This document shows positions 1-64,000 of a stretch of 64,000 nucleotides of DNA, piece by piece. Positions within the stretch are counted from its first letter, which is position 1; the number at the start of each line of letters is the position of its first letter. The translations under genes and the position numbers were made by a program. This DNA comes from Alkaliflexus imshenetskii DSM 15055 (GTDB lineage: Bacteria; Bacteroidota; Bacteroidia; Bacteroidales; Marinilabiliaceae): assembly GCF_000517065.1 (NCBI RefSeq), contig NZ_KI912105.1, positions 3,435,725 to 3,499,724 of the forward strand, given 5' to 3'. The notes beneath the pieces are model-generated. The model was not told the origin of the DNA and made no database searches. It saw only the letters and a list, made by a program, of their open reading frames with translations.

Positions 1-2
1 TC

Positions 3-803
3 AACAAGATGAATACATCCATCGCCCGTAAAAAAGAGATGAAATGGTTGCTGGATGTGGGTGTGAAGGGTATCAAAGTGGATTTTCTGGGCGGTGACAA
101 GCAGGAAACCATGCGCCTTTACGAAGATGTATTGTCTGATGCCAATGATTATGGATTGATGGTGAATTTCCACGGTGCCACTCTTCCAAGAGGGTGGGAG
201 AGGATGTATCCCAACTTTGTTGGCAGCGAAGCTGTTTTGGCATCCGAAATGCTTGTCTTTAGCCAACACGTGCGTGATAATGAGGCTTTTTATGCCACAC
301 TTCACCCATTCATTCGCAACACTGTTGCCAGCATGGAATTTGGTGGTGTGGTACTTAATAAATATCTGAACAGGGGCAATAGAGAAGGTCAAAAACGGTT
401 AACAACTGATGCTTTTCAGCTTGCTACCGGTATTCTCTTTCAAAATCCGGTGCAATTTTTTGCACTCACGCCTAACAACCTCACCGATGCGCCGTCCTTT
501 GCCATCGATTTTATGCGCAATATACCCACTACCTGGAACGAAACCCGCTATGTGGCCGGTTTGCCGGGTAAGTATAGCGTGATAGCCCGTAGAAATGGTG
601 ATGTGTGGTATGTGGCAGGGGTTAGTGCCGAAAAAACAGCGCAAAAAGTAACACTTGATTTACCCATGTTGGCCGGTCAAACAGTGACACTCTACAACGA
701 CAAAAAAGATGGCTCTTCATTTATGGAATCAACCAGAGTGCCGGCCAATGGACGAATAGTTGTAACTATTCAGCCAGGTGGCGGTTTTGTGATTGTAAAG
801 TAA
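3..803 (+). CDS. Glycoside hydrolase family 97, C-terminal part (5' end outside window)
   Basis: The frame is open to the left edge, so this is the last ~267 residues of a larger enzyme; GH97 proteins are usually 640-750 residues. The visible part holds the end of the TIM barrel, with the GIKVDF strand, the VNFHGATLPRGWER segment and a PNFVGSEAVLASE glutamate motif, followed by a C-terminal beta-sandwich (about the last 80 residues). GH97 enzymes are exported alpha-glucosidases or alpha-galactosidases. The Asp of KVDF sits where retaining (alpha-galactosidase-type) members keep their nucleophile, while SusB-type inverting members do not, so I lean to a retaining enzyme; this is inference from a partial sequence. 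A GH43 gene follows after 38 bp, so both probably belong to one polysaccharide-utilisation transcript. Confidence 0.88.
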   Translation, partial: NKMNTSIARKKEMKWLLDVGVKGIKVDFLGGDKQETMRLYEDVLSDANDYGLMVNFHGATLPRGWERMYPNFVGSEAVLASEMLVFSQHVRDNEAFYATLHPFIRNTVASMEFGGVVLNKYLNRGNREGQKRLTTDAFQLATGILFQNPVQFFALTPNNLTDAPSFAIDFMRNIPTTWNETRYVAGLPGKYSVIARRNGDVWYVAGVSAEKTAQKVTLDLPMLAGQTVTLYNDKKDGSSFMESTRVPANGRIVVTIQPGGGFVIVK

Positions 804-841
804 TTATTGAAAATTAATCAGTTACTTCTAATTTACTACCA

Positions 842-2953
842 ATGAATAAAGTTAAACCCGCGCTAAACAAGGCATGCATGTTTGCACTGTTAATCCTGTT
901 TGCGACACGGTTTGTTTCAGCAGAAGCAGGGGAATCTGCCAAGCAGCAGAAAATCACTCCCATATCCGCCAGGTTTGTTCATCAAGGAGCTGGTAACCCT
1001 TACCTTCCTTTATGGGAGCACTTGCCGGATGGCGAACCGCGCGTTTTTGAAGATCCCGACAATCCCGGAAAATATCGTGCCTATATTATTGGGTCGCACG
1101 ATGTCAGATTCACAAGTTATTGTGGCCCCGATATTAGAATGTGGTCAGCTCCGGTCGAGGATCTTTCCAGTTGGCGCGATGAAGGGCCAATTTTTACCTA
1201 TCATGTAAACGACCAGTGGGACGTGATGTACGCTCCTGATCTTGTGGAGGTGAGGAGAAAAGATGGTACCAAAGAGTATTATCTTTATCCGCACAGTCGT
1301 GGTCGGTACAGAGAGGCCATGGTAGCCAAAGGCAGTCGCCCCGATGGCCCTTTTACAATTATCAACCTTACAGAAGATGGTACGCGCACGCTTCCCGGCA
1401 GCATCGTTGGATTCGACCCGGCAGTGTATGTAGAATATGTGACCGATCCAAACGATCCCGATTTTGAAATCGGTTTCAGAGCTTATGCCTATTGGGGTTT
1501 TCAACGTTCATTTGCGGCACAGCTGGATCAGAACACAATGTACTCATTACGGCCCGGCACCGAAGTTATAGATTACTTCATCCCTTCGAGTTCGAGGTAT
1601 GGCGTGCTCAGAGATCCTGAGGGAACAGTATATCCGCATATTCATCCTGATCAAGATCTGGGCAGCTTTAACTATTTTGAGGCTTCCTCCATTCGTAAGA
1701 TTGGGAACAAGTATGTAACGGTTTTCAGTGGCTACTCAGGTCCTGATTACGGGATGGGCAGCTCAAACTCTACATTGCGTTATGGCTATGGCGACTCCCC
1801 ATTTGGCCCATGGAAAAGTGGCGGTGTTTTGGTCGATTCGCGCGGCCCGGTGCCCAATCAGGATGGTTCAGGGTTAATTGCCACTGGCGGAGGACACAAC
1901 ACGCATGGTAGCATCGAGCAGATAAACGATCAGTGGTATGTGTTCTATCACAGGCCGCCACGTAATTTTGGATATGCTCGTCAGCCAATGGTTGCGCCCA
2001 TTGTTATCGAGTACGATGACATTCCGGTGGCTGAAGGCGGAAAAGTTAAAATCAGAGCTTATGACCCGTTTGCGAAAGATAAGGTGTGGACAGCAAAAGA
2101 CAACCGGGGATATGAATATACCGGAGCTGAAGTGACTTCCGAAGGTTTTCACATTTATGGACTCGATCCTTATCAGTACTATTCTGCCGGATACGCAAGC
2201 TATCTTTCGGATATCAGCCTGCAGCAAGATTCCTGGGATATCTGGGATAACCACATGCCCATCACCAATGTGAAAAATGGAAACATTGTAGGGTATAAAT
2301 ACTTTGGTTTTGGAGGACTTAGCGAAAATAAAAAAGGACTGAAGGCATTTGAAGGCACTAAAAAGAGAAATAAGACAGCTTTTAATCTGTTTCTTACACC
2401 AAAAACTCAGAAGACCTTCAAGGTAAATGTGTGGATGGATGGGCCTTGGGATAATGACGTGTGGAATGGTACTAAAATCGGTGAAATTGTGGTTCCTGCA
2501 AATTCAAAACAGGAAACAATGCAATTCTCAATCAATGTGTCAAAGTTTGTGGACCACCTGGATAAGAAACACGCGATTTATCTTGTGGCTGAAAGTACTG
2601 ATCAAGATGCGCTTTTTGATTTGATTGGGCTGGGTTTCAGTTCCAGAAATAAGAAGATTGTGCGTCCAATTGCACCAACTGTAAGCATTGCTGTCAACGG
2701 ACATGCGGTTGAGGTTCCTTCAACCCCCGTCAGATCTACAAATGCCAACGGTATTGTAGGGTATGATATCTACGAGACTGTGGTTAAAATTCCGGCAGGT
2801 TCAAGTCAAACGCCAGTGGTGACTGCTACAGCGGACAATGAGTCGGTGAAAGTGGTTGTAACACAAGCTGAATCCGCATCGGGAACAGCTACGGTAAAAT
2901 GCGACTTTAACGGAATCGTCAAAACATACAATGTTGTATTTGCAACTGAATAG
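842..2953 (+). CDS. Exported glycoside hydrolase family 43 protein with C-terminal carbohydrate-binding region
   Basis: 703 residues. The N-terminus (residues 1-27) is a signal peptide ending near VSA-EAG. Residues ~55-400 form a five-bladed GH43 propeller: PDGEPRVF with candidate base D63/E65, the GSHD strand (84-87), YAPDLVE with the pKa-modulating D133, and NYFEASSIRK with the candidate acid E280. Residues ~450-640 look like a CBM6/jelly-roll module (KYFGFGGL start, FDLIGLGF end), followed by a short beta-rich tail. GH43 enzymes act on arabinan, xylan or galactan side chains; the GH127 gene in the same locus favours arabinose-containing glycans, but the substrate is not decided by sequence. 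A strong terminator follows the stop. Confidence 0.88.
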   Translation: MNKVKPALNKACMFALLILFATRFVSAEAGESAKQQKITPISARFVHQGAGNPYLPLWEHLPDGEPRVFEDPDNPGKYRAYIIGSHDVRFTSYCGPDIRMWSAPVEDLSSWRDEGPIFTYHVNDQWDVMYAPDLVEVRRKDGTKEYYLYPHSRGRYREAMVAKGSRPDGPFTIINLTEDGTRTLPGSIVGFDPAVYVEYVTDPNDPDFEIGFRAYAYWGFQRSFAAQLDQNTMYSLRPGTEVIDYFIPSSSRYGVLRDPEGTVYPHIHPDQDLGSFNYFEASSIRKIGNKYVTVFSGYSGPDYGMGSSNSTLRYGYGDSPFGPWKSGGVLVDSRGPVPNQDGSGLIATGGGHNTHGSIEQINDQWYVFYHRPPRNFGYARQPMVAPIVIEYDDIPVAEGGKVKIRAYDPFAKDKVWTAKDNRGYEYTGAEVTSEGFHIYGLDPYQYYSAGYASYLSDISLQQDSWDIWDNHMPITNVKNGNIVGYKYFGFGGLSENKKGLKAFEGTKKRNKTAFNLFLTPKTQKTFKVNVWMDGPWDNDVWNGTKIGEIVVPANSKQETMQFSINVSKFVDHLDKKHAIYLVAESTDQDALFDLIGLGFSSRNKKIVRPIAPTVSIAVNGHAVEVPSTPVRSTNANGIVGYDIYETVVKIPAGSSQTPVVTATADNESVKVVVTQAESASGTATVKCDFNGIVKTYNVVFATE

Positions 2954-3010
2954 TTTTTGAACAGCCTGATTGCAATAAGTTGAAAGACTTCTGGATTAGA
3001 AGTACAAACA

Positions 3011-3052
3011 AAAAGAGGGTTTTCATGATTTATGAAAGGCCCTCTTTTTTTT
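3011..3052 (+). terminator. Rho-independent terminator after the GH43 gene
   Basis: An AAAAGAGGG arm pairs with CCCTCTTTT, with the inner TTTCAT/ATGAAA pairing extending the stem, followed by a run of T. It ends the GH97-GH43 transcript, so the DUF1080 gene downstream probably has its own promoter. Confidence 0.8.
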
Positions 3053-3190
3053 GTATAGCCCAGTATGTTTTACTTTATAGATGTACGGATAAACTAATAA
3101 AAAATGATTGCTGCTTTTATCTCGATGTTTTTAGAGTAAACTCTATCCGCAACATAAAAAGGTCGTTTTTTTGCGATTTTACCCGATAAT

Positions 3191-3218
3191 CCTGTTAATA
3201 AGTCGCTTGATTAACAGG
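3191..3218. promoter_or_regulatory. Perfect 9-bp inverted repeat in the DUF1080 upstream region
   Basis: CCTGTTAAT and ATTAACAGG are separated by 10 bases in the 466-base gap 3053-3518 between the terminator and the DUF1080 gene. There is no T-run, so it resembles an operator more than a terminator. The rest of the gap is AT-rich, without a convincing gene; a 69-codon reading frame across the terminator is not credible. Confidence 0.35.
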
Positions 3219-3518
3219 ATAAGTTGCAGAATTATCCATAATTGGAAATATAATAGCTGAAATAGGAAATGGCAGTCAGGCGAAGTGCCTATTTTTATGA
3301 TTTCAAGGCTGAACTGTTTAAAAAGGATTTATCCGGCCTGTAGTTGGGACTGAAATTATGATTAATATCTTTCTGTAGATTTGAATCTTTGCCTGAGTTG
3401 ATGGTGTTTTTTATTCTCTGGTTTTTAGTTTAAAAAAGTTCCAAAGCCATTTCAGTTACCTATTGGTTGTAGTGGTTTATTATTTCTGAGTTGTGTTTTA
3501 GATAATACATTAATTAAC

Positions 3519-4856
3519 ATGATACATACAATGAGAAACGTGCAATTATTACTGATTTTATTGATTTTCAACGTGTCTGTTTCTGCACAGCATAAACGGG
3601 AGTGGAGCTCTCTTTTTAATGGCAGAAATCTAAGCGGCTGGAATCATCTTAACGGGGAGTTGCTCCCTCAAGTTCAGCGGGGAGAATTGATTTTTCCTGC
3701 ATCAACCAAATCCTCTACCGGTAAACTTTTAACCAATAATGAATTCTCAAATTTTATCCTGGAACTTGAGTTAATGGTTGTTGAGAATGCGAATGGTGTT
3801 ATTAGTTTTCAGACACAACCAGATGCAAATCAGGGATATAAGCTAATTATTAACAACGCAGCGAACAATTGGAATGGTAGCGTCTATTGCGAAGCCGGAC
3901 GAGGCTGGCTCTACACCGGCGAGTTGAATCCGATGGCTGCAACTGCCTATAAACCCGGCCAATGGAACCATCTTCGTATTGAGCGTATTGGCAATAACAT
4001 ACGCACCTGGATAAACAATGTTCCTGTTGCTCATGTAATTGATGATAATCATGTTGCCGGATTCATCGCTTTACAAGTTGATAATGATGATGCGACTGAG
4101 CAAAATTCTGGTGAGGTAAGATTTAAAAACATAAGAATAAAAACAGCCAATCTTAAACCGACCGAAACACCCGATATATATGTCGTCAACCTGATTCCGA
4201 ATACGCTCAGCAAATCGGAGGTTGAGCAAGGTTGGAAGCTCCTTTTTGATGGTAAAACTTCTGATGGATGGGTGAACGTTTATAACAATAGCAGTTTCCC
4301 CGAAGAGGGTTGGGTTATTCAGCACGGAATGATAGCTGCTGTACCAGATCGTCCCGATGCCAGGGTGCGTGGGGCATGCATTGTTACCACTGAAAAGTTC
4401 AGAGCATTCGAACTTCAGTTTGAGTTTAATTATGCCGAAGGTGCCAATAGTGGCGTTAAGTATGGACTTGGCAATGGCGGGGTAACAATTGGTCTGGAAT
4501 ATCAGATTCTTGATGACAAGAGACACCCGGATGCAAATGGCGGAACGCTTGGCAACCGTCGCCTGAGTTCATTGTATGATCTGATTCCGGCCGAGAGGCT
4601 TGGTGAACTTACCAATGGACCCAATGAGTGGAACTACGGAAAAGTCATCTTGTTTCCCGATAATCGCGTTGAGCATTGGCTAAATGGAGTGAAAGTGCTT
4701 GAGTATGTGCGTGGTTCAAGCATCTACAATGTATTGGTCGCACATAGCAAGTACAATGAGTTTAAAGGATTTGGACCAATGGAAGCGTCTCCCATTCTGC
4801 TTCAATATCATCAGGATGAGGTGAAATTCAGAAGTATTAAAATCAGAGAGTTATAG
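3519..4856 (+). CDS. Exported protein with two DUF1080 (3-keto-disaccharide hydrolase-like) domains
   Basis: 445 residues with a signal peptide ending at VSVSA-Q. Start is the first ATG; a second ATG four codons in would also give a functional leader. Two LamG/concanavalin-like DUF1080 domains are arranged in tandem: residues ~28-205 opening with SLFNGRNLSGW, and ~235-445 opening with LLFDGKTSDGW and carrying the GANSGVKYG and EYQILDD motifs. DUF1080 proteins are linked to cleavage of 3-keto-glycosides made by Gfo/Idh/MocA-type oxidoreductases. The next gene is exactly such an oxidoreductase, 81 bp downstream. The N-terminal domain lacks the EYQILD motif and may be a binding rather than a catalytic domain (inference). 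Confidence 0.85.
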   Translation: MIHTMRNVQLLLILLIFNVSVSAQHKREWSSLFNGRNLSGWNHLNGELLPQVQRGELIFPASTKSSTGKLLTNNEFSNFILELELMVVENANGVISFQTQPDANQGYKLIINNAANNWNGSVYCEAGRGWLYTGELNPMAATAYKPGQWNHLRIERIGNNIRTWINNVPVAHVIDDNHVAGFIALQVDNDDATEQNSGEVRFKNIRIKTANLKPTETPDIYVVNLIPNTLSKSEVEQGWKLLFDGKTSDGWVNVYNNSSFPEEGWVIQHGMIAAVPDRPDARVRGACIVTTEKFRAFELQFEFNYAEGANSGVKYGLGNGGVTIGLEYQILDDKRHPDANGGTLGNRRLSSLYDLIPAERLGELTNGPNEWNYGKVILFPDNRVEHWLNGVKVLEYVRGSSIYNVLVAHSKYNEFKGFGPMEASPILLQYHQDEVKFRSIKIREL

Positions 4857-4937
4857 GTTCTGCATGGCTCTTATCCAAAAGCGAATAGCCATGAATTAAT
4901 AATGAGTTTTTTTAAGAAGCATTAAATACAAATCAAT

Positions 4938-6356
4938 ATGAGTAGTAATCGTAGAGAGTTTATTCGAAATATATCGATGGGTGCTGCAGGTTTAACCATC
5001 GGCGGTATGCTGGTTGGCTTTAAACCTTCTTTGGCCGGTAAACCCGGTGCAAACGACAGAGTAAATCTGGCGTGTGTAGGAATTGGTAATCAAGGTGCTA
5101 CTGATATTATGGCTCTGTATAATACCGGATTATGTAACATCGTAGCACTTTGTGATACAGACATGGGTGCACGTCATACGGAGCGCATGATGAATCAGTT
5201 TCCCGATGCTGCACGATACAATGATTTCCGAAAGATGTTTGATAAAATGGCCAATCAAATTGATGCCGTATTGATTGCCACTCCGGATCATTCCCATTTT
5301 CCTGTTACAATGCTGGCCATGTCGTTAGGAAAAGCTGTTTTTGTTGAAAAACCGTTGGCACGTACCTTTCAGGAGGTTGAACTTATGATGCAGGCTGCAA
5401 AACGATACAATGTGGTAACTCAAATGGGTAATCAGGGGCATTCTGAGGCCAATTATTTTCAGTTCAAGGCCTGGACTGAAGCTGGCATCATTAAAGATGT
5501 AACTGCAATTACCGCTCATATGAATTCGCCCCGTCGCTGGCATGGATGGGATACCTCCATGACCAACTTTCCAAAAGGAGACCCAATACCTTCAACGCTT
5601 GACTGGGATGGATGGGTTGCTGCTGCCGAAATGCGTGACTTTCACCGTGATTTTGTCAACGGCCAGTGGCGATGTTGGTACGACTTTGGATTGGGTGCTT
5701 TAGGTGATTGGGGTGCACATATTATTGACACAGCACATCGATTTCTTGATTTGGGGCTGCCTTACGAGATTGACCCAATAAAAATTGAAGGTCATAACAG
5801 GCTTTTCTTTCCACAGGCTTCAACCATTGCATTCCGGTTTCCTCAACGAGGCAAGATGCCGGCGTGTGATATAACCTGGTACGATGGGGTTGATAACATT
5901 CCCTCTCTACCCGAAGGTTTTGGAAACGCTGAGCTTGATCCCAATATTCCACCACCAAGCAATGGGGCAATCCAACCCATTAAACTCAATCCGGGCAAGG
6001 AAATATACAGTAAGGACTTGATTTTTGCCGGCGGAACCCATGGCAGTACTTTATCCATTGTTTCTGAGGAGATGGCTAAAGAAATGGAATCTAAACTACC
6101 CGAAGTACCCCAAAGTCCATCTAATCATTATGCCAATTTCCTTAAAGCTGTTAAAGGGGAAGAGGTTGCACGCTCTCCGTTTGAAGTGTCCGGACCATTG
6201 AGTCAGGTGTTTTCGCTTGGCGTTTTGGCTCAGCAACTAAACGTTAAATTGACTTTTGACCGTGATAAAAAACAGATTGTCAATAATGAACTTGCGAATA
6301 AGTTGTTGGTCGGCGCGCCTCCACGAAAGGGCTGGGAAGAGTTTTATAAGTTGTAG
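4938..6356 (+). CDS. Tat-exported Gfo/Idh/MocA family oxidoreductase
   Basis: 472 residues. A twin-arginine leader (RREFIRN, then hydrophobic AAGLTIGGMLVG, residues 5-27) indicates export of a folded protein with bound cofactor. A Rossmann domain follows (NLACVGIGNQGATD, about residues 43-56), with EKPLA (~137-141) carrying the conserved lysine and a C-terminal alpha/beta domain with GDWGAH (~256-261). Members oxidise or reduce sugar hydroxyls with tightly held NAD(P). The preceding DUF1080 gene suggests it makes or uses 3-keto sugars in the periplasm. A homologous pair lies at 43554-45839 in opposite gene order. Substrate unknown. Confidence 0.88.
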   Translation: MSSNRREFIRNISMGAAGLTIGGMLVGFKPSLAGKPGANDRVNLACVGIGNQGATDIMALYNTGLCNIVALCDTDMGARHTERMMNQFPDAARYNDFRKMFDKMANQIDAVLIATPDHSHFPVTMLAMSLGKAVFVEKPLARTFQEVELMMQAAKRYNVVTQMGNQGHSEANYFQFKAWTEAGIIKDVTAITAHMNSPRRWHGWDTSMTNFPKGDPIPSTLDWDGWVAAAEMRDFHRDFVNGQWRCWYDFGLGALGDWGAHIIDTAHRFLDLGLPYEIDPIKIEGHNRLFFPQASTIAFRFPQRGKMPACDITWYDGVDNIPSLPEGFGNAELDPNIPPPSNGAIQPIKLNPGKEIYSKDLIFAGGTHGSTLSIVSEEMAKEMESKLPEVPQSPSNHYANFLKAVKGEEVARSPFEVSGPLSQVFSLGVLAQQLNVKLTFDRDKKQIVNNELANKLLVGAPPRKGWEEFYKL

Positions 6357-6482
6357 ATGATTTATTGATTTGCTTCCTGCATCGCATTGGGGGAAGTTAA
6401 TCTATAGCAGGCGAATACCCTGTTGTATGACTTGGTTATTTTATAAATTTATGGAATTGATTCTAACACTCATGATTATACT

Positions 6483-8864
6483 ATGAAAAAATTAAATCTT
6501 ATTCTGCTGGTTCTCACAGGGCTTTCCTGGTTTGGATGCTCAGAGCCCGGAGTATCTCCAGACCAAAACCCTCAGCTTTTTAGCTTGACTAATGTGCGTC
6601 TGCTTCCCAGTCCCTTTAAACACGCCAGTGAGCTAAATGCTGCCTACGTTATGGCGCATGACCCCGACAGGTTGTTGGCTCCATTTTTAATCGATGCCGG
6701 ACTTGAACCCAAAGCCCCGCGATATGGCAACTGGGAAAATTCCGGACTCGATGGCCATACTGCGGGTCACTACCTCACTTCTCTGGCTTTGATGGTGGCT
6801 TCTCAGGATAACGAAGAGGCTCGCCAAAGGCTCGAATACATGATAAATGAACTCGCGCGCTGCCAGGAAGCCAATGGGAATGGTTACGTGGGTGGCATAC
6901 CTGGCGGCCTGGCCATGTGGCAGGAGATTGCAGCAGGTAACATCCAGGCTGGATTGTTTTCGCTTAATGGAAAATGGGTGCCCTTATACAATATTCATAA
7001 GCTCTTTGCCGGACTGCACGATGCATGGGTGCTTACCAACAACCAACAGGCCTTTGATCTACTTGTGGGGTTAAGCGATTTTTTTGTGGATATGTGCAGC
7101 AACCTCACCAACGAGCAGATGCAGAACATGTTGGTGTCTGAGCATGGTGGAATGAACGAAGTGCTTGCCGATGTGTATCATCTTACTGGCAATGAAAAAT
7201 ACCTCGATCTTGCCAAACGTATGTCGCATGAGACCATTCTGAATCCTTTGCTGAGCAACGAAGATCGTCTTACCGGATTGCATGCAAATACACAAATTCC
7301 CAAAGTTGTAGGTTTTATGCGCATTGCTGAACTTACAGGAAATGAGGCATGGAAAAACGCTTCCGATTTCTTCTGGCGCACGGTGGTTGAGAATCGAAGC
7401 ATTGCCATTGGCGGCAATTCTACCTATGAGCATTTTCATCCGGCCGATAATTTTACCTCGATGATTGAAACGCGCGAAGGGCCTGAGACCTGTAACACCT
7501 ACAACATGATGAAGCTGTCAAAATTGCTCTATCAGAACGGTGGCAGCTTAAAGTATGTGGATTATTATGAGCGGGCACTTTACAACCATATTCTTGGTTC
7601 GCAACATCCCGGTCATGGCGGTTTGGTTTACTTTACTCCTGTGCGTCCGCAGCACTATCGGGTTTACTCCAATCCGGGTCATACTTTCTGGTGCTGTGTG
7701 GGTTCAGGCATCGAAAACCATGCAAAATATGGGGAGTTGATTTATGCGCACGACAATAGTAATCTCTACATTAACCTGTTTATTCCATCAGTTTTAACCT
7801 GGGAGCAAAAGGGATTAACTGTTACCCAAACTACACACTATCCCGAATCGGAAGAGACTTCGGTAACGCTGGAATTGGTTGAGCCATCTGAGTTTACTGT
7901 TTTCATTCGTCATCCAAAATGGAACGATAAAGAACCCATACAGATTAAGGTGAATGGAAAAACAGTGAGAGGCAAAAGTTTGCCCGGAGAGTATTTTGCC
8001 ATCACCCGAAAATGGCGAAATGGTGATCAAATTGATGTAAAATTTGATATGTACACCTATGGCGAACATTTTCCTGACAATTCACCCTATATGGCATTGC
8101 TTCATGGTCCGGTGGTGTTGGCTGCTGCTACCGGCACCGAAAATCTGGACGGCATCATCGCCAACGACAGCCGCATGGGGCACGTGGCTCACGGTGCTCT
8201 CATTTCAAGAGAAGAAGCGCCTGTGATGATTGTTGACAATGCCAATTGGACCAGCCAGATTGTGCCGGTCAGCAATGAGCCTTTAACGTTTGAGTTTCAT
8301 AGATTGCTCCATCCCGAAAGTGCCAACGCATTGAAACTTATTCCTTTTTATCGTTTGCATGATGCCCGGTACATCATCTACTGGGAGGTTTCTTCTTCAG
8401 ACGAGCTAGCCGAAAAGCAGGCTGAGTTGAGACTCAAAGAGCAGGAGGCTATGGCCATAGAGGCCATCACCATCGATCAGATTGATACAGGGCAACAGCA
8501 ACCGGAGTCGGATCACAACATCAACTTTCACAACTCCGAGGCGGGCGTTTTCAGAGATCGCCATTGGCGACATGCCGCTGGTTGGTTCTCTTATGAGCTG
8601 AACGATCCTAAAAGCGAAGCCGCTACTTTAAGGGTTACCTATTCGGGTAGTGACAGAGGTCGTAATTTTGATGTTTTGCTCAACAAGCAGTTGTTGGCCA
8701 CGGTTAATCTTGACGGTTCTCATGGCGATAGATTCGTGGATGTGGACTATGCCATTCCTGCCGAAATAGTTCAAAAAAATGCCAACGGAAAAATGGAGAT
8801 TGTTTTTAAAGCACATGAAAACTCAATCGCAGGAGGCGTCTTTTTTATTCGGTTAATGCGATAG
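6483..8864 (+). CDS. GH127 (DUF1680) beta-L-arabinofuranosidase-like lipoprotein
   Basis: 793 residues with a lipoprotein leader (lipobox LSWFGC, C19). The (alpha/alpha)6-barrel part has GHTAGHYLTSLALM and the family's metal/thiolate site: E335-x-C337 in GPETCNTYNM, and C404-C405 in FWCCVGSG, matching the Glu and three Cys that bind zinc in the characterised bifidobacterial enzyme, where the first Cys of the pair is the nucleophile. C-terminal beta-sandwich domains follow (about 420-610 and 650-793). Expected role: removal of beta-L-arabinofuranose (or a related furanose) at the outer membrane surface or in the periplasm. Last gene of the locus; a terminator lies 30 bp downstream. Confidence 0.9.
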   Translation: MKKLNLILLVLTGLSWFGCSEPGVSPDQNPQLFSLTNVRLLPSPFKHASELNAAYVMAHDPDRLLAPFLIDAGLEPKAPRYGNWENSGLDGHTAGHYLTSLALMVASQDNEEARQRLEYMINELARCQEANGNGYVGGIPGGLAMWQEIAAGNIQAGLFSLNGKWVPLYNIHKLFAGLHDAWVLTNNQQAFDLLVGLSDFFVDMCSNLTNEQMQNMLVSEHGGMNEVLADVYHLTGNEKYLDLAKRMSHETILNPLLSNEDRLTGLHANTQIPKVVGFMRIAELTGNEAWKNASDFFWRTVVENRSIAIGGNSTYEHFHPADNFTSMIETREGPETCNTYNMMKLSKLLYQNGGSLKYVDYYERALYNHILGSQHPGHGGLVYFTPVRPQHYRVYSNPGHTFWCCVGSGIENHAKYGELIYAHDNSNLYINLFIPSVLTWEQKGLTVTQTTHYPESEETSVTLELVEPSEFTVFIRHPKWNDKEPIQIKVNGKTVRGKSLPGEYFAITRKWRNGDQIDVKFDMYTYGEHFPDNSPYMALLHGPVVLAAATGTENLDGIIANDSRMGHVAHGALISREEAPVMIVDNANWTSQIVPVSNEPLTFEFHRLLHPESANALKLIPFYRLHDARYIIYWEVSSSDELAEKQAELRLKEQEAMAIEAITIDQIDTGQQQPESDHNINFHNSEAGVFRDRHWRHAAGWFSYELNDPKSEAATLRVTYSGSDRGRNFDVLLNKQLLATVNLDGSHGDRFVDVDYAIPAEIVQKNANGKMEIVFKAHENSIAGGVFFIRLMR

Positions 8865-8894
8865 GCTTTACAATTTGTATGTCGTAATAATAGT

Positions 8895-8930
8895 GAAGGG
8901 TGACTGCAGCAATGCAATCACCCTTCTGAT
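8895..8930. terminator. Terminator between convergent GH127 and T9SS-cargo genes
   Basis: GAAGGGTGA and TCACCCTTC form a perfect 9-bp stem with a 14-base loop, followed by TGATTTTA. It lies between convergent stop codons and may serve both strands. Confidence 0.75.
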
Positions 8931-8949
8931 TTTATCACCCTGATACGAG

Positions 8950-10743
8950 CTATTTCTTAATCAACTTAACAGTTTCACTGTGGCCTGATTTGTTGGTTAT
9001 CTGTATCACGTACATGCCTTTGGGTAAATTATTACCCGGTACAAACAGGCTGCCCGATTCGGTCTCTTTTTGCCATACAATCTGGCCCTGGGTGTTAATG
9101 AGCACAAGTTTACACGCTTCGGCTAAAACAACATTAAAGCCATTGCCAAAAACAGTTGGATAAACAAGGTTTCTGACTTGCTGAATATCCGGTACCGATG
9201 TGCTGCCTCCAAATGCATAAACAATCTTCTCGCTAAATACATACGCTCCATCAGGGGCATCTCTGTATGATTTTGTTACCTGGAGCAGTTTATCGCCGTC
9301 ATAGATGTTTTCATAACTGGATTCATGATAGTATTGCCTAATACCATCGATATAGCCGGATTCTCTAAAAATTACCGGCTTGTTATACTGATCCCACTCG
9401 TTGTAAGTGATGTATTCACTATCCTCATCATCAGAAAAGTTTCGTGTCACAAGCTGGGTAGAGTTTGATGTTTTGGTCTCGATCGACTCATATTCAAGCA
9501 CCCAGTCGTATGTGCAGGGTTCTGCCATTTTCTCCCATACATAACTCATTCTTGTGGTTTGATTTGTGCCGGTAATATGGATGTCTTTTTCGCCATTGAA
9601 AAAAACATCGCAATCTTCGTCATACCCTGCTTCATATTCAAAGTATATAGAGGTAACTTTTACGTCGCCATTTATTGTTTCTGAGGTTCGTTTGTCTGTC
9701 TCAACCCAGTCGTTATTCAGCCAAATCCATGAGGTGTAGTTACCCAGTAAATCGGTTTCAATCTTCTCTTCATTTTCATAGTTGTCATCGTCGTTAATGT
9801 CGCCATCCGGATCAATAACCACTTGCTTGATGGCAAAAAGCAGAATTTCGCCCTCCTCTGTAAAAGTAACATTGCTCCAATCTTTCCATACCAACTGAAT
9901 GTATCTCCCCTCAAGCACAAAACCTGCTCCTTCATCAATATATACAAGAGCACTTTGTGGTTCATCACCAGCGCCATAAATAAACTCTATCCGTTCACAT
10001 TCAGGTTCATCATAACTGCAATATTTCATCTCAATCAACTTCCCGTTCTCATAGGTAAAAATGTCTTCGTATTCAAGTTCCCAATCATCGTTTGTCCATG
10101 AGTAACCTTTGTTAGTAAGCAGTTTACCATCGTTGTTGGTGGTAAGCACATTCTTATAACCGCTGGTTTTTATATAGGTTTCAGTGCCGGGGTTGTAAGC
10201 CCATTGCTCCCAAAGATTGGTCTTTGTGTTTCCATCTATTGTTTCAGTTTCTATGTATTTCCAGCCATGAGAAATCTTAAGCTCGCCATTGGATAGTTCC
10301 CAAACTTCATAATTAGAGTAGTCATCGAATGAAGTGATTACTTTCATGGTGGTCTCCCACGGGGATTGGTCATTGTTTCGTGTTTGGTGTAGTTGAGTCT
10401 TCAAACTTTCACTCTCGTTGTAATCGGTAACAATGCGATTAAAGCCGCCAACAAATAGCTTTTCAATTTCGCGCCCTTGAGTGTCATAAGTAGTTTCATA
10501 TTGCAACACCCAATCTGAAGCACTCCATTGGTAATATAACGATGATGTCGGATGTACTAAAGAATTACCGTTTTTGAGATGGGTTTGATGAAACGCCTCT
10601 CTCTTCAACTGAATACTTGCAGGAACTGGTCGTTCGCGTACTTTTAGCAATGCGCTATTTTTTTCGTGCGGGTTTTGTTGTGCCAAGGTGGCAGATGAGA
10701 GCATAAGGCAAATTGCCAGCAAGAAATGGTAAATTTGTTTCAT
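8950..10743 (-). CDS. Type IX secretion cargo protein of unknown function
   Basis: 597 residues. Signal peptide 1-21 (ending SATLA-QQ). The body is rich in Tyr, Trp, Asp and Glu, with recurring segments of the form W-x-x-x-Y-E-x-x-x-T (for example DWVLQYETTYDTQGRE, DDWELEYEDIFTYENGK, YDWVLEYESIET), reminiscent of the YD-like repeats of some secreted Bacteroidota proteins. The last ~75 residues are a type A sorting domain: YPTVFGNGFNV, then VLINTQGQIVW, LPKGMYVIQI and a basic end (VKLIKK). It should cross the outer membrane by T9SS and be surface-anchored or released. No catalytic motif recognised. Confidence 0.85.
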   Translation of the reverse strand: MKQIYHFLLAICLMLSSATLAQQNPHEKNSALLKVRERPVPASIQLKREAFHQTHLKNGNSLVHPTSSLYYQWSASDWVLQYETTYDTQGREIEKLFVGGFNRIVTDYNESESLKTQLHQTRNNDQSPWETTMKVITSFDDYSNYEVWELSNGELKISHGWKYIETETIDGNTKTNLWEQWAYNPGTETYIKTSGYKNVLTTNNDGKLLTNKGYSWTNDDWELEYEDIFTYENGKLIEMKYCSYDEPECERIEFIYGAGDEPQSALVYIDEGAGFVLEGRYIQLVWKDWSNVTFTEEGEILLFAIKQVVIDPDGDINDDDNYENEEKIETDLLGNYTSWIWLNNDWVETDKRTSETINGDVKVTSIYFEYEAGYDEDCDVFFNGEKDIHITGTNQTTRMSYVWEKMAEPCTYDWVLEYESIETKTSNSTQLVTRNFSDDEDSEYITYNEWDQYNKPVIFRESGYIDGIRQYYHESSYENIYDGDKLLQVTKSYRDAPDGAYVFSEKIVYAFGGSTSVPDIQQVRNLVYPTVFGNGFNVVLAEACKLVLINTQGQIVWQKETESGSLFVPGNNLPKGMYVIQITNKSGHSETVKLIKK

Positions 10744-11326
10744 AATTTATTGAAATTAAGGATTTATGATTGATAATTTACGATTTGGTTTGTATTGGAA
10801 ATTGATAGTTTTGCAAAGGGGGTAATGTTACCATACTTCAATTTAGTGCAAGAAGTAAGGGGTACGCAAGTCCTTTTATCAAATTGGGAGATGATTTCCT
10901 GTTTGGTTATTGATTGATTGCGTTGGTGAGTCTCCACGCGGGTTGATTGCAGTGGGTTTTATAAACTGAACATTCTTATCCTAATTAGGCAGAAATTGGC
11001 TTAGAGAGCCATTATGTAAAGCGATTCGTAATCAGTAAATTAAAAAAACCTGATGAAATTGTTATCATTTTTATTGCTTTTTACTTGCACAGTATGCTTG
11101 TAATACATATTTTTGTATTGGGTTAGGGTTAAGGTTAAAAGGGTCGCATCAAAACGATGATGTGACCCTTTTTCATTTTTATACTTTTCTCTGCTAATAC
11201 TTTCCTGTTTAATTGTTGTTTGTTATATATCTTTATAGATTTGTCTGGTAATTAATGCATTTTTGGTCTGCAAATTGTAGCTTATTATATATGTTCTAAA
11301 TACAATTTACCTTTTAGATTTTATCA
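10744..11326. other. 583-base gap with a vestigial signal-peptide ORF and a terminator
   Basis: Mostly AT-rich sequence. At 11053-11103 (+) there is a 16-codon reading frame, MKLLSFLLLFTCTVCL then stop, that looks like a bare signal peptide, so either a truncated exported gene or a leader peptide. A strong terminator follows 33 bases later. Nothing else gene-like was found. Confidence 0.4.
11137..11173 (+). terminator. Strong terminator without an intact upstream gene
   Basis: AAAAGGGTCGCATCA and TGATGTGACCCTTTT pair with one mismatch around a 5-base loop, followed by T's. The only plus-strand frame before it is the 16-codon signal-like ORF at 11053, so this may be the tail of a deleted gene or the end of a short RNA. 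Confidence 0.75.
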
Positions 11327-11704
11327 GTGATTAAATGTGCTTTCCATATTGCCCACATCAGTTTTGTTCTGTTTTACCTGCTTTTGTCGGTATTACATGG
11401 TGGTATGCGGAAGCCTTCCTGTTCCGTTGATAATGTTTCGGCAGCAGGTACGGAGCAGGTTTATCTTTTTTCTGATGGTTTTGATGGGTGTCTGAATGCC
11501 CTTCAGCCACAGAATTTTACAGTCGAGGTTATTGATAACAACCAGGTAACCATACGGCTTCCTTTTTTTAGTTCTCAAACTGCTGCAACAGTTGCCGATT
11601 TTCTCATTTCCTCAGGGCAGGCCGGCTATCTGTATCAATCCACCATTTTTGTAATTCAGCCGCAAATATTTGATTTGCTCTTTCCATTCCATTATTATTC
11701 CTGA
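11327..11704 (+). CDS. Doubtful small hypothetical protein
   Basis: 125 codons from a GTG. The N-terminal ~28 residues are hydrophobic (ISFVLFYLLLSVLHGG), and the rest is a plausible mixed sequence with two Cys (C32, C55) and a segment TVEVIDNNQVTIRLPFF. I recognise no family. The amino-acid composition is reasonable for an exported or membrane-anchored protein, but the weak start and the lack of other support keep confidence low. It could be spurious. Confidence 0.35.
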   Translation: MIKCAFHIAHISFVLFYLLLSVLHGGMRKPSCSVDNVSAAGTEQVYLFSDGFDGCLNALQPQNFTVEVIDNNQVTIRLPFFSSQTAATVADFLISSGQAGYLYQSTIFVIQPQIFDLLFPFHYYS

Positions 11705-11805
11705 TAATCTTTCCATGAGGCATTGAGTACCTCTTTTATCCAGTTTGTATTTTTTTTATTTGGCGAAGGTCATTTGCTTCGCATTCATTTATTAATTGTT
11801 TTACC

Positions 11806-12318
11806 ATGGATACAGGAATGATTATCATGGGGGTAATTCTTACATTGCTCTTCATAACACCATTTATATTTTTCAGAGATAGAGATAAAAAAGCCCGTGA
11901 AAAAAAATTGCTAACTTCGTTAAACGAGTTGGCAGCCCAAAACAATGCCACATTGTCAGTGTGCGACGTGTGGAACGATTCAGCCATTGGCATTGATAAG
12001 GAGACCAGTACTCTTGCGTTTGTAATTCAATCTGAAAAACGCACTGTCAACAAAGTTGTGCAACTGGTTGATATGCAATCATGCCGGTTGGTGTCAAAAA
12101 GTCATTTGCGAGCGTTCAAACATGAAGATATAAGGGTTACCGACTCGGTTTCAATCGTGTTCGAACATGTGAATCGCAGCAAACCAGATGAGGTGCTGGA
12201 GTTTTACAACGATGATTTTGATAGCTTAACCTTGGGTGAAGAACTCAAGGTTGCCGAGAAATGGACTGAAATCATTAAGACTCAATTGGCTGGACTACAT
12301 CACCAAAAACGGGCCTGA
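11806..12318 (+). CDS. Membrane-anchored hypothetical protein
   Basis: 170 residues. One N-terminal transmembrane helix (residues ~4-22, MIIMGVILTLLFITPFIFF) followed by a very basic stretch (RDRDKKAREKK), so the remaining ~135 residues should face the cytoplasm. The soluble part alternates short strands and helices and contains no motif I recognise. Its own terminator at 12346 separates it from the antiporter gene. Real by composition and by the terminator; function unknown. Confidence 0.65.
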   Translation: MDTGMIIMGVILTLLFITPFIFFRDRDKKAREKKLLTSLNELAAQNNATLSVCDVWNDSAIGIDKETSTLAFVIQSEKRTVNKVVQLVDMQSCRLVSKSHLRAFKHEDIRVTDSVSIVFEHVNRSKPDEVLEFYNDDFDSLTLGEELKVAEKWTEIIKTQLAGLHHQKRA

Positions 12319-12345
12319 TTTGTTTGATGTCTCTTGTTTTAAGAT

Positions 12346-12380
12346 GGTTTCTGTGGGCTTCTGTCTCACAGAAACCTTTT
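12346..12380 (+). terminator. Terminator between the membrane protein and the antiporter
   Basis: GGTTTCTGTG and CACAGAAACC form a perfect 10-bp stem with an 11-base loop and TTTT tail. It lies inside the extra N-terminal codons of the long antiporter frame, which argues for the internal ATG at 12405 as the true start. Confidence 0.75.
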
Positions 12381-12404
12381 CATAAAGAATTAAATTCTAT
12401 CTAT

Positions 12405-13361
12405 ATGTTTTTGTCCTTAGTATGGCTTATTGCAGGTTTTTATCTGCTGATTAAGGGTGGCGACTGGCTTATTTCTGGTTCATCGGCATTGGCTCGCAGG
12501 CATGGAATTTCTGAGCTGGCCATTGGACTCACCGTGGTGGCATTTGGAACATCTGCCCCCGAAATGGTGGTGACCATTCTGGCTGCCATTGATGGTCATC
12601 CTGAAATAGCGTTGGGTAACGTAATTGGCAGTAACAATTTTAACCTTTTCGTGATTTTAGGAATAAGCGGCATTATCACGCCACTGGCAGTAAACTCGGG
12701 CATCATACGCAAAGAGATTCCGATGTCTCTTTTGGCAGCGCTTTTATTGCTGCTGTTGGCAAATAATTTTGGCATTTCAGGTAGAATCCCCATGATTGAC
12801 AGGTTCGACGCGCTATTTTTGTTAGCTTGTTTTGGTGGCTTCTTGCTCTATGTGAAGAAGAGTATGAAGCAGAATCGCGATAGCACATCATCGGAGGAGG
12901 TGATGATGGGGCAGGGCAAAGCCATTCTCTTTGTGTTGCTGGGGTTGGCTGGACTTATTGGTGGCGGCAAACTGGTGGTTTCAGCTTCGGTAGATTTGGC
13001 CCGGATGTTTCATGTAAGCGAGAAGGTGATAGGTTTAACCATTGTGGCTGCCGGCACCTCGTTGCCTGAGTTGGTCACTTCACTGGTGGCCATACGCCGC
13101 AAAAGCACCGATATTGCCATCGGCAACGTGATAGGTTCAAACATCTTCAACATCTTTTTTATACTGGGTACTGGTGCCGTGATAACGCCAATAATCTTTA
13201 ATACGGTTTTCAATGTTGACCTGATGTTGCTTGTGGCAGGTACGTTGTTACTGCTTCTGGCTATGTTTACGGGTAAAAAGCATCGACTCGACCGATGGGA
13301 GGCTTTTATCCTACTTGGCGTTTACCTGGTATATATGGTTTATGTGGCATTAAGGAATTAG
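12405..13361 (+). CDS. Calcium/sodium antiporter of the CaCA family
   Basis: 318 residues from the ATG at 12405. The longer frame from 12324 would translate a terminator hairpin and delay the first helix, so I reject it. There are about 10 transmembrane helices with two inverted alpha-repeats: GTSAPEM ... GNVIGSNNFNLF in the first half and GTSLPELVTSL ... GNVIGSNIFNIF in the second. These carry the acidic and Asn residues that bind cations in NCX/YrbG-type exchangers. Expected role: Ca2+ extrusion driven by Na+ or H+ across the inner membrane. The 3' end overlaps the convergent OhrR-type gene by 4 bp. Confidence 0.92.
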   Translation: MFLSLVWLIAGFYLLIKGGDWLISGSSALARRHGISELAIGLTVVAFGTSAPEMVVTILAAIDGHPEIALGNVIGSNNFNLFVILGISGIITPLAVNSGIIRKEIPMSLLAALLLLLLANNFGISGRIPMIDRFDALFLLACFGGFLLYVKKSMKQNRDSTSSEEVMMGQGKAILFVLLGLAGLIGGGKLVVSASVDLARMFHVSEKVIGLTIVAAGTSLPELVTSLVAIRRKSTDIAIGNVIGSNIFNIFFILGTGAVITPIIFNTVFNVDLMLLVAGTLLLLLAMFTGKKHRLDRWEAFILLGVYLVYMVYVALRN

Positions 13362-13828
13362 TAATCAGTCTTTAATGTTTCGTTGTTATCAGTTTTAAGG
13401 TAATGAATCAGTTTGTCCAATTTCTGTTTCAATTCTATTAACTCTTGCAGTGGCAATGCTTCCTGCTTTAAACCATCAATCAGTTGTTGCGGTATGCGTG
13501 ATGCCTTATGGCGCAACTCATGTCCTTTATCAGTCAGGGAGACAATTACTTTACGTTCATCGTCTGGCGAACGGTGACGTGTCAAAATGCCCATTGTTTC
13601 AAGGCGTTTCAGCAATGGAGTAATGGTATTAGTGTTGAGAATGAGTCTGTTTGTTATTTCGCTTACAGCTATTTTGTCATTTTCCCACAAAACCATCAGC
13701 ACAAGGTATTGTGGATAGGTGATGCCGAGTTCATCCAGATGTGGTTGATACTGCCTGATGATTAATCTGGAAGCAGCATAAACAGGGAAACAAAGCTGGT
13801 TGTCCAGTTTTAACTGTTCGTAAGTCAT
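13358..13828 (-). CDS. OhrR-type MarR family peroxide-sensing repressor
   Basis: 156 residues from the ATG at 13826-13828; the longer frame adds 14 residues that family members lack. The N-terminus KLDNQLCFPVYAASR places C13, Y17 and Y27 at the same spacing as the reactive Cys and the two Tyr that stabilise it in Bacillus OhrR (C15, Y19, Y29). The winged helix follows (YPQYLVLMVLWE, VSEITNRL, TITPLLKRLETMGIL, RSPDDERKV). Such proteins release DNA when organic hydroperoxides oxidise the Cys. No ohr gene is nearby; the closest candidate target is the glutathione peroxidase 470 bp upstream on the same strand. Confidence 0.87.
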   Translation of the reverse strand: MTYEQLKLDNQLCFPVYAASRLIIRQYQPHLDELGITYPQYLVLMVLWENDKIAVSEITNRLILNTNTITPLLKRLETMGILTRHRSPDDERKVIVSLTDKGHELRHKASRIPQQLIDGLKQEALPLQELIELKQKLDKLIHYLKTDNNETLKTDY

Positions 13829-13831
13829 GTG

Positions 13832-13857
13832 ATGTAATTTTGAAAGTAAAGTTACAT
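13832..13857. promoter_or_regulatory. Candidate autoregulatory operator of the OhrR-type gene
   Basis: ATGTAA and TTACAT form a 6-bp inverted repeat with 14 bases between, lying 4-29 bases upstream of the chosen start codon. The position fits autorepression, but the half-sites only loosely resemble known OhrR operators. Confidence 0.3.
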
Positions 13858-14049
13858 TTTTTAGAGTCAAACTGTTTTTAACGCATTGTTTTTGATGGAT
13901 TGTTCACGCATTACTGCGCACTACCACTAAACTTTTTTTGCATTAAAATTCATTGGTGTCCGGTTAAAACTTAATACTAAACAATGAAGTCTTTATTCAT
14001 GAAGCTTCAAAGAGTTTTAAGCTTTAATGGGGTTTTCTTTCCGCCTCAA

Positions 14050-14235
14050 GGAATTTCCGTTAAGAAAATCAATTTTATTGTCGTCAGAAATTCGGACTGT
14101 TTGAGCGTAGCGAGTTTCCGAATTTCAGACAATAGGATTGATTTTTAGGAAATTACTTTCAGCGGCGGCATTTTTTGTTTACTTTTTTTTGCTGTAGAAA
14201 AAAAGTAAAAGCCCGTGCGGCTAGAGCACTTAAAA
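14050..14235. repeat. Long imperfect inverted repeat, probably a dispersed non-coding element
   Basis: An arm at 14065-14096 (AAAATCAATTTTATTGTC...) is complementary to 14115-14147 around a loop containing GAGCGTAGCGAG; the flanking GGAATTTCC/GGAAATT segments extend the similarity. It is followed by AT-rich TTTACTTTTTTTT and AAAAAAAGTAAAAGCCC, which can also pair. Sequences of this type recur between genes in Bacteroidota and are sometimes mis-called as small proteins. It occupies most of the 433-base gap between the OhrR and GPx genes. Confidence 0.5.
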
Positions 14236-14301
14236 GAAGGTTTGTTTTTTTACCGGACAATAATGATTAAAATTTCAACAACCGCTTGTTGCCACAACTG
14301 C

Positions 14302-14793
14302 TTACTTCAATATTTTCTGCAGATATTTATCTATTTTTTCCGGCTTACTGATGGGAGCAAAACGTTTTAAAGGCTTACCATCGGCATCAATCAAAAACTT
14401 GGTGAAGTTCCATTTTATGCTTCCACCAAAAAGTCCGGGCAGCTCCTTTTTTAAATATTTAAATAGAGGATGAGCCGCTTCGCCGTTCACATCCACTTTT
14501 GCGAACATAGGGAAACTGACGCCATAGTTTATGAGACAGTTCTCAGTTAACGAACTGTCGTTGCCCGGTTCCTGATTTGCAAACTGGTTACACGGGAACC
14601 CCAATATCACGAATCCTTTCTCTTTGTATTTCTGATAGAGTGCCTCAAGTCCTTCATACTGAGGTGTGAGACCGCATTTGCTTGCAGTATTTACAACCAG
14701 AATGGTTTTGCCCTCGAAATCCTTCATGGTAAGTTCTTTACCTTGCAGTGTCAGTACATTAAAGCTGTAGATGTTTGTTTCGCTGTTTTTCAT
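14302..14793 (-). CDS. Glutathione peroxidase-family (thiol) peroxidase
   Basis: 163 residues, no export signal. The peroxidase tetrad is visible: C40 in NTASKCGLTPQY, Q74 in FANQEPG, and W128-N129 in IKWNFTKF. A second Cys, C86 in ENCLINYGVSFPMF, is at the position of the resolving Cys of thioredoxin-dependent members, so it probably uses thioredoxin rather than glutathione. The role is reduction of organic and hydrogen peroxides in the cytoplasm. It has a clear -33/-7 promoter with a palindrome at the likely transcription start, and an OhrR-type regulator gene lies downstream. Confidence 0.92.
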   Translation of the reverse strand: MKNSETNIYSFNVLTLQGKELTMKDFEGKTILVVNTASKCGLTPQYEGLEALYQKYKEKGFVILGFPCNQFANQEPGNDSSLTENCLINYGVSFPMFAKVDVNGEAAHPLFKYLKKELPGLFGGSIKWNFTKFLIDADGKPLKRFAPISKPEKIDKYLQKILK

Positions 14794-14918
14794 CTTTTCT
14801 TGTGTTTTTTGGTTGATATATGTTCTTTATGAGTAATCAGGTTTTCAGTTTTGTTTCTTGAATTTCATAATGCTCCAATTGTCTAATCACATTAATTTTA
14901 TAAATCGCAAAAGATTAA

Positions 14919-14930
14919 ATCGCTTGCGAT
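14919..14930. promoter_or_regulatory. 12-bp palindrome at the GPx transcription start
   Basis: ATCGC-TT-GCGAT directly abuts the -7 element on its downstream side, where a bound repressor would block initiation. A related half-site (ATCGCAA) lies about 15 bases further along the transcript. Possible target of the OhrR-type regulator or another redox repressor. Confidence 0.4.
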
Positions 14931-14931
14931 A

Positions 14932-14961
14932 CAAATATAGATATTCTCTCTGTTTCTCCAA
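14932..14961 (-). promoter_or_regulatory. Bacteroidota-type promoter of the GPx gene
   Basis: Reading the minus strand: TTG (14961-14959), 19 bases, then TATATTTG (14939-14932), matching the TTG/TAnnTTTG consensus of the phylum's primary sigma factor. It implies a 5' leader of roughly 130 bases, which together with the terminator at 15043 accounts for the gap 14794-15107. Confidence 0.6.
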
Positions 14962-15042
14962 CTCTTTTTTCCTGTTTTTTTATATGGTTTATTTTGTGTT
15001 TGTGGTAAGATGTTGTGGGATAATGGTCTATGAAATAGTAAT

Positions 15043-15081
15043 GGCTGTTTCATCCGCCCGAAAGGGCATGATGAAACAGCC
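15043..15081 (-). terminator. Terminator after the YbaK-family gene
   Basis: GGCTGTTTCATC and GATGAAACAGCC form a perfect 12-bp stem around a CCGCCCGAAAGGGCAT loop that itself pairs; it lies 27 bases past the YbaK stop codon. Confidence 0.75.
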
Positions 15082-15107
15082 TTGAGAATTTTAGTTGATT
15101 GATTAAA

Positions 15108-15593
15108 CTATGCCATCCATTTTTTACGCTGCGCGTATGAGTATTTAAAAATCTGTGGGTGAACAAGACGCTCGTAGTCTCTGAACGACATTTGTGTTAA
15201 TTCCGAATGGTTTCCGGCATTAAATGCTATGTTTTCCTGGTCGGTCAAGCTTTCGGCTACATAAACCGGTATGTTCCAAAGGTTTCCAAACGGAGGCATG
15301 GCACCTACTTCGCAGTTTGGAAAGATATCTTTAAACTCGTTTTCTCTGGCCAAATGCACATCTGTTGCGCCAAGTGCCTCTTTAAGTGCCGAAAAGTTGA
15401 TTCTGGTTGAGGCGGGCAAAACGGCCATGGACATCTTCCCATCAACAACAACCATAACGGTTTTTGCGATTTTTTTACCCGAGATATGCGTGAGTGCAGC
15501 AATGGATTGCATGGTGTAGGCTTTGGAGTGGGTAATATTGGTGTACCGCACGCCATTTTTTTCCAGATACTCTTTAAGTGCTTGCAGTGGCAT
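15108..15593 (-). CDS. YbaK/EbsC-type aminoacyl-tRNA deacylase
   Basis: 161 residues, the full length of the fold. Motifs: KIAKTVMVVVDGKMSMAVLPAS (~40-61) with the conserved Lys of the editing site, and GAMPPFGNLWNIPVYV (~98-113) with the GxxPPFG loop. Members hydrolyse mis-charged tRNA (typically Ala- or Cys-tRNA-Pro) in trans. The C-terminus extends ~20 residues past the core (HPQIFKYSYAQRKKW). Monocistronic, with its own terminator. The exact tRNA specificity cannot be read from the sequence. Confidence 0.85.
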   Translation of the reverse strand: MPLQALKEYLEKNGVRYTNITHSKAYTMQSIAALTHISGKKIAKTVMVVVDGKMSMAVLPASTRINFSALKEALGATDVHLARENEFKDIFPNCEVGAMPPFGNLWNIPVYVAESLTDQENIAFNAGNHSELTQMSFRDYERLVHPQIFKYSYAQRKKWMA

Positions 15594-15610
15594 TGTGTCA
15601 ACTTTTAAGG

Positions 15611-15751
15611 ATTACAATTCGAGGTACGGATACCGGAAATGCCGGTCAGAATGGTCAAACAGTTAGCGTAACTGTTTGCTCAGAGGATGGTATCGTTTTA
15701 TCCCATTTTTCAATACAGATTGCAGAAGTTGCAAACAGTCCAGAAACTTGA
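15611..15751 (+). pseudogene. Remnant of a surface/adhesin-type Ig-like domain
   Basis: A 46-codon open stretch without a start codon translates as ITIRGTDTGNAGQNGQTVSV...SIQIAEVANSPET and then stops. The Thr/Val/Gly-rich alternating pattern is typical of a beta-strand repeat of a large secreted protein. It begins right at the YbaK start region and has no upstream coding continuation, so it looks like the tail of a deleted gene. The following 15752-16195 contains nothing gene-like that I can support. Confidence 0.3.
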
Positions 15752-16195
15752 TAAGGGAACATGTATTCGACGGTTTTACAACAAATGGCATCTGTTTTGT
15801 CTCTCAACGGATGCATTTCACTGCAACTGTCAGATGATCCAATTCTTGATTTAAACCACGGCTGGGTTTAAATTCTGTCTGCTTTTACAGCTTAAATATA
15901 CTAAATACTGTATGCTATGGTCAAGTTTGTCGGCCATATATTGGCGCAGGAAGCGTGGAGATATCAATATTAATAAGCCGAATCTTCTTGTCTGCATCAA
16001 TCTATTTCTATAATTTCGTTATTGCAATTCTAATTCGCTTTGCTGAAGAATGTTGCTGGCTTACAGTATGTTCGTTCTTAAGGTTAAGGCCTTACTGCGG
16101 GTTGCATAGATAAGGGCTATTCTATTCTCTTATTTCCAAATATAAAGGATAGTGGTTTCCGTTTAGGGTTAATTTACTCGTTCTGATATTTTTTG

Positions 16196-17395
16196 ATGGG
16201 GCAGTCTCTCTATTTTTTCAATCCAACTTGTGAAATGGCACTGGCAAATCGCCAGGTGTCATACATGCCTCCAAGGCATCTAAAGGCTTTTGAGGAGAAT
16301 CTCGAAACTCTGCCGCTTTGGTTTTGCGATGCGCATGATTTTGTTTTGGTTCGCAATTCTGTGCCTGACTCTTTTATTGCCCACCTTGAAAGATTGGGAC
16401 TACCTGTCCCTGGTTTTGTTACTTCACCATCCGGTTTGCACGAACAACGGCTTCAATCGATGCGTCCATGGGGGTGGAGTGCTGCGGCGCATCACCGGCT
16501 AAGGGATTTTCGTCCCTTTATGGATGTTGCATGGAATCAAAACCCAATGTGCCGCTGGAACGAAACCCATCGGGAGTTATTGAGCCGCCTTACTGGTGCA
16601 GATATCTGTGCAAATGTGTCAGACATTTTGAAGCGAGAACCGAATCAACATATTGAAATTGTCGATTGCCCGGTCAGACTTAACACGCTCAATGAGGTGG
16701 AATCGGTCACTTCTGTGTTGCAGCCCCCCGTTTTGCTAAAAACGCCGTGGAGTGCGTCGGGTCGTGGACTCTTTAAAATTCGTGATTTGAACGAGCAGGC
16801 TCACCTCAACCCATGGGTAATAAGCAAGTTGAAGCAGCAGGGTTTTCTTTTTGCCGAGCCATTTCTACATAAAGTTCAGGACCTTTCGTTTCATTTTTGG
16901 TGCGATGAGCATGGTGTTGATTTCAAGGGAGTCACATGGTTTAAGGCTGATATCTCCGGACAGTTTTCGGGATGCTACATCAATTCTCCCAAAATCAACA
17001 TGCTCTCAAATTTGCCTTTGGATGATATTATGTCTCAGGCTGCAAGTGTTTTAGGTGAAGCGCTAAAAAGAACCCAATTGTCACAAAAGTATCACGGGCC
17101 GGTGGGTATTGATGCGCTTTTTTTTATGGATGACGAAGGTTTGTTAAAACTTCATCCGTGCATCGAAGCAAACCTCAGATTTACAATGGGATTACTCAAC
17201 CTCTATTTGCGTCGTTTGGTGCATCCGCAAAGCAACGGATTTTGGTGTTTACAGAACATGTCTCAACCCGAATGGGAGCAGATTACTTCTCTTTATCCGC
17301 TCGAAGCGAGGGATGGTTTTCCGGGCAAAGGTGCATTGGCTCTTACGCCTACGCCTGATAAACAGGGTTATGTGGCCTGGCTAAACCTCTATTAA
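16196..17395 (+). CDS. Uncharacterised ATP-grasp-like protein
   Basis: 399 residues from the ATG at 16196 (a TTG one codon earlier is also open). The N-terminal half opens with YFFNPTCEMALANRQVSYMPP and has no enzyme motif I know. The C-terminal half reads as an ATP-grasp domain: K182 in LLKTPWSASGRGL (lysine followed by a Ser/Gly-rich loop), E221-P222 in FAEPFL, D305 in GPVGIDAL, and E324/N326/R328 in IEANLRFTMG, matching ATP and Mg2+ ligands of that fold. ATP-grasp enzymes join carboxylates to amines or thiols. Homologues in related genomes are, to my knowledge, annotated only as hypothetical. No signal peptide; substrate unknown. Overlaps the convergent patatin gene by 4 bp. Confidence 0.75.
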   Translation: MGQSLYFFNPTCEMALANRQVSYMPPRHLKAFEENLETLPLWFCDAHDFVLVRNSVPDSFIAHLERLGLPVPGFVTSPSGLHEQRLQSMRPWGWSAAAHHRLRDFRPFMDVAWNQNPMCRWNETHRELLSRLTGADICANVSDILKREPNQHIEIVDCPVRLNTLNEVESVTSVLQPPVLLKTPWSASGRGLFKIRDLNEQAHLNPWVISKLKQQGFLFAEPFLHKVQDLSFHFWCDEHGVDFKGVTWFKADISGQFSGCYINSPKINMLSNLPLDDIMSQAASVLGEALKRTQLSQKYHGPVGIDALFFMDDEGLLKLHPCIEANLRFTMGLLNLYLRRLVHPQSNGFWCLQNMSQPEWEQITSLYPLEARDGFPGKGALALTPTPDKQGYVAWLNLY

Positions 17396-18237
17396 TTTGT
17401 TTTGGCTGACTGGGCAGGTAATTCGTTGGACTCGATCATTTTCTTCGTGAATTGATACCCCGTGTCGATAATCTTATCTGCTTTGTCAAAATCCCAAAAC
17501 GAGAATTCTGACATTTTGGGTGGATCGATGAGATAGTCGCACATGTCCATCGATGGTCTCACATTTTCTCCAATGCTCAGACTGAAAGTTCGTTCGGCAA
17601 TGTCGCGAATGCTTTTAAATTCACTTTTCTTTCCTATGTAGTTTACATGTACGCCAATAAGTGTTTGGCATTTATCGCGAATGGCATCGGCAGGCAGATT
17701 GTCATAAAGTCCGCCATCTATGTAGGTTTTGTCACCAATAATTTGGGGGGCAAATATCACCGGAACGGCACAGGAGGCCATAACAAAGTCAAATAACGGG
17801 CCCTCTTGAATGATCTCTCTTTTGCCGTCGTTGATGTTTGATACTGCCAGATAAAATGGTTTTTTCAGTGCGCTGAAATCATCCTTTTTTATGTTGGCCT
17901 TCAATATTTTCTTTATTTCATCCATCATAAACAATCCGTTTTTACCCCACGCAGGGCGCACCATTTTTATGATGGGTTCCTTGTTCACCAGATTTTGAAT
18001 CTCGTCAGGGGTGAGACCCGCTGCATACAACACACCCACAAGTGCACCCATGCTTGTGCCGGAAATGATTTCCGGATTCAGTCCATTTTCTTCCAATGCT
18101 TTAAGTACGCCGATATGGGCAAATCCGCGGGCGCTACCGCCACTTAAAGCTATGCCCAGACGATATTCTGTAGTGGTATCTGGCTTATCTGTTTCACTTT
18201 TTGAGTCTCTGATAAAAAGGCGATTCAGAATGTGCAT
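17392..18237 (-). CDS. Patatin-like phospholipase (RssA/YchK-type)
   Basis: 281 residues, cytoplasmic by lack of a leader. The catalytic dyad is S62 in GTSMG and D174 in DGG (YIDGGLYDNLPA), with the oxyanion loop SGGSARGFAHIG at 32-43. This is a stand-alone patatin domain of normal length, expected to be a serine acyl hydrolase acting on phospholipids or lysophospholipids. Single gene with no evident functional partner next to it. Confidence 0.9.
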   Translation of the reverse strand: MHILNRLFIRDSKSETDKPDTTTEYRLGIALSGGSARGFAHIGVLKALEENGLNPEIISGTSMGALVGVLYAAGLTPDEIQNLVNKEPIIKMVRPAWGKNGLFMMDEIKKILKANIKKDDFSALKKPFYLAVSNINDGKREIIQEGPLFDFVMASCAVPVIFAPQIIGDKTYIDGGLYDNLPADAIRDKCQTLIGVHVNYIGKKSEFKSIRDIAERTFSLSIGENVRPSMDMCDYLIDPPKMSEFSFWDFDKADKIIDTGYQFTKKMIESNELPAQSAKTN

Positions 18238-18360
18238 ATTTCAATGTTTATTTTGTTCCAAGGTACAGGATTTATTTTAAAATGTTGTCTCGTTGGCATA
18301 TAGGTTTTGTGGGTGTTAGTCAAAATGAAGTCTGATTCATTGTTCTAACTATTCTAAATG

Positions 18361-18398
18361 AAAAGCGTGGCTGCCGAAAATCCGACAACCACGCTTTT
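18361..18398 (-). terminator. Terminator after the small Cse60-like gene
   Basis: AAAAGCGTGG and CCACGCTTTT form a perfect 10-bp stem, T-run on the minus strand side, 25 bases past the stop of the 64-residue gene. Confidence 0.75.
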
Positions 18399-18422
18399 AA
18401 GTGCAATACAGTTTTACCTGAT

Positions 18423-18617
18423 TCAAGATTTCTTATAAATCATAAGTGCCGAATAGGTGTTTATACCGCCACTTGAATGGGCTGCATATTCTACATCAAC
18501 GATATCGGCAGCTCTGATGCCCTGCTCAGCAATAAACTCGTTCATCTGCTCATCCAGCGACTTGTCAAAGTCATCCAACCCCGTGTATTGGAAGTGTTTT
18601 GTAAGTACTTTTTCCAT
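18423..18617 (-). CDS. Small Cse60-like protein
   Basis: 64 residues. The layout (acidic helix DDFDKSLDEQMNEFI, then DIVDVEYAAH and a final YSALMIYKKS strand) resembles the ~60-residue Cse60 family, first noted as a sporulation-time protein in Bacillus but found widely in non-sporulating bacteria; molecular role unknown. Its own terminator supports it being a real short gene. The similarity is by eye and weak; it could be an unrelated conserved small protein. Confidence 0.65.
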   Translation of the reverse strand: MEKVLTKHFQYTGLDDFDKSLDEQMNEFIAEQGIRAADIVDVEYAAHSSGGINTYSALMIYKKS

Positions 18618-18819
18618 TATATTGTTTGTTTAATATGGTAAATAATATCTATGACCTCATATACGCAGACAATAGGTAATGGATACATTTATTCTTCTCT
18701 TTTTATCAAATATTAGTGTGCATTGGTCACGTAAAAACTGGTGTTGGCTGTAAGTGTGTCCGTTGTGAAAGGGTTCTAATTGCCTCCATTGCTTTTTCTG
18801 CGACAGAAATTAATTGGTT

Positions 18820-20271
18820 TTATTCATTGTTACCGGCCTTGGCCAGTATATCCGTTAGATGGTCCCAGAACTTTTGTACCGAGCCAATGTGCAATCGTTC
18901 ATCAGGGGAGTGCGCTCCTTTGATGGTGGGTCCAATGGAGATCATATCCAGTCCCGGGTATTTTTTTAGAAACAGGCCACATTCCAGACCGGCATGGATG
19001 GCTTTTACGCTGGGTTGGGTGTTGAATAGTTTCACATACGAATCGGTGGCCAGTTTCAGAATTTTGGATGATGTATCAGGTGCCCAACCCGGATAGCCAT
19101 CGGAGTGTTCCACCGTGGCACCACCCAGCAGCAGTACGCTTTCTACCATCGAGGCAATATCGGTTTTGGCCGATTCCACCGAACTGCGCTGGCTGGTGGT
19201 GATAACTATTTTTTCACCATTGATTTTTATCGATGCCAGATTGGTAGATGTTTCAACCAGTCCGGCAATCTCCTTGTTCATGGCAATGACGCCATGCGGC
19301 AAAGCATATAGCGTGTTGATAAGCTGGTTGTGCAAGGTTTGTGTGAATACTTTTTCGGGCAGGGATGTTGATTCCAGCTGAATTTTTAAATCCGGCTCGG
19401 TAGCACCGAGTTCATCCTGAAGATCGGCAATAAGGCAGTTAACCAACACTCTTACGTCCTCTTTTTTGGAGTATGGCACTACGCCCGTGGCTGTTGCTTC
19501 GCGGGCTATGGCATTGCGTAGGTTGCCCCCGTGGATGTGTGAGAGACGAAAGCCAAATTCTCTGGTTGCCATCCAGAGGTAACGGTTTAGTATTTTATTG
19601 GCATTGCCCAGTCCACGGTGGATGTCGTCGCCGGAGTGACCGCCTTTAAGTCCGGAAACACTTACGGTGAATGCAAACGAGTTGGACGGGGTCGCTTCAA
19701 ACTCTGCGTTGAGGTATCCAATGGTGTCAATCCCGCCGGCACAGCCAATGAATATTTCGCCTTCGTCTTCCGAGTCCAGATTGATGAGAAGCTTGCCGGT
19801 CAGAAAGCCCTCTTCCAATCCAAAAGCGCCGGTTAGTCCGGTCTCTTCGTCAACCGTGAATAGACATTCCAATGGGCCGTGCGCCACGTTGTCAGCTGCC
19901 AGTATGGCCAGCTGTGCTGCTATCCCAATGCCGTCATCAGCTCCCAGTGTGGTTCCTTTGGCTTTAATCCATTCGCCATCAATATAAGGTAATATGGGGT
20001 CGGTCATAAAATCGTGCACCACATCGCTGTTCTTCTCACACACCATATCGATGTGTGATTGAAGAATAATAGTCGGCCACTTCTCATAACCCGCAGTGGC
20101 TGGCTTGGTGATTAGCAAATTGCCGGTTTTGTCCTGACGCACCGGCAGATTGTGTTCCTTTGCAAAATTGAGCAGATACCGGATGATTCTTTCCTCATGT
20201 TTTGAAGGGCGTGGCACCTGGCAAATCTCTTCAAAATATTTCCAAATCGGTGCGGGACTTAAATTTTTCAT
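18820..20271 (-). CDS. pepD: Aminoacyl-histidine dipeptidase (M20 metallopeptidase)
   Basis: 483 residues. Di-zinc M20 site: H73-x-D75 in LQSHIDMVCEK, D112 in TLGADDGIG, catalytic E142-E143 in TVDEETGLTGA, and later a GLKGGHSGDDIH lid/dimer region (about 208-219). The final metal ligand is in the AIHAGLECG ... SIGP segment. PepD hydrolyses Xaa-His and other short dipeptides in the cytoplasm. Length and motifs match the family; monocistronic, no export signal. Confidence 0.93.
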   Translation of the reverse strand: MKNLSPAPIWKYFEEICQVPRPSKHEERIIRYLLNFAKEHNLPVRQDKTGNLLITKPATAGYEKWPTIILQSHIDMVCEKNSDVVHDFMTDPILPYIDGEWIKAKGTTLGADDGIGIAAQLAILAADNVAHGPLECLFTVDEETGLTGAFGLEEGFLTGKLLINLDSEDEGEIFIGCAGGIDTIGYLNAEFEATPSNSFAFTVSVSGLKGGHSGDDIHRGLGNANKILNRYLWMATREFGFRLSHIHGGNLRNAIAREATATGVVPYSKKEDVRVLVNCLIADLQDELGATEPDLKIQLESTSLPEKVFTQTLHNQLINTLYALPHGVIAMNKEIAGLVETSTNLASIKINGEKIVITTSQRSSVESAKTDIASMVESVLLLGGATVEHSDGYPGWAPDTSSKILKLATDSYVKLFNTQPSVKAIHAGLECGLFLKKYPGLDMISIGPTIKGAHSPDERLHIGSVQKFWDHLTDILAKAGNNE

Positions 20272-20381
20272 CTTTTAGTTTGATTTTTGTAATTTGAAGA
20301 TGGAGGCATACTTACGTGATTAAATCATTTTGAACCATGAGAACTTTCTGATTAATCGCATCTATCCATCTTAAATCTATT

Positions 20382-20403
20382 CATCTAAAATCTCACCATC
20401 TAA
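20382..20403. repeat. Short dispersed repeat, copy A
   Basis: CATCTAAAATCTCACCATCT recurs with one mismatch at 38694-38713. Both copies are preceded within about 30 bases by CTATCCATCT and lie between genes. Confidence 0.45.
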
Positions 20404-20411
20404 TGGGATAG

Positions 20412-21635
20412 TTATAAGTTAATCTCCCTGTCTCTAAAGCCAAGTAAATAGAGGATAGCATCCAAACCAATGGTTGAAATGGAGTGGCGGGCAGATGCTT
20501 TTACTTTAGGTTTGGCATGGAATGCAATTCCCAGTCCGGCAATGCGCAACATGGGCAAATCGTTGGAGCCATCGCCTACGGCAATCACCTGGTCCAGTTG
20601 TATGTCTTCCTTAAAAGCAATAAGTTTAAGCAGTTCGGCCTTTTTGTTGCCATCGATGATTTCACCGGTATGGCGTCCGGTGAGCTTACCGTTGCTAATC
20701 TCCAGCTCGTTGGCAAACACGTAATCAATACCAAGTTTGGTTTTAAGGAAGTTGCCAAAGTAGGTGAAGCCACCCGAAAGTATGGCCGTGCGGTATCCGT
20801 ATTTTTTCAAGGTGGCAAAGAGGCGCTCGGCGCCTTCGGTGAGGGGCAGGTTTTCTGCCACTTCTTTTAAAACGGACTCATCAAGACCTTTAAGCAGAGC
20901 CACGCGCTTTACAAAACTCTCGTTGAAATCCAGTTCGCCACGCATGGCCGCTTCGGTGATGGCACTTACTTCATCGTACACACCGGCTTTGCGCGCCAGT
21001 TCGTCAATCACTTCGGCCTGAATAAGGGTTGAGTCCATATCGAAGCAAACCAAGCGGCGACTGCGGCGATAAATATTGTCCTCCTGAAACGCAATGTCAA
21101 CCCCTGTGGAGCCTGCTATGTCGATAAAGCAAGTCTTCATCTTCTCGATGTCTTTGGGTGTGCCTCTAACTGAAAACTCCACCACCGACTTGGAGTTACC
21201 ATTTTTGTCGTTAAGCGGAATACGGCCACTCAATCGGGATATCACATCGATGTTGAGACCTTGATCCGAAATCTCTTTGGTGACGGCGGCCAGTTGCTGT
21301 GCTGTCAGTTTTTTCGATATCAATGTAACGATGAAACGCTCTTTGCCCTGATTGGCTACCCACTCATCGTATTTGTTTTCGGGAATTGGGGTGAACTTCA
21401 CATTTAGCCCCACCTCGTAAGCTTTAAAAAGCAGGTCTTTAAGAATGGGTGACGACTCCGCCTTGGCAGGCACTTCGAAAAGAATGCCCAGCCCCAGGTC
21501 TTCGTGAATCACTGCCTGACCAATATCCAGTATGTTGACGTTGTAATGTGCCAGCACATCGGTGAGGGTAGAGGTAAGGCCGGGTTTGTCCTCCCCCGAT
21601 ATATTTAGCAGTATGATTTCTCTCTGTTTGTTCAT
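20412..21635 (-). CDS. serB: Phosphoserine phosphatase with N-terminal ACT domains
   Basis: 407 residues. Residues 1-~180 hold two ACT-like domains (NISGEDKPGLTSTL; FIVTLISKKLTAQQLAAV), likely for amino-acid binding and feedback. The HAD phosphatase domain follows: nucleophile D199 and D201 in CFDMDSTLI, the motif II Ser in TAILSGGFTYFG, and motif IV GDGSNDLPML. It makes L-serine from phosphoserine, the last step of the pathway. It is transcribed alone, from a -7 element only about 33 bases upstream of the start codon. Confidence 0.94.
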   Translation of the reverse strand: MNKQREIILLNISGEDKPGLTSTLTDVLAHYNVNILDIGQAVIHEDLGLGILFEVPAKAESSPILKDLLFKAYEVGLNVKFTPIPENKYDEWVANQGKERFIVTLISKKLTAQQLAAVTKEISDQGLNIDVISRLSGRIPLNDKNGNSKSVVEFSVRGTPKDIEKMKTCFIDIAGSTGVDIAFQEDNIYRRSRRLVCFDMDSTLIQAEVIDELARKAGVYDEVSAITEAAMRGELDFNESFVKRVALLKGLDESVLKEVAENLPLTEGAERLFATLKKYGYRTAILSGGFTYFGNFLKTKLGIDYVFANELEISNGKLTGRHTGEIIDGNKKAELLKLIAFKEDIQLDQVIAVGDGSNDLPMLRIAGLGIAFHAKPKVKASARHSISTIGLDAILYLLGFRDREINL

Positions 21636-21668
21636 TGAAAATTGTTGTTAGGTCTTTATAAGTTGGTG

Positions 21669-21676
21669 CAAAGATA
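21669..21676 (-). promoter_or_regulatory. -7 element of the serB promoter
   Basis: TATCTTTG on the minus strand fits TAnnTTTG and lies 34-41 bases before the serB start codon. No clear -33 TTG at the ideal distance. Confidence 0.45.
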
Positions 21677-21755
21677 GTAATTCGGAGTTATTTGTTTTCT
21701 AAATTGATGAATGGAAAGTTGGTTAGGAGACACCCTAAATTTGAGAGTTGTAATT

Positions 21756-21926
21756 CTACCATTGACGTAAGTTTATAACTCGTGCAAGTGCCATTTGGCA
21801 ACCCATTGTATCCACCTCTTTGGCTACTTGCGTGAAACTGTCAATCGTCTGTCTGTTTAATAGTTTTGCAGGAGGTTTTTTCTGTTTCTTCGTGAGTAAG
21901 TATATCAATTCAACTAAAACCCTCAT
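21756..21926 (-). pseudogene. Short coding remnant, unknown family
   Basis: 56 codons from an ATG (MRVLVELIYLLTKKQKKPP...ARVINLRQW); the same frame stays open about 13 codons further upstream without a start or ribosome site. The composition is protein-like, with a helical N-terminus and a basic middle, unlike the AT-rich noise around it. It is probably the tail of a lost gene at the island edge. The rest of 21677-22297 holds nothing I can support. Confidence 0.28.
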
Positions 21927-22297
21927 GAACTGTAAGTGATTCGCAAAACTGATAATGCCTTAAAGCGGATTAAGAGGTAGGGAATAGGTCGTTTTTTGCC
22001 AGATAAAATATCTCATCAATTTAAACGTAATTCTGCTGTAAATTAGTTTGACATATAAATTTTTACGTTGTAAATTGAATTGCTTTTACTAAAATGACAT
22101 CAGTTACAAAAGAGAAAGAGTAGACTGAGAAATTAAAATTGCTACACGTTATTAATCCCTAAGATTTTAAAAGCCTCATTCATGTAGGATGGTTTGCTGT
22201 GTAAGGTGTTCTATTCCTTTATAATTTATTGCCAATATCAAAACCCTAATTGGCATAGATGATATAAATCTAAAACTTCAACTCTAAACTCAAAATT

Positions 22298-23269
22298 ATG
22301 AAATTTGTTGTAATGACAGGTTCTCTCGTTTTTGTAGAGAAGATTTTGCAAGCTGGATTGGTTCCTGAAATAGTAGTAAGCTATAACCCAAATTACTACA
22401 AAGTGTCATTTACCAGAAATAAATTTATCACCAAAACGCTGGGCTATTTTAAGGGTCTGTTTGTGAGGTTGTTTAAACTGCCCGGTTACGAAATTTTTTG
22501 GTTGTGTAAAAAAAATGGAATAAAGGTGTGGCCTGAAGCTCTGGTAAATCATCAGAGTTTTGCTGACTTGCTCGTTAAGTTGGATGTGGATTATGCTTTT
22601 GTGTATAGCTTCAGAATATTAAAAGAGAGGATATTTTCTATTCCCAGGTTTGGCACTATCAACTTACATCCATCCTTGTTACCACTTCATAAAGGAGCCA
22701 CGCCGCTTAATTGGATTATTTACCAGGGGGATAATGAAACTGGCTTTACAATACACTACATCACAAAAGAGATTGATGGTGGCGATGTTATTGAACAATT
22801 TCGCGTTCCTCTATCCGGATTAATGACTTCTGAGACTTTAACCCAATATGTAACACAAATTGGTTCCGATTTATTCGTTCGTTTTATAATCAAGCTAATC
22901 CACCAAGGCCCACCTTACAAAGTTATTAATACTAAAAATCAAGAAGGCTCATACGAAAAGCCTTTTGATAACCAGGTTTGCGAGATTAGTTCTGTATATA
23001 CTTTGGAAAAAATCAACAGAGTAATCCGGAGTTCGGGAGGGAGAGCTTTTTTTGTGTATAATGGCAAAAAATATAAAGTTCTATATGAAGTTGAGCTTGA
23101 AAATAATCCTGGTTTGGATACTTCTCCTTCAATGGTTGAAGGAAATATTTACATCAAAAATATTGAAGGAAAAGATATTTTGTTAGTGGTAAGTAAGAAT
23201 GTTGTTGTCAAAAGGGAAGTTTTAGCAAAACGATTAAGGCGCTCGGTAAGAAGACTTGTTAATCAATAG
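22298..23269 (+). CDS. Formyltransferase-family protein
   Basis: 323 residues. Formyl-transfer domain with the catalytic triad N122, H124 (INLHPSLLP) and D160 (EIDGGDVI) at exactly the spacing of methionyl-tRNA formyltransferase. The remainder (from ~225) differs from the Fmt tRNA-binding OB domain, and the N-terminus lacks the usual Rossmann glycine pattern, so this is probably not the housekeeping fmt; sugar-amine formylation (surface glycan modification) is a reasonable alternative. AT-rich, and first gene of an accessory island. The Rhs fragment begins 12 bases after its stop, in the same frame. Confidence 0.8.
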   Translation: MKFVVMTGSLVFVEKILQAGLVPEIVVSYNPNYYKVSFTRNKFITKTLGYFKGLFVRLFKLPGYEIFWLCKKNGIKVWPEALVNHQSFADLLVKLDVDYAFVYSFRILKERIFSIPRFGTINLHPSLLPLHKGATPLNWIIYQGDNETGFTIHYITKEIDGGDVIEQFRVPLSGLMTSETLTQYVTQIGSDLFVRFIIKLIHQGPPYKVINTKNQEGSYEKPFDNQVCEISSVYTLEKINRVIRSSGGRAFFVYNGKKYKVLYEVELENNPGLDTSPSMVEGNIYIKNIEGKDILLVVSKNVVVKREVLAKRLRRSVRRLVNQ

Positions 23270-23281
23270 AACCGAAGATTA

Positions 23282-24400
23282 ATGCATTCACTCATTGAGG
23301 CCTATCATTGGTTTGCACCTTCGCCAATGTATCACACAAATAATTATATTTACACAGCCAATGGTAACCGAACGCGCTACAGTGGTGGATTTATTTACGA
23401 AGGCAACACCCTAAAGCAAATACAGCACCAAGAGGGTTATGTTGACATGAGTGGAGGTGCGGTATATCACTACTACCTTAAAGACCATCTGGGCAACAAC
23501 CGCATGGTAGTGAACCAAACAGGCGCAGTAGTGCAACAAACCGACTACTACCCATTTGGCATGGCATTTAACAAAGCAGGCAGTGCCGACAATAAATTCC
23601 TTTACAACGGTAAAGAACTACAAGAAGACTTGATTGGAAATGGTTTGCTGGATTGGTATGATTATGGAGCCAGAATGTATGACCCGGAATTAGGGCGTTT
23701 TCATTCTCGCGATCCTCTAGCTGAATACCGATATAATATGACACCGTACCATTATGTGATGAATAACCCGATGAAATTCATTGACCCAAATGGGTTACAG
23801 GAAGAGGAGCCGGAAGTTATAGTTCACGTAAGTTTACCGGAGGTAACAGTAACTGCGCCGGCGCCATCTAATAATGTTTCATGGCTTTGGAGCTTCTTTA
23901 CTTATAGTCAACGAGGAGGATATCATCTTTCAGATCCTAACGGGAATCCAAATTATAGCAATCCATTTACAGCGCTACACACAGAGTATGTGCCCAATGC
24001 TTTGAGATTGATTAGTCTAATTGGAGGGTTTGGTAGTGCAAAAGGAGTTAATAGGGGTTCTCGATTTAATGATGGAATATCGAAATCTGTTGGTAAAGCA
24101 TCTGAAATTGGCATAACTTCAGACCTTGATATTAAGAAAAGTACAACTGGTGAGAAAACAGTAGAGACCGATGGAAGTGGTCAAACAAAGAATATTGAGA
24201 TAGCGAAGGAGAGGGAAGAGAAAGTTGTAAAAAAAGAAGAATCAGGTGTAATTGTTACAATCGCAGACGATACTGCATCTTATTACAATAATGCTTGGGC
24301 AAAAGAAGGATATTTCAAGTCTAGGTTGCATTATCCTGGAGACACAGTTGACATTACTGATACAAATAATAGACCAATAAAAATTTATCCATCACGATGA
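23282..24400 (+). CDS. Truncated Rhs/YD-repeat protein with variable C-terminal domain
   Basis: 372 residues. Residues ~20-168 are the end of an Rhs core: YTANGNRTRY, YYLKDHLGNNRMVV, QTDYYPFGMAF, YNGKELQ, YDYGARMYDPELGRFHSRDPLAE and NNPMKFIDPNGL, the usual boundary after which sequences diverge. The ~200-residue C-terminal region is unrecognised: a hydrophobic stretch, a Lys/Glu-rich linker, then TIADDTASYYNN...HYPGDTVDITDT. Complete Rhs proteins have more than 1,000 residues and a signal peptide, so this is a displaced tip or pseudogene fragment; the first ~18 residues look like junction sequence. The stop overlaps the next gene by 4 bp, as in toxin/immunity cassettes. Confidence 0.8.
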   Translation: MHSLIEAYHWFAPSPMYHTNNYIYTANGNRTRYSGGFIYEGNTLKQIQHQEGYVDMSGGAVYHYYLKDHLGNNRMVVNQTGAVVQQTDYYPFGMAFNKAGSADNKFLYNGKELQEDLIGNGLLDWYDYGARMYDPELGRFHSRDPLAEYRYNMTPYHYVMNNPMKFIDPNGLQEEEPEVIVHVSLPEVTVTAPAPSNNVSWLWSFFTYSQRGGYHLSDPNGNPNYSNPFTALHTEYVPNALRLISLIGGFGSAKGVNRGSRFNDGISKSVGKASEIGITSDLDIKKSTTGEKTVETDGSGQTKNIEIAKEREEKVVKKEESGVIVTIADDTASYYNNAWAKEGYFKSRLHYPGDTVDITDTNNRPIKIYPSR

Positions 24401-24954
24401 AGAAGAGTAGAATTATAGGGATTGGAATCCTCTCAATGTTTATTTTGTTTTTGGCATGTCGCAGTTCTGTTAAAGACTATGATGAAAATGGGTGTCTAAA
24501 AACAATAAAAACAAGTTTGGGAGATAATATTTGGGAAATGGAGTATTACTACCCTAATGGGTTGTTAAAAGCAAAAGGCAAATATAAAGATAGTACAAAA
24601 ATTGGTGTCTGGAAAGAATGGTATTCTGATGGTCAAGAAAAGTGGCATGGAGCATATCAGGATGGATTTAGAGTTGTAGAGGTGCATCAACAAGAACCAG
24701 TTATAATTCTTTCTGGTAAGAATAATGCGTTGTCTGCAGGACAAGCAACAGGTGTAAAAATACTTGTTGAAGGATTGCACCCAGAAGATGCCGCTTATAG
24801 TATCAATAATGGAGTTATGGAAAAACGTGTTGAGGATACAGCATCAGATATACATATAATACCAGAAAGAAAAGGAGAATTAAAGATAAAGGTGTATGCA
24901 TTAAACTTTAGAGTTGACTATTTTATTGGAGAAATTACTTTATCTGTTGAATAA
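24397..24954 (+). CDS. Lipoprotein with MORN-like repeats, possible immunity protein
   Basis: 185 residues. Lipoprotein leader with C21 in LFLACRSS. Residues ~49-90 contain two MORN-variant repeats of the type seen in Bacteroidota (YYPNGLLKAKGKYKDS, then GVWKEWYSDGQEKWHGAY); the rest is a beta-rich domain (~100-185). It starts inside the Rhs-tip stop codon (ATGA overlap), so the two are translationally coupled. A periplasmic lipoprotein next to an Rhs C-terminal domain fits an immunity factor, but MORN-type lipoproteins are common and no toxin activity is known here. Confidence 0.75.
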   Translation: MKKSRIIGIGILSMFILFLACRSSVKDYDENGCLKTIKTSLGDNIWEMEYYYPNGLLKAKGKYKDSTKIGVWKEWYSDGQEKWHGAYQDGFRVVEVHQQEPVIILSGKNNALSAGQATGVKILVEGLHPEDAAYSINNGVMEKRVEDTASDIHIIPERKGELKIKVYALNFRVDYFIGEITLSVE

Positions 24955-24962
24955 CTCTGCTC

Positions 24963-24995
24963 GGCGTAGTCTTGTGTGTTAGAATATGCGTTGGG
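24963..24995 (+). repeat. 33-bp direct repeat, left copy
   Basis: A 33-base stretch starting GGCGTAGTCTTGTGTG is identical to 26662-26694, and similarity extends ~8 bases further left (CTCTGCTC against CTCCGCTT). The two copies bracket the REP/transposase/membrane-protein segment. Confidence 0.8.
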
Positions 24996-25012
24996 TGACT
25001 ACTCCGTTCGCG

Positions 25013-25160
25013 CCGATTTACAATCGGGGCGTCTTGGTCGGTATAATTGGAGCGGATTTAAGGTGAAAAAGGTACGAGTTGCAAACTCGCACCAACGGCG
25101 CCAACGGCGTACAAAGAATTGAAAATCGACGTAGCTCCGTTCGCGCCGATTTGCAATCGG
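25013..25160. repeat. Cluster of three REP-like hairpins upstream of the transposase
   Basis: Three short palindromes with 6-bp stems and 3-base loops: CCGATT-TAC-AATCGG (25013-25027), CGAGTT-GCA-AACTCG (25075-25089) and CCGATT-TGC-AATCGG (25146-25160). The first and third share flanks (CTCCGTTCGCG before, GGCGTCTTGG after); the second is followed by two CCAACGGCG copies. A 69-codon frame across them is a repeat artefact. The surrounding 24955-25304 has no gene. Confidence 0.75.
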
Positions 25161-25304
25161 GGCGTCTTGGGAATCGGAAAGGATGGCGCGTATTTAAAGT
25201 GAAAGCGGCAGAGCCGAGCGGTAACTCAGGCTTTGCTTTAAATCATCGAATTACAAATAGTTTTTATAGAAATTCTTATCTTGTATAACCCAAACCTTAA
25301 TTCT

Positions 25305-25874
25305 ATGTCCGATAAATACAAGATTTACGACAATAGCAAAGCCTATTTTTTAACCTTAACAGTAGTTGGCTGGATTGATGTTTTTACTCGTAAAAGCCAC
25401 AAACAAACACTTTTTAATTCGTTACGGTATTGCCAGAAAGAAAAAGGGCTAGAGCTTTATGCTTATTGTTTAATGCCAAGTCATCTACATATTATCGCAA
25501 AGGCGGCATCAAAGCAGGATACATTATCAGAAATTTTGCGGGATTTTAAAAAATTCACCTCTAAAGCTATTGTTCAGGCAATAATTAATGAACCGGAAAG
25601 TCGGCGTGAATGGATGCTATCTTACTTTAAAAAAACCGCCGAGAACCTTAAAAACGTAAAAGATTATAAATTCTGGCAAGATGGTAATCATGCAGAGATA
25701 ATAGAATCCAATAAGTTTTTTGACCAAAAGCTAAACTACACTCATAATAACCCCGTAGCAGAGCAAATCGTTGAAAGACCAGAAGATTATTTATGGAGTT
25801 CGGCACGCAATTATGCAGGGTTGAGTAGCTATTTGGATATTGTAAAAGAATCGGTAAAGTTGGAGTGCATTTAA
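25305..25874 (+). CDS. REP-associated tyrosine transposase (RAYT, Y1 HUH family)
   Basis: 189 residues from the ATG at 25305; an upstream TTG frame adds eight residues and is less likely. The HUH motif appears as HLH in YCLMPSHLHIIAKA (~55-69), and the catalytic Tyr lies in the C-terminal YTHNNPV region (~147-153), followed by the typical PEDYLWSSARNYAG. RAYTs are single-copy relatives of IS200/IS605 transposases that process REP hairpins; hairpins of that kind lie on both sides here (25013-25160 and 25888). The gene appears intact. Confidence 0.88.
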   Translation: MSDKYKIYDNSKAYFLTLTVVGWIDVFTRKSHKQTLFNSLRYCQKEKGLELYAYCLMPSHLHIIAKAASKQDTLSEILRDFKKFTSKAIVQAIINEPESRREWMLSYFKKTAENLKNVKDYKFWQDGNHAEIIESNKFFDQKLNYTHNNPVAEQIVERPEDYLWSSARNYAGLSSYLDIVKESVKLECI

Positions 25875-25887
25875 GGTGAAAGTGGCA

Positions 25888-25902
25888 CGAGTTACAAACT
25901 CG
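25888..25902. repeat. REP-like hairpin downstream of the transposase
   Basis: CGAGTT-ACA-AACTCG, flanked by TTAAGGTGAAAGTGGCA and CGCCAACGGCG, nearly the same as the upstream element at 25075-25089 including its flanks. Confidence 0.75.
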
Positions 25903-26046
25903 CGCCAACGGCGTTTCAAGAGACAGAAGATCTATATTATCAGAAATATTCAAGCAGCAAATTCATAAGTAGAATTAGCATTACGCTTGTTGGCTTATGA
26001 AATAAACGTGTATTGTTTTTGCAAAGAAATATAGAAGTAAATCCAT

Positions 26047-26622
26047 ATGAAAAGAAATCAAAAGGATAAGACATCGTTAAAGGCATATTTAGAAGATAAT
26101 ATTACCCTTTTAACAGTGTTTGGTCTATTCAATTCATTGATGATATTTTCAATCTCATTAATAGACCACATTGCTTTATCAATGATATTGTCATTTTTAT
26201 TTATGTCGATGTCGGTGATAGTATTAATTGAGATATTGAAATATCTTGATTTTAAGAAGCCATCAATTACATTATTAGCTTTTAATTTGGCTTTAACCTT
26301 AACCACATTATTTATTATAGCATATTGGATATATGGGTTTAAAGGAATTTGGCTGCATATGCCATTTATTACATTACCAATTATTACAATCGTTTCTTTG
26401 GCATTAGCATCAGTAATTGTATTTAAGTTTGGAACGAAAATTATTGATTATCTTGTAACTATAGAGATAAGAATCATTCGGGTTTTAGTAGGATTAGGAC
26501 TATTAGGTATTTGGTATGGTATTTCTCTTATAATCGGGTTTTCACTTTTATGGTTATTTAAAATTTCTCATATAGTTTTAAATTTCGTTTCTTTATGGAT
26601 TGAAACGAACCATATCCGTTAG
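26047..26622 (+). CDS. Orphan polytopic membrane protein
   Basis: 191 residues, very AT-rich. About five transmembrane segments (residues ~19-40, 43-65, 75-95, 103-127, 143-175) and a charged, basic N-terminus. No family recognised and no charged residues within the helices that would suggest a transporter. The base composition and its place between two copies of a 33-bp repeat and REP hairpins mark it as acquired DNA. Its stop codon lies 2 bases before a REP-like hairpin. Confidence 0.6.
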   Translation: MKRNQKDKTSLKAYLEDNITLLTVFGLFNSLMIFSISLIDHIALSMILSFLFMSMSVIVLIEILKYLDFKKPSITLLAFNLALTLTTLFIIAYWIYGFKGIWLHMPFITLPIITIVSLALASVIVFKFGTKIIDYLVTIEIRIIRVLVGLGLLGIWYGISLIIGFSLLWLFKISHIVLNFVSLWIETNHIR

Positions 26623-26624
26623 TG

Positions 26625-26639
26625 CGAATCTGTGATTCG
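26625..26639. repeat. REP-like hairpin after the membrane-protein gene
   Basis: CGAATC-TGT-GATTCG: the same geometry (6-bp stem, 3-base loop) as the other hairpins but a different stem sequence; it may also end the upstream transcript. Confidence 0.55.
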
Positions 26640-26661
26640 TGCTAAATTACCAGCTCCGCTT

Positions 26662-26694
26662 GGCGTAGTCTTGTGTGTTAGAATATGCGTTGGG
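26662..26694 (+). repeat. 33-bp direct repeat, right copy
   Basis: Identical to 24963-24995; it marks the right edge of the accessory island, 50 bases before the 3' end of the NamZ gene. Confidence 0.8.
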
Positions 26695-26744
26695 GATAAA
26701 TTCTTCTTTGGCGTTGAACGCAAGGTTTTTCAGCAATTGCGTGT

Positions 26745-27935
26745 TTAATAAATTAGATAAGGTTGCCGTTTGAGGTTATAGGCTTCAAGCTCTTCCTGCC
26801 ACGATTGTCGTATTTCGGCTTCTGTGTGTCCGTCCTCAATTTGTTTTAACAGCTTGTCGTTGCCAGCCAGCAGGTTGAACCAACGGCGCCTTGATGTGAA
26901 CGATTTGTCTCTTCCGGATAGTTCGTAAAACCTGATGTAAAAGTCCAATGTGAATCGCTGCTCTTCTGCATACAGATGGCGCAAGTCTTCGCCGTAGCAG
27001 AGTTTTCCTTGCTGTAGCGGCTCCTTTGCCATGCCCGGAATGCTCTCCGGCGTAAAGGTGAAAGTGCCAAATTTTGGATCGGGATAGCCAATGACCTGGA
27101 AGGGAAAGTAGGTGCCACGGCCGATGCTCACATTGGTAGCTTCAAAAAAACAGAGCGAAGGATAAAGGCGAATGGACAGGTCGTTGGGCAGGTTTGGCGA
27201 TGGGGGAATGGGCAGTGAATAGGCCATCTGTTTGTTGTAGTGCGCCACCGGAACAACGGTTAGTTGGCATTGTACCGCTTGGTTAAGCCATCCTTCTCCG
27301 TTAATCATCAGTGCCAGCTCGCCCACAGTCATGCCGTGCACAATGGGAATCGGATGCATCCCCACAAAAGATGTAAAGCCGGGTTGCAGCACCGGTCCGT
27401 CGATATAGTCGCCATTTGGGTTGGGGCGATCTAACACAATCATGGGGATATTAAGTTCGGCACATGCTTCCATCATATAGTGCATGGATGAGATGTAGGT
27501 GTAAAATCTGACGCCCACGTCCTGAATGTCGAATATCACCACATCAAGCCCTTCCATCTGTTTTGGTGAGGGCTTTTTGCTGTTTCCGTAGAGTGAAACA
27601 ATGGGGCGCCCGGTGGAGGTGTCCACGCCATCTTTTATGTGCTCACCCGCGTCGGCATCACCTCTGAATCCATGTTCGGGTACAAAAATGCGATCCACGT
27701 TCACATTAAGCCGCAAAAGAGTATCCACAAGGTGCACACCATTCATTACTGCCGTATGGTTGGTGAGGATGCCCACTTTTTTGCCTTCTACAAGGTGTAG
27801 CCACTGGTCAAAGCGCTCTGCCCCCGGCGTGATGGGCGATGGGACTTCTTTCGCAGCAGGATGCTGGGCGCAACCAATCAAAAGCATCGTCAGTGCTGCA
27901 ATCACTTTTAATGAATGTGTTAACAGAGTCTTCAT
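26745..27935 (-). CDS. namZ: NamZ-type exo-beta-N-acetylmuramidase lipoprotein (DUF1343)
   Basis: 396 residues. Lipoprotein leader with lipobox LLIGC (C22). Family signatures: VGILTNHTAV, FVPEHGFRGDADAGE, VVIFDIQDVGVRFYTYISSMHYMMEA and VLDRPNPNGDYIDGP in the N-terminal Rossmann-like half, then SIGRGTYFPFQVIGYP in the C-terminal half. NamZ removes single MurNAc residues from the non-reducing end of peptidoglycan fragments in the periplasm. It is the last gene of a five-gene operon, 7 bp after the AmpG-like permease, which fits release followed by import of cell-wall sugars. Confidence 0.88.
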   Translation of the reverse strand: MKTLLTHSLKVIAALTMLLIGCAQHPAAKEVPSPITPGAERFDQWLHLVEGKKVGILTNHTAVMNGVHLVDTLLRLNVNVDRIFVPEHGFRGDADAGEHIKDGVDTSTGRPIVSLYGNSKKPSPKQMEGLDVVIFDIQDVGVRFYTYISSMHYMMEACAELNIPMIVLDRPNPNGDYIDGPVLQPGFTSFVGMHPIPIVHGMTVGELALMINGEGWLNQAVQCQLTVVPVAHYNKQMAYSLPIPPSPNLPNDLSIRLYPSLCFFEATNVSIGRGTYFPFQVIGYPDPKFGTFTFTPESIPGMAKEPLQQGKLCYGEDLRHLYAEEQRFTLDFYIRFYELSGRDKSFTSRRRWFNLLAGNDKLLKQIEDGHTEAEIRQSWQEELEAYNLKRQPYLIY

Positions 27936-27942
27936 GGTATTT

Positions 27943-29220
27943 CTATTGAGTGTTTTTTATGCCGAAAGTGGGATTGACGCGCAGAAATCTGATAACCAAA
28001 AAACCGGGAATTGTACAAATCATCACCCAGATAAAGAACGAAGCGTATCCAATCTGTTCCTGAATCCATCCCGAAACCATTCCGGGAAGCATCATGCCCA
28101 GCGCCATCAGTCCGGTACAGATGGCATAATGTGATGTTTTGTTTGGCCCTTCGGAAAAGTAAATCATATACAGCACATAGGCGGTAAAACCAAATCCGTA
28201 ACCAAATTGCTCAAGCGCCACCGATGCTGAAATAAGCCACATGCTCTCGGGCATGGCATGTGAAAGGTACACATAGGCCAGATTGGGGAGGTTGATGGCC
28301 AGCGTCATTGGAAGAAGCCAGAATTTCAACCCTTTTATTGAAATCACAATACCGCCCAGAATGCCACCCAGCGTGAGGGCTATCACCCCAATGGTGCCAT
28401 AGATGAGGCCTACGGTGCTTGTTTCAAGAGCCAATCCGCCTGCCTCAACAGCATCAAGCATAAAGGGCGATGCCAGTTTTACGAGCTGTGCTTCGCCCAG
28501 TCTGAAGAGAAGCAGGAATGCCAGCGCTACGCCAATATTCTTTTTCTGAAAGAAGGAGATGAACGTCAGACCGGTCTGTCTCGCCAGTTCTGCTATTGTG
28601 TCTGTGTTACCGGGTTTGTCGTCTGCCGGACGCGGTAATATGTAGCGGTGAAACAGCGAAAAGAGCACGAATGCGGCTGAAATTACCAGAAACGTAAGTC
28701 GCCAGGCGCCTTTAATGCCCGATGTGGTTTCCAGATATCCGGCCAGAATAATGAGAATGCCTTGGCCAAAAATCATCGCGATTCGGTAAAATGTACTACG
28801 GATGCCTACAAAGAGTGCCTGTTCATGCGCTTTAAGCCCCATCATATAGAACCCATCGGCAGCAATGTCGTGGGTGGCAGAGCTAAAAGCCAGAAGCCAG
28901 AAAAATGCCAGTGTAAACTGAAAAAACGAATCGGTGGGGATGGTGAATGCCACACCGGCCAACCCAGCGCCGGTCATCAGTTGCATCGTAACAATCCACC
29001 AACGCTTGGTCTTAAGCAAATCCACCAATGGACTCCAAAGCGGCTTAATCACCCAGGGCAGATAGAGCCAACTGGTGTAGAGGGCAATGTCGGTATTGGA
29101 TACATCCAGTCGTTTATACATGATAACCGAAACCGTCATTACCATCACATAGGGCAACCCTTGTGCAAAGTAGAGTGAAGGTATCCATGCCCAGGGGGAG
29201 TGTTTTTTCATTAATGACAT
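27943..29220 (-). CDS. AmpG-like MFS permease for muropeptides or amino sugars
   Basis: 425 residues with about 12 transmembrane helices. The opening WIPSLYFAQGLPYVMVMTVSVIMYK and the YLPWVIKPLWSPLVD loop are characteristic of the AmpG branch of the major facilitator superfamily. AmpG imports GlcNAc-anhydroMurNAc(-peptides); in relatives such as Tannerella a similar permease imports MurNAc. Located between namZ (7 bp) and the SpoIID-family gene (86 bp), it is the import step of this cluster. A second ATG three codons in is an alternative start. Confidence 0.85.
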   Translation of the reverse strand: MSLMKKHSPWAWIPSLYFAQGLPYVMVMTVSVIMYKRLDVSNTDIALYTSWLYLPWVIKPLWSPLVDLLKTKRWWIVTMQLMTGAGLAGVAFTIPTDSFFQFTLAFFWLLAFSSATHDIAADGFYMMGLKAHEQALFVGIRSTFYRIAMIFGQGILIILAGYLETTSGIKGAWRLTFLVISAAFVLFSLFHRYILPRPADDKPGNTDTIAELARQTGLTFISFFQKKNIGVALAFLLLFRLGEAQLVKLASPFMLDAVEAGGLALETSTVGLIYGTIGVIALTLGGILGGIVISIKGLKFWLLPMTLAINLPNLAYVYLSHAMPESMWLISASVALEQFGYGFGFTAYVLYMIYFSEGPNKTSHYAICTGLMALGMMLPGMVSGWIQEQIGYASFFIWVMICTIPGFLVIRFLRVNPTFGIKNTQ

Positions 29221-29306
29221 TTTAATGCTTATGAAGGTCTACAGTTGCCTGCTTTTGACCACAATGATTTTGTTTTCTTGATTGATATTCAGAATGGTTA
29301 TTCGTT

Positions 29307-30650
29307 TCAACCATACACCCGTTTGGTAATAGCTTCTTTAAAATAGTGGCTTAATATTTTCCGGTAATCATATCCTTTAGCGCTCATCACAGCGGCACCA
29401 ATCTGGCAAAGCCCCACACCGTGTCCCCATCCTGCACCGGTGAGGATGAACTTATCTGGAATACCGTTCTGTTCGTCCTGCTTATCAACTACAAAATCGG
29501 AGCTGTATAGATGTGAGGGCGAAAGTGCTTTGCGGATTTCAAGTTCTTTACCTATTACAAACGACGATTGACTGCCGGTTATTTTTAGCTTGGTGATTCT
29601 GCCCGACACACCCCTTTCCAGCGGCTCCAGATTGAGCACATCGCCTACATCGATATCTGTTTTGGTTTTCAGAAGGTTTTTTATCTCGAGTTGCGATAAT
29701 TCGCGTGTCCACCTGAAAAAGTCCGGCGTCTCCTGGTCATAGTCATTTAAAATCTGCGAGAGAATTTGCTTGTCGCTGGTGTTGCAAAAGCAGTCCGGAG
29801 CGGTTCTAATCCATTCCTTGGCATTGATTTCCTGTGTCATGTCCATATTGTAGCCTTCCGGAATATTCTCACTGTCAACTACCATGGCCAGGTATGGGTG
29901 GTTTATCGGTTCCCAGGTGTTTTCAAAAAGTTCGGAGATACCACCGCAGCATTTTGAAAATCTGGCGTCGCAAATTTTATTGTTGAAAAGCAAGACCTCG
30001 CCGAATGTGGCCTCAATGGCTTGCTTCACGGCTTTTGTTGATGCTTTGGTAATACCCTGATAGCGCTGGCAGTGGTCGTCGGCACACACATCAAAATGGG
30101 CGTGGTCTTCGCGGTCGTACCAACGGATGCGTTCGCCCGGTTTTTCGATGGTGGTGGTGTAATGCCCCGTTTTTTTTACTTCTTCACCTTTTTCAATTTG
30201 TGCCAGCAGCCAACTGCGTGAAATTACGGCATGGGCTTTCAGTAGCTCCATCGATGAGGTGGCACTCATCTCCGAAGAAATTACGCTCAGCAGATAATCC
30301 TCCAGCGGCAGGATGTTGATGGCTCTCACCCTATCGTTTTCTGCAATAAAGCGCAGCGTACCCCTGAATTTCTGGTCTTCCTTCCTTTCCCAGTGGAAAT
30401 TGATGCCAATCAACACACCCATCAAATCAAAATCTGCACTGTTGTATTCCTTCGGGACCAGGTCAACCGGCTGTTTGGCTGTCACGATTGTATCGCCAAC
30501 GTGCAGCATCACCTCTTCGCCTTTCAGAATAGCCACGCCTTCTCCCTCGAGTGCCATTTCGTGGTTTTTAAGGTAAAATGGCCCATTGAGGCGAAAACGG
30601 ATGGTGGTGGCCGATAAGATGCCTACTTGTATCTCTGGTTGTATGGTCAT
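29307..30650 (-). CDS. SpoIID/LytB-family protein without export signal
   Basis: 447 residues from the ATG at 30648-30650, which gives a 4-bp ATGA overlap with the DUF4922 gene; a longer frame adds only 10 residues. The SpoIID core is clear: PLEDYLLSVISSEMSATSSMELLKAHAVISRSWLL (~115-149) with E127 at the position of the lytic transglycosylase glutamate, VCADDHCQRYQGIT, KCCGGISE, and GAGWGHGVGLCQIGA near the end. SpoIID cleaves peptide-free glycan strands during Bacillus engulfment. This copy has no signal peptide or transmembrane helix, so it should act in the cytosol, possibly on imported glycan fragments; that is inference. Confidence 0.83.
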   Translation of the reverse strand: MTIQPEIQVGILSATTIRFRLNGPFYLKNHEMALEGEGVAILKGEEVMLHVGDTIVTAKQPVDLVPKEYNSADFDLMGVLIGINFHWERKEDQKFRGTLRFIAENDRVRAINILPLEDYLLSVISSEMSATSSMELLKAHAVISRSWLLAQIEKGEEVKKTGHYTTTIEKPGERIRWYDREDHAHFDVCADDHCQRYQGITKASTKAVKQAIEATFGEVLLFNNKICDARFSKCCGGISELFENTWEPINHPYLAMVVDSENIPEGYNMDMTQEINAKEWIRTAPDCFCNTSDKQILSQILNDYDQETPDFFRWTRELSQLEIKNLLKTKTDIDVGDVLNLEPLERGVSGRITKLKITGSQSSFVIGKELEIRKALSPSHLYSSDFVVDKQDEQNGIPDKFILTGAGWGHGVGLCQIGAAVMSAKGYDYRKILSHYFKEAITKRVYG

Positions 30651-31591
30651 ACGGATATGTTTTGGATTAATGATGCCCACGCTTCAGCATCGGGTACAAT
30701 TTGTCTGAACAGGTCACTTATTAATGCCTCATCCATCTTATAAAAATCCTGCTCACGCGGGGTTATTAACACACCTCCCAGGTCAACGGCTGCCGGACTG
30801 AATAAAATCTGTTCGTCGCCCTCCATAAAATACTGTGCCGGACGATGCGCTTTTCTGGGAAAGATGACTAACACATAGTCACCCTCTTTTTTCCAGGCCA
30901 GCAGGTTAATCATTGGTTCCGGCAGCGATGGTTGCATGCTGGCCAAAATGTGATAGATTTTTTCGAACTCGATGGCTATGGGCTCAACTTCCTTACTGCT
31001 TAATACGATGGCCTTTCGCAATCCGTCATCCATGGAATGCATGGTAAAGCTGCCATTTTGTGTGATGGGATTTAGCGGGAGGTTCTCAAAATCGCTTTCC
31101 ACGGGCATAAAGCCTTTATTACCGGCCTGAAAGTGAAAATGGTCGGGTGCCGATGCGCCACATGCCGGGCCGTTATAGAAAACCACATATTCATCCAGGG
31201 TTTCGGCCAGTTGCAGCATATCCTGTATTCTACCATCAATTCGCTGGTCTGTGTGACTGATTCCGGTAATGGTCAGGTGCTTTTTAAAGATGGGGAAGGG
31301 GTTGATTAAAATCCGGTAATTTTTTTCAAATGGGACGCTCTGCTGCTCCGTGGGACGGTTTTCATCACACAAAAAACATTTGCGGGCGGCAATGGATTGT
31401 GCATCCGTTTTGGCCGATGACGAGACCATGCGTTCCGGGTTGAACTGAATGCGCAGGGCTGTGCCATTGGCAAACCGGCACTCACGGGTAATGACTTTCG
31501 CCAATCCGTCGAAGTTTTTCTTTGCCAGCGGCCAATTTTGGCACTGTTCAGCCAAAAGCTCTTCCACCTGAATCCGGATGGGTTTATTCAT
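30647..31591 (-). CDS. DUF4922 protein, HIT-like nucleotidyltransferase/phosphorylase fold
   Basis: 314 residues, cytosolic. C72-x2-C75 in KCFLCDENRP resembles the zinc site of GalT-type proteins; NPFPIFKKHLTI (H105) and the HIT-type triad H151-F-H153-F-Q155 in GASAPDHFHFQAG match the GDP-hexose/Ap4A phosphorylase branch of the HIT superfamily, where the middle His is nucleotidylated. I therefore infer transfer of a nucleotide to or from a sugar phosphate. It overlaps both neighbours by 4 bp (GT2 upstream, SpoIID-family downstream), so the three proteins are translationally coupled. The natural substrate is not known. Confidence 0.78.
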   Translation of the reverse strand: MNKPIRIQVEELLAEQCQNWPLAKKNFDGLAKVITRECRFANGTALRIQFNPERMVSSSAKTDAQSIAARKCFLCDENRPTEQQSVPFEKNYRILINPFPIFKKHLTITGISHTDQRIDGRIQDMLQLAETLDEYVVFYNGPACGASAPDHFHFQAGNKGFMPVESDFENLPLNPITQNGSFTMHSMDDGLRKAIVLSSKEVEPIAIEFEKIYHILASMQPSLPEPMINLLAWKKEGDYVLVIFPRKAHRPAQYFMEGDEQILFSPAAVDLGGVLITPREQDFYKMDEALISDLFRQIVPDAEAWASLIQNISV

Positions 31592-33063
31592 CTTGTCTGA
31601 TTGTTTTTGGCGATTCTGGCTTTGAGTTCGATGGTTCGGATGCGGTCTTTATACAGGTTATGGCCGTTCAGGTTACCGATGTCGAGCGAAGCATCGGAAT
31701 TTTCGTCCCATCTGCGGCAAAGGTAAAGCGGCTCATAAAGTCGTCCAATCTGGTAATCGCGCGAAATTCTAAGACCAAGCGCATAGTCCTCGCCGTAGCT
31801 TGTGTTGGGCACTTTTATTTTTCTGAGGATGGGCGTATAGAAAGCACGAGGCGCACCCAGACCATTTATTCTCAGGGCGTTGTTGCGTCCATTGTCCGGT
31901 GTCCATTCCCTATGGTCGATGATGCCGGGAGGTATCTCTTCCAGTTTAAAATTGACCATCTGATAGGAGCCTACCACCATGGCACATTTCTGTTCGTAAA
32001 AGGATTTTACAATTGTATCAACCACCAAGTCGTTGATGTAGAGGTCGTCACTATCGAGCTGGATGGCAAACTTTCCGCATAGCGGGTGAAAAACGCCAGC
32101 ATTCCAGCAGCCGCCAATTCCCAGGTCGTGTCGGTCGGGTATCACATGTATGAGGCGTTCATCTTTTTTTGCGTAGCTGCTCAGGAGTTCCGTGGTGCCA
32201 TCGGTTGAGTGGTTGTCAACCACAATGAGGTTAAAGTGAAAATCTGTTTTCTGGTTCAACACCGATTTGATGGCGTCTTCGATGGTTTTGATGCGGTTTC
32301 GAACCGGAATAATGACAGAGGCCTCGTTGTGAAACGATTCGCTGTCAAAGTCCACATCTTTAAACAGCGGAGCCAGCCATCCACCAATAACTTTCAGGTG
32401 TTCCGTGCAGGCATCTTCCATCTCAATTTGCACCGCTCTGTTTTTCGGGTCTACGTAATCAAACATCTTTTCGCCCGATAAACGTACGTCGGTCTCCATT
32501 TCGGTATATAGAAATTCGGGAAGTCTCACCAATGCGTGATGCTGCGAAATTCTTAACCTTAAATCGTATAGTGCCGCAAACTGATAGGTGTTTGTCATTG
32601 CCTCCGCAGCAGACTGCATGGCTTTGGTATTGATGAGCAAAAGCGAACCAAAATCAAAATCGTCTCTCAAACTGCCTTCCTGATAATCAATGACCGGATG
32701 CGGCATGGTTACACCGTTTTTTATCCTGTAATGGTCGGCATAGAGAATTCCTGCGGAGGTGTCATCGGCCACTTGAAGCATGCGGTGCAGGGCAAATGAA
32801 CCTGTTTGCAATGGCAGGTTTTTGGTATAGATGAGTGCGTAGGGTGTTTTGCACCGTTCGGCCATCGCTTTTATGGCACCGGTGGTTTGCATCGATGGTT
32901 GCTGAATCCATCCAGCGATCTCGTTCAACGTCAAATCTTCTGGCGCCTCCGGCCCTACAATAAAAATGTCTGCCACACAATCTGTGGTCTGGAGATCCTT
33001 AACGGTTTGACGGATGTTGTTTGAGTTGCCTGCTTCAATAAAACAGGTTATTTGCTTTTCCAT
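31588..33063 (-). CDS. Tandem family 2 glycosyltransferase
   Basis: 491 residues. The C-terminal half (about 248-470) is a complete GT2 domain: ASVIIPVRNRIKTIEDAIKSVLNQ, VVDNHSTDGTTELL, GIGGCWNAG, and the metal-binding QLDSDD motif. The N-terminal half (~1-240) has the outline of a second, degenerate GT-A domain (CFIEAGNSNNIRQTV; GILYADHYR). No transmembrane helices, so cytosolic. First gene of the operon and overlapping DUF4922 by 4 bp. A glycosyltransferase coupled to a sugar-nucleotide-type enzyme suggests that a glycan is built as well as broken down. Confidence 0.85.
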   Translation of the reverse strand: MEKQITCFIEAGNSNNIRQTVKDLQTTDCVADIFIVGPEAPEDLTLNEIAGWIQQPSMQTTGAIKAMAERCKTPYALIYTKNLPLQTGSFALHRMLQVADDTSAGILYADHYRIKNGVTMPHPVIDYQEGSLRDDFDFGSLLLINTKAMQSAAEAMTNTYQFAALYDLRLRISQHHALVRLPEFLYTEMETDVRLSGEKMFDYVDPKNRAVQIEMEDACTEHLKVIGGWLAPLFKDVDFDSESFHNEASVIIPVRNRIKTIEDAIKSVLNQKTDFHFNLIVVDNHSTDGTTELLSSYAKKDERLIHVIPDRHDLGIGGCWNAGVFHPLCGKFAIQLDSDDLYINDLVVDTIVKSFYEQKCAMVVGSYQMVNFKLEEIPPGIIDHREWTPDNGRNNALRINGLGAPRAFYTPILRKIKVPNTSYGEDYALGLRISRDYQIGRLYEPLYLCRRWDENSDASLDIGNLNGHNLYKDRIRTIELKARIAKNNQTR

Positions 33064-33236
33064 TTGTTGCGGATATGTAATTCTCGAAAAAAAGGTAAAT
33101 TAGTGCCGTCAGGTTATGTTTGGTTGATGTCATCCATAACCATCAGGGCTTTCCAAAAATATAACATTTTTCACAGAAGCGTATCGTTAAGGCAGTGAAC
33201 TGTTCTGAAAACGATAATGCATCAATACGCAAACTT

Positions 33237-34088
33237 ATGATACTCATTGCCGACAGCGGCTCAACCAATACGGATTGGGCATTGATAACCCCATCCGGAG
33301 AGGTGGAAAGGCAGACAACTCCGGGGATTAATCCTTTTTTTCAGACGGGGGATGAGATTTTTGCTTCCATCAGCAAAGAGGTAACTTTACAGGTAAAGGG
33401 AGTTCACCAGGTATTTTTTTATGGTGCAGGCTGCGCCAACGATGAGAAGCGGGAGTTGGTGCGCAACGCAATTGTCCGTGCCTGGCAGGTTAGTCGGGTT
33501 TTTGTGGATAGCGACCTGATGGCAGCAGCACGTTCTCTGTGTCAGCGCCAGCGTGGGATTGCGGCCATACTGGGTACGGGCTCAAACTCATGTTTTTATG
33601 ATGGAATCACCATTGTAAACCATGTGTCTCCCTTGGGTTATGTGTTGGGCGACGAGGGTAGTGCCGCGGTTTTGGGGCGAAAATTGGTGGCCGATGTGCT
33701 AAAAAAACAGCTTCCTGAGTCGGTCTGTCGCAGGTTCTGGGATTTTTACCGCAGCACACCGGCAGACATACTCGACCGGGTGTACAAGCAACCTTTTCCC
33801 AACCGTTTTTTAGCCGGGTTTGCCCATTTTATTCATCAAAATATTTATGATGAGTCTCTTCGCCGATTGGTGCGTGGCAGTTTTGTGGAGTTTTTTGAGC
33901 GCAACATCAGCCAATATGAATCGGCCATTGAGCAACCGGTGAATTTCACGGGCAGTACGGCCTGGTATTTTAGCGAACTGTTGCACGAGGCTGCTGAAAT
34001 TTCCGGCTTTAGAGTGGGTACCATCTGTCAAAATCCAATGGACGGGCTGGTTGCTTTTCACATTGGTGCTACACCAGGCATCAAATAG
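33237..34088 (+). CDS. BadF-family amino-sugar kinase (MurK/GlcNAc kinase-like)
   Basis: 283 residues from the ATG at 33237; a GTG frame begins 14 codons earlier but puts extra residues before the phosphate-1 loop. ASKHA motifs: LIADSGSTNTDWAL (phosphate 1), AAILGTGSNSCFYDG (phosphate 2) and GYVLGDEGSAAVLGRK, characteristic of N-acetylglucosamine kinases of the BadF/BcrA group, which includes the MurNAc kinase MurK. Divergent from the muropeptide operon (173 bp between starts), so it probably phosphorylates the GlcNAc or MurNAc released by NamZ and imported by the AmpG-like permease. No MurQ etherase is in the window. Confidence 0.88.
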   Translation: MILIADSGSTNTDWALITPSGEVERQTTPGINPFFQTGDEIFASISKEVTLQVKGVHQVFFYGAGCANDEKRELVRNAIVRAWQVSRVFVDSDLMAAARSLCQRQRGIAAILGTGSNSCFYDGITIVNHVSPLGYVLGDEGSAAVLGRKLVADVLKKQLPESVCRRFWDFYRSTPADILDRVYKQPFPNRFLAGFAHFIHQNIYDESLRRLVRGSFVEFFERNISQYESAIEQPVNFTGSTAWYFSELLHEAAEISGFRVGTICQNPMDGLVAFHIGATPGIK

Positions 34089-34090
34089 AA

Positions 34091-34124
34091 AAAGGGCCAT
34101 CTTTTCAGACAGCCCTTTATCGGT
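34091..34124. terminator. Terminator between kinase and trxB
   Basis: AAAGGGC and GCCCTTT pair around a 14-base loop; lies between convergent genes. Confidence 0.65.
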
Positions 34125-34141
34125 AAATTATATTTTAGTTG

Positions 34142-35146
34142 TTATTCGGCATGTTCGGCCAACCAGCGTTCCGCATCAATGGCAGCCATACATCCTGAGC
34201 CGGCAGCTGTAACGGCCTGACGGTAAATCGGGTCTTGAACGTCGCCACAGGCAAACACGCCGGGCACGTTGGTTTTGGCACTGCCGGGCACTGTTTTGAT
34301 GTAACCCACATTATCCAACTCCAGATAGTTGCTGAATATGTCTGAATTTGGCTTGTGACCAATTGCCAGGAAGAAACCATCAATTTTGATTTTCACCTCT
34401 TCCTCTTCGGGGGTACCTTTTTTCTTCACCAGCACAGCGCCTTCAACCACGCCATCGCCAAAAAGTCCTTGGGTTTGGTGCTCCCAAAGAATCTCAACGT
34501 TTTTGGTTTTGAATACCCGCTCCTGCATCACTTTTGAGGCGCGCAGTTCGTTACGACGAACGATTAGGTACACTTTGTTACAAAGTGCTGAAAGGTAAAG
34601 GGCTTCTTCGGCGGCTGTGTCGCCACCGCCAACTACTGCCACATCTTTTCCGCGATAGAAAAAGCCGTCGCAGGTGGCGCAGGCCGATACGCCGCCGCCG
34701 GCATATTTGGCTTCATCTTCCAGACCCAGGTACTTGGCTGTTGCTCCTGTGGCAATAATTACGGCTTCGGCTTCAATGATTTTTTTATCGTCGATGGTGA
34801 TTTTAAACGGACGCTGCGAAAGGTCGGCTTTGGTGGCCAGTCCCCAACGCACCGAGGTGCCAAAACGCTCAGCTTGCTTTTTGAGATCTTCCATCATTTC
34901 GGGACCGGTAATTCCGGTGGGATATCCGGGGAAGTTTTCTACTTCGGTGGTGGTGGTAAGCTGACCGCCCGGCTGTAAACCTTCATACATTACCGGTGAG
35001 AGGTTGGCACGTGCGGCATAAATGGCAGCTGTATATCCTGCCGGTCCTGAACCTATAATCAGAACCTTAACTTTTTCAATATCAGTAATCTCTTTTTCTT
35101 GATTAGAACCTTTGTCAAGGTTATCCATTTTTCCAAAAAGCGCCAT
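34142..35146 (-). CDS. trxB: Thioredoxin reductase (NADPH type)
   Basis: 334 residues. FAD-binding GSGPAGYTAAIYAARA (~32-47), redox-active C156-A-T-C159, a second Rossmann motif VVGGGDTAAEEA (171-182), and VRRNELR (196-202), equivalent to the HRRxxxR motif that binds the NADPH phosphate. FAD closing motif near GVFACGDVQD. The N-terminus carries ~23 extra, charged residues before the fold (no later ATG is available). It keeps thioredoxin reduced in the cytosol and contrasts with the second reductase at 37588, which lacks the basic motif. Confidence 0.93.
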   Translation of the reverse strand: MALFGKMDNLDKGSNQEKEITDIEKVKVLIIGSGPAGYTAAIYAARANLSPVMYEGLQPGGQLTTTTEVENFPGYPTGITGPEMMEDLKKQAERFGTSVRWGLATKADLSQRPFKITIDDKKIIEAEAVIIATGATAKYLGLEDEAKYAGGGVSACATCDGFFYRGKDVAVVGGGDTAAEEALYLSALCNKVYLIVRRNELRASKVMQERVFKTKNVEILWEHQTQGLFGDGVVEGAVLVKKKGTPEEEEVKIKIDGFFLAIGHKPNSDIFSNYLELDNVGYIKTVPGSAKTNVPGVFACGDVQDPIYRQAVTAAGSGCMAAIDAERWLAEHAE

Positions 35147-35322
35147 AATATATAAATATTTAGATGTTTTGATTTAACGATGCAAAAATGCAATTTTAAT
35201 TTTAATAAACAAAACCTCCGGCTTTAGCTCCTCAGCACAGCCGCAAATGATTTGGAATTGCCTGCCACAAATATACGCTCTATGCACACAGGGCTATTGC
35301 TCTTCCCTATAACTTAAATTGA

Positions 35323-36252
35323 TTACTCATAACCATTTCCAATAAATACCAGTTTGCTACTGGCAACGGAAATGCCGCCCACCAGACCAAGTCCTCCATC
35401 TACATTGGAGTGTATTTTTATGGGATCTACAATTGGAAGGTCATAATTGTATTCAGCCACTACCCGACTGCGCAGATAGTCAAAATAGTCCTGCGAATGG
35501 CTAAGCAACATAAAGTTGAGTTCCCGCTTTTCTATTGCACCAACAGGTTTGGTATAGGCTTCGGGCAGTCTGACTTTCAACTCATAGGTGGTGCCATTTA
35601 TCAGGTGGTCTGCAAAGGAGCCATGAAAATCGATGCCTCCCATAAGGCTGCCTTCCTGGTCACGGATATAAAATACGGGGTCGTCTTTAAAGTATTTTAC
35701 CTGTTGCACGGTATTGCCATTTCCATTGCTCAGGGTTTCTGTTATTATTAGCTGATAGAAATTCTTGGTGTGGATGGGATCGGTAAAGATGATGGTGCAA
35801 AGTAAAAAGGGTCGTATGGCACCATCAACATCAGCCGATTGAATGATTTCATATTTTAAATCTTCTATTTCGATGGCTTGCGGAATTGTAGTGATGCCTT
35901 CAACGCGATTGCCTCTGCCGTCGCGTGCGCGTAGTTCAAATAGATCTCCTTCCTGAATCTGAATATCGGGACGTTTTGCCCATAAATCTCTAAATGGATA
36001 GGCAAATGAATCCACTCTCACGCCATTTTGATACACTACTATAAAACCATCATAAACGCGCTCAAAATCATCAACCGATGAGTGACTCACACTGCGACTC
36101 AGATGCACCGAAAAGACTGAATCTGGTGTCAGAAATGAAAACATCACCAATCGGCCGCCACCATCCTTAAGCTTCAGGCTCAGGTCGCTTTCGCAACTGG
36201 TGGTAGCCAATATCAGAACCATTGTGAGAATATAAAACAGACGTTTTGCCAT
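35323..36252 (-). CDS. DUF4249 lipoprotein
   Basis: 309 residues from the ATG at 36250-36252, which places a clean lipoprotein leader at the N-terminus (MAKRLFYILTMVLILATTSC, C20); the longer frame adds 34 residues before it and is unlikely. The body follows the DUF4249 pattern: VMFSFLTPDSVFSVHLSRS, YDGFIVVYQNG, GDLFELRARDGRGNRVEGITTIP, a Bacteroidota-specific beta-rich family usually found next to TonB-dependent receptors. No receptor gene is adjacent here, so its partner is unknown. Probably anchored in the outer membrane. Confidence 0.8.
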   Translation of the reverse strand: MAKRLFYILTMVLILATTSCESDLSLKLKDGGGRLVMFSFLTPDSVFSVHLSRSVSHSSVDDFERVYDGFIVVYQNGVRVDSFAYPFRDLWAKRPDIQIQEGDLFELRARDGRGNRVEGITTIPQAIEIEDLKYEIIQSADVDGAIRPFLLCTIIFTDPIHTKNFYQLIITETLSNGNGNTVQQVKYFKDDPVFYIRDQEGSLMGGIDFHGSFADHLINGTTYELKVRLPEAYTKPVGAIEKRELNFMLLSHSQDYFDYLRSRVVAEYNYDLPIVDPIKIHSNVDGGLGLVGGISVASSKLVFIGNGYE

Positions 36253-36328
36253 TGTGCTTTTTGTGCAGTTTCGCATGTGAATTTGCGGATAAACCATTTT
36301 ATCACTTGATGTTATTATCTCTGTAAAA

Positions 36329-37021
36329 TTATCCTTTTTCGGCAATTTCTTCAAGCAATGGCCGGTTTAGTATATGGATATGTTTCTCTTCCAGTTTCAG
36401 AATGCCGTCTCTTTCAAGAGACTTGAGGAGTTTAACCGCACTTTCTGTTGATATACCTGCAAAATCACCTAGCTCTTTGCGGGTGAGATGTGAAAACAGG
36501 TCATAAGCGCTAAACTCATCGCTGCTGAGGTATAACAAGGCTCCCGCCAATCTGCCATTCATCTGTTTATACATCAGGTTGCGGATGCTGCCAAAAAGCA
36601 TCTGGTTTTGACCGCAATACTTACGAATAATGTTAAAAGCAAATTGTCCGTTAGTCTGTATGAGTTTTTCAATGGTTTGTTTTTCAACTAAAAAAGCCTG
36701 TGTATCAGTAAGTGCAATGGTGGTATAGTTAAAGGTGTTTTTCCCGAAAACGGTCGATAATCCAACAAATTCGCCCTCTTTAACCAGTCGCAGATTGAAG
36801 TTTTTATCTCCTTCCTCCAGGTGTTGTTTGGCTATTCCCTTTACAATGAAAAGGATGTAGGATGCAAATGTGCCTTGTTTGGTGAGGTTTTCGCCTTTTC
36901 GAAACAGTACTTGCGTTTTACTCTCTCTCACCAAATCGAGTTCGGCACCTGCCAGCAGGTGAAAGCATGGAGCGTTTACATCGCATATAAAGTCGTTGTC
37001 TTGTTCCTGAATGGTTCTCAT
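36329..37021 (-). CDS. Crp/Fnr-family transcription regulator
   Basis: 230 residues: cyclic-nucleotide-binding-like beta-barrel (~25-120, with LFRKGENLTKQGTFASYILFIVKG), dimer helix (~120-155), and winged helix (~175-215; RKELGDFAGISTESAVKLLKSLERDGIL). The recognition helix keeps the Glu that contacts the GA/TC of CRP/FNR half-sites. Cysteines at C13, C19 and C136 are reminiscent of FNR (N-terminal pair plus one distal), but one expected N-terminal Cys is missing, so an Fe-S cluster cannot be assumed. The divergent thioredoxin operon has a perfect TTGATnnnnATCAA site, the probable target. Confidence 0.88.
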   Translation of the reverse strand: MRTIQEQDNDFICDVNAPCFHLLAGAELDLVRESKTQVLFRKGENLTKQGTFASYILFIVKGIAKQHLEEGDKNFNLRLVKEGEFVGLSTVFGKNTFNYTTIALTDTQAFLVEKQTIEKLIQTNGQFAFNIIRKYCGQNQMLFGSIRNLMYKQMNGRLAGALLYLSSDEFSAYDLFSHLTRKELGDFAGISTESAVKLLKSLERDGILKLEEKHIHILNRPLLEEIAEKG

Positions 37022-37076
37022 CGATGGTTTTGCGTTGAATATCTTGTTGATAGATAGCTATATGCGTGTGATTTAG

Positions 37077-37109
37077 ATTTGCATCAATAAAAAAGTTGAT
37101 GCAAATCAA
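37077..37109. promoter_or_regulatory. FNR-type palindrome within a larger inverted repeat
   Basis: TTGAT-GCAA-ATCAA (37096-37109) matches the FNR consensus exactly. An 11-bp arm ATTTGCATCAA (37077-37087) is the perfect reverse complement of 37096-37106, spaced by 8 bases, so a second half-site is present. The box centre lies 81 bases before the regulator's start codon and 126 before the thioredoxin's, suiting control of both divergent genes. Confidence 0.7.
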
Positions 37110-37164
37110 CTCAAACACTGTTTTCGTCGAGAGGTAAATTTAACGAAAAAATTGGTGGGTGCAG

Positions 37165-37172
37165 TAGCTTTG
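37165..37172 (+). promoter_or_regulatory. -7 element for the thioredoxin-like operon
   Basis: TAGCTTTG fits TAnnTTTG; the -33 region is poor, as expected for an activator-dependent promoter. The FNR-type box is centred about 66 bases upstream of it. Confidence 0.4.
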
Positions 37173-37228
37173 TATTGTCAATCCCAAACGGGGAATGCAG
37201 ATAAGTTAAACAGTTAATATTTTATATC

Positions 37229-37585
37229 ATGTTGTACACAAATTTAAAACACATCGACACTGCCGAGCAGCACGCAAAAATTATCAATGAGAACGAGAAT
37301 GTTATGGTATGTTGCGGTAGAATGGGTCCCATGTGCATTCCTGTTTATGGAATTATGGAAGAGTTGGAGGGCGAGTATGCACACGTGAAATTCTTCGATA
37401 TGGCATTTGACAGCCCCGAAGCCCATGTAATACGAAACCTGCCTGAAGTACGCGGTTTTATGGGAATTCCGTTCACCATTTACTACAAAAACGGTAAAGT
37501 GGTTAAAGCTACATCGAGCATTCAATCGCGCGATCAGGTGACTTCTATCTTGAATGAGAAATTTGGCGAACCTGTAAACGCATAA
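37229..37585 (+). CDS. Thioredoxin-like protein with unusual C-x6-C active site
   Basis: 118 residues, cytosolic, thioredoxin-fold length. In place of WCGPC it has C28-C29-G-R-M-G-P-M-C36: C36 aligns with the second Cys of CxxC, the position of the first is Gly33, and C28/C29 lie 7-8 residues upstream. The cis-proline loop is kept (GIP, P81), and the strand pattern (VKFFDMAFD, FTIYYKNGK) is that of thioredoxin. It is 2 bp upstream of a thioredoxin-reductase-like gene, so the two are almost certainly partners. The substrate is unknown; peroxide or metal/thiol stress roles are possible. Confidence 0.82.
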   Translation: MLYTNLKHIDTAEQHAKIINENENVMVCCGRMGPMCIPVYGIMEELEGEYAHVKFFDMAFDSPEAHVIRNLPEVRGFMGIPFTIYYKNGKVVKATSSIQSRDQVTSILNEKFGEPVNA

Positions 37586-37587
37586 TC

Positions 37588-38556
37588 ATGGCACAAAGCA
37601 ATCATTACGATGCAATAGTGATTGGGGGCGGACCCGCAGGGCTCACGGCAGGTATTTACCTCTCGAGAGCCCGGGTGAAAACCCTCGTCCTGAGCGAAGG
37701 CACCGTGGGAGGCCAAATGGTGCTTACCCACGAAATTGCCAACTATCCCGGAGTGGAATCAATCAACGGATACATGCTGGGAAACATCATGAAGAACCAG
37801 GCTCAGCGGTTTGGTTGTGACATCAAATCCAATATCGGCATCGAACGCATGGAGCTGAATGGCGAACAGAAGCAGGTGCTGCTCTCAAACGGTGCTATTT
37901 ATAGTGCCGATGCATTGGTTTTAACACCGGGTGGCAGAAGTCGTACTTTGGGAGTTCCCGGTGAGGAGGATTACAAAGGCAAGGGCATCTCTTACTGCGC
38001 TACCTGTGATGGTGATTTCTTTACTGGTAAGGAGATTGTGGTGGTGGGTGGCGGCAATTCAGCACTCGAAGAGGCTGTGTCGCTCACCAAATATGCCACA
38101 AAAGTAACAATTGTGCATCAGTTTGACCATTTTCAGGCCTTCGAACATGCAGTGGAAGAGGCGCGCGCCAATCCCAGGATAAATTTTGTCATGGAATCAA
38201 AGGTGACTGCGTTCTATGGTGGTGAAAACCTCGAAGCTGTGGATATTACAGATTTGAAATCAGGAAAGGTGGAGCGGTTCAAAACCGATGGAGTGTTTGT
38301 ATTTATTGGTTACGTGCCCAACACCGAATTTCTGAAAGGAAAACTGAACTTGAACAAGTGGGGTGAAATTGTGGTCAGCTCTGATATGGAAACAAGCCTT
38401 CCGGGCGTTTTTGCTGCCGGCGATGCCATAGCCAAACGCTATCGTCAGGTAACTACTGCTGTGGGCGATGGCACGGTGGCTGCGCTGGCGGCTTCCAATT
38501 ATATCCATCAGATGAAAATGAAAAAGAAAGCACCACTCGAAAATGTGCTTGCTTAA
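37588..38556 (+). CDS. TrxB-like flavoprotein lacking the NADPH-binding basic motif
   Basis: 322 residues. FAD motif IGGGPAGLTAGIYLSRA (12-28), redox pair C137-A-T-C140 followed by DGDFF, second Rossmann motif VVGGGNSALEEA (152-163), and GVFAAGDAI near the C-terminus. Where NADPH-using TrxB has HRRxxxR, this protein reads HQFDHFQA (~177-184) with no arginine. It probably uses NADH, a flavodoxin/ferredoxin or another donor. Translationally coupled with the C-x6-C thioredoxin (2 bp apart), both under a probable FNR-type box. Confidence 0.86.
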   Translation: MAQSNHYDAIVIGGGPAGLTAGIYLSRARVKTLVLSEGTVGGQMVLTHEIANYPGVESINGYMLGNIMKNQAQRFGCDIKSNIGIERMELNGEQKQVLLSNGAIYSADALVLTPGGRSRTLGVPGEEDYKGKGISYCATCDGDFFTGKEIVVVGGGNSALEEAVSLTKYATKVTIVHQFDHFQAFEHAVEEARANPRINFVMESKVTAFYGGENLEAVDITDLKSGKVERFKTDGVFVFIGYVPNTEFLKGKLNLNKWGEIVVSSDMETSLPGVFAAGDAIAKRYRQVTTAVGDGTVAALAASNYIHQMKMKKKAPLENVLA

Positions 38557-38693
38557 GTAATGTTTTTCATCGGATAGCACATATTGTATCATTCAGTAAG
38601 ATTTAAGGAGTCTGATAGATAGACACCTCTGGGATTATGATTTGATATCACCCAATTTAACGCCTCTCATCATTCAACTTCTATCCATCTCAT

Positions 38694-38713
38694 CATCTAA
38701 AATCTAACCATCT
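38694..38713. repeat. Short dispersed repeat, copy B
   Basis: CATCTAAAATCTAACCATCT, one mismatch from 20382-20401; preceded by CTATCCATCTCAT. Located just before a thioredoxin gene. Confidence 0.45.
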
Positions 38714-38724
38714 TTTTATCACTT

Positions 38725-39141
38725 ATGAGTCCTTTCTATTATGGCCTTTTGGCCTTTATCTTGATTTTTGTGGGGTATGCTTATCTAAACTACCGCCGTG
38801 TAAAGTATTTGGCATCACTCGCTGATAGCAAAAAAATAGCTAACTTAACGGATGATGATTTTAAGAAGATGACTTCATCTGGTGTTGTGCTCATTGATTT
38901 TTGGGCATCGTGGTGTATGCCTTGTAAGATGATGGCGCCGGTGCTTAGTCAGGTGGCCGATTCTCTGGATGGGGAAGCTTTGGTAGCAAAGGTTAATGTG
39001 GAAAATCACCAGCACCTGGCGGAGCACCATAAAATCAAAAGCATCCCAACATTGATTTTGATGAAAGATGGGAGGGAGGTGGAGCGTTTTGTGGGGGTGA
39101 AAAGCAAAGATTTTCTGTTGGACAGAATAAAAAAAATGTAG
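38725..39141 (+). CDS. Membrane-anchored thioredoxin
   Basis: 138 residues. One N-terminal transmembrane helix (3-21, PFYYGLLAFILIFVGYAYL) followed by a basic stretch (NYRRVK), then a canonical thioredoxin domain with active site W-C-M-P-C (~62-66), VKVNVENH and the cis-Pro loop KSIPTL. The positive-inside rule suggests the domain faces the cytoplasm, or that the helix is an uncleaved signal and the domain is periplasmic; sequence alone does not settle this. It sits 168 bp after the TrxB-like flavoprotein gene and may share its redox network. Confidence 0.85.
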   Translation: MSPFYYGLLAFILIFVGYAYLNYRRVKYLASLADSKKIANLTDDDFKKMTSSGVVLIDFWASWCMPCKMMAPVLSQVADSLDGEALVAKVNVENHQHLAEHHKIKSIPTLILMKDGREVERFVGVKSKDFLLDRIKKM

Positions 39142-39328
39142 CATGGCACACAATACGCCAGCTTATGAAGGGTGATATTTGTGTGATGGAAGAATAGCGT
39201 GCTTAAGAGGTTGACAGAGTATATTTTTTATGATTCTCTCTCTTTTTTCTGACCTGTTGTTGCAGAGGTAGTTAATTTTGCCTATTTTAAAATCGGGTTT
39301 GATTTCAATACCTAAACTATTAATCCTG

Positions 39329-39706
39329 ATGATTATGAAGAAAGGCGAAGTTTTACTGATAGATCTGGATTTTGAGTACAAACTCTGGAAAAACAGGCTG
39401 AATAGCTACATAAAAGAGATTCAGATTATTAAGTCGAGGAGCAGGGAAGTCTCGGAATGTCGGCCTGGAAAGGAGCTAAACTCCGTGGAACTGATGGTGC
39501 TTGATGAGCACGAAACGGAGTTGAATCAATTGTTGAACCGTATCAAGGTACAGGAACAGGAGATGCAGTATTACAATAAGGATTTCCCCATTACGCATGA
39601 CCATCAATATGTTACCGACCACCACAAAATACGCGAAAAAATTGATAGGCTCTGCTCCATACATACCGAGCGTGTGGATGACCTTATTGATGCACTAGGC
39701 ATCTAA
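39329..39706 (+). CDS. Conserved hypothetical coiled-coil protein
   Basis: 125 residues from the ATG at 39329 (another at 39335; an upstream TTG frame adds 17 implausible residues). Almost entirely helical and charged: FEYKLWKNRLNSYIKEIQII, ELMVLDEHETELNQLLNRIKVQEQEMQYY, then HHKIREKIDRLCSIHTERVDDLIDAL. No enzyme motif. A small cytoplasmic coiled-coil protein of unknown role, with a terminator directly after it. Confidence 0.65.
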   Translation: MIMKKGEVLLIDLDFEYKLWKNRLNSYIKEIQIIKSRSREVSECRPGKELNSVELMVLDEHETELNQLLNRIKVQEQEMQYYNKDFPITHDHQYVTDHHKIREKIDRLCSIHTERVDDLIDALGI

Positions 39707-39713
39707 AAAAAAC

Positions 39714-39751
39714 AAGGCCGGATGGAAGCATTTTTGCAATCTTCCGGCCTT
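39714..39751. terminator. Bidirectional terminator
   Basis: AAGGCCGGA and TCCGGCCTT form a perfect 9-bp stem, with A-run before and T-rich sequence after, between convergent genes. Confidence 0.8.
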
Positions 39752-39757
39752 AATTTA

Positions 39758-40861
39758 TCAATTGGCATAAATGGTTTCGCGCAGCGCAGTCCAATGGGCA
39801 TCCGTCATTCTGCCCGGTGTAAACAGGCATATACCGGCAGCGCCATTGTCCATGGATGCTTTAATTGCTACCCTTAACTCATCCGGTGTGAGGCCATGGT
39901 TTTCAGGGTCTGCTTGTTTGTGTCTGTTTTCAGGGTCGGGGCAGATAAAAAGACCACTGTAAAGCGGAAACTTACCTCCCAACGATTCAACACCCTCTCT
40001 GGTTACATCTCCAACCCAGGCTGCATCTTCCAGATAAAAATCGTTATAGTTCATTGGGAATACAGCATCCAAATTCCATAAATCCCATTCCTGACGCACA
40101 ATTTGTGAAGCAACCGAGTGTGGTCCCGGAAATACGGCAGCGGTAATTTCTTTACCTGATTCAAGCACGGATTGCGCCAAACGGTTTACCAGGTTGGTAA
40201 TCAGGTTGCGCCTAAACTGCTTCCACTCTTCCACTTGCGATGGGTCTTCCACTTCATTTATGTTGATGCCCGATTGCTCGGCAAAATCATCGGTGCATTT
40301 ACTGCAATAACAGTAGTCGAACTCCGGATATTCACGATCCATTGTTAATCCGTATTTTTCCCACAAACCTCTGGCCAGTATCACATCCGGAAAACGAATA
40401 TAATCCAGATGAACCCCATCAATTGATGGCACTTTGGCTACATTCAGGTAGATGTTTTCAAGATAGTGGAAAACGCCTTCGTGGCTGGGGCACAAAAAGG
40501 TGTAGTATCCCACATAGGCTGGCTTTTCCAATGCCGATTCGCCATTGGAATTCACAACGTAGTATTCTGCCTTAAGCTGGTCATTCTTACCCTGAAGCAA
40601 AGTGGGAATCCAGGCATGAAATTTCAATCCCTGTGCTTTGGCAATTTCGCCAACACGTTGGTAAACTTCGGGGTTGTGGCCACCATTGTATAACAGTGCG
40701 TCCACGCCTTTCTGCTTTAAATTAGCAAATTGGGCACCAATCTCCTGGTCTGTAGCATCTCCTGGGCCTCCCATCCAGGCATACACCATGATTTTTTCTG
40801 ATGGAGAGTGCGTACATGCACTCAAAAAAAGTGACAATAAGAGCGATAGCAATAGTCTCAT
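39758..40861 (-). CDS. GH10-like (GHL10-type) putative glycosidase lipoprotein
   Basis: 367 residues. Lipoprotein leader (lipobox LFLSAC, C16). A TIM-barrel pattern typical of the hypothetical glycoside hydrolases grouped as GHL10/DUF187-like: MVYAWMGGPGD, GLKFHAWIPTLL, SIDGVHLDYIRFP (strand 4 with an Asp), ITAAVFPGPHS, and AVFPMNYNDFYLED. A C-Y-C-S-K-C cluster around residue 182 may bind a metal. Substrate unknown; probably acts on cell-surface or peptidoglycan-type glycans at the membrane. Monocistronic. Confidence 0.75.
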   Translation of the reverse strand: MRLLLSLLLSLFLSACTHSPSEKIMVYAWMGGPGDATDQEIGAQFANLKQKGVDALLYNGGHNPEVYQRVGEIAKAQGLKFHAWIPTLLQGKNDQLKAEYYVVNSNGESALEKPAYVGYYTFLCPSHEGVFHYLENIYLNVAKVPSIDGVHLDYIRFPDVILARGLWEKYGLTMDREYPEFDYCYCSKCTDDFAEQSGININEVEDPSQVEEWKQFRRNLITNLVNRLAQSVLESGKEITAAVFPGPHSVASQIVRQEWDLWNLDAVFPMNYNDFYLEDAAWVGDVTREGVESLGGKFPLYSGLFICPDPENRHKQADPENHGLTPDELRVAIKASMDNGAAGICLFTPGRMTDAHWTALRETIYAN

Positions 40862-40908
40862 AAATGGTGGTTTTTTAAATTATTACATTACGAAATTAAA
40901 AAAAAAAC

Positions 40909-40916
40909 TATTTTTG
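40909..40916 (+). promoter_or_regulatory. Possible -7 element for the polytopic membrane protein
   Basis: TATTTTTG fits TAnnTTTG, 92 bases before the ATG at 41008; no clear -33 TTG. Confidence 0.3.
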
Positions 40917-41007
40917 CCACGGCTCAATCATATTATGATTGGCTAATCCTATGAAATCCCTCATTTATCTTTCAACCTGATTATTCATTAAATTTTTAAA
41001 TTTTACG

Positions 41008-42549
41008 ATGGAGTATTTTTCTGACCAGATGGCCAATGCTCATATTCTAAATCAGTTTTGGCTGACGTTTTTGCTGGTGATTTCCATGGTGCTGGTGTCA
41101 CGTACCATTGTGGCCGGAACGCGCTATTCACCAATCTTGATTATTGTGGTTTTTGGATTGCTGATGGGATACGTTCTGGTGAGTACCGGAATGGGAACTC
41201 CCGGCCTGAGTGAGTTTCCTATTGTTGACTTTACCAGCAAGGTGACCATTACCGCATTAAGTGCCTCTTTCTTCGTTGGCGGACAGGAGATTCGCAAACT
41301 CATCTCCAAACAGAAGATTGACCTTACGGATATTGTTGAGCCATCAACCGACGAGATGTTTCTGGGTACTAAATTCACCCAGTTCATGTTTCTTATTCGT
41401 GCCTTTTTTATCCTTATCGGTATTGAGTCTATGAAGCGAGTAATTGTTGGATACAACAACAACGAGCCGCTTGATAGCTTTTACCCACTATTAGGATACC
41501 TTGGTTTGGTTGGTTCAATTATCTTGATTGATTATCGTGCAAAAATTACCAACAAACCGGTTTATATCCGGAAAGGTGTGATTGAAACGGCTCTTATTCT
41601 TGGCGTGCTGGTGCTCTCATGGCATGTGGCTAAATTGATTCGTCCGGTAATTGCATTACCCGAGATTTTCTTTGCCATGATATTGTCCGTGACTTTGGGT
41701 ATGATTTTCTCCAAATGGAAGTTTGGACCCACCATTCGTTCATTGCTCTTTGCCGGAATCCCGGTGGTGCTGGCAGCCAACTTTATGGTAGGCGGCTCGC
41801 GCATTGCCGAGGCTTTTTCGCTTACCGGAATGAATGCAGTGCTCTCTTTTGGCTTTTTTGGACAGCTCCTTTGGATGTTTGGAGGATTAACATTATTGAT
41901 ACTTCTCGGACGCGCAAATCACATGCGTAACCTGGCGCCAGGTATGGCCGGTTCATTGTCGCACTCAGGACTAACAGGTGCTTGTACGGCTGGTGACCTG
42001 GGTTATGAGGCGCAGGTGAGAGCACCAATTATGATTAACATCCCATTTGTAGGTCATATTTTTGTGTTTTCGATTCTGGCTGCAAGTGCATCAACCGGAA
42101 AGTTGCTGATTCCATACACCATTGCAATTATTGGGTTTGGACTTCTTTTCACCTTCCTTGCCTTGCGAACTTTGCGTACTGCCAATGGAACCGAAGAGAA
42201 GGAGATTCGCGGTTTGATGCTCTTCTCGCTGGGATGGCAGTTGGTAGCCGTGTTTGGCGGTCTCTTTATTCTCAATATTATTGGTGACATGAGCCTCGAC
42301 AATGCTGTGATGGCCAACTCTTCCGCAATTTCTCACTTTGGACTTTTTGCTGCCATTCAGGGTGGCATGTTTGGTGAGCAGGCGGCAGGACTAATCGCTT
42401 TTGTGTTTGCGATGCCATTCCTGGTGCACCCTCTGGTGTTTGGCATATTTGGTAAAACAGCCGAAAACAATGGTATAATGCCGCGTAATATTGTCTTCAT
42501 TCTTGCAGCAATTGGTCTTATGGGCGTTTTATATGCCATTTTCTTTTAG
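41008..42549 (+). CDS. Polytopic inner-membrane protein, probable transporter
   Basis: 513 residues with about 12-13 transmembrane helices. A soluble loop around residues 95-120 is charged (QEIRKLISKQKIDLTDIVEPSTDE). The segment NLAPGMAGSLSHSGLTGACTAGDLGYEAQVRAP (~310-342), rich in small and polar residues between helices, resembles the substrate-binding hairpins of ion-coupled carriers such as the glutamate:Na+ symporters, but overall I do not recognise a defined family. It has its own terminator, and neither neighbour gives a substrate hint. Confidence 0.65.
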   Translation: MEYFSDQMANAHILNQFWLTFLLVISMVLVSRTIVAGTRYSPILIIVVFGLLMGYVLVSTGMGTPGLSEFPIVDFTSKVTITALSASFFVGGQEIRKLISKQKIDLTDIVEPSTDEMFLGTKFTQFMFLIRAFFILIGIESMKRVIVGYNNNEPLDSFYPLLGYLGLVGSIILIDYRAKITNKPVYIRKGVIETALILGVLVLSWHVAKLIRPVIALPEIFFAMILSVTLGMIFSKWKFGPTIRSLLFAGIPVVLAANFMVGGSRIAEAFSLTGMNAVLSFGFFGQLLWMFGGLTLLILLGRANHMRNLAPGMAGSLSHSGLTGACTAGDLGYEAQVRAPIMINIPFVGHIFVFSILAASASTGKLLIPYTIAIIGFGLLFTFLALRTLRTANGTEEKEIRGLMLFSLGWQLVAVFGGLFILNIIGDMSLDNAVMANSSAISHFGLFAAIQGGMFGEQAAGLIAFVFAMPFLVHPLVFGIFGKTAENNGIMPRNIVFILAAIGLMGVLYAIFF

Positions 42550-42572
42550 TCGCAAGGTTTAATTTTTAACCG

Positions 42573-42608
42573 ACACCCCGGAAGATATACGCTTTCGGGG
42601 TGTTTTGT
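42573..42608 (+). terminator. Terminator after the polytopic membrane protein
   Basis: ACACCCCG and CGGGGTGT form an 8-bp GC-rich stem with T-rich tail (TTTG TTT). Confidence 0.8.
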
Positions 42609-42746
42609 TTCTACGGATATGAGAGTGTTTTTAAAAGATTTTCATTTGATAAATGGTTATCTTTGGGGAACTTTTCACTTTGTTAGCATTCTGCGGGTCG
42701 TTGAAATAGGGAAGTGGCAGACAAACAGAAATCAATTCACAAACAG

Positions 42747-43388
42747 ATGCATCGTTTAATCGTCAAACTGATTCTTATTTTCATGGCAGGGGTTATTTTC
42801 TCTTGTGGTTCGTCTAATTCGCATTTATCCTTAAAATCTGGCGACATTTTATTCACAGGGCCAGCACAATCAGAGGCAGGTAAATTGTCATCGGCTATTG
42901 ATGAGGTGACTCAAACGCATCAGAACACAAACTACACCCACATGGGTATTGTGGAGGTGGCAGAACAGGAGGTGTTTGTTATTCACGCCGACCCTAAAAA
43001 TCGTGTTTGTCGCCAACCTTTGAACCAGTTTCTGGTGAATCATCCTTTTGTAGATGTTTACCGGTTAAAGGGCACGTTTGAGCATCATATACCACAAGCC
43101 ATCGAAAAGGGTAACTTCCTTTTAGGCCTGCCTTACGACGAAGCATACATTATTGGTGGTAACAGGCATTACTGTTCCGGACTTATTTATACATTGTTTG
43201 ACAACGATTCCATATTTACTCTTGAGCCAATGACTTTTATTGATCCCTCAACCGGTGATTTTCACACCTTGTGGGTTGAGCATTACGATCGTTTAGGCAT
43301 TGAAATCCCCGAAGGACTGCCTGGTTGCAACCCAAATGGGATGGCTGTTTCTGATGCAATATACTTTCTCGGTTCTTTAAAACAGTAG
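42747..43388 (+). CDS. YiiX-type papain-like cysteine peptidase/amidase lipoprotein
   Basis: 213 residues from the ATG at 42747, which gives a compact lipoprotein leader (lipobox VIFSC, C20); a GTG frame starts 11 codons earlier. Motifs of the permuted NlpC/P60 (YiiX, DUF830) group: SGDILFTGPAQSE, NYTHMGIVEV with the His, and GGNRHYCSGLIYTLF with the catalytic Cys late in the sequence, as the permuted order requires. Members cleave peptide or lipid amides in the envelope. Alone between two terminators. Confidence 0.78.
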   Translation: MHRLIVKLILIFMAGVIFSCGSSNSHLSLKSGDILFTGPAQSEAGKLSSAIDEVTQTHQNTNYTHMGIVEVAEQEVFVIHADPKNRVCRQPLNQFLVNHPFVDVYRLKGTFEHHIPQAIEKGNFLLGLPYDEAYIIGGNRHYCSGLIYTLFDNDSIFTLEPMTFIDPSTGDFHTLWVEHYDRLGIEIPEGLPGCNPNGMAVSDAIYFLGSLKQ

Positions 43389-43483
43389 TAATTGAGGGTT
43401 TTGGTTTTGAGCAACTACTTTGATGTTGAGACGAAAAGCATCCGGTATAACCATTCACACAATTACTCATAGGGCTAAATGAA

Positions 43484-43522
43484 GAATAGGCCAGAGAGAA
43501 CTTTTATCCATCTGGCCTATTC
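43484..43522. terminator. Terminator between convergent YiiX and DUF1080 genes
   Basis: GAATAGGCCAGA and TCTGGCCTATTC form a perfect 12-bp stem with a 15-base loop. Confidence 0.75.
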
Positions 43523-43553
43523 AGGTATTATTGTGGGGATTTTTACCCGGTTG

Positions 43554-44330
43554 TTATTCCAGTACCTTTATTTTGATGTTTCGGAACCATACATCATCGC
43601 CATGATCCTGAAGACCGATATATCCCATGCGGTTTTCACCACCTGCATTGATAAACTCTTCCCATCCGGCAAATTTGCTGTTGGCAATCATCTCTTCCCA
43701 TGCTGGCGTCCACAAGTGGTATTCCAATACGTTTTGGTCATTCTGAAAATGAACCACAGTACCTTTGAAAACTATCACACTTCCGGTATTCCACTCACCA
43801 TAAGGGTTTGAATTTTGTGGCTTGGCCGGAATAAGGTCGTAGAGTGAAGCCGACATGCGGTTGCCATCTTTTCCCAAACGTGCGTCAAGATGGTTTACGT
43901 TGTCCAAAATCTGGTATTCAGGAGATGAGCGCCAGATAGGCAAATCTTCAATTTCCTGCGCCAGATAGAATACGCCGCTGTTACCGGCCCGTGAAACTTT
44001 CCAGTCAAACTTCAATTCAAAATTCTGGAACTGACGGTCGAAAATGATGTCTCCACCATCCATTGAACCGGCCTCTCCTGCGCCTGAACCACTTATTTTG
44101 ATGGCATCGTCATCAATGCTCCAGGCAGTTGGGATGTCAGTACGGCCATATCCGCGCCAGCCGTTAAATGTGGTGCCGTCGAACATCAGAATCCATCCAT
44201 CTTCTATCTCTTGTTGGGTAAGAGCATTAAGTTTTGGGGCTTCTTCAGCTGCTTTTTTTGAAGCACCTGAACCGCAGGAACTCATTACAAATGCGCCAGC
44301 TACTGCCAGCATGAAAACTACTTTCTTCAT
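43554..44330 (-). CDS. DUF1080 lipoprotein (3-keto-disaccharide hydrolase-like)
   Basis: 258 residues. Lipoprotein leader (lipobox VMSSC, C19). One DUF1080 domain (~40-258): LMFDGTTFNGWRGYG, FKFDWKVSRAGNSGVFYLA-type core, PEYQILDN, SLYDLIPA and the C-terminal GYIGLQDHGDDVWFRNIKIK, in which the conserved Gln-Asp-His are candidate catalytic residues. It follows a Gfo/Idh/MocA gene by 27 bp in the same operon. Together they parallel the pair at 3519-6356 and fit cleavage of oxidised (3-keto) glycosides in the envelope. Confidence 0.87.
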   Translation of the reverse strand: MKKVVFMLAVAGAFVMSSCGSGASKKAAEEAPKLNALTQQEIEDGWILMFDGTTFNGWRGYGRTDIPTAWSIDDDAIKISGSGAGEAGSMDGGDIIFDRQFQNFELKFDWKVSRAGNSGVFYLAQEIEDLPIWRSSPEYQILDNVNHLDARLGKDGNRMSASLYDLIPAKPQNSNPYGEWNTGSVIVFKGTVVHFQNDQNVLEYHLWTPAWEEMIANSKFAGWEEFINAGGENRMGYIGLQDHGDDVWFRNIKIKVLE

Positions 44331-44357
44331 AAAAATATCTGTTTTGGGGATTTAATA

Positions 44358-45839
44358 TTACTTAGGCATTTCCGGCAAGGTCCAGCCTTTTCTGTATTTG
44401 TGATTGATTAGTTCAGCTGCAAAATCCTTTGCTTTGACAGGCTCTGTCCAGGTTTTGGCAAAGGTGGGATGCCCATCTCTGATTTCAAAACCATCTTCGA
44501 TAACTGTGCGGATGGTTTCATCATCGCCGATGTTGGTAAAACGCATGTTTACGCCATCCCAATGAAGCTCCTTGTTAAGGGCTTGCAGGCGAACTGCCAA
44601 TACCCCCATCACCACCATTTCGTTGAACGGGCCGGCTTCGTTGAAGGCCGATGATGGCTGTACACGACTTTCTGGACTCTCCTTACAGGCTCTTACCCAA
44701 TCCATTTCATGACTGAGGGCTATGCGACGCTCTGTTTTAGGTGCATTGGGTACTCTGCCTGATAGCAACCATGGCTGACGACCGTAACAACCCACATGCA
44801 GAATATCTTTGGTGCCATAGAACAATACACCACCACCCTGAACGTTCATGTCTTTACCGGCAGGCCAGTTGGCTGGTTTCAATGGTTGCAGACCACCATC
44901 ATACCAATGAACTTCTACTTCGGGCATGCGCACTTTGCCTGCTCTTGGACGGGCAGGGAATACCATGCGAACTTTTTGTGCTACAGGGGCACTGTCGTTA
45001 AGCAGAAGGGTTGAACTTCCTTGTACTTTTGATGGATAGCCCAGATTGAGACCTTTAAATACCGGATGTAGAATGTGACAAGCCATGTCGCCCAATGCGC
45101 CAGTGCCATAATCCCACCATCCACGGAAATTCCAGGGTGTATAAATTTCATTGTAGGGACGCATTTTGGCTGGTCCAACGAACAGATCCCAATTCAGATA
45201 ATCAGGAACCCACTGTCCTTGTTTTGGAGTATTAAGCCCCTGTGGCCAGATGGGACGATCAGTAAAGGCTTCAACTCGTGTTACTTCGCCTATTTCGCCA
45301 TTCTGAATCCACTCTTTTACCAGTGATACGCCTTCCTCAGATGCGCCCTGGTTGCCCATTTGGGTCGCTACTTTGTATTTTTCAGCGAGTTTGGTAAGAA
45401 GTCTTGATTCGTAAACTGTATGTGTCAGTGGTTTCTCAACATACACGTGTTTACCCATTGTAATAGCAGTAGCTGCAATAATTGCATGCGTATGGTCGGC
45501 AGTGGCTACCATCACGGCATCAATCTGGTCGCCCATCTCTTCCAGCATCTTACGCCAGTCCCAATACTTTTTTGCTTTGGGGAAATAATCGAAGCAGTTT
45601 TTAGCATATCTCCAATCCACATCGCAAAGCGCCACAATCTCTTCGCTTTCCAAGTTTTTTAGAACGGCGAAACCGCGTCCGCCTACGCCAACTCCGGCAA
45701 TTCTCAGTTTGTCTCCGGGGGCTCTTTTGGCCGGACGTGCCGGCTGGGTTGCCATGGCTACATTAGGCAGAATGCTTAGTCCTACTGCTGCAGCTCCACT
45801 CTTTTGAAGGAAGTCCCTTCTTCCGATTTTTGAACTCAT
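44358..45839 (-). CDS. Tat-exported Gfo/Idh/MocA family oxidoreductase
   Basis: 493 residues. Tat leader with RRDFLQKSGAAAVGLSILP (7-25). Rossmann motif RIAGVGVGGRGFAVL (~46-60), VEKPLTHT with the conserved Lys (~133-140), and GTGALGDMACHI in the C-terminal domain. Bound NAD(P) explains Tat export. Transcribed first, 27 bp before the DUF1080 gene. Its similarity in layout to the enzyme at 4938 (leader, EKPL, GD-A-H motif) indicates paralogues with different substrates. Confidence 0.88.
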   Translation of the reverse strand: MSSKIGRRDFLQKSGAAAVGLSILPNVAMATQPARPAKRAPGDKLRIAGVGVGGRGFAVLKNLESEEIVALCDVDWRYAKNCFDYFPKAKKYWDWRKMLEEMGDQIDAVMVATADHTHAIIAATAITMGKHVYVEKPLTHTVYESRLLTKLAEKYKVATQMGNQGASEEGVSLVKEWIQNGEIGEVTRVEAFTDRPIWPQGLNTPKQGQWVPDYLNWDLFVGPAKMRPYNEIYTPWNFRGWWDYGTGALGDMACHILHPVFKGLNLGYPSKVQGSSTLLLNDSAPVAQKVRMVFPARPRAGKVRMPEVEVHWYDGGLQPLKPANWPAGKDMNVQGGGVLFYGTKDILHVGCYGRQPWLLSGRVPNAPKTERRIALSHEMDWVRACKESPESRVQPSSAFNEAGPFNEMVVMGVLAVRLQALNKELHWDGVNMRFTNIGDDETIRTVIEDGFEIRDGHPTFAKTWTEPVKAKDFAAELINHKYRKGWTLPEMPK

Positions 45840-45900
45840 AGGTGTAATAAATATTAGATTGAACTTGTGTGAACTCGTTGCAATTAATTACACGCTCAGA

Positions 45901-45932
45901 CACTCAATCTGTTCCGGAAAGACGATTGAGTG
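45901..45932. promoter_or_regulatory. Perfect 9-bp inverted repeat upstream of the oxidoreductase operon
   Basis: CACTCAATC and GATTGAGTG with 14 bases between, 62-93 bases before the start codon. A second candidate, AAACGTTT at 46058-46065, has the central CG of LacI-family operators. No gene otherwise in 45840-46148. Confidence 0.35.
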
Positions 45933-46148
45933 GATCGATATGATTCAAGATGAGATTTTCAGACCAAACGCTAAATTAATATAATTTTTCATTTTGTGCA
46001 CCTTTTTGTTTGTTTGTTTTTAACGGAGTATGACGATACAACGCAATGAGGTTCTCTAAACGTTTCTGGACGAGTACCATTCAGTTCACTTAATTAGCAC
46101 CGTTATAGTTGATAAAAGTTTATGTTCGAAAATAAGAAGCACAAAAAA

Positions 46149-46172
46149 AGCTGCCCCGTTTCCGAAGCAGCT
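46149..46172 (-). terminator. Terminator after yidC
   Basis: AGCTGC and GCAGCT pair around a 12-base loop with inner complementarity; on the minus strand a run of seven T's follows. Confidence 0.75.
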
Positions 46173-46196
46173 CTATAATTGATTTTCTGTGAATGG

Positions 46197-48056
46197 TTAT
46201 TTTTTCCTTCCTTTCAATTGATGTTGCTGTTTGGACATACTTTCCAAACGCTGTGCAAACTTAGATTTTTTTACAGGTTTCTTTTGGTGAGCCTGTATTT
46301 TCTTGAGTAGCAGTTTCTCATCCACAAACTGACGAATCAGTACGGTTTGACCTATTGTGATCAGGGTAGAGATGAAATAGTAGTAACTCAATCCTGATGA
46401 GTAGCTGTTGAAGAAGAACAGGAACATCACAGGCATCATATACATCATCCCTTTCATACCTGGCATCTGGTTGGTCGATTGTGTCAGTTCGGTGTTCATT
46501 TTGGTGTACACAATGTTTGTAGCAGCCATCAATAAAGTGAAAAGACTCACGTGCGCGCCATAAAATGGAATGTTGAAGGGCAGATCCAATATGGAATCGT
46601 AGGTTGATAAGTCGGTGGCCCAAAGGAATGCTTCCTGACGCAGTTCAATTGACGTAGGAAAAAACCGGAACATGGCAATCAGAATGGGCATTTGCAGTAA
46701 CATAGGCAAACAACCTCCCATGGGATTTACTCCTGCCTTGCGATATAGAGCCATCACTGCTTGCTGACGCTCCAGTGCTTTATCTTTTGGTATCCGCTCG
46801 TTTATTTCATCTATCTGTGGCTTCAATACCTTCATTTTGGCCGATGAAATATAAGATTTATATGTGAGCGGGAACAATACTATCTTGATGAGTATGGTAA
46901 GCAGAAGGATGATGATTCCATAATTGGTGATGTAGCGCTCCAAAAAGTTGAACACCGGAATTACGGCAAATTTGTTTATCCATCCTAAAATACCCCAGCC
47001 TAATCTAATCAATCCATTAAGTTCAAGCTCTTTCCCATATTTATTTAGGGTATAGAAGTGGTTTGGACCAAAGTAGAAGCGGAAATCAATCTGCTGGTTG
47101 GTGGTAAAGTCAACAGGAACAACGGCTTCAGTCTTATTGTATTTCAAATAAGGGCTCTCTTCGTTTTCTTCTATTTGGGTGGATACTTGTGCACTGGCAA
47201 AGGCTTCATCAGCAATAAATACAGATGAAAAAAACTGACTTTTAAAAGCAACCCAGTGAAGCTTTGTGCGCAAATCTTTTTCGTCGTTACGTCTTGGCTT
47301 TAACCAATCAACTTCATCCTGGAAAAATTTGAAGTAGAGACCTGAATGCTCTTGTTCAAATGAACGCCCTTTTTCAAAAGCGGGCATCTTCATTTCCCAA
47401 TTGAAATCAATAGATCCTCTGGGCGTGGCCATGAGGTTTGTTAGGTTTTCAGTTTTTACACTGAAATTGGTCATGTATTCCCCCTCGGGCAGAGTGTATA
47501 TAAAGGAGAGTTTTTCGCCGTGCTCAGTGCCGAGCGTAAAAACAACTCCGTTCGCAGTTTTTTGTGTAAGGTCGAAGTATAGATTGTTGGTGTTGAAAAC
47601 CCTGGTGTTGTGTGTAAATGAAAAACCGAACTTATTGTCATCACCATCAAATAGTATGAGGGGTTTTCCGTCGTGGGTTTTGTAGTGCTTAAGTTCTACT
47701 GAGTATATGCGTGCACCTTTGTTGGTAAAGGTGATTGCGATATTCTCATTTTCGATGGTATGAAATGATTGTTCGCCCGAAACAAATGGTGCTATTTGTC
47801 CATACATCTGACGCATACGGTTCTCCACGAGGGTGTCCGGCGCTTCGTCATGTTGAAGAACAATGCTTGTTTTTTCTGCTTCGTTGCGGATTTCGGCTGT
47901 AAGCCTTTCCTGCTCTCTCAGCATCTCCACGCGCTGGAGTGAATCCCGCTGTTGACGAATGGCTTCAACTTGCTCTTGTGATGGTTTGTTGATAAACCAG
48001 AATCCAACCAGGATTAACATTATCAGGACAAGTCCCGTTATCGAATTTCTATCCAT
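46197..48056 (-). CDS. yidC: Membrane protein insertase YidC
   Basis: 619 residues, the usual Bacteroidota length. TM1 at residues ~7-24 (TGLVLIMLILVGFWFINKPS), a large periplasmic beta-sandwich domain (~80-345), then the conserved five-helix insertase core (~365-570), with YKSYISSAKMKVLKPQIDEINERIPKD and KAGVNPMGGCLPMLLQMPILIAMF. The C-terminus is basic (KKPVKKSKFAQRLESMSKQQHQLKGRKK), suiting ribosome contact. It inserts proteins into the inner membrane alone or with Sec. It lies 38 bp after pyrG on the same strand, so the two are probably cotranscribed. Confidence 0.95.
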   Translation of the reverse strand: MDRNSITGLVLIMLILVGFWFINKPSQEQVEAIRQQRDSLQRVEMLREQERLTAEIRNEAEKTSIVLQHDEAPDTLVENRMRQMYGQIAPFVSGEQSFHTIENENIAITFTNKGARIYSVELKHYKTHDGKPLILFDGDDNKFGFSFTHNTRVFNTNNLYFDLTQKTANGVVFTLGTEHGEKLSFIYTLPEGEYMTNFSVKTENLTNLMATPRGSIDFNWEMKMPAFEKGRSFEQEHSGLYFKFFQDEVDWLKPRRNDEKDLRTKLHWVAFKSQFFSSVFIADEAFASAQVSTQIEENEESPYLKYNKTEAVVPVDFTTNQQIDFRFYFGPNHFYTLNKYGKELELNGLIRLGWGILGWINKFAVIPVFNFLERYITNYGIIILLLTILIKIVLFPLTYKSYISSAKMKVLKPQIDEINERIPKDKALERQQAVMALYRKAGVNPMGGCLPMLLQMPILIAMFRFFPTSIELRQEAFLWATDLSTYDSILDLPFNIPFYGAHVSLFTLLMAATNIVYTKMNTELTQSTNQMPGMKGMMYMMPVMFLFFFNSYSSGLSYYYFISTLITIGQTVLIRQFVDEKLLLKKIQAHQKKPVKKSKFAQRLESMSKQQHQLKGRKK

Positions 48057-48094
48057 TTTATCTTGTTACTTATACTTTGTTTTGTTGTTCGATA

Positions 48095-49726
<1,632 letters not shown>

Positions 49727-49828
49727 TTAAAATTTTACATGACAATGCACGGGGCATGTTCTGTTAGTTCGGTCTGGATAACAGATTGTTAGAGTGTTTT
49801 TACCCCTGATGCAAAAAAAATTAAGTGA

Positions 49829-49836
49829 CAAAGGTA
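49829..49836 (-). promoter_or_regulatory. -7 element of the pyrG-yidC promoter
   Basis: TACCTTTG on the minus strand; a TTG lies about 23 bases further upstream, slightly longer than the ideal spacing. The leader of roughly 105 bases could allow nucleotide-dependent control, but I see no attenuator. This and the DUF349 terminator account for the gap 49715-50060. Confidence 0.45.
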
Positions 49837-49996
49837 ACAAAATCATTTCTAAAATTTTTCAACCACTGCCAGATGTTTCAAAACATCATATCTATTAGGT
49901 TGCATGATAAACCGTTTGATTTTTTGTCATAGTTTAAAAAAATGCCCGCTACTCAATCAATACGCTTTGCAACTTTACCACCCTGAGAGGTTATAT

Positions 49997-50027
49997 AAAA
50001 GGGTTGCAGTTTGTCTCTCTGCAACCC
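49997..50027 (-). terminator. Terminator after the DUF349 gene
   Basis: GGGTTGCAG and CTGCAACCC form a perfect 9-bp stem; the minus-strand product ends in TTTT. Confidence 0.8.
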
Positions 50028-50060
50028 TTGGCTTTCTTTTTTTTAATGGTTCGTGATGAT

Positions 50061-51959
50061 TTATAGCATCTCGTCAATCAAATCAAGTTTTTTGTTGAGC
50101 AACTTAATGTTTCGTTTTCCGTTTTCAATTTTGTGTTTGAAGTCACGTACCAGAGCATCAGAGTTTTTTGATTTGGCGAAGAATCCAATGTTGTTCTCCC
50201 ACAATACAATGTCATTCTCTAGTTGCTTGAGTTTGGTCATTATTTTGTTGCGTTCCTGTCCAATTTTCTCGTTAAACTGGCTGGTTGCTTTCCAGTTTTC
50301 CAGCTTGTTTCTGAATTTTTGCAGGTTTTTATTTACTTCATCCAGATTCAGATGGTCAAATTTTTGATTGATGATGTTTCTGAACTCTTGGTTTATACGC
50401 TCTTTGTCCTGAATGGGCACAAAACCAATTTCCGACCAGCGGCGTTGAAACTCCTGTAGGGTAGAGAAGCATTTTTCGCTGTCCTCTTCCATGTTAAGCT
50501 GTTTCAGCTCTTCAATTATCTCTTCTTTCAGTTTCAGATTGCTGGCTTGCTCTTCATCTATGTAGCTGAAAAACTGCGATTTTCTATCGAAGAAGTAGTC
50601 ACAGGCCTCTCTGAAACGTTTCCAGATGGCATCCGATTGCTTGCGTGGTACCGGTCCAATCTCTTTCCATTTTTTCTGGATGCGAATAAATTCGTCGGTG
50701 GTTTTTTTCCAGTCGTGACTCTCTTTCATCGCCTCTGCCTGAATGCAGAGTTCTGTCTTTAGTTGAAAGTTGTTTTGCTGATCTTCTTTGTATGATTTAA
50801 AGTAATCCCTTTTTTTGTTGAAGAACTCATCACATGCTTTGCGAAAACGATCATAAACCTGATTGTTCTCTTTCTTTGGGGCAAAACCTATTGTTTTCCA
50901 TATTTGCTGTAGGTCAATTAGTTGCTTGCTTTTGTCTTCCCAATCGCGTGGCGAAACAATGTCATCTTTAATGAGCGCTTCAGCCTTTTCACAAAGTTCT
51001 GTTTTAGCCTCAAGATTTTTCTTAAGTTGGTTCTTTAAGGATTCAAAGTGTTCTTGTTGTTTCTGATTGATTTTGGCTGTAGCAGCTTTAAAACGTTCCC
51101 ACAGCTCTTCCTTCTTTTCGCGCAGAACGGGGCCTATTTCGCGCCATTGGTCATGATATTTCTGGAGTGTTTTAAACGCTTTTACCGGAGATGTTTCCAA
51201 AAGCAGTTCTTCGGCTTTTTCGCAAAGAGCCAATTTTGCTTCGCAGTTTTTCTTTAAATCAAGATCCCGAAGTTCATTGTTTATCTTTATGTAATTATAG
51301 AAGTTTTCTACGTGCAGGTGAAATGTCTCCCAAAGGTCGTGAAGTTTGCTTTGTGGCACAGGTCCAATTTCGCGCCATTTTTGTTGCAGCGTTCTGAATT
51401 CATGAAAAGTGTCATTAAGAGATTCCTGACGGTTCACCAGGTCTTTAATGGCTTCAATCACCTCATATTTGGCCTGCAGATTTTTCTCTTTCTCGTGTTC
51501 TTGCGTTACCCGCTCTTCATCTCGCTTGGTTCTGTATTCGTAAAGCAGTGCTGAGAACTCCTTTTGTGTCATATCGGGTTGGGGCGAAAAATTCTCTTCG
51601 GCCTCTCCCGATTCCAGAAACTTTCTTCGCTGTTCATCCTCAATCTCTTTGGAGGCCTCATCAAAAACTTCGCGAATGACATCTACATGCTCTTTTATTT
51701 CAGAGATGGGATGATTGCGTAACAGTTTTTTAAAGGCATCGGTAAGTTGCTCCCTCGAGAATGATGCGTAATCGGTATCTTCAACAGGAGCGACTTCTTC
51801 CTGATGCTTTTCATGCGTATGCTCAGTGGATTCTGATGCGTGAATGTTATCGCCCTGCATTTCTGCATTATCAGAGGGTGCAGGGGTATCGCCGGAAGAG
51901 TGTTCCGTGTTCAAATTCAACCCGTCCAGGGAGGATTTGTTTAGTTCATTAGCTTCCAT
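50061..51959 (-). CDS. DUF349-repeat coiled-coil protein
   Basis: 632 residues from the ATG at 51957-51959 (a GTG two codons earlier is also open). An acidic, low-complexity N-terminus (~1-60) is followed by at least five DUF349 repeats with the recurring core W-x-E-I-G-x-V-P/L (QQKWREIGPVPQSK, HDQWREIGPVLREK, WKTIGFAPKKE, QKKWKEIGPVPRKQ, QRRWSEIGFVPIQD). The C-terminus is a coiled coil. DUF349 proteins are cytoplasmic and of unsettled function. No signal peptide, monocistronic. Confidence 0.88.
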   Translation of the reverse strand: MEANELNKSSLDGLNLNTEHSSGDTPAPSDNAEMQGDNIHASESTEHTHEKHQEEVAPVEDTDYASFSREQLTDAFKKLLRNHPISEIKEHVDVIREVFDEASKEIEDEQRRKFLESGEAEENFSPQPDMTQKEFSALLYEYRTKRDEERVTQEHEKEKNLQAKYEVIEAIKDLVNRQESLNDTFHEFRTLQQKWREIGPVPQSKLHDLWETFHLHVENFYNYIKINNELRDLDLKKNCEAKLALCEKAEELLLETSPVKAFKTLQKYHDQWREIGPVLREKKEELWERFKAATAKINQKQQEHFESLKNQLKKNLEAKTELCEKAEALIKDDIVSPRDWEDKSKQLIDLQQIWKTIGFAPKKENNQVYDRFRKACDEFFNKKRDYFKSYKEDQQNNFQLKTELCIQAEAMKESHDWKKTTDEFIRIQKKWKEIGPVPRKQSDAIWKRFREACDYFFDRKSQFFSYIDEEQASNLKLKEEIIEELKQLNMEEDSEKCFSTLQEFQRRWSEIGFVPIQDKERINQEFRNIINQKFDHLNLDEVNKNLQKFRNKLENWKATSQFNEKIGQERNKIMTKLKQLENDIVLWENNIGFFAKSKNSDALVRDFKHKIENGKRNIKLLNKKLDLIDEML

Positions 51960-52172
51960 CACCACAGGTGTTTGGGGGGTGCAACATTTTCTGTTTTGTT
52001 AAAAAATCCAATTTAAACCAACACTCGGCTTTTCCCGGCATAAATAGTTCGGGGGGATTTTTTAATTTATTCTCCTGTTATTGAGAAAATAATCTACGAA
52101 TATATCACATTGCCGCCAATGGTCAAAGTTTTTTAAAAAAAACCTTTAGACTAACGGTCTCGGTCTCTTTAC

Positions 52173-52180
52173 TATCTTTG
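52173..52180 (+). promoter_or_regulatory. -7 element of the trmD promoter
   Basis: TATCTTTG, 16-23 bases before the start codon, implying a very short leader. The -33 region has no clear TTG. Confidence 0.5.
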
Positions 52181-52195
52181 TAACAAATTTGAATA

Positions 52196-52882
52196 ATGAT
52201 GCGCATTGATATTCTGACTTTATTTCCCGATATGTTTCAGGGGCCATTTAGCGAATCTATTATCCGCAGAGCTGTTGATCAAGGCTCAGTTGAAATATTT
52301 TTGCACGACATTAGGGATTATTCTGAAGATAAGCATAAAAAAGTGGATGATTATCCTTTTGGTGGCGGCGCTGGAATGGTGATGCAACCTGGCCCGATTG
52401 CAGCTCTTATGGATAAACTGATGGCAGAACGTGAGTATGATGATATCATCTATATGACACCTGACGGGCAACGCCATAGTCAGCATTTGGCCAATCAGCT
52501 CTCTCTGAAAACCAATCTGATAATTCTTTGCGGTCATTACAAAGGTGTTGATCAACGCATTCGTGATCACTATATCACATGCGAGGTGTCAATTGGCGAT
52601 TATGTGCTCACAGGTGGTGAACTGGCAGCTGCAGTGGTGGTCGATTCGGTGGTGAGACTCATCCCAGGTGTTATCTCTGATGAAACATCGGCACTTACTG
52701 ATTCTTTTCAGGATGGATTGCTTGCTCCGCCGGTTTATACACGCCCTGCCAATTTTCGCGGCTGGCAGGTGCCTGAGGTACTGCTATCCGGACACCAGGC
52801 CAAAATTGACCAGTGGCGCGAAGATATGGCCTGGCAGCGCACGCGCAAACTGCGTCCGGACCTGCTTTCCGATGAATCTTAG
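52196..52882 (+). CDS. trmD: tRNA (guanine-N1)-methyltransferase
   Basis: 228 residues, typical length; two adjacent ATGs (52196, 52199) are possible starts. SPOUT methyltransferase with the trefoil-knot motifs [12 protein letters not shown] and [30 protein letters not shown], and the N-terminal [13 protein letters not shown]. It methylates G37 of tRNAs to prevent frameshifting. It stands alone here, not in the usual rpsP-rimM-trmD-rplS operon. Confidence 0.97.
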
Positions 52883-52928
52883 AAAATGCTTTTTTGAAGC
52901 TGACGGTGCAATAAGTGCATCGATTTAA

Positions 52929-55793
52929 TTAACTCTTAAGGCAGTTGGTGCTGTAGATGCAATATTTGCAACTGTCAGTATTGTCGGTTTGTGTAAAATC
53001 AATTTCTTTGTTAAATAGCTGAATGAGTGCTTCCTGAAGCATCTCTGCATACTGGTCTTCTACCGTGTGTAAAGTCAGTAGCTCTTTCTGTTTGTTTTCT
53101 TTCAGATAGATGTTACTGTCATAATTTTCCTTAAACAGTGTTTTCACTGTGATTACCCCAGGAATGATGGGCAATTTGTTGTCGGTTTGCTTTTTAACCA
53201 TTGAATATAAGAGCGTTTGAAAGATGGCTTTATATTCTGCATGATCTTTCTGTGAGAATAGTTTGGCAATATCATCAATCTCTTTTTTGGCAGATCCTGT
53301 TTTGTAGTCAAGAATCCTTAAATATCCATCTTTCTCATCTGTTCGGTCAATGGTGCCGCCAATGTTTACGATGAGGCCATTGCCCAGATTAAAACGGCCG
53401 GATACTTTCTCTTCGAGAGCCAGAAGTTTGAATGGTGCTGCCTCGGCCTCAACTTTTAGAAACCGGACAATATATTTGTGAATGATTTCATAGATAAGGG
53501 TGTTTTTTCCCTGTAAGTCATTGAATACGTTTGTTTTTTCCTTGACAAAGGGTATGTTTTCGGCAAACACGGAGTCCATAACTTCTTTTATGCGCGTTTT
53601 GTTGTTCGCAACTGTCTCAAGTTCTTGGCTTGTGATAGTTTGTCCAACGTAGGGTTTGTACAGGGCTTCCACAATTTGATGAAAGAGGTTGCCAAAGACC
53701 CGTGGATCAAGGTCTTCACTTATCTCTTCCGGCTCCTTTATGTTGGCAACATACCTGTAATAGAATTTTAGCGGACATTCCAGATAGATGCTTAGGGCAC
53801 TTGGCGAGAGATCACGACCATCTGCTTGTGTCCATTTCTCCAATATCTGCATCACCTGCTCATTCTTTGAGGCTTTCATTTCAGGTTGCTTCGGAATGGT
53901 GACAAGTTGCTGCATGGTTTCCATGGTTATTTTGCCCGGATACTCATAATAGAGTTGCTGCAAAAAACGACTCATCTCCGCTTCTTCAGTAAGCGATTTG
54001 GTTGTGGTATATATCAGTTTCACGTTTTTTGCTCTGTGAATAAGCCTGTAGAAGTAGTATGCAAAGATGGCATCCTGATTGTCGATGGTAGGAAGCCCAT
54101 GCCCTTTACGAAGGTTAAAAGGAATGAACGAGTCGGGAGGAGAGGTTTTTGGAAAAACCCCTTCATTGAGACCGGTAATCACCAGATTGTCAAAATCGAG
54201 TGCTCTGGTTTCCAGAATTCCCATCACCTGAAGTCCACTCAACGGTTCGCCTCTGAATGGCACCGACTGCTGCATTGCCATACGTTTAAACAGCATTTGC
54301 CATGTGTCTGGCGATGGTTCCTGCTTCAGTTCTGATAGGATGTCTGACAACCGCTTTAGGCTTGTGTAAAGAAAATATACGAACTCTCTTTCCACCTCTG
54401 TACCCTCTTTTTTTTCCAGCTGTTTATAAATCAACATCAGTAAGTTGTTCAGGTATCCCGTTAGGGCGCCGGCACTTTCAATTTTTATGAAAATGGAGGC
54501 CAGTAATGGTGAACCGGTTAACCTGTGACCTTCGACAAACAGATGGTTGGAAGCAATAAGCTCGCGCAAAAGTTCGGCATTCTCTCCTTCCAGAATCGCT
54601 TCCATATACTGATGCCGCAACACTTCGAGCACGTTACGGTGATAAAACCATGTTTTTCCTTCCCGCGTAACACGTGTTGTTTTCTGCATTGCCAGAAGAT
54701 TTTCAACCAGTGCAAAGGCGGGTGTGTTTTTCAGCGGAAAACCGAGTGTGATGTTTATGGATTGGTAAGCGTCCGGAATGGAGTGCATGGTTGGCATCAG
54801 TTGTTGCTCATCGGCCAGTACGAGGGCTGTTTTTTCCGGCTCTTCATTCCTTTGACTGATCTGTTTTAAACAGTCGTGTGCAATTTGCGCCTGCACAAGG
54901 TCATTGGCTGCAGCGGCAATGGTGATGTCGGGAAAACTCTTTGGCAGTGGGGCTTTCCAGTTTTTCAGCTCAGGGAAATCATTCAGGTTGGCCTTTATAA
55001 ATCGGGTGGCTTCATGTTGTACATGCTGAAGACTTGATTCTTTGTTTAATATCCATTGAGGGTAATCCCAGTAAAAATCTGCTTTCCCTTGTATATTTAG
55101 ATAGTTGAAAATGACTTTTTCACAACTGTTAAGTGCATTAAAGCCTGCAAAAATAGTTCTCTTATATGGTGTTGCCAGTGCCCGATCTGTTCTGGTTTTT
55201 TCGGCTACACGCCTTAATACCATTCCACTGTATGCAATACCCTGTGCATCAAGTTTATGTCGAAAATCTTCATATAGCGTATAAAGTTTTTCCCAAACGG
55301 CCAGAAATTGCTCTTGCTGTCTGGAGAGCCGTTCCGGATCAAAACTGCTCCAAAAGAGCTGGATGGCCTTAACTTGTTCAGGTTGCAAATGTTGGTAATC
55401 TATATCGAGTGCTTTAATGGCAGCCAAATTGGCAAAAACCTGATTTGGATCGGCCAGATACTTATCGATGTCGTTAAAATCGCTCAGTAACATCTCACCC
55501 ATTGGCAAAAACTCATCAATCGAAATATTCGATTGCATAACCTTTTGATAACTAAGGTGGAGGTTGAATAACAAAGTGATGGGGTCGGCCACAGGGGTTG
55601 AGTCTATCTCTTCGAAAAATTCATTTATGGTTATTACCTTTGGCGCCCAAACTGCCTTTGGCGTTTTTTCCGAAAGATATTTATTGAAAAACAGACCTGC
55701 ACGTCGGCTTGGAAAAACAAAACAAAATTCGTCTATTTCTGTTAAATGATATTGAATGTGATGTTCTGCCAGTTGTTCCAGAAAAGTTTGCAT
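52929..55793 (-). CDS. AddB-like PD-(D/E)XK nuclease with Fe-S cysteines
   Basis: 954 residues from the ATG at 55791-55793 (a GTG three codons earlier is open). N-terminal helicase-like region without an obvious Walker A lysine motif, as in AddB. The C-terminal nuclease module has SALSIYLECPLKFYYRY (first cluster Cys, about 690), GNLFHQIVEALY (His), ILDYKTGS (Asp...Lys of the PD-(D/E)XK site), and C942-x2-C945-x5-C951 at the very end, completing the four-Cys iron-sulfur staple. Expected to work with an AddA-type helicase-nuclease in double-strand-break repair; no addA lies in this window. Confidence 0.85.
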   Translation of the reverse strand: MQTFLEQLAEHHIQYHLTEIDEFCFVFPSRRAGLFFNKYLSEKTPKAVWAPKVITINEFFEEIDSTPVADPITLLFNLHLSYQKVMQSNISIDEFLPMGEMLLSDFNDIDKYLADPNQVFANLAAIKALDIDYQHLQPEQVKAIQLFWSSFDPERLSRQQEQFLAVWEKLYTLYEDFRHKLDAQGIAYSGMVLRRVAEKTRTDRALATPYKRTIFAGFNALNSCEKVIFNYLNIQGKADFYWDYPQWILNKESSLQHVQHEATRFIKANLNDFPELKNWKAPLPKSFPDITIAAAANDLVQAQIAHDCLKQISQRNEEPEKTALVLADEQQLMPTMHSIPDAYQSINITLGFPLKNTPAFALVENLLAMQKTTRVTREGKTWFYHRNVLEVLRHQYMEAILEGENAELLRELIASNHLFVEGHRLTGSPLLASIFIKIESAGALTGYLNNLLMLIYKQLEKKEGTEVEREFVYFLYTSLKRLSDILSELKQEPSPDTWQMLFKRMAMQQSVPFRGEPLSGLQVMGILETRALDFDNLVITGLNEGVFPKTSPPDSFIPFNLRKGHGLPTIDNQDAIFAYYFYRLIHRAKNVKLIYTTTKSLTEEAEMSRFLQQLYYEYPGKITMETMQQLVTIPKQPEMKASKNEQVMQILEKWTQADGRDLSPSALSIYLECPLKFYYRYVANIKEPEEISEDLDPRVFGNLFHQIVEALYKPYVGQTITSQELETVANNKTRIKEVMDSVFAENIPFVKEKTNVFNDLQGKNTLIYEIIHKYIVRFLKVEAEAAPFKLLALEEKVSGRFNLGNGLIVNIGGTIDRTDEKDGYLRILDYKTGSAKKEIDDIAKLFSQKDHAEYKAIFQTLLYSMVKKQTDNKLPIIPGVITVKTLFKENYDSNIYLKENKQKELLTLHTVEDQYAEMLQEALIQLFNKEIDFTQTDNTDSCKYCIYSTNCLKS

Positions 55794-55894
55794 TATTTTC
55801 ACGAAATTAGTGTGACGTTCAAAGATAGTTTAAAGTTCCAGGATATGTGAATATCCGAAAATTATATCAAATCAGCATCAGACAAATAAGCGAT

Positions 55895-58714
55895 ATGGAT
55901 GATTTCTCATTTTTAAGCAATAGCGAACCGCAGGCAATTGAAGAACTGTACAATCAATACAAAAAGGACCCATCGTCGGTTGATTCAGGGTATGCTACCT
56001 TTTTTAAAGGTTTTGATTTTGCGCTTGAAAATTTTCAACCATTACCCGAGCAGGTAATCAGCAAGGAGTTTAATGTAATCAACCTCATTCACGGTTACCG
56101 GCAGCGTGGCCATCTTTTCACTAAAACAAATCCGGTAAGGGCTAGGCGTCAGTATTTTCCGACACTGGATTTGGAAAATTTTGGCTTGTCAGAAGCTGAA
56201 CTGGATACGGTCTTTCAGGCCGGTAGTCAGATAGGAATTGGCCCGGCACCACTACGCGATATCGTTAAGCACTTGCAGGATACTTATTGCTTATCGGTAG
56301 GTGTGGAGTATCTTTATGTTCGGCGCCCCGAGGTTGTTAGCTGGCTAAGAGACAGGATGGAACCCGTGCGTAACCTTCCGGCTTATGATTCTGCCAAAAA
56401 ACTGGAGATATTTCGTCAACTTAAGCGTGCCGTAGGTTTTGAAGACTTTGTACATAAAAAATTTGTGGGTCAGAAACGGTTCTCTCTTGAAGGCTCCGAA
56501 GGTCTTATTCCCGGTTTGATGGCGCTTATTCAGAAAGGCGCTGAAATGGGCGTGGATGAGTTTGTGATGGGAATGGCGCACCGTGGCAGGCTAAACGTGC
56601 TTACCAATATTCTGGGCAAACCATATCGCAAGGTGTTTAAAGAGTTTGTGGCCGATGAGTATGATGACAATGTTTCACTCGGTGATGTGAAATACCACCT
56701 TGGGTACGACAATTATATTGATACAAAATCCGGTAAAAAAGTGAGGCTGTGCCTATTGCCAAACCCATCGCATCTGGAAGCTGTTACACCGGTGGCAATC
56801 GGCCTGACTCGCGCACGCGTGGATCATGCCTACAACAGCAATTTTAACAAAGTTGTGCCTGTAATCATACACGGTGATGCGGCTATTGCTGCGCAGGGTG
56901 TGGTGTATGAAGTGGTTCAAATGGCCAAGTTGCCGGGCTATCAGACCGGCGGTACCATCCATGTGGTGGTGAACAACCAGGTTGGCTTTACCACCAATTA
57001 TCTCGAAGCCCGTTCAAGTACCTATTGCACCGATGTTGGAAAGGTTACCAATAATCCTGTATTTCACGTCAATGGTGACGATGCAGAGGCTGTGGTGTAT
57101 GTTTTTGAGCTGGCGCTCGAGTATCGGCAACGGTTCAATACCGATGTCTTTATTGATATTCTATCTTACAGGAAATATGGGCACAACGAGGGCGATGAGC
57201 CCCGTTTCACACAGCCAACACTTTATAAGGCCATCGCTTTGCATCCAAACCCACGCGACCTTTATGCACGTCAGCTTATTGCGCAAGATGTATTTAATCA
57301 GTCAGATTTCCAGCGACTTATTGATGATTTTAACAATCATCTTGAAAAAGAGTATGATGCATCGGGAGAAATAGATAAAATGTCAATTGCCCGGTTCATG
57401 CCCGATTTGTGGGATAATTTCCGTTACCCAAAGCGCACCGATTTTGATCTGCCGGTATCTACGGGTGTTTCAATCGAAATATTGACAGATTTGTGCAATA
57501 AATTGAGTCATCTTCCCGATGACAAGCCTTTCTTTCCTAAAGTACAAAAAATTCTGGAGGACAGGAAAAAGGCCTTTACTGCCGGAAAAGTGGATTGGGC
57601 CATGGCCGAACTTCTGGCTTATGCCACCCTTGTCAACGAGGGCAATCCGGTGCGTTTAAGTGGCCAGGATGCCGAACGGGGTACATTTGCACATCGCCAT
57701 GCCAGTTTTACCGTGGAGGATATGAATGAGCGCTACACGCCAATGAAGCATCTCGACGACAATCCGCTCTCTTTCAATGTATTCAATTCGCCATTGTCCG
57801 AGTATGGTGTGATGGGCTTTGAATATGGTTACGCTCTTGGTGTGCCTGAAGGATTAACTATATGGGAGGCGCAGTTTGGTGATTTTTACAATGTAGCTCA
57901 GGTTATTGTTGACCAGTATATAAGTTCGGCAGAGGAGAAATGGGGCTTGATGAATGGCCTTGTGTTGTTTTTGCCGCACGGTTTCGAAGGGCAGGGGCCT
58001 GAACACTCCAGTTCACGAATAGAACGGTTCTTATCTCTTGCTGCGCGAAACAACATGCAGGTGTTAAACTTTACGACTCCCGGCAACTTGTTTCATGCAT
58101 TGCGCCGTCAGGTGAAACGTGATTTCAGAGTACCTATGGTGGTGTTTACGCCCAAAAGTTTGTTAAGACATCCCAAATGTGTTTCTTCGTTGAGTGAACT
58201 GGAGAAGGGGGTATTCAAACCTGTAATAGATGATGCCAATGTGGATGCTGCTTTAGTTACCCGTGTGGTGCTATGCTCCGGGAAGGTTTATTACGATTTG
58301 TTGGCTCGAAAAGAGGAGTTGGATGCCAAAGATGTTGCGCTGGTAAGAATAGAGCAATTGCATCCATTCCCAGCCCAAGAGGTGGAGGCAATTTTAAAGA
58401 ACTATCCCAAGGCGCTTTTAACGCTTTGGGTGCAGGAGGAGCCGGTGAATATGGGCGCCTGGAACTACATTCGGAGCATGATGGATAATCACCAGCTTGT
58501 GCCGGTTGCACGTATCGCAAGTGCAAGCCCTGCTACCGGTCTCACCGGCCTTCACAATATAGGACAAAACGAAATCATCAACAAGGTCTTTAAAAAGTGT
58601 CATTGCGAACTTAAGCTGCCCTACTGTAGTCTTAACTGCATGGAGGGAAAGACCAGAGAAGAGATACTTAAAGCTCATAACTATTTTGTTGAAACCTCCC
58701 GTTTCTCAATATAA
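55895..58714 (+). CDS. sucA: 2-oxoglutarate dehydrogenase E1 component
   Basis: 939 residues from the ATG at 55895; the frame opens with a GTG 16 codons earlier, but MDDFSFLSNSEPQAIEELY is the usual family start. Thiamine-diphosphate motif GDDAEAVVY...YRKYGHNEGDEP, the MGMAHRGRLNVL substrate-site segment, and FGDFYNVAQVIVDQY in the transketolase-like domain. E1 decarboxylates 2-oxoglutarate and passes the succinyl group to E2, encoded 68 bp downstream. Its presence implies a complete oxidative TCA branch. Confidence 0.96.
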   Translation: MDDFSFLSNSEPQAIEELYNQYKKDPSSVDSGYATFFKGFDFALENFQPLPEQVISKEFNVINLIHGYRQRGHLFTKTNPVRARRQYFPTLDLENFGLSEAELDTVFQAGSQIGIGPAPLRDIVKHLQDTYCLSVGVEYLYVRRPEVVSWLRDRMEPVRNLPAYDSAKKLEIFRQLKRAVGFEDFVHKKFVGQKRFSLEGSEGLIPGLMALIQKGAEMGVDEFVMGMAHRGRLNVLTNILGKPYRKVFKEFVADEYDDNVSLGDVKYHLGYDNYIDTKSGKKVRLCLLPNPSHLEAVTPVAIGLTRARVDHAYNSNFNKVVPVIIHGDAAIAAQGVVYEVVQMAKLPGYQTGGTIHVVVNNQVGFTTNYLEARSSTYCTDVGKVTNNPVFHVNGDDAEAVVYVFELALEYRQRFNTDVFIDILSYRKYGHNEGDEPRFTQPTLYKAIALHPNPRDLYARQLIAQDVFNQSDFQRLIDDFNNHLEKEYDASGEIDKMSIARFMPDLWDNFRYPKRTDFDLPVSTGVSIEILTDLCNKLSHLPDDKPFFPKVQKILEDRKKAFTAGKVDWAMAELLAYATLVNEGNPVRLSGQDAERGTFAHRHASFTVEDMNERYTPMKHLDDNPLSFNVFNSPLSEYGVMGFEYGYALGVPEGLTIWEAQFGDFYNVAQVIVDQYISSAEEKWGLMNGLVLFLPHGFEGQGPEHSSSRIERFLSLAARNNMQVLNFTTPGNLFHALRRQVKRDFRVPMVVFTPKSLLRHPKCVSSLSELEKGVFKPVIDDANVDAALVTRVVLCSGKVYYDLLARKEELDAKDVALVRIEQLHPFPAQEVEAILKNYPKALLTLWVQEEPVNMGAWNYIRSMMDNHQLVPVARIASASPATGLTGLHNIGQNEIINKVFKKCHCELKLPYCSLNCMEGKTREEILKAHNYFVETSRFSI

Positions 58715-58782
58715 TAAGGATGCATAGAATAAAGTTTTCGATGCTCATACTTGCAACCAAAACAATAGAATAACATACTGAT

Positions 58783-60045
58783 ATGGTTATAGATGTAAAG
58801 GTGCCCACGCCGGGGGAATCAATTGCAGAAGTGGAAGTTGCCGTTTGGCATGTGTCAAGTGGCGATTTGGTAAGGAAAAATCAGGAATTGGCTGACATTG
58901 AGTCTGATAAGGCTACGCTCTCTCTCACAGCGCCCGAATCGGGCAAAATAGAAATCTTAGTTGAAGCCGGCACAACGGTTAAGGTCAATTCTATCGCTTG
59001 TCGCATCGATGGTTCGGTGGCCGTACCTGAGCAAAGCCCTGCGCCTGATGCTGGGTTAACCGCTGCCAATACCAATGTAGAGGCAAAAGCAACTGAGGAT
59101 GTGAAGCCCTCTTCCGAACCTGAAAAAGCCACCGATGAATCAAAGGTAAAGCATCCTGATATAAAAGTTACCCCTTTGGCACGCGAGAAGATGGATGCTG
59201 AGAATATCCAGATGGATGAGCTGTTGGCTGGTCTGCGCAAGCTTACCTCTAAAGATGTGGATGCCTATCTCGAGTGGCAAAAATCCGGTACCAATGGCGA
59301 CAGTGCTGGCTCAAACCGTGAGATGAATCGTTCACGAATGTCGCAGTTGCGAAAACAGCTAAGTAAGAGGTTGGTGCAAGTGAAGAATGAGACGGCCATG
59401 CTAACCACTTTCAATGAAGTGGATATGTCTGCACTCATGAACTTAAGGCGTAAATATCAGGATGAATTTGTGAAAAAATACGGCTTTAAGATAGGGCTGA
59501 TTTCGTTTTTTCTTAAAGCTGCGGCCAATGCACTGAAGTTGCATCCAATGGTTAACAGTATGATTGATGGTGATGAAATTCTATCACCGGGCTACATCGA
59601 CATATCGGTTGCGGTGCAATCACCCAAAGGATTAATGGTGCCTGTGATACGCAATGTGGACAAGTTGTCGCTGCCTCAGATTGAGTTGGAAATGCAGCAA
59701 ATGGCAGAGAAAGCCAAGGCAGGAAAAATCTCTCTGGAGGAGATGACCGGCGGTACCTTCACCTTAACCAATGGAGGGGTGTTTGGCTCAATGCTTTCAA
59801 CACCGCTGATTAATCCTCCGCAGTCAGCTATTATTGGCATGCACAATATCACTGATCGCCCCGTGGCTATTAACGGAAAAGTAGAAATCCGTCCGATGAT
59901 GTATGTGGCTCTAAGCTATGACCATCGACTTATTGATGGCAAGGATTCGGTTGGCTTTCTACTGGATGTGAAGCGGATGATAGAGAATCCTGCTTCGCTC
60001 TTATCTGGTGGAAAAAATCCCGATAAATTGCTCTTGGGATTGTAG
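58783..60045 (+). CDS. sucB: 2-oxoglutarate dehydrogenase E2, dihydrolipoyllysine succinyltransferase
   Basis: 420 residues: one lipoyl domain (1-~75) with lipoyl Lys K43 in ESDKATL, an Ala/Pro/Glu-rich linker, a peripheral-subunit-binding domain (~128-165, [16 protein letters not shown]), and the catalytic domain (~190-420) with H381 and D385 in [12 protein letters not shown]. The [13 protein letters not shown] start of the catalytic domain favours succinyl over acetyl transfer. Operon with sucA; the E3 lipoamide dehydrogenase is elsewhere. A terminator follows. Confidence 0.95.
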
Positions 60046-60064
60046 GCAATAATTTGAATGATAA

Positions 60065-60112
60065 AAACCGGGCTTTGAAAATTAAGCGTTTCAAAGTCCG
60101 GTTTAATTTTTT
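60065..60112 (+). terminator. Terminator after sucAB
   Basis: AAACCGGGCTTTGAAA pairs with TTTCAAAGTCCGGTTT (one G-T pair), then AATTTTTTC. Confidence 0.85.
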
Positions 60113-60125
60113 CTCGGAGCCGTTG

Positions 60126-60590
60126 TTACCTGATTCTGTCTAAACTGCGAACCAATGCTTCATCTTTTCCAATTGCGCGTATTGCTAAAAATACCAAAAC
60201 CATTGAAACAAGAGGAGCTACGAGTGGCCAGTTAAATGAGAGTTCTGCGTTCAACTCGCTGGCGGCCATCTTTCCAAAGAAAAAAATCATGACCGACAAA
60301 CCCAGAAGCAAGCCCATATTTAAGCCACACAGCCGTATTTGCAGCAATCTCTTTTTATAAAGAAAGATTGACACAGCCGTTACCAAAACGGTAACTATCA
60401 AAAGCATGTTCAATGCCAGCGCAGGCATAGCTACTTGCACTATATCTTCGGCGCCTGTGAGTACTATTCCCTTATTGGTTAATGTGTATAGCGAATCGGC
60501 AGTGGCCAACTGAGCCAGATCCAGAAAGAACAGACTGCCCGTTAAAATAAGGGCACACAGCAAAAACAATGATTGGATTCTTTGTATCAT
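60126..60590 (-). CDS. DUF4293 membrane protein
   Basis: 154 residues from the ATG at 60588-60590 (MIQRIQSLFLL, the usual opening of the family; the longer frame adds 11 residues). Four transmembrane helices (about 6-26, 55-76, 80-103, 115-137) with a short periplasmic loop after the first. DUF4293 is a small Bacteroidota membrane family of unknown function. Confidence 0.82.
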   Translation of the reverse strand: MIQRIQSLFLLCALILTGSLFFLDLAQLATADSLYTLTNKGIVLTGAEDIVQVAMPALALNMLLIVTVLVTAVSIFLYKKRLLQIRLCGLNMGLLLGLSVMIFFFGKMAASELNAELSFNWPLVAPLVSMVLVFLAIRAIGKDEALVRSLDRIR

Positions 60591-60604
60591 GATCTTTTTT
60601 TTGC

Positions 60605-60612
60605 CAAAATTA
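60605..60612 (-). promoter_or_regulatory. Possible -7 element of the DUF4293 gene
   Basis: TAATTTTG on the minus strand, 15-22 bases before the start codon; weak support. Confidence 0.3.
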
Positions 60613-60873
60613 GTAAGATTCATCTAATATGAAGGAATTAATCTACTCTTTGCGCACCATAATCTGAAAGTTTTATTCCTTTGCCTGCAGTTTCTCTGCC
60701 AACTACCTAAAATTAGGTGTAGATTGGCATTCAGTGTTTATTATTTAAATAATTTTACCTGTTAAATAAATTCAGAACACTGAGTTAACCCAATATTAAC
60801 AGGGTGTTGATAAGAATTTTATTGGTAATTCGTATTTTTTTTATTAATTTGATAGTTACTAAAAATGATTAGT

Positions 60874-61749
60874 ATGAGTAGGATAGCTGATTCCGAATTG
60901 ATCATAAATGCTGACGGAAGCGTTTTTCATCTTCATATCAAACCAGGTCAACTTGCCAAAAAAGTTATTTTGGTAGGCGATCCGGGGCGGGTTGATACGG
61001 TTGCCGGTTTTTTTGATGGTGTTGACCATCAGGGAGCTAATCGTGAGTTTCTATGGAAAACCGGAAGATTCAGCGGTACGGAGGTCACAGTTTTGTCATC
61101 GGGAATAGGCACTGATAACATTGATATTGTATTAAACGAGCTGGATGCTCTGGTAAATGTTGATTTTGACTCACGGATGCCTAAATCGTCGCATACTTCA
61201 CTTGAGATTGTGCGAATTGGCACATCTGGCTCCCTTCAAAAGGATTTGCCCGTGGATAGCTGGCTCCTGAGTCAAAAAGCAATTGGTTTCGATGGGTTAT
61301 TGAATTTTTACGATGGACGAGGTGAGGTGTGTGACCTGCCTTTTGAATCTGAGTTTGTAAAATATACCGGTTGGAAACACGAATTGCCTGCCCCATATAC
61401 CGTCAATGCTGACAACTATTTATTGGAACGCCTCAACAGCGAGAAAGTAGTCAAAGGTGTTACTATTTCAGCACCCGGATTCTATGGCCCGCAGGGACGA
61501 ATCATTCGACTTCCACTGTCAATGCCCGGAATAAACGATAGAATATCGGAATTCAGGTTTAATAATCTGCGAGTTACGAATTATGAAATGGAGTGCTCTG
61601 CAATTTACGGACTCTCGGCATTGCTAGGGCACAAAGCAGCCACTGTTTGTGCCATAATTGCAAACCGAATGGCTGGTGAATACAGTAAAGATTATAAAAA
61701 AGTAGTGAAGGAACTTATTGAATATGTGCTGACCGCACTTACTAAGTAG
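60874..61749 (+). CDS. Nucleoside phosphorylase (uridine phosphorylase-like)
   Basis: 291 residues from the ATG at 60874, giving MSRIADSELIINADG, close to the family's usual opening (an ATG three codons earlier is also open). NP-I family motifs: VILVGDPGRVDTVA (phosphate site), SSGIGTDNIDIVLNEL, VRIGTSGSLQ, and TNYEMECSAIYGLSALLGH with the Met-Glu pair that holds ribose. It cleaves a nucleoside with phosphate to base and ribose-1-phosphate; uridine is the likeliest substrate. Monocistronic. Confidence 0.88.
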   Translation: MSRIADSELIINADGSVFHLHIKPGQLAKKVILVGDPGRVDTVAGFFDGVDHQGANREFLWKTGRFSGTEVTVLSSGIGTDNIDIVLNELDALVNVDFDSRMPKSSHTSLEIVRIGTSGSLQKDLPVDSWLLSQKAIGFDGLLNFYDGRGEVCDLPFESEFVKYTGWKHELPAPYTVNADNYLLERLNSEKVVKGVTISAPGFYGPQGRIIRLPLSMPGINDRISEFRFNNLRVTNYEMECSAIYGLSALLGHKAATVCAIIANRMAGEYSKDYKKVVKELIEYVLTALTK

Positions 61750-61847
61750 GTGGGTTGGGAAATTTTTGGGGCTAATTGGAACTGAAAGTCTGAGGGTTTG
61801 ATATATATATATGTGTTTCTGTTGATTTAATCCGATACTAAGCTTGT

Positions 61848-62732
61848 ATGGATAAAAATAAAGTCATCGCCTTAATCAGCCTTTTAGATGATCCCAACGA
61901 GGAGATCTTTAGCACGGTTGAAGGCGAGTTATTAAAAGAGGAGGTCGACATTGTTCCGGAGCTGGAAAAAGCCTGGGAGTTGACCCTGGATTCCGCGTAT
62001 CAGAAACGGATTGAAAATCTCATTCATACATTGCAATTCCGTGATGTAAAATCCAGACTTCGCGCCTGGCTGCAGTCACCAGACGATGATCTGCTCTTTG
62101 GTGCTTTCCTTGTGTCCAGATTTCAATATCCCGAACTGCGTTATGAAGACATCAATGACAAGATTAATCAGTTGCGTAAAGATGTCTGGCTTGAGCTGAA
62201 TGATCATCTTACTGCTCTCGAAAAAGTGCGAATCATCAATCACATCCTTTTTGATGTGCATGGCTTTTCGCGCAACAACAGCAACTTTATGTCGGCTCAG
62301 AATTCGTTTATCTGTGATGTGCTCGATACCCGAAAAGGAAATCCCATATCTTTATCAGTCATATATTCTGTAATAGCTCAGCGTCTTGGAATTCCTGTTT
62401 ATGGTGTAAATCTGCCTAAGAATTTCATCCTGGCCTATCTCGATGATTCTGCAGAGTTCTCTTCAACCGATAAAGGTTCCGAGGTGCCTGTTCTCTTTTA
62501 CATTAATCCCATCAATAAAGGAGCTGTTCTTGGTCGTAAAGAGATCGAGTTTTTTGTGCAGCAACAAAAATTGGAGCCAAAAGTCTCTTACTTTCTGCCA
62601 TGCAGCAATAAAGACATCGTACAGCGTATGCTCAACAATATTCTGTATGCTTATGAAAGCACAGGCCAAACGTCCAAAGCCGATGAGGTACAGGAGCTGT
62701 TATCCTTGTTTGGCGACATTCCTAAGGCTTGA
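61848..62732 (+). CDS. SirB1-type transglutaminase-like protein, probably non-catalytic
   Basis: 294 residues. N-terminal helical region (1-~95), then the SirB1/transglutaminase-like core: FDVHGFSRNNSNFMSAQNSFICDVLDTRKGNPISLSVIYSVIAQRLGIPVYGVNLPKNFILAY. The position of the transglutaminase Cys is Ser/Leu (NPISLS) and the usual His after the G-V-N-L-P strand is replaced (PKNF), so protease or transglutaminase activity is unlikely, as in the rest of this family. C-terminal ~40 residues are TPR-like. Role unknown; cytoplasmic. Confidence 0.82.
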   Translation: MDKNKVIALISLLDDPNEEIFSTVEGELLKEEVDIVPELEKAWELTLDSAYQKRIENLIHTLQFRDVKSRLRAWLQSPDDDLLFGAFLVSRFQYPELRYEDINDKINQLRKDVWLELNDHLTALEKVRIINHILFDVHGFSRNNSNFMSAQNSFICDVLDTRKGNPISLSVIYSVIAQRLGIPVYGVNLPKNFILAYLDDSAEFSSTDKGSEVPVLFYINPINKGAVLGRKEIEFFVQQQKLEPKVSYFLPCSNKDIVQRMLNNILYAYESTGQTSKADEVQELLSLFGDIPKA

Positions 62733-62738
62733 TTTGAT

Positions 62739-63470
62739 TTAGAAGTTTCGGATGCGAACCTCGATCTCCTCTTCATATTCAAGAAGTTCTTCCAGCTCAT
62801 CCAGGTTTGTCTGCCCAAAACGAAAGTGATAGGGATAGAGAACTCTGGGTTGTATCATCATGGCTGCATTGGCTACCATTTCAGGTGTCATGGTAAATGG
62901 TAGGTTCATCGGCAAAAAGGCCACATCAATGTTTTTTATCTGCTTCATTTCCGGTATATCCTCGGTATCTCCGGCCACATAAACTCTATACTCACCAAAG
63001 TTGATTATGTAACCGTTTCCTACACCTTTGGGATGATACGGTTGTCCATCGTTACGCAGGTGTACGACATTGTATGCCGGCACTGATTCAATCAGGATAC
63101 CAGCAATGTTAAGCGATTCGTTATTCGACAAAACAAAACCTTCCTTCAGAATATTGTAGCATGTTGGTGTGAGCACAAATTTCGTGTCATCCTTTCGTAT
63201 TAAGTTGATGGCAATCGTATCTAAATGATCCTGATGCTCGTGCGTAATCAGTATCAAATCTGCCTTGGGTAGTTCACTGTAATCGGCTACACGACTGAAG
63301 GGATCCACGTGTATGTTCATTCCGTTATAGCTGAACATCAAACTGCCATGTCCTACAAACCATGTTTCCAAATCAAAACTTTCTGTCTCAAAGATGTCTT
63401 TGCTCACTTGTCCCATCGTGAGAACCGGAACAAGCACAATGCAGCAAACGAAAAGCATAAACCGTTTCAT
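62739..63470 (-). CDS. Exported MBL-fold metal-dependent hydrolase
   Basis: 243 residues. Signal peptide 1-20 (ending VLTMG-QV). Metallo-beta-lactamase fold of the UlaG-like branch: H77-x-H79-x-D81-H82 in LITHEHQDHLD, GNGYIINFGEYRVYVAGDTED with the bridging Asp, and YPYHFRFGQT with the last His. The substrate is unknown; related envelope enzymes include lactonases and phospholipases. Export of this usually cytosolic branch is noteworthy. Convergent with the SirB1-like gene, 6 bp between stops. Confidence 0.85.
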   Translation of the reverse strand: MKRFMLFVCCIVLVPVLTMGQVSKDIFETESFDLETWFVGHGSLMFSYNGMNIHVDPFSRVADYSELPKADLILITHEHQDHLDTIAINLIRKDDTKFVLTPTCYNILKEGFVLSNNESLNIAGILIESVPAYNVVHLRNDGQPYHPKGVGNGYIINFGEYRVYVAGDTEDIPEMKQIKNIDVAFLPMNLPFTMTPEMVANAAMMIQPRVLYPYHFRFGQTNLDELEELLEYEEEIEVRIRNF

Positions 63471-63648
63471 ATTCTTATTTATTGATGAAAAACAAATTTA
63501 ACCACAATGTTCTATCAATTCAAAATTTGTTTGATGTGATTGTTTCATTACTCTTCACAACTAAAGGTGTGTTAAATTCAATAGATTAAGCTCGAAGTGC
63601 GAAAAAATAATATAACTTAGCAATCTTTATTGAAAATATAATATAAGT

Positions 63649-64000
63649 ATGACCAAATCATTTGCTTTAAAACTGTTACTGTTCGTTGCAATTGTTCTTG
63701 GCGGATGTCATCCAAAGAACAAGGGCATACCAGCTCATTATCTACCGATGCTTGAAGCGGCTTTTGTAAAGGCTGGTGCCAATGCCATTGAAATTGAGAG
63801 GGCTTTGTATGATAGTCCCTACGCGCAGCGCGAGGGCATGGCATTTATCATTTCGCACATGCCCGAACACGATCTTCAAACGCTCACGGCAGCGTTTCTT
63901 CTTGAGAATGCCCACTATGCTTACCATGCCCGGGAAGTGTTTCCCTGGGGGCGTGAATTGCCGGACTCGGTATTTTACAACGATGTGTTGCCATACGTGA
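63649..64000 (+). CDS. Lipoprotein start, probably a transglutaminase-domain protein (3' end outside window)
   Basis: 117 codons from the ATG at 63649 to the window edge with no stop. Lipoprotein leader with C20 in AIVLGGCHPK. The part after it (MPEHDLQTLTAAFLLENAHYAYHAREVFPW ... LPDSVFYNDVLPYV) matches the N-terminal lead-in of large exported transglutaminase-domain proteins of Bacteroidota, from memory rather than search. The catalytic region would lie beyond the window. A frame on the same strand from 63776 is a shadow. Confidence 0.65.
   Translation, partial: MTKSFALKLLLFVAIVLGGCHPKNKGIPAHYLPMLEAAFVKAGANAIEIERALYDSPYAQREGMAFIISHMPEHDLQTLTAAFLLENAHYAYHAREVFPWGRELPDSVFYNDVLPYV

Follow-up and report, generated by a model that had tools for sequence, protein, structure and literature searches.

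The TR3/Trx3 pair of Desulfovibrio vulgaris combines an NADH-type reductase with a non-canonical thioredoxin and, in the part of the paper available to us, is an additional reductase-thioredoxin pair that is dedicated, lacks the HRR residues and coexists with a classical system (PMC5627308). The available text on Clostridioides describes TrxA3 and TrxB3 of the grd operon, where a thioredoxin with an atypical motif is devoted to one pathway and has its own reductase gene adjacent (PMC10880999). E. coli CnoX (YbbN), according to the accessible part of its description, has a thioredoxin fold from which the first active-site cysteine is absent, and another conserved cysteine (PMC6282202).

Here we describe a pair of genes that is like each of these in some respects. 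It lies in a 64,000-nucleotide stretch of DNA from Alkaliflexus imshenetskii DSM 15055 (the window), and it encodes a small thioredoxin-fold protein, TrxL, and a thioredoxin-reductase-like flavoprotein, TR' (Table 1). Judged from sequence, the two would form a thioredoxin system in which the cofactor site is altered and the cysteine pair relocated. This strongly conserved, disulfide-reducing pair is apparently undescribed, as we found no description of it in titles and abstract openings of the openly licensed literature, where long result lists were covered in part, and no match to its literal motif strings in that literature. An earlier note on this DNA had placed the two genes 2 bp apart and a standard TrxB 2.4 kb away, and both statements were borne out by the coordinates.

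Table 1. Positions of the TrxL/TR' genes and associated features in the window
Feature	Position	Strand	Description
Canonical TrxB	34142..35146	-	CATC, VRRNELRA; 383.9 bits, above the TIGR01292 cut-off of 343.45; reference, outside the unit
Crp/Fnr-type regulator	36329..37021	-	Divergent; N-terminal C-x5-C (CDVNAPC)
Promoter element	37084..37109	.	TCAA-N7-GTTG-N7-TCAA, includes an exact FNR-like TTGAT-N4-ATCAA at 37096-37109
TrxL	37229..37585	+	118 aa, thioredoxin-fold; GPMC replacing CGPC, C29-x6-C36, Pro81 at the cis-Pro place
TR'	37588..38556	+	322 aa, thioredoxin-reductase-like flavoprotein; CATC, GGGNSALEE, HQFDHFQA replacing HRRxxxR
Altered adenosine-ribose loop	38104..38139	+	TR' codons 173-184 (VTIVHQFDHFQA)
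Membrane-anchored thioredoxin	38725..39141	+	WCMPC; N-terminal hydrophobic helix, then positive charges

The TrxL cysteines and fold

TrxL had been read as a C-x6-C thioredoxin that lost the first cysteine of CxxC and has C28, C29 and C36. The protein contains the stretch ...ENVMVCCGRMGPMCIPVY..., in which all three cysteines are present and Gly33 stands at the first CxxC position. To this sequence we added an alignment of 110 TrxL rows, 80 of them from a scan partly seeded with CGRMGPMC (one of its two seed patterns) and 30 from motif-free searches; because of that seed the motif-free rows were also counted separately. One motif-free row (L143) is the window TrxL itself, and the 110 rows, which include close relatives, are not all independent. 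An apparent remnant in genome G267 and weak matches in eight genomes of one genus, described below, are outside these counts. C29 was present in 109/110 rows and C36 in 110/110, the seeded rows giving 79/80 and 80/80 and the motif-free rows 30/30 for both residues. The single exception at C29 is a Leu in locus L081, where TR' and the anchored thioredoxin are still kept. Residue 28 is Cys in just 53 of the 110 rows (24/80 seeded and 29/30 motif-free) and otherwise Ile, once Val, and for that reason C28 was rejected as the active cysteine. Since C29 and C36 are near-invariant and C28 is optional, the conserved pair is C29-x6-C36, and it is in this narrower form that the C-x6-C reading stands. 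The family has no CxxC motif; G33, like C36, is found in all 110 rows (GPMC).

No family in Pfam or NCBIfam, PF00085 and TIGR01068 included, matched TrxL at 1e-3, and matches to PDB sequences were weak (best 0.0024 with the single sequence and 1.9e-4 with a profile). In the AlphaFold model (pLDDT 92.9) a single thioredoxin fold covers residues 4-113, and the best structural match was 2o8v_B (Z 15.3, rmsd 1.7, 105 aligned); the absence of a family from the list of structures was not counted as exclusion. Pro81, at the predicted cis-Pro place, is found in 110/110 rows. In the model C29 lies near the end of strand 24-30 and C36 near the start of helix 34-47, and by hand alignment C29 corresponds to Trp28 and C36 to the resolving Cys35 of E. 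coli thioredoxin. Neighbouring strand residues face opposite sides, which would account for the tolerance of Ile at residue 28. The sequence T-x-S-I-Q after the last strand is almost invariant (T95 in 109, S97 in 110, I98 in 109 and Q99 in 110 of the 110 rows), and in ordinary thioredoxins the stretch after the last strand is used in partner contacts. There were no middling matches to TrxL: E-values leave a gap from 2e-46 to 6.5e-7 in a sample of 296 genomes of the phylum, and from 1e-55 to 1e-10 in the samples of 395 genomes of the same class as the window genome and 197 genomes of the class of genome G188.

The TR' cofactor site

CATC and HQFDHFQA, the two reductase motifs named in the earlier note, are both found in TR', the first as part of CATCDGDFF. 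TR' matches Pyr_redox_2, and its model (pLDDT 89.3) matched thioredoxin reductases over the full length, best 7jyp (Z 37.9, rmsd 2.9, 301 aligned), with 36-41% identity to the six best-ranked PDB chains. The score of 333.6 bits is just under the curated TIGR01292 cut-off, and automatic annotation may therefore assume the wrong donor for this subgroup. TR' has just two strong matches in the window genome, at 711.9 and 174.3 bits, and the one that follows scores 28.9.

We aligned 84 TR' sequences, which like the TrxL rows include close relatives, with 9 reductases from natural fusions, 8 canonical TrxBs and 1 AhpF. The TR' rows were chosen by gene position and similarity cluster and not by the HQFD motif, with the exception of L111, which was grouped with TR' because of its HQFD; outside the 84 are L010 (contig end), L013, L016, L019 (HQFD) and the partial L112 (HQFD). 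The CxxC cysteines C137 and C140 and the docking residues G131, G133, F144 and F145 are found in 84/84. The pyrophosphate loop GGGxxAxE is also intact, with G154, G156 and A159 in 84/84 and E161 in 83/84. At the HRRxxxR motif, all three arginines are present in 8/8 canonical TrxBs, while the 84 TR' sequences never have an Arg there; in TR' the three places are taken by Q178, F179 and Q183. The replacement starts with HQFD in 82/84, the exceptions being HMLDAFQA (L057) and SQNAHFKA (L064). A quick tree placed TR' apart from the canonical TrxBs; its branches are long, and joins between groups were not used.

These comparisons bear on the claim of a non-NADPH reductase. By sequence alone, the lack of the 2'-phosphate arginine in 84/84 supports a TR' that is not built for NADPH. 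The further suggestion of a donor other than a pyridine nucleotide is not supported as a strong claim, given the intact GGGNSALEE loop. With the arginines replaced and the pyrophosphate loop intact, TR' would most likely bind a pyridine nucleotide, the donor being NADH, or NADH and NADPH without selectivity. AhpF prefers NADH, and where the one AhpF compared has a Glu there is no acidic residue in TR', which has H177; NADH preference is therefore not positively signalled.

Distribution, gene neighbourhood and regulation

At least 580 related stretches were found in named genomes, and the best 80 of these were retrieved as loci. By their titles 77 are Bacteroidota, two are 'uncultured bacterium' and one is TM6; the closest among the matches listed were two Geofilum, with 91-92% identity. 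The record labelled candidate division TM6 (L058) is probably misbinned, because its TR' is identical to that of the Bacteroidetes MAG L054. In the 296-genome sample, TrxL (at least 64% identity) and TR' (E<=1e-90) occurred in the same 16 genomes, and a TR' gene, whole or cut, adjoins TrxL in 17/17 loci. In genome G216 the full TR' and TrxL lie on different contigs, and the gene next to TrxL is truncated where its contig ends. Among the best 80 of the at least 580 stretches, TR' adjoins TrxL in 68 of the 74 loci that have at least 1.6 kb downstream. The six non-adjacent loci are L082, with TR' elsewhere in the genome; L068 and L097, near which lies a fusion of an HQFD-type reductase with a CPPC thioredoxin, in the L068 genome the sole match at E<=1e-30; L094, whose genome has a fusion and a canonical TrxB; and L089 and L106, whose genomes, both MAGs of uncertain completeness, have canonical TrxB only at E<=1e-30.

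TrxL was present in 1/395 genomes of its own class, that one being the window genome, in 14/61 relatives and in 22/197 genomes of the class of G188, and its distribution is therefore patchy. Genome G267 (L021) has an apparent collapsed remnant, in which the start of TrxL is joined to the end of TR' as if by a deletion. Eight genomes of one genus of the same class (L022-L029) gave weak TrxL matches (E 6e-6 to 5e-4), mostly in longer proteins that by eye resemble rhodanese-thioredoxin fusions. In viral contigs 37 stretches matched a seed pattern and none was a relative, and no TrxL relative was found in plasmids; a mobile or viral origin was rejected on these grounds.

The unit usually extends beyond the pair, to a divergent Crp/Fnr regulator, a recurrent promoter dyad and the anchored thioredoxin, none of which the earlier note mentions. 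A Crp/Fnr gene was found within 6.5 kb in 60 of the 80 best loci (of at least 580), and in 55 of the 80 it is upstream, divergent and within 2 kb. An N-terminal cysteine-pair pattern occurs in the first 40 residues of 47/55 relatives of the regulator, and it is possible that this pair is a thiol or iron-sulfur sensor. The Crp/Fnr regulator may bind the putative site between the divergent genes. The pattern TCAA-N(4-8)-GTTG-N7-TCAA was found in 20/49 divergent intergenic regions of at most 260 bases, the window included, and in none of 300 mononucleotide-shuffled sets; the 20/49 count is descriptive, because the pattern was derived from the same regions and some of these are close relatives. 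The strict FNR box TTGAY-N4-RTCAA was rejected as the shared operator in favour of this looser dyad, as it was present in just 2/56 intergenic regions.

The membrane-anchored thioredoxin downstream of TR' probably belongs to the unit as well, next to TrxL and TR'. A CxxC thioredoxin of one cluster was found within 6.5 kb in 55/80 of the best loci (of at least 580), and within 2.6 kb downstream of TrxL in 54/80. By a simple hydropathy rule 51 of 55 thioredoxins of the cluster (the 55 include that of the window) have a hydrophobic N-terminal helix, and the positive charge after the helix is greater in 45 and equal in 6, which predicts a thioredoxin domain on the cytosolic side. A natural fusion of a CPPC thioredoxin with an HQFD-type reductase lies near TrxL in 6/80 of the same best loci (L068, L078, L090, L097, L101 and L108, 422 aa in these six), and was also found in L118, L120 and L121. 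The nine fusion rows correspond to eight genes, the L118 gene being that of L068; HQFD is present in 8/9, and L121 has QQLPYLTA. Partial correlations of distance matrices, from 28 of the 80 loci, were 0.39 for TrxL with TR' given the regulator, 0.43 for the regulator with TR' given the thioredoxin, and 0.56 for TR' with the anchored thioredoxin. Mirror-tree support for TrxL-TR' coupling in these 28 loci was no better than background.

Other neighbours within 6.5 kb of TrxL in the best 80 of the at least 580 stretches were OsmC (23), DUF302 (22), a 4Fe-4S polyferredoxin-like protein (14), a thioredoxin-glutaredoxin (10), an SQR-like protein (9), a 79-aa protein (8), a YeeE-type sulfur-transport protein (7), a Cpn10-like protein (7), an arsenite-methyltransferase-like protein (6) and SLAC1 (6). 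These are raw counts with no control neighbourhood and do not express enrichment, and they are lower bounds because many loci are cut by contig ends. Each name comes from one representative per cluster, and the SQR-like and arsenite-methyltransferase-like proteins score below the curated cut-offs. Among the six window proteins scanned there was no OsmC, DUF302 or sulfur transporter. By eye, five loci of distant members of the phylum (L007, L009, L011, L012 and L018) have a small glutaredoxin-like and/or GroES-like gene beside TrxL.

Possible function and comparison with known systems

The explanation that we favour, with about an even chance of being right, is an accessory thioredoxin system in which a pyridine-nucleotide reductase, most likely using NADH, serves the anchored thioredoxin and TrxL. 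Such a system would stand under its own Crp/Fnr regulator, patchily distributed in the phylum and beside the normal TrxB system. TR' would be a genuine flavin disulfide reductase: the pyridine nucleotide would reduce its FAD, and the FAD would then reduce C137-C140 (CATC), the reduced pair swinging out to reduce a docked thioredoxin. Its substrates would be TrxL and the membrane-anchored CxxC thioredoxin encoded downstream. Of the C29/C36 pair in TrxL, one residue may make a mixed disulfide or persulfide that the other resolves. The task of the system is probably thiol repair or the handling of reactive sulfur or peroxide species close to the membrane, and perhaps its role is in stress or sulfur chemistry. 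If NADH is indeed the donor, the system would be coupled to the catabolic NADH pool.

A bolder version, which we propose tentatively and which has well under an even chance, is that the redox centre of TrxL has moved: C29-x6-C36 would cycle between dithiol and disulfide, or C36 would carry a persulfide, and with its own NADH-dependent reductase lineage and a redox-responsive Crp/Fnr regulator the pair would form a circuit apart from the NADPH thioredoxin pool. If this is right, a thioredoxin fold could hold a redox pair served by a reductase in another form than CxxC, and there would be bacteria whose two thioredoxin circuits draw on different cofactor pools. With at least 580 related stretches and its lack of a Pfam or NCBIfam match, TrxL is a protein family in which these ideas can be tested.

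Whether TrxL is the sole or chief substrate of TR' is uncertain, because a CxxC thioredoxin so often follows, TR' has kept its docking residues, CPPC thioredoxins are fused to HQFD-type reductases, and the distance test does not favour the pairing of TrxL with TR'. The last three of these features would also fit a different division of labour, in which TR' reduces the anchored CxxC thioredoxin only and TrxL is a CnoX-like accessory that binds clients or carries sulfur, making stable mixed disulfides or persulfides through C36 or C29. The best distance correlation is indeed that of TR' with the anchored thioredoxin, and in three loci without an adjacent TR' (L082, L094, L106) TrxL is still near the anchored thioredoxin. 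In the available part of the CnoX work, the first cysteine is called absolutely required for thioredoxin activity, and the SXXC CnoX is no oxidoreductase and yet makes mixed disulfides through another cysteine (PMC6282202). However, TrxL and TR' are found in the same 16/296 genomes, and in the best 80 loci (of at least 580) TR' adjoins TrxL in 68/74 as against 54/80 for the thioredoxin downstream; moreover, TrxL keeps another near-invariant cysteine beside the old active site, where the strand ends. We regard this explanation as unlikely, though it deserves to be taken seriously.

We consider improbable, and more so than the CnoX-like role, that TR' takes its electrons from ferredoxin or another non-nicotinamide donor, in the manner of the ferredoxin-dependent flavin thioredoxin reductases (FFTR) or DvTRi, which would couple thiol repair to low-potential anaerobic metabolism. 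TR' lacks the 2'-phosphate arginine and has no clear acidic replacement for it, 14 of the 80 best loci (of at least 580) have a 4Fe-4S polyferredoxin-like gene no more than 6.5 kb away, and some named carriers, such as Proteiniphilum and Geofilum, are anaerobes or facultative anaerobes. However, clostridial ferredoxin-type reductases are without both nucleotide motifs in the portion of the text available (PMC10880999), whereas G154, G156 and A159 are found in every one of the 84 TR' sequences, and the pyrophosphate motif that the accessible text calls highly degenerate in TRi (PMC5627308) is intact in TR'. NADH is the simpler alternative, because TR' keeps a loop that is absent from ferredoxin-type and degenerate in TRi-type reductases.

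A decayed copy of the ordinary thioredoxin system, without a role of its own, is a hardly credible account of the pair and was rejected: a lost catalytic cysteine and cofactor motif are the expected look of decay in one genome, and G267 has its apparent remnant, but the motifs are near-invariant over 84 TR' and 110 TrxL rows, gene order, regulator and promoter element are conserved, and the shared 16/296 genomes and a canonical TrxB in the window genome uphold the earlier view of a parallel pathway.

Returning to the preferred reading, an accessory system with a pyridine-nucleotide reductase, one of the closest known systems is the NADPH-dependent low-molecular-weight thioredoxin reductase (TrxB, TIGR01292), which shares with TR' the fold, FAD domain, CATC, GxG/FF docking residues and GGGxxAxE; TR' differs in having none of the HRRxxxR arginines, in scoring below the curated cut-off and in standing separate in the quick tree. 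FFTR and DvTRi are like TR' in their thioredoxin-reductase fold, CxxC and lack of HRRxxxR. TR' was rejected as an FFTR because FFTR, in the available text, is without both GxGxxA and HRRxxxR (PMC10880999) and TR' keeps GGGNSA, and as a DvTRi because DvTRi is described, in the part available, as having TQ/NGK replacing HRRD and a degenerate loop (PMC5627308), where TR' has HQFD in 82/84 and an intact loop. On the thioredoxin side, CnoX has a C-terminal TPR domain, while TrxL is a lone 118-aa domain whose gene adjoins that of a reductase. TrxA3 keeps CxxC (GCEPC) and TrxB3 keeps GxGxxA and HRRxxxR, as far as the accessible text describes them (PMC10880999), unlike TrxL and TR'. The D. vulgaris pair is likewise a dedicated second system, but the docking positions of TR3 are given as CxQ and mainly Pro in the part of the paper available (PMC5627308), and TR' instead has GxG and FF in 84/84, which places it outside that group.
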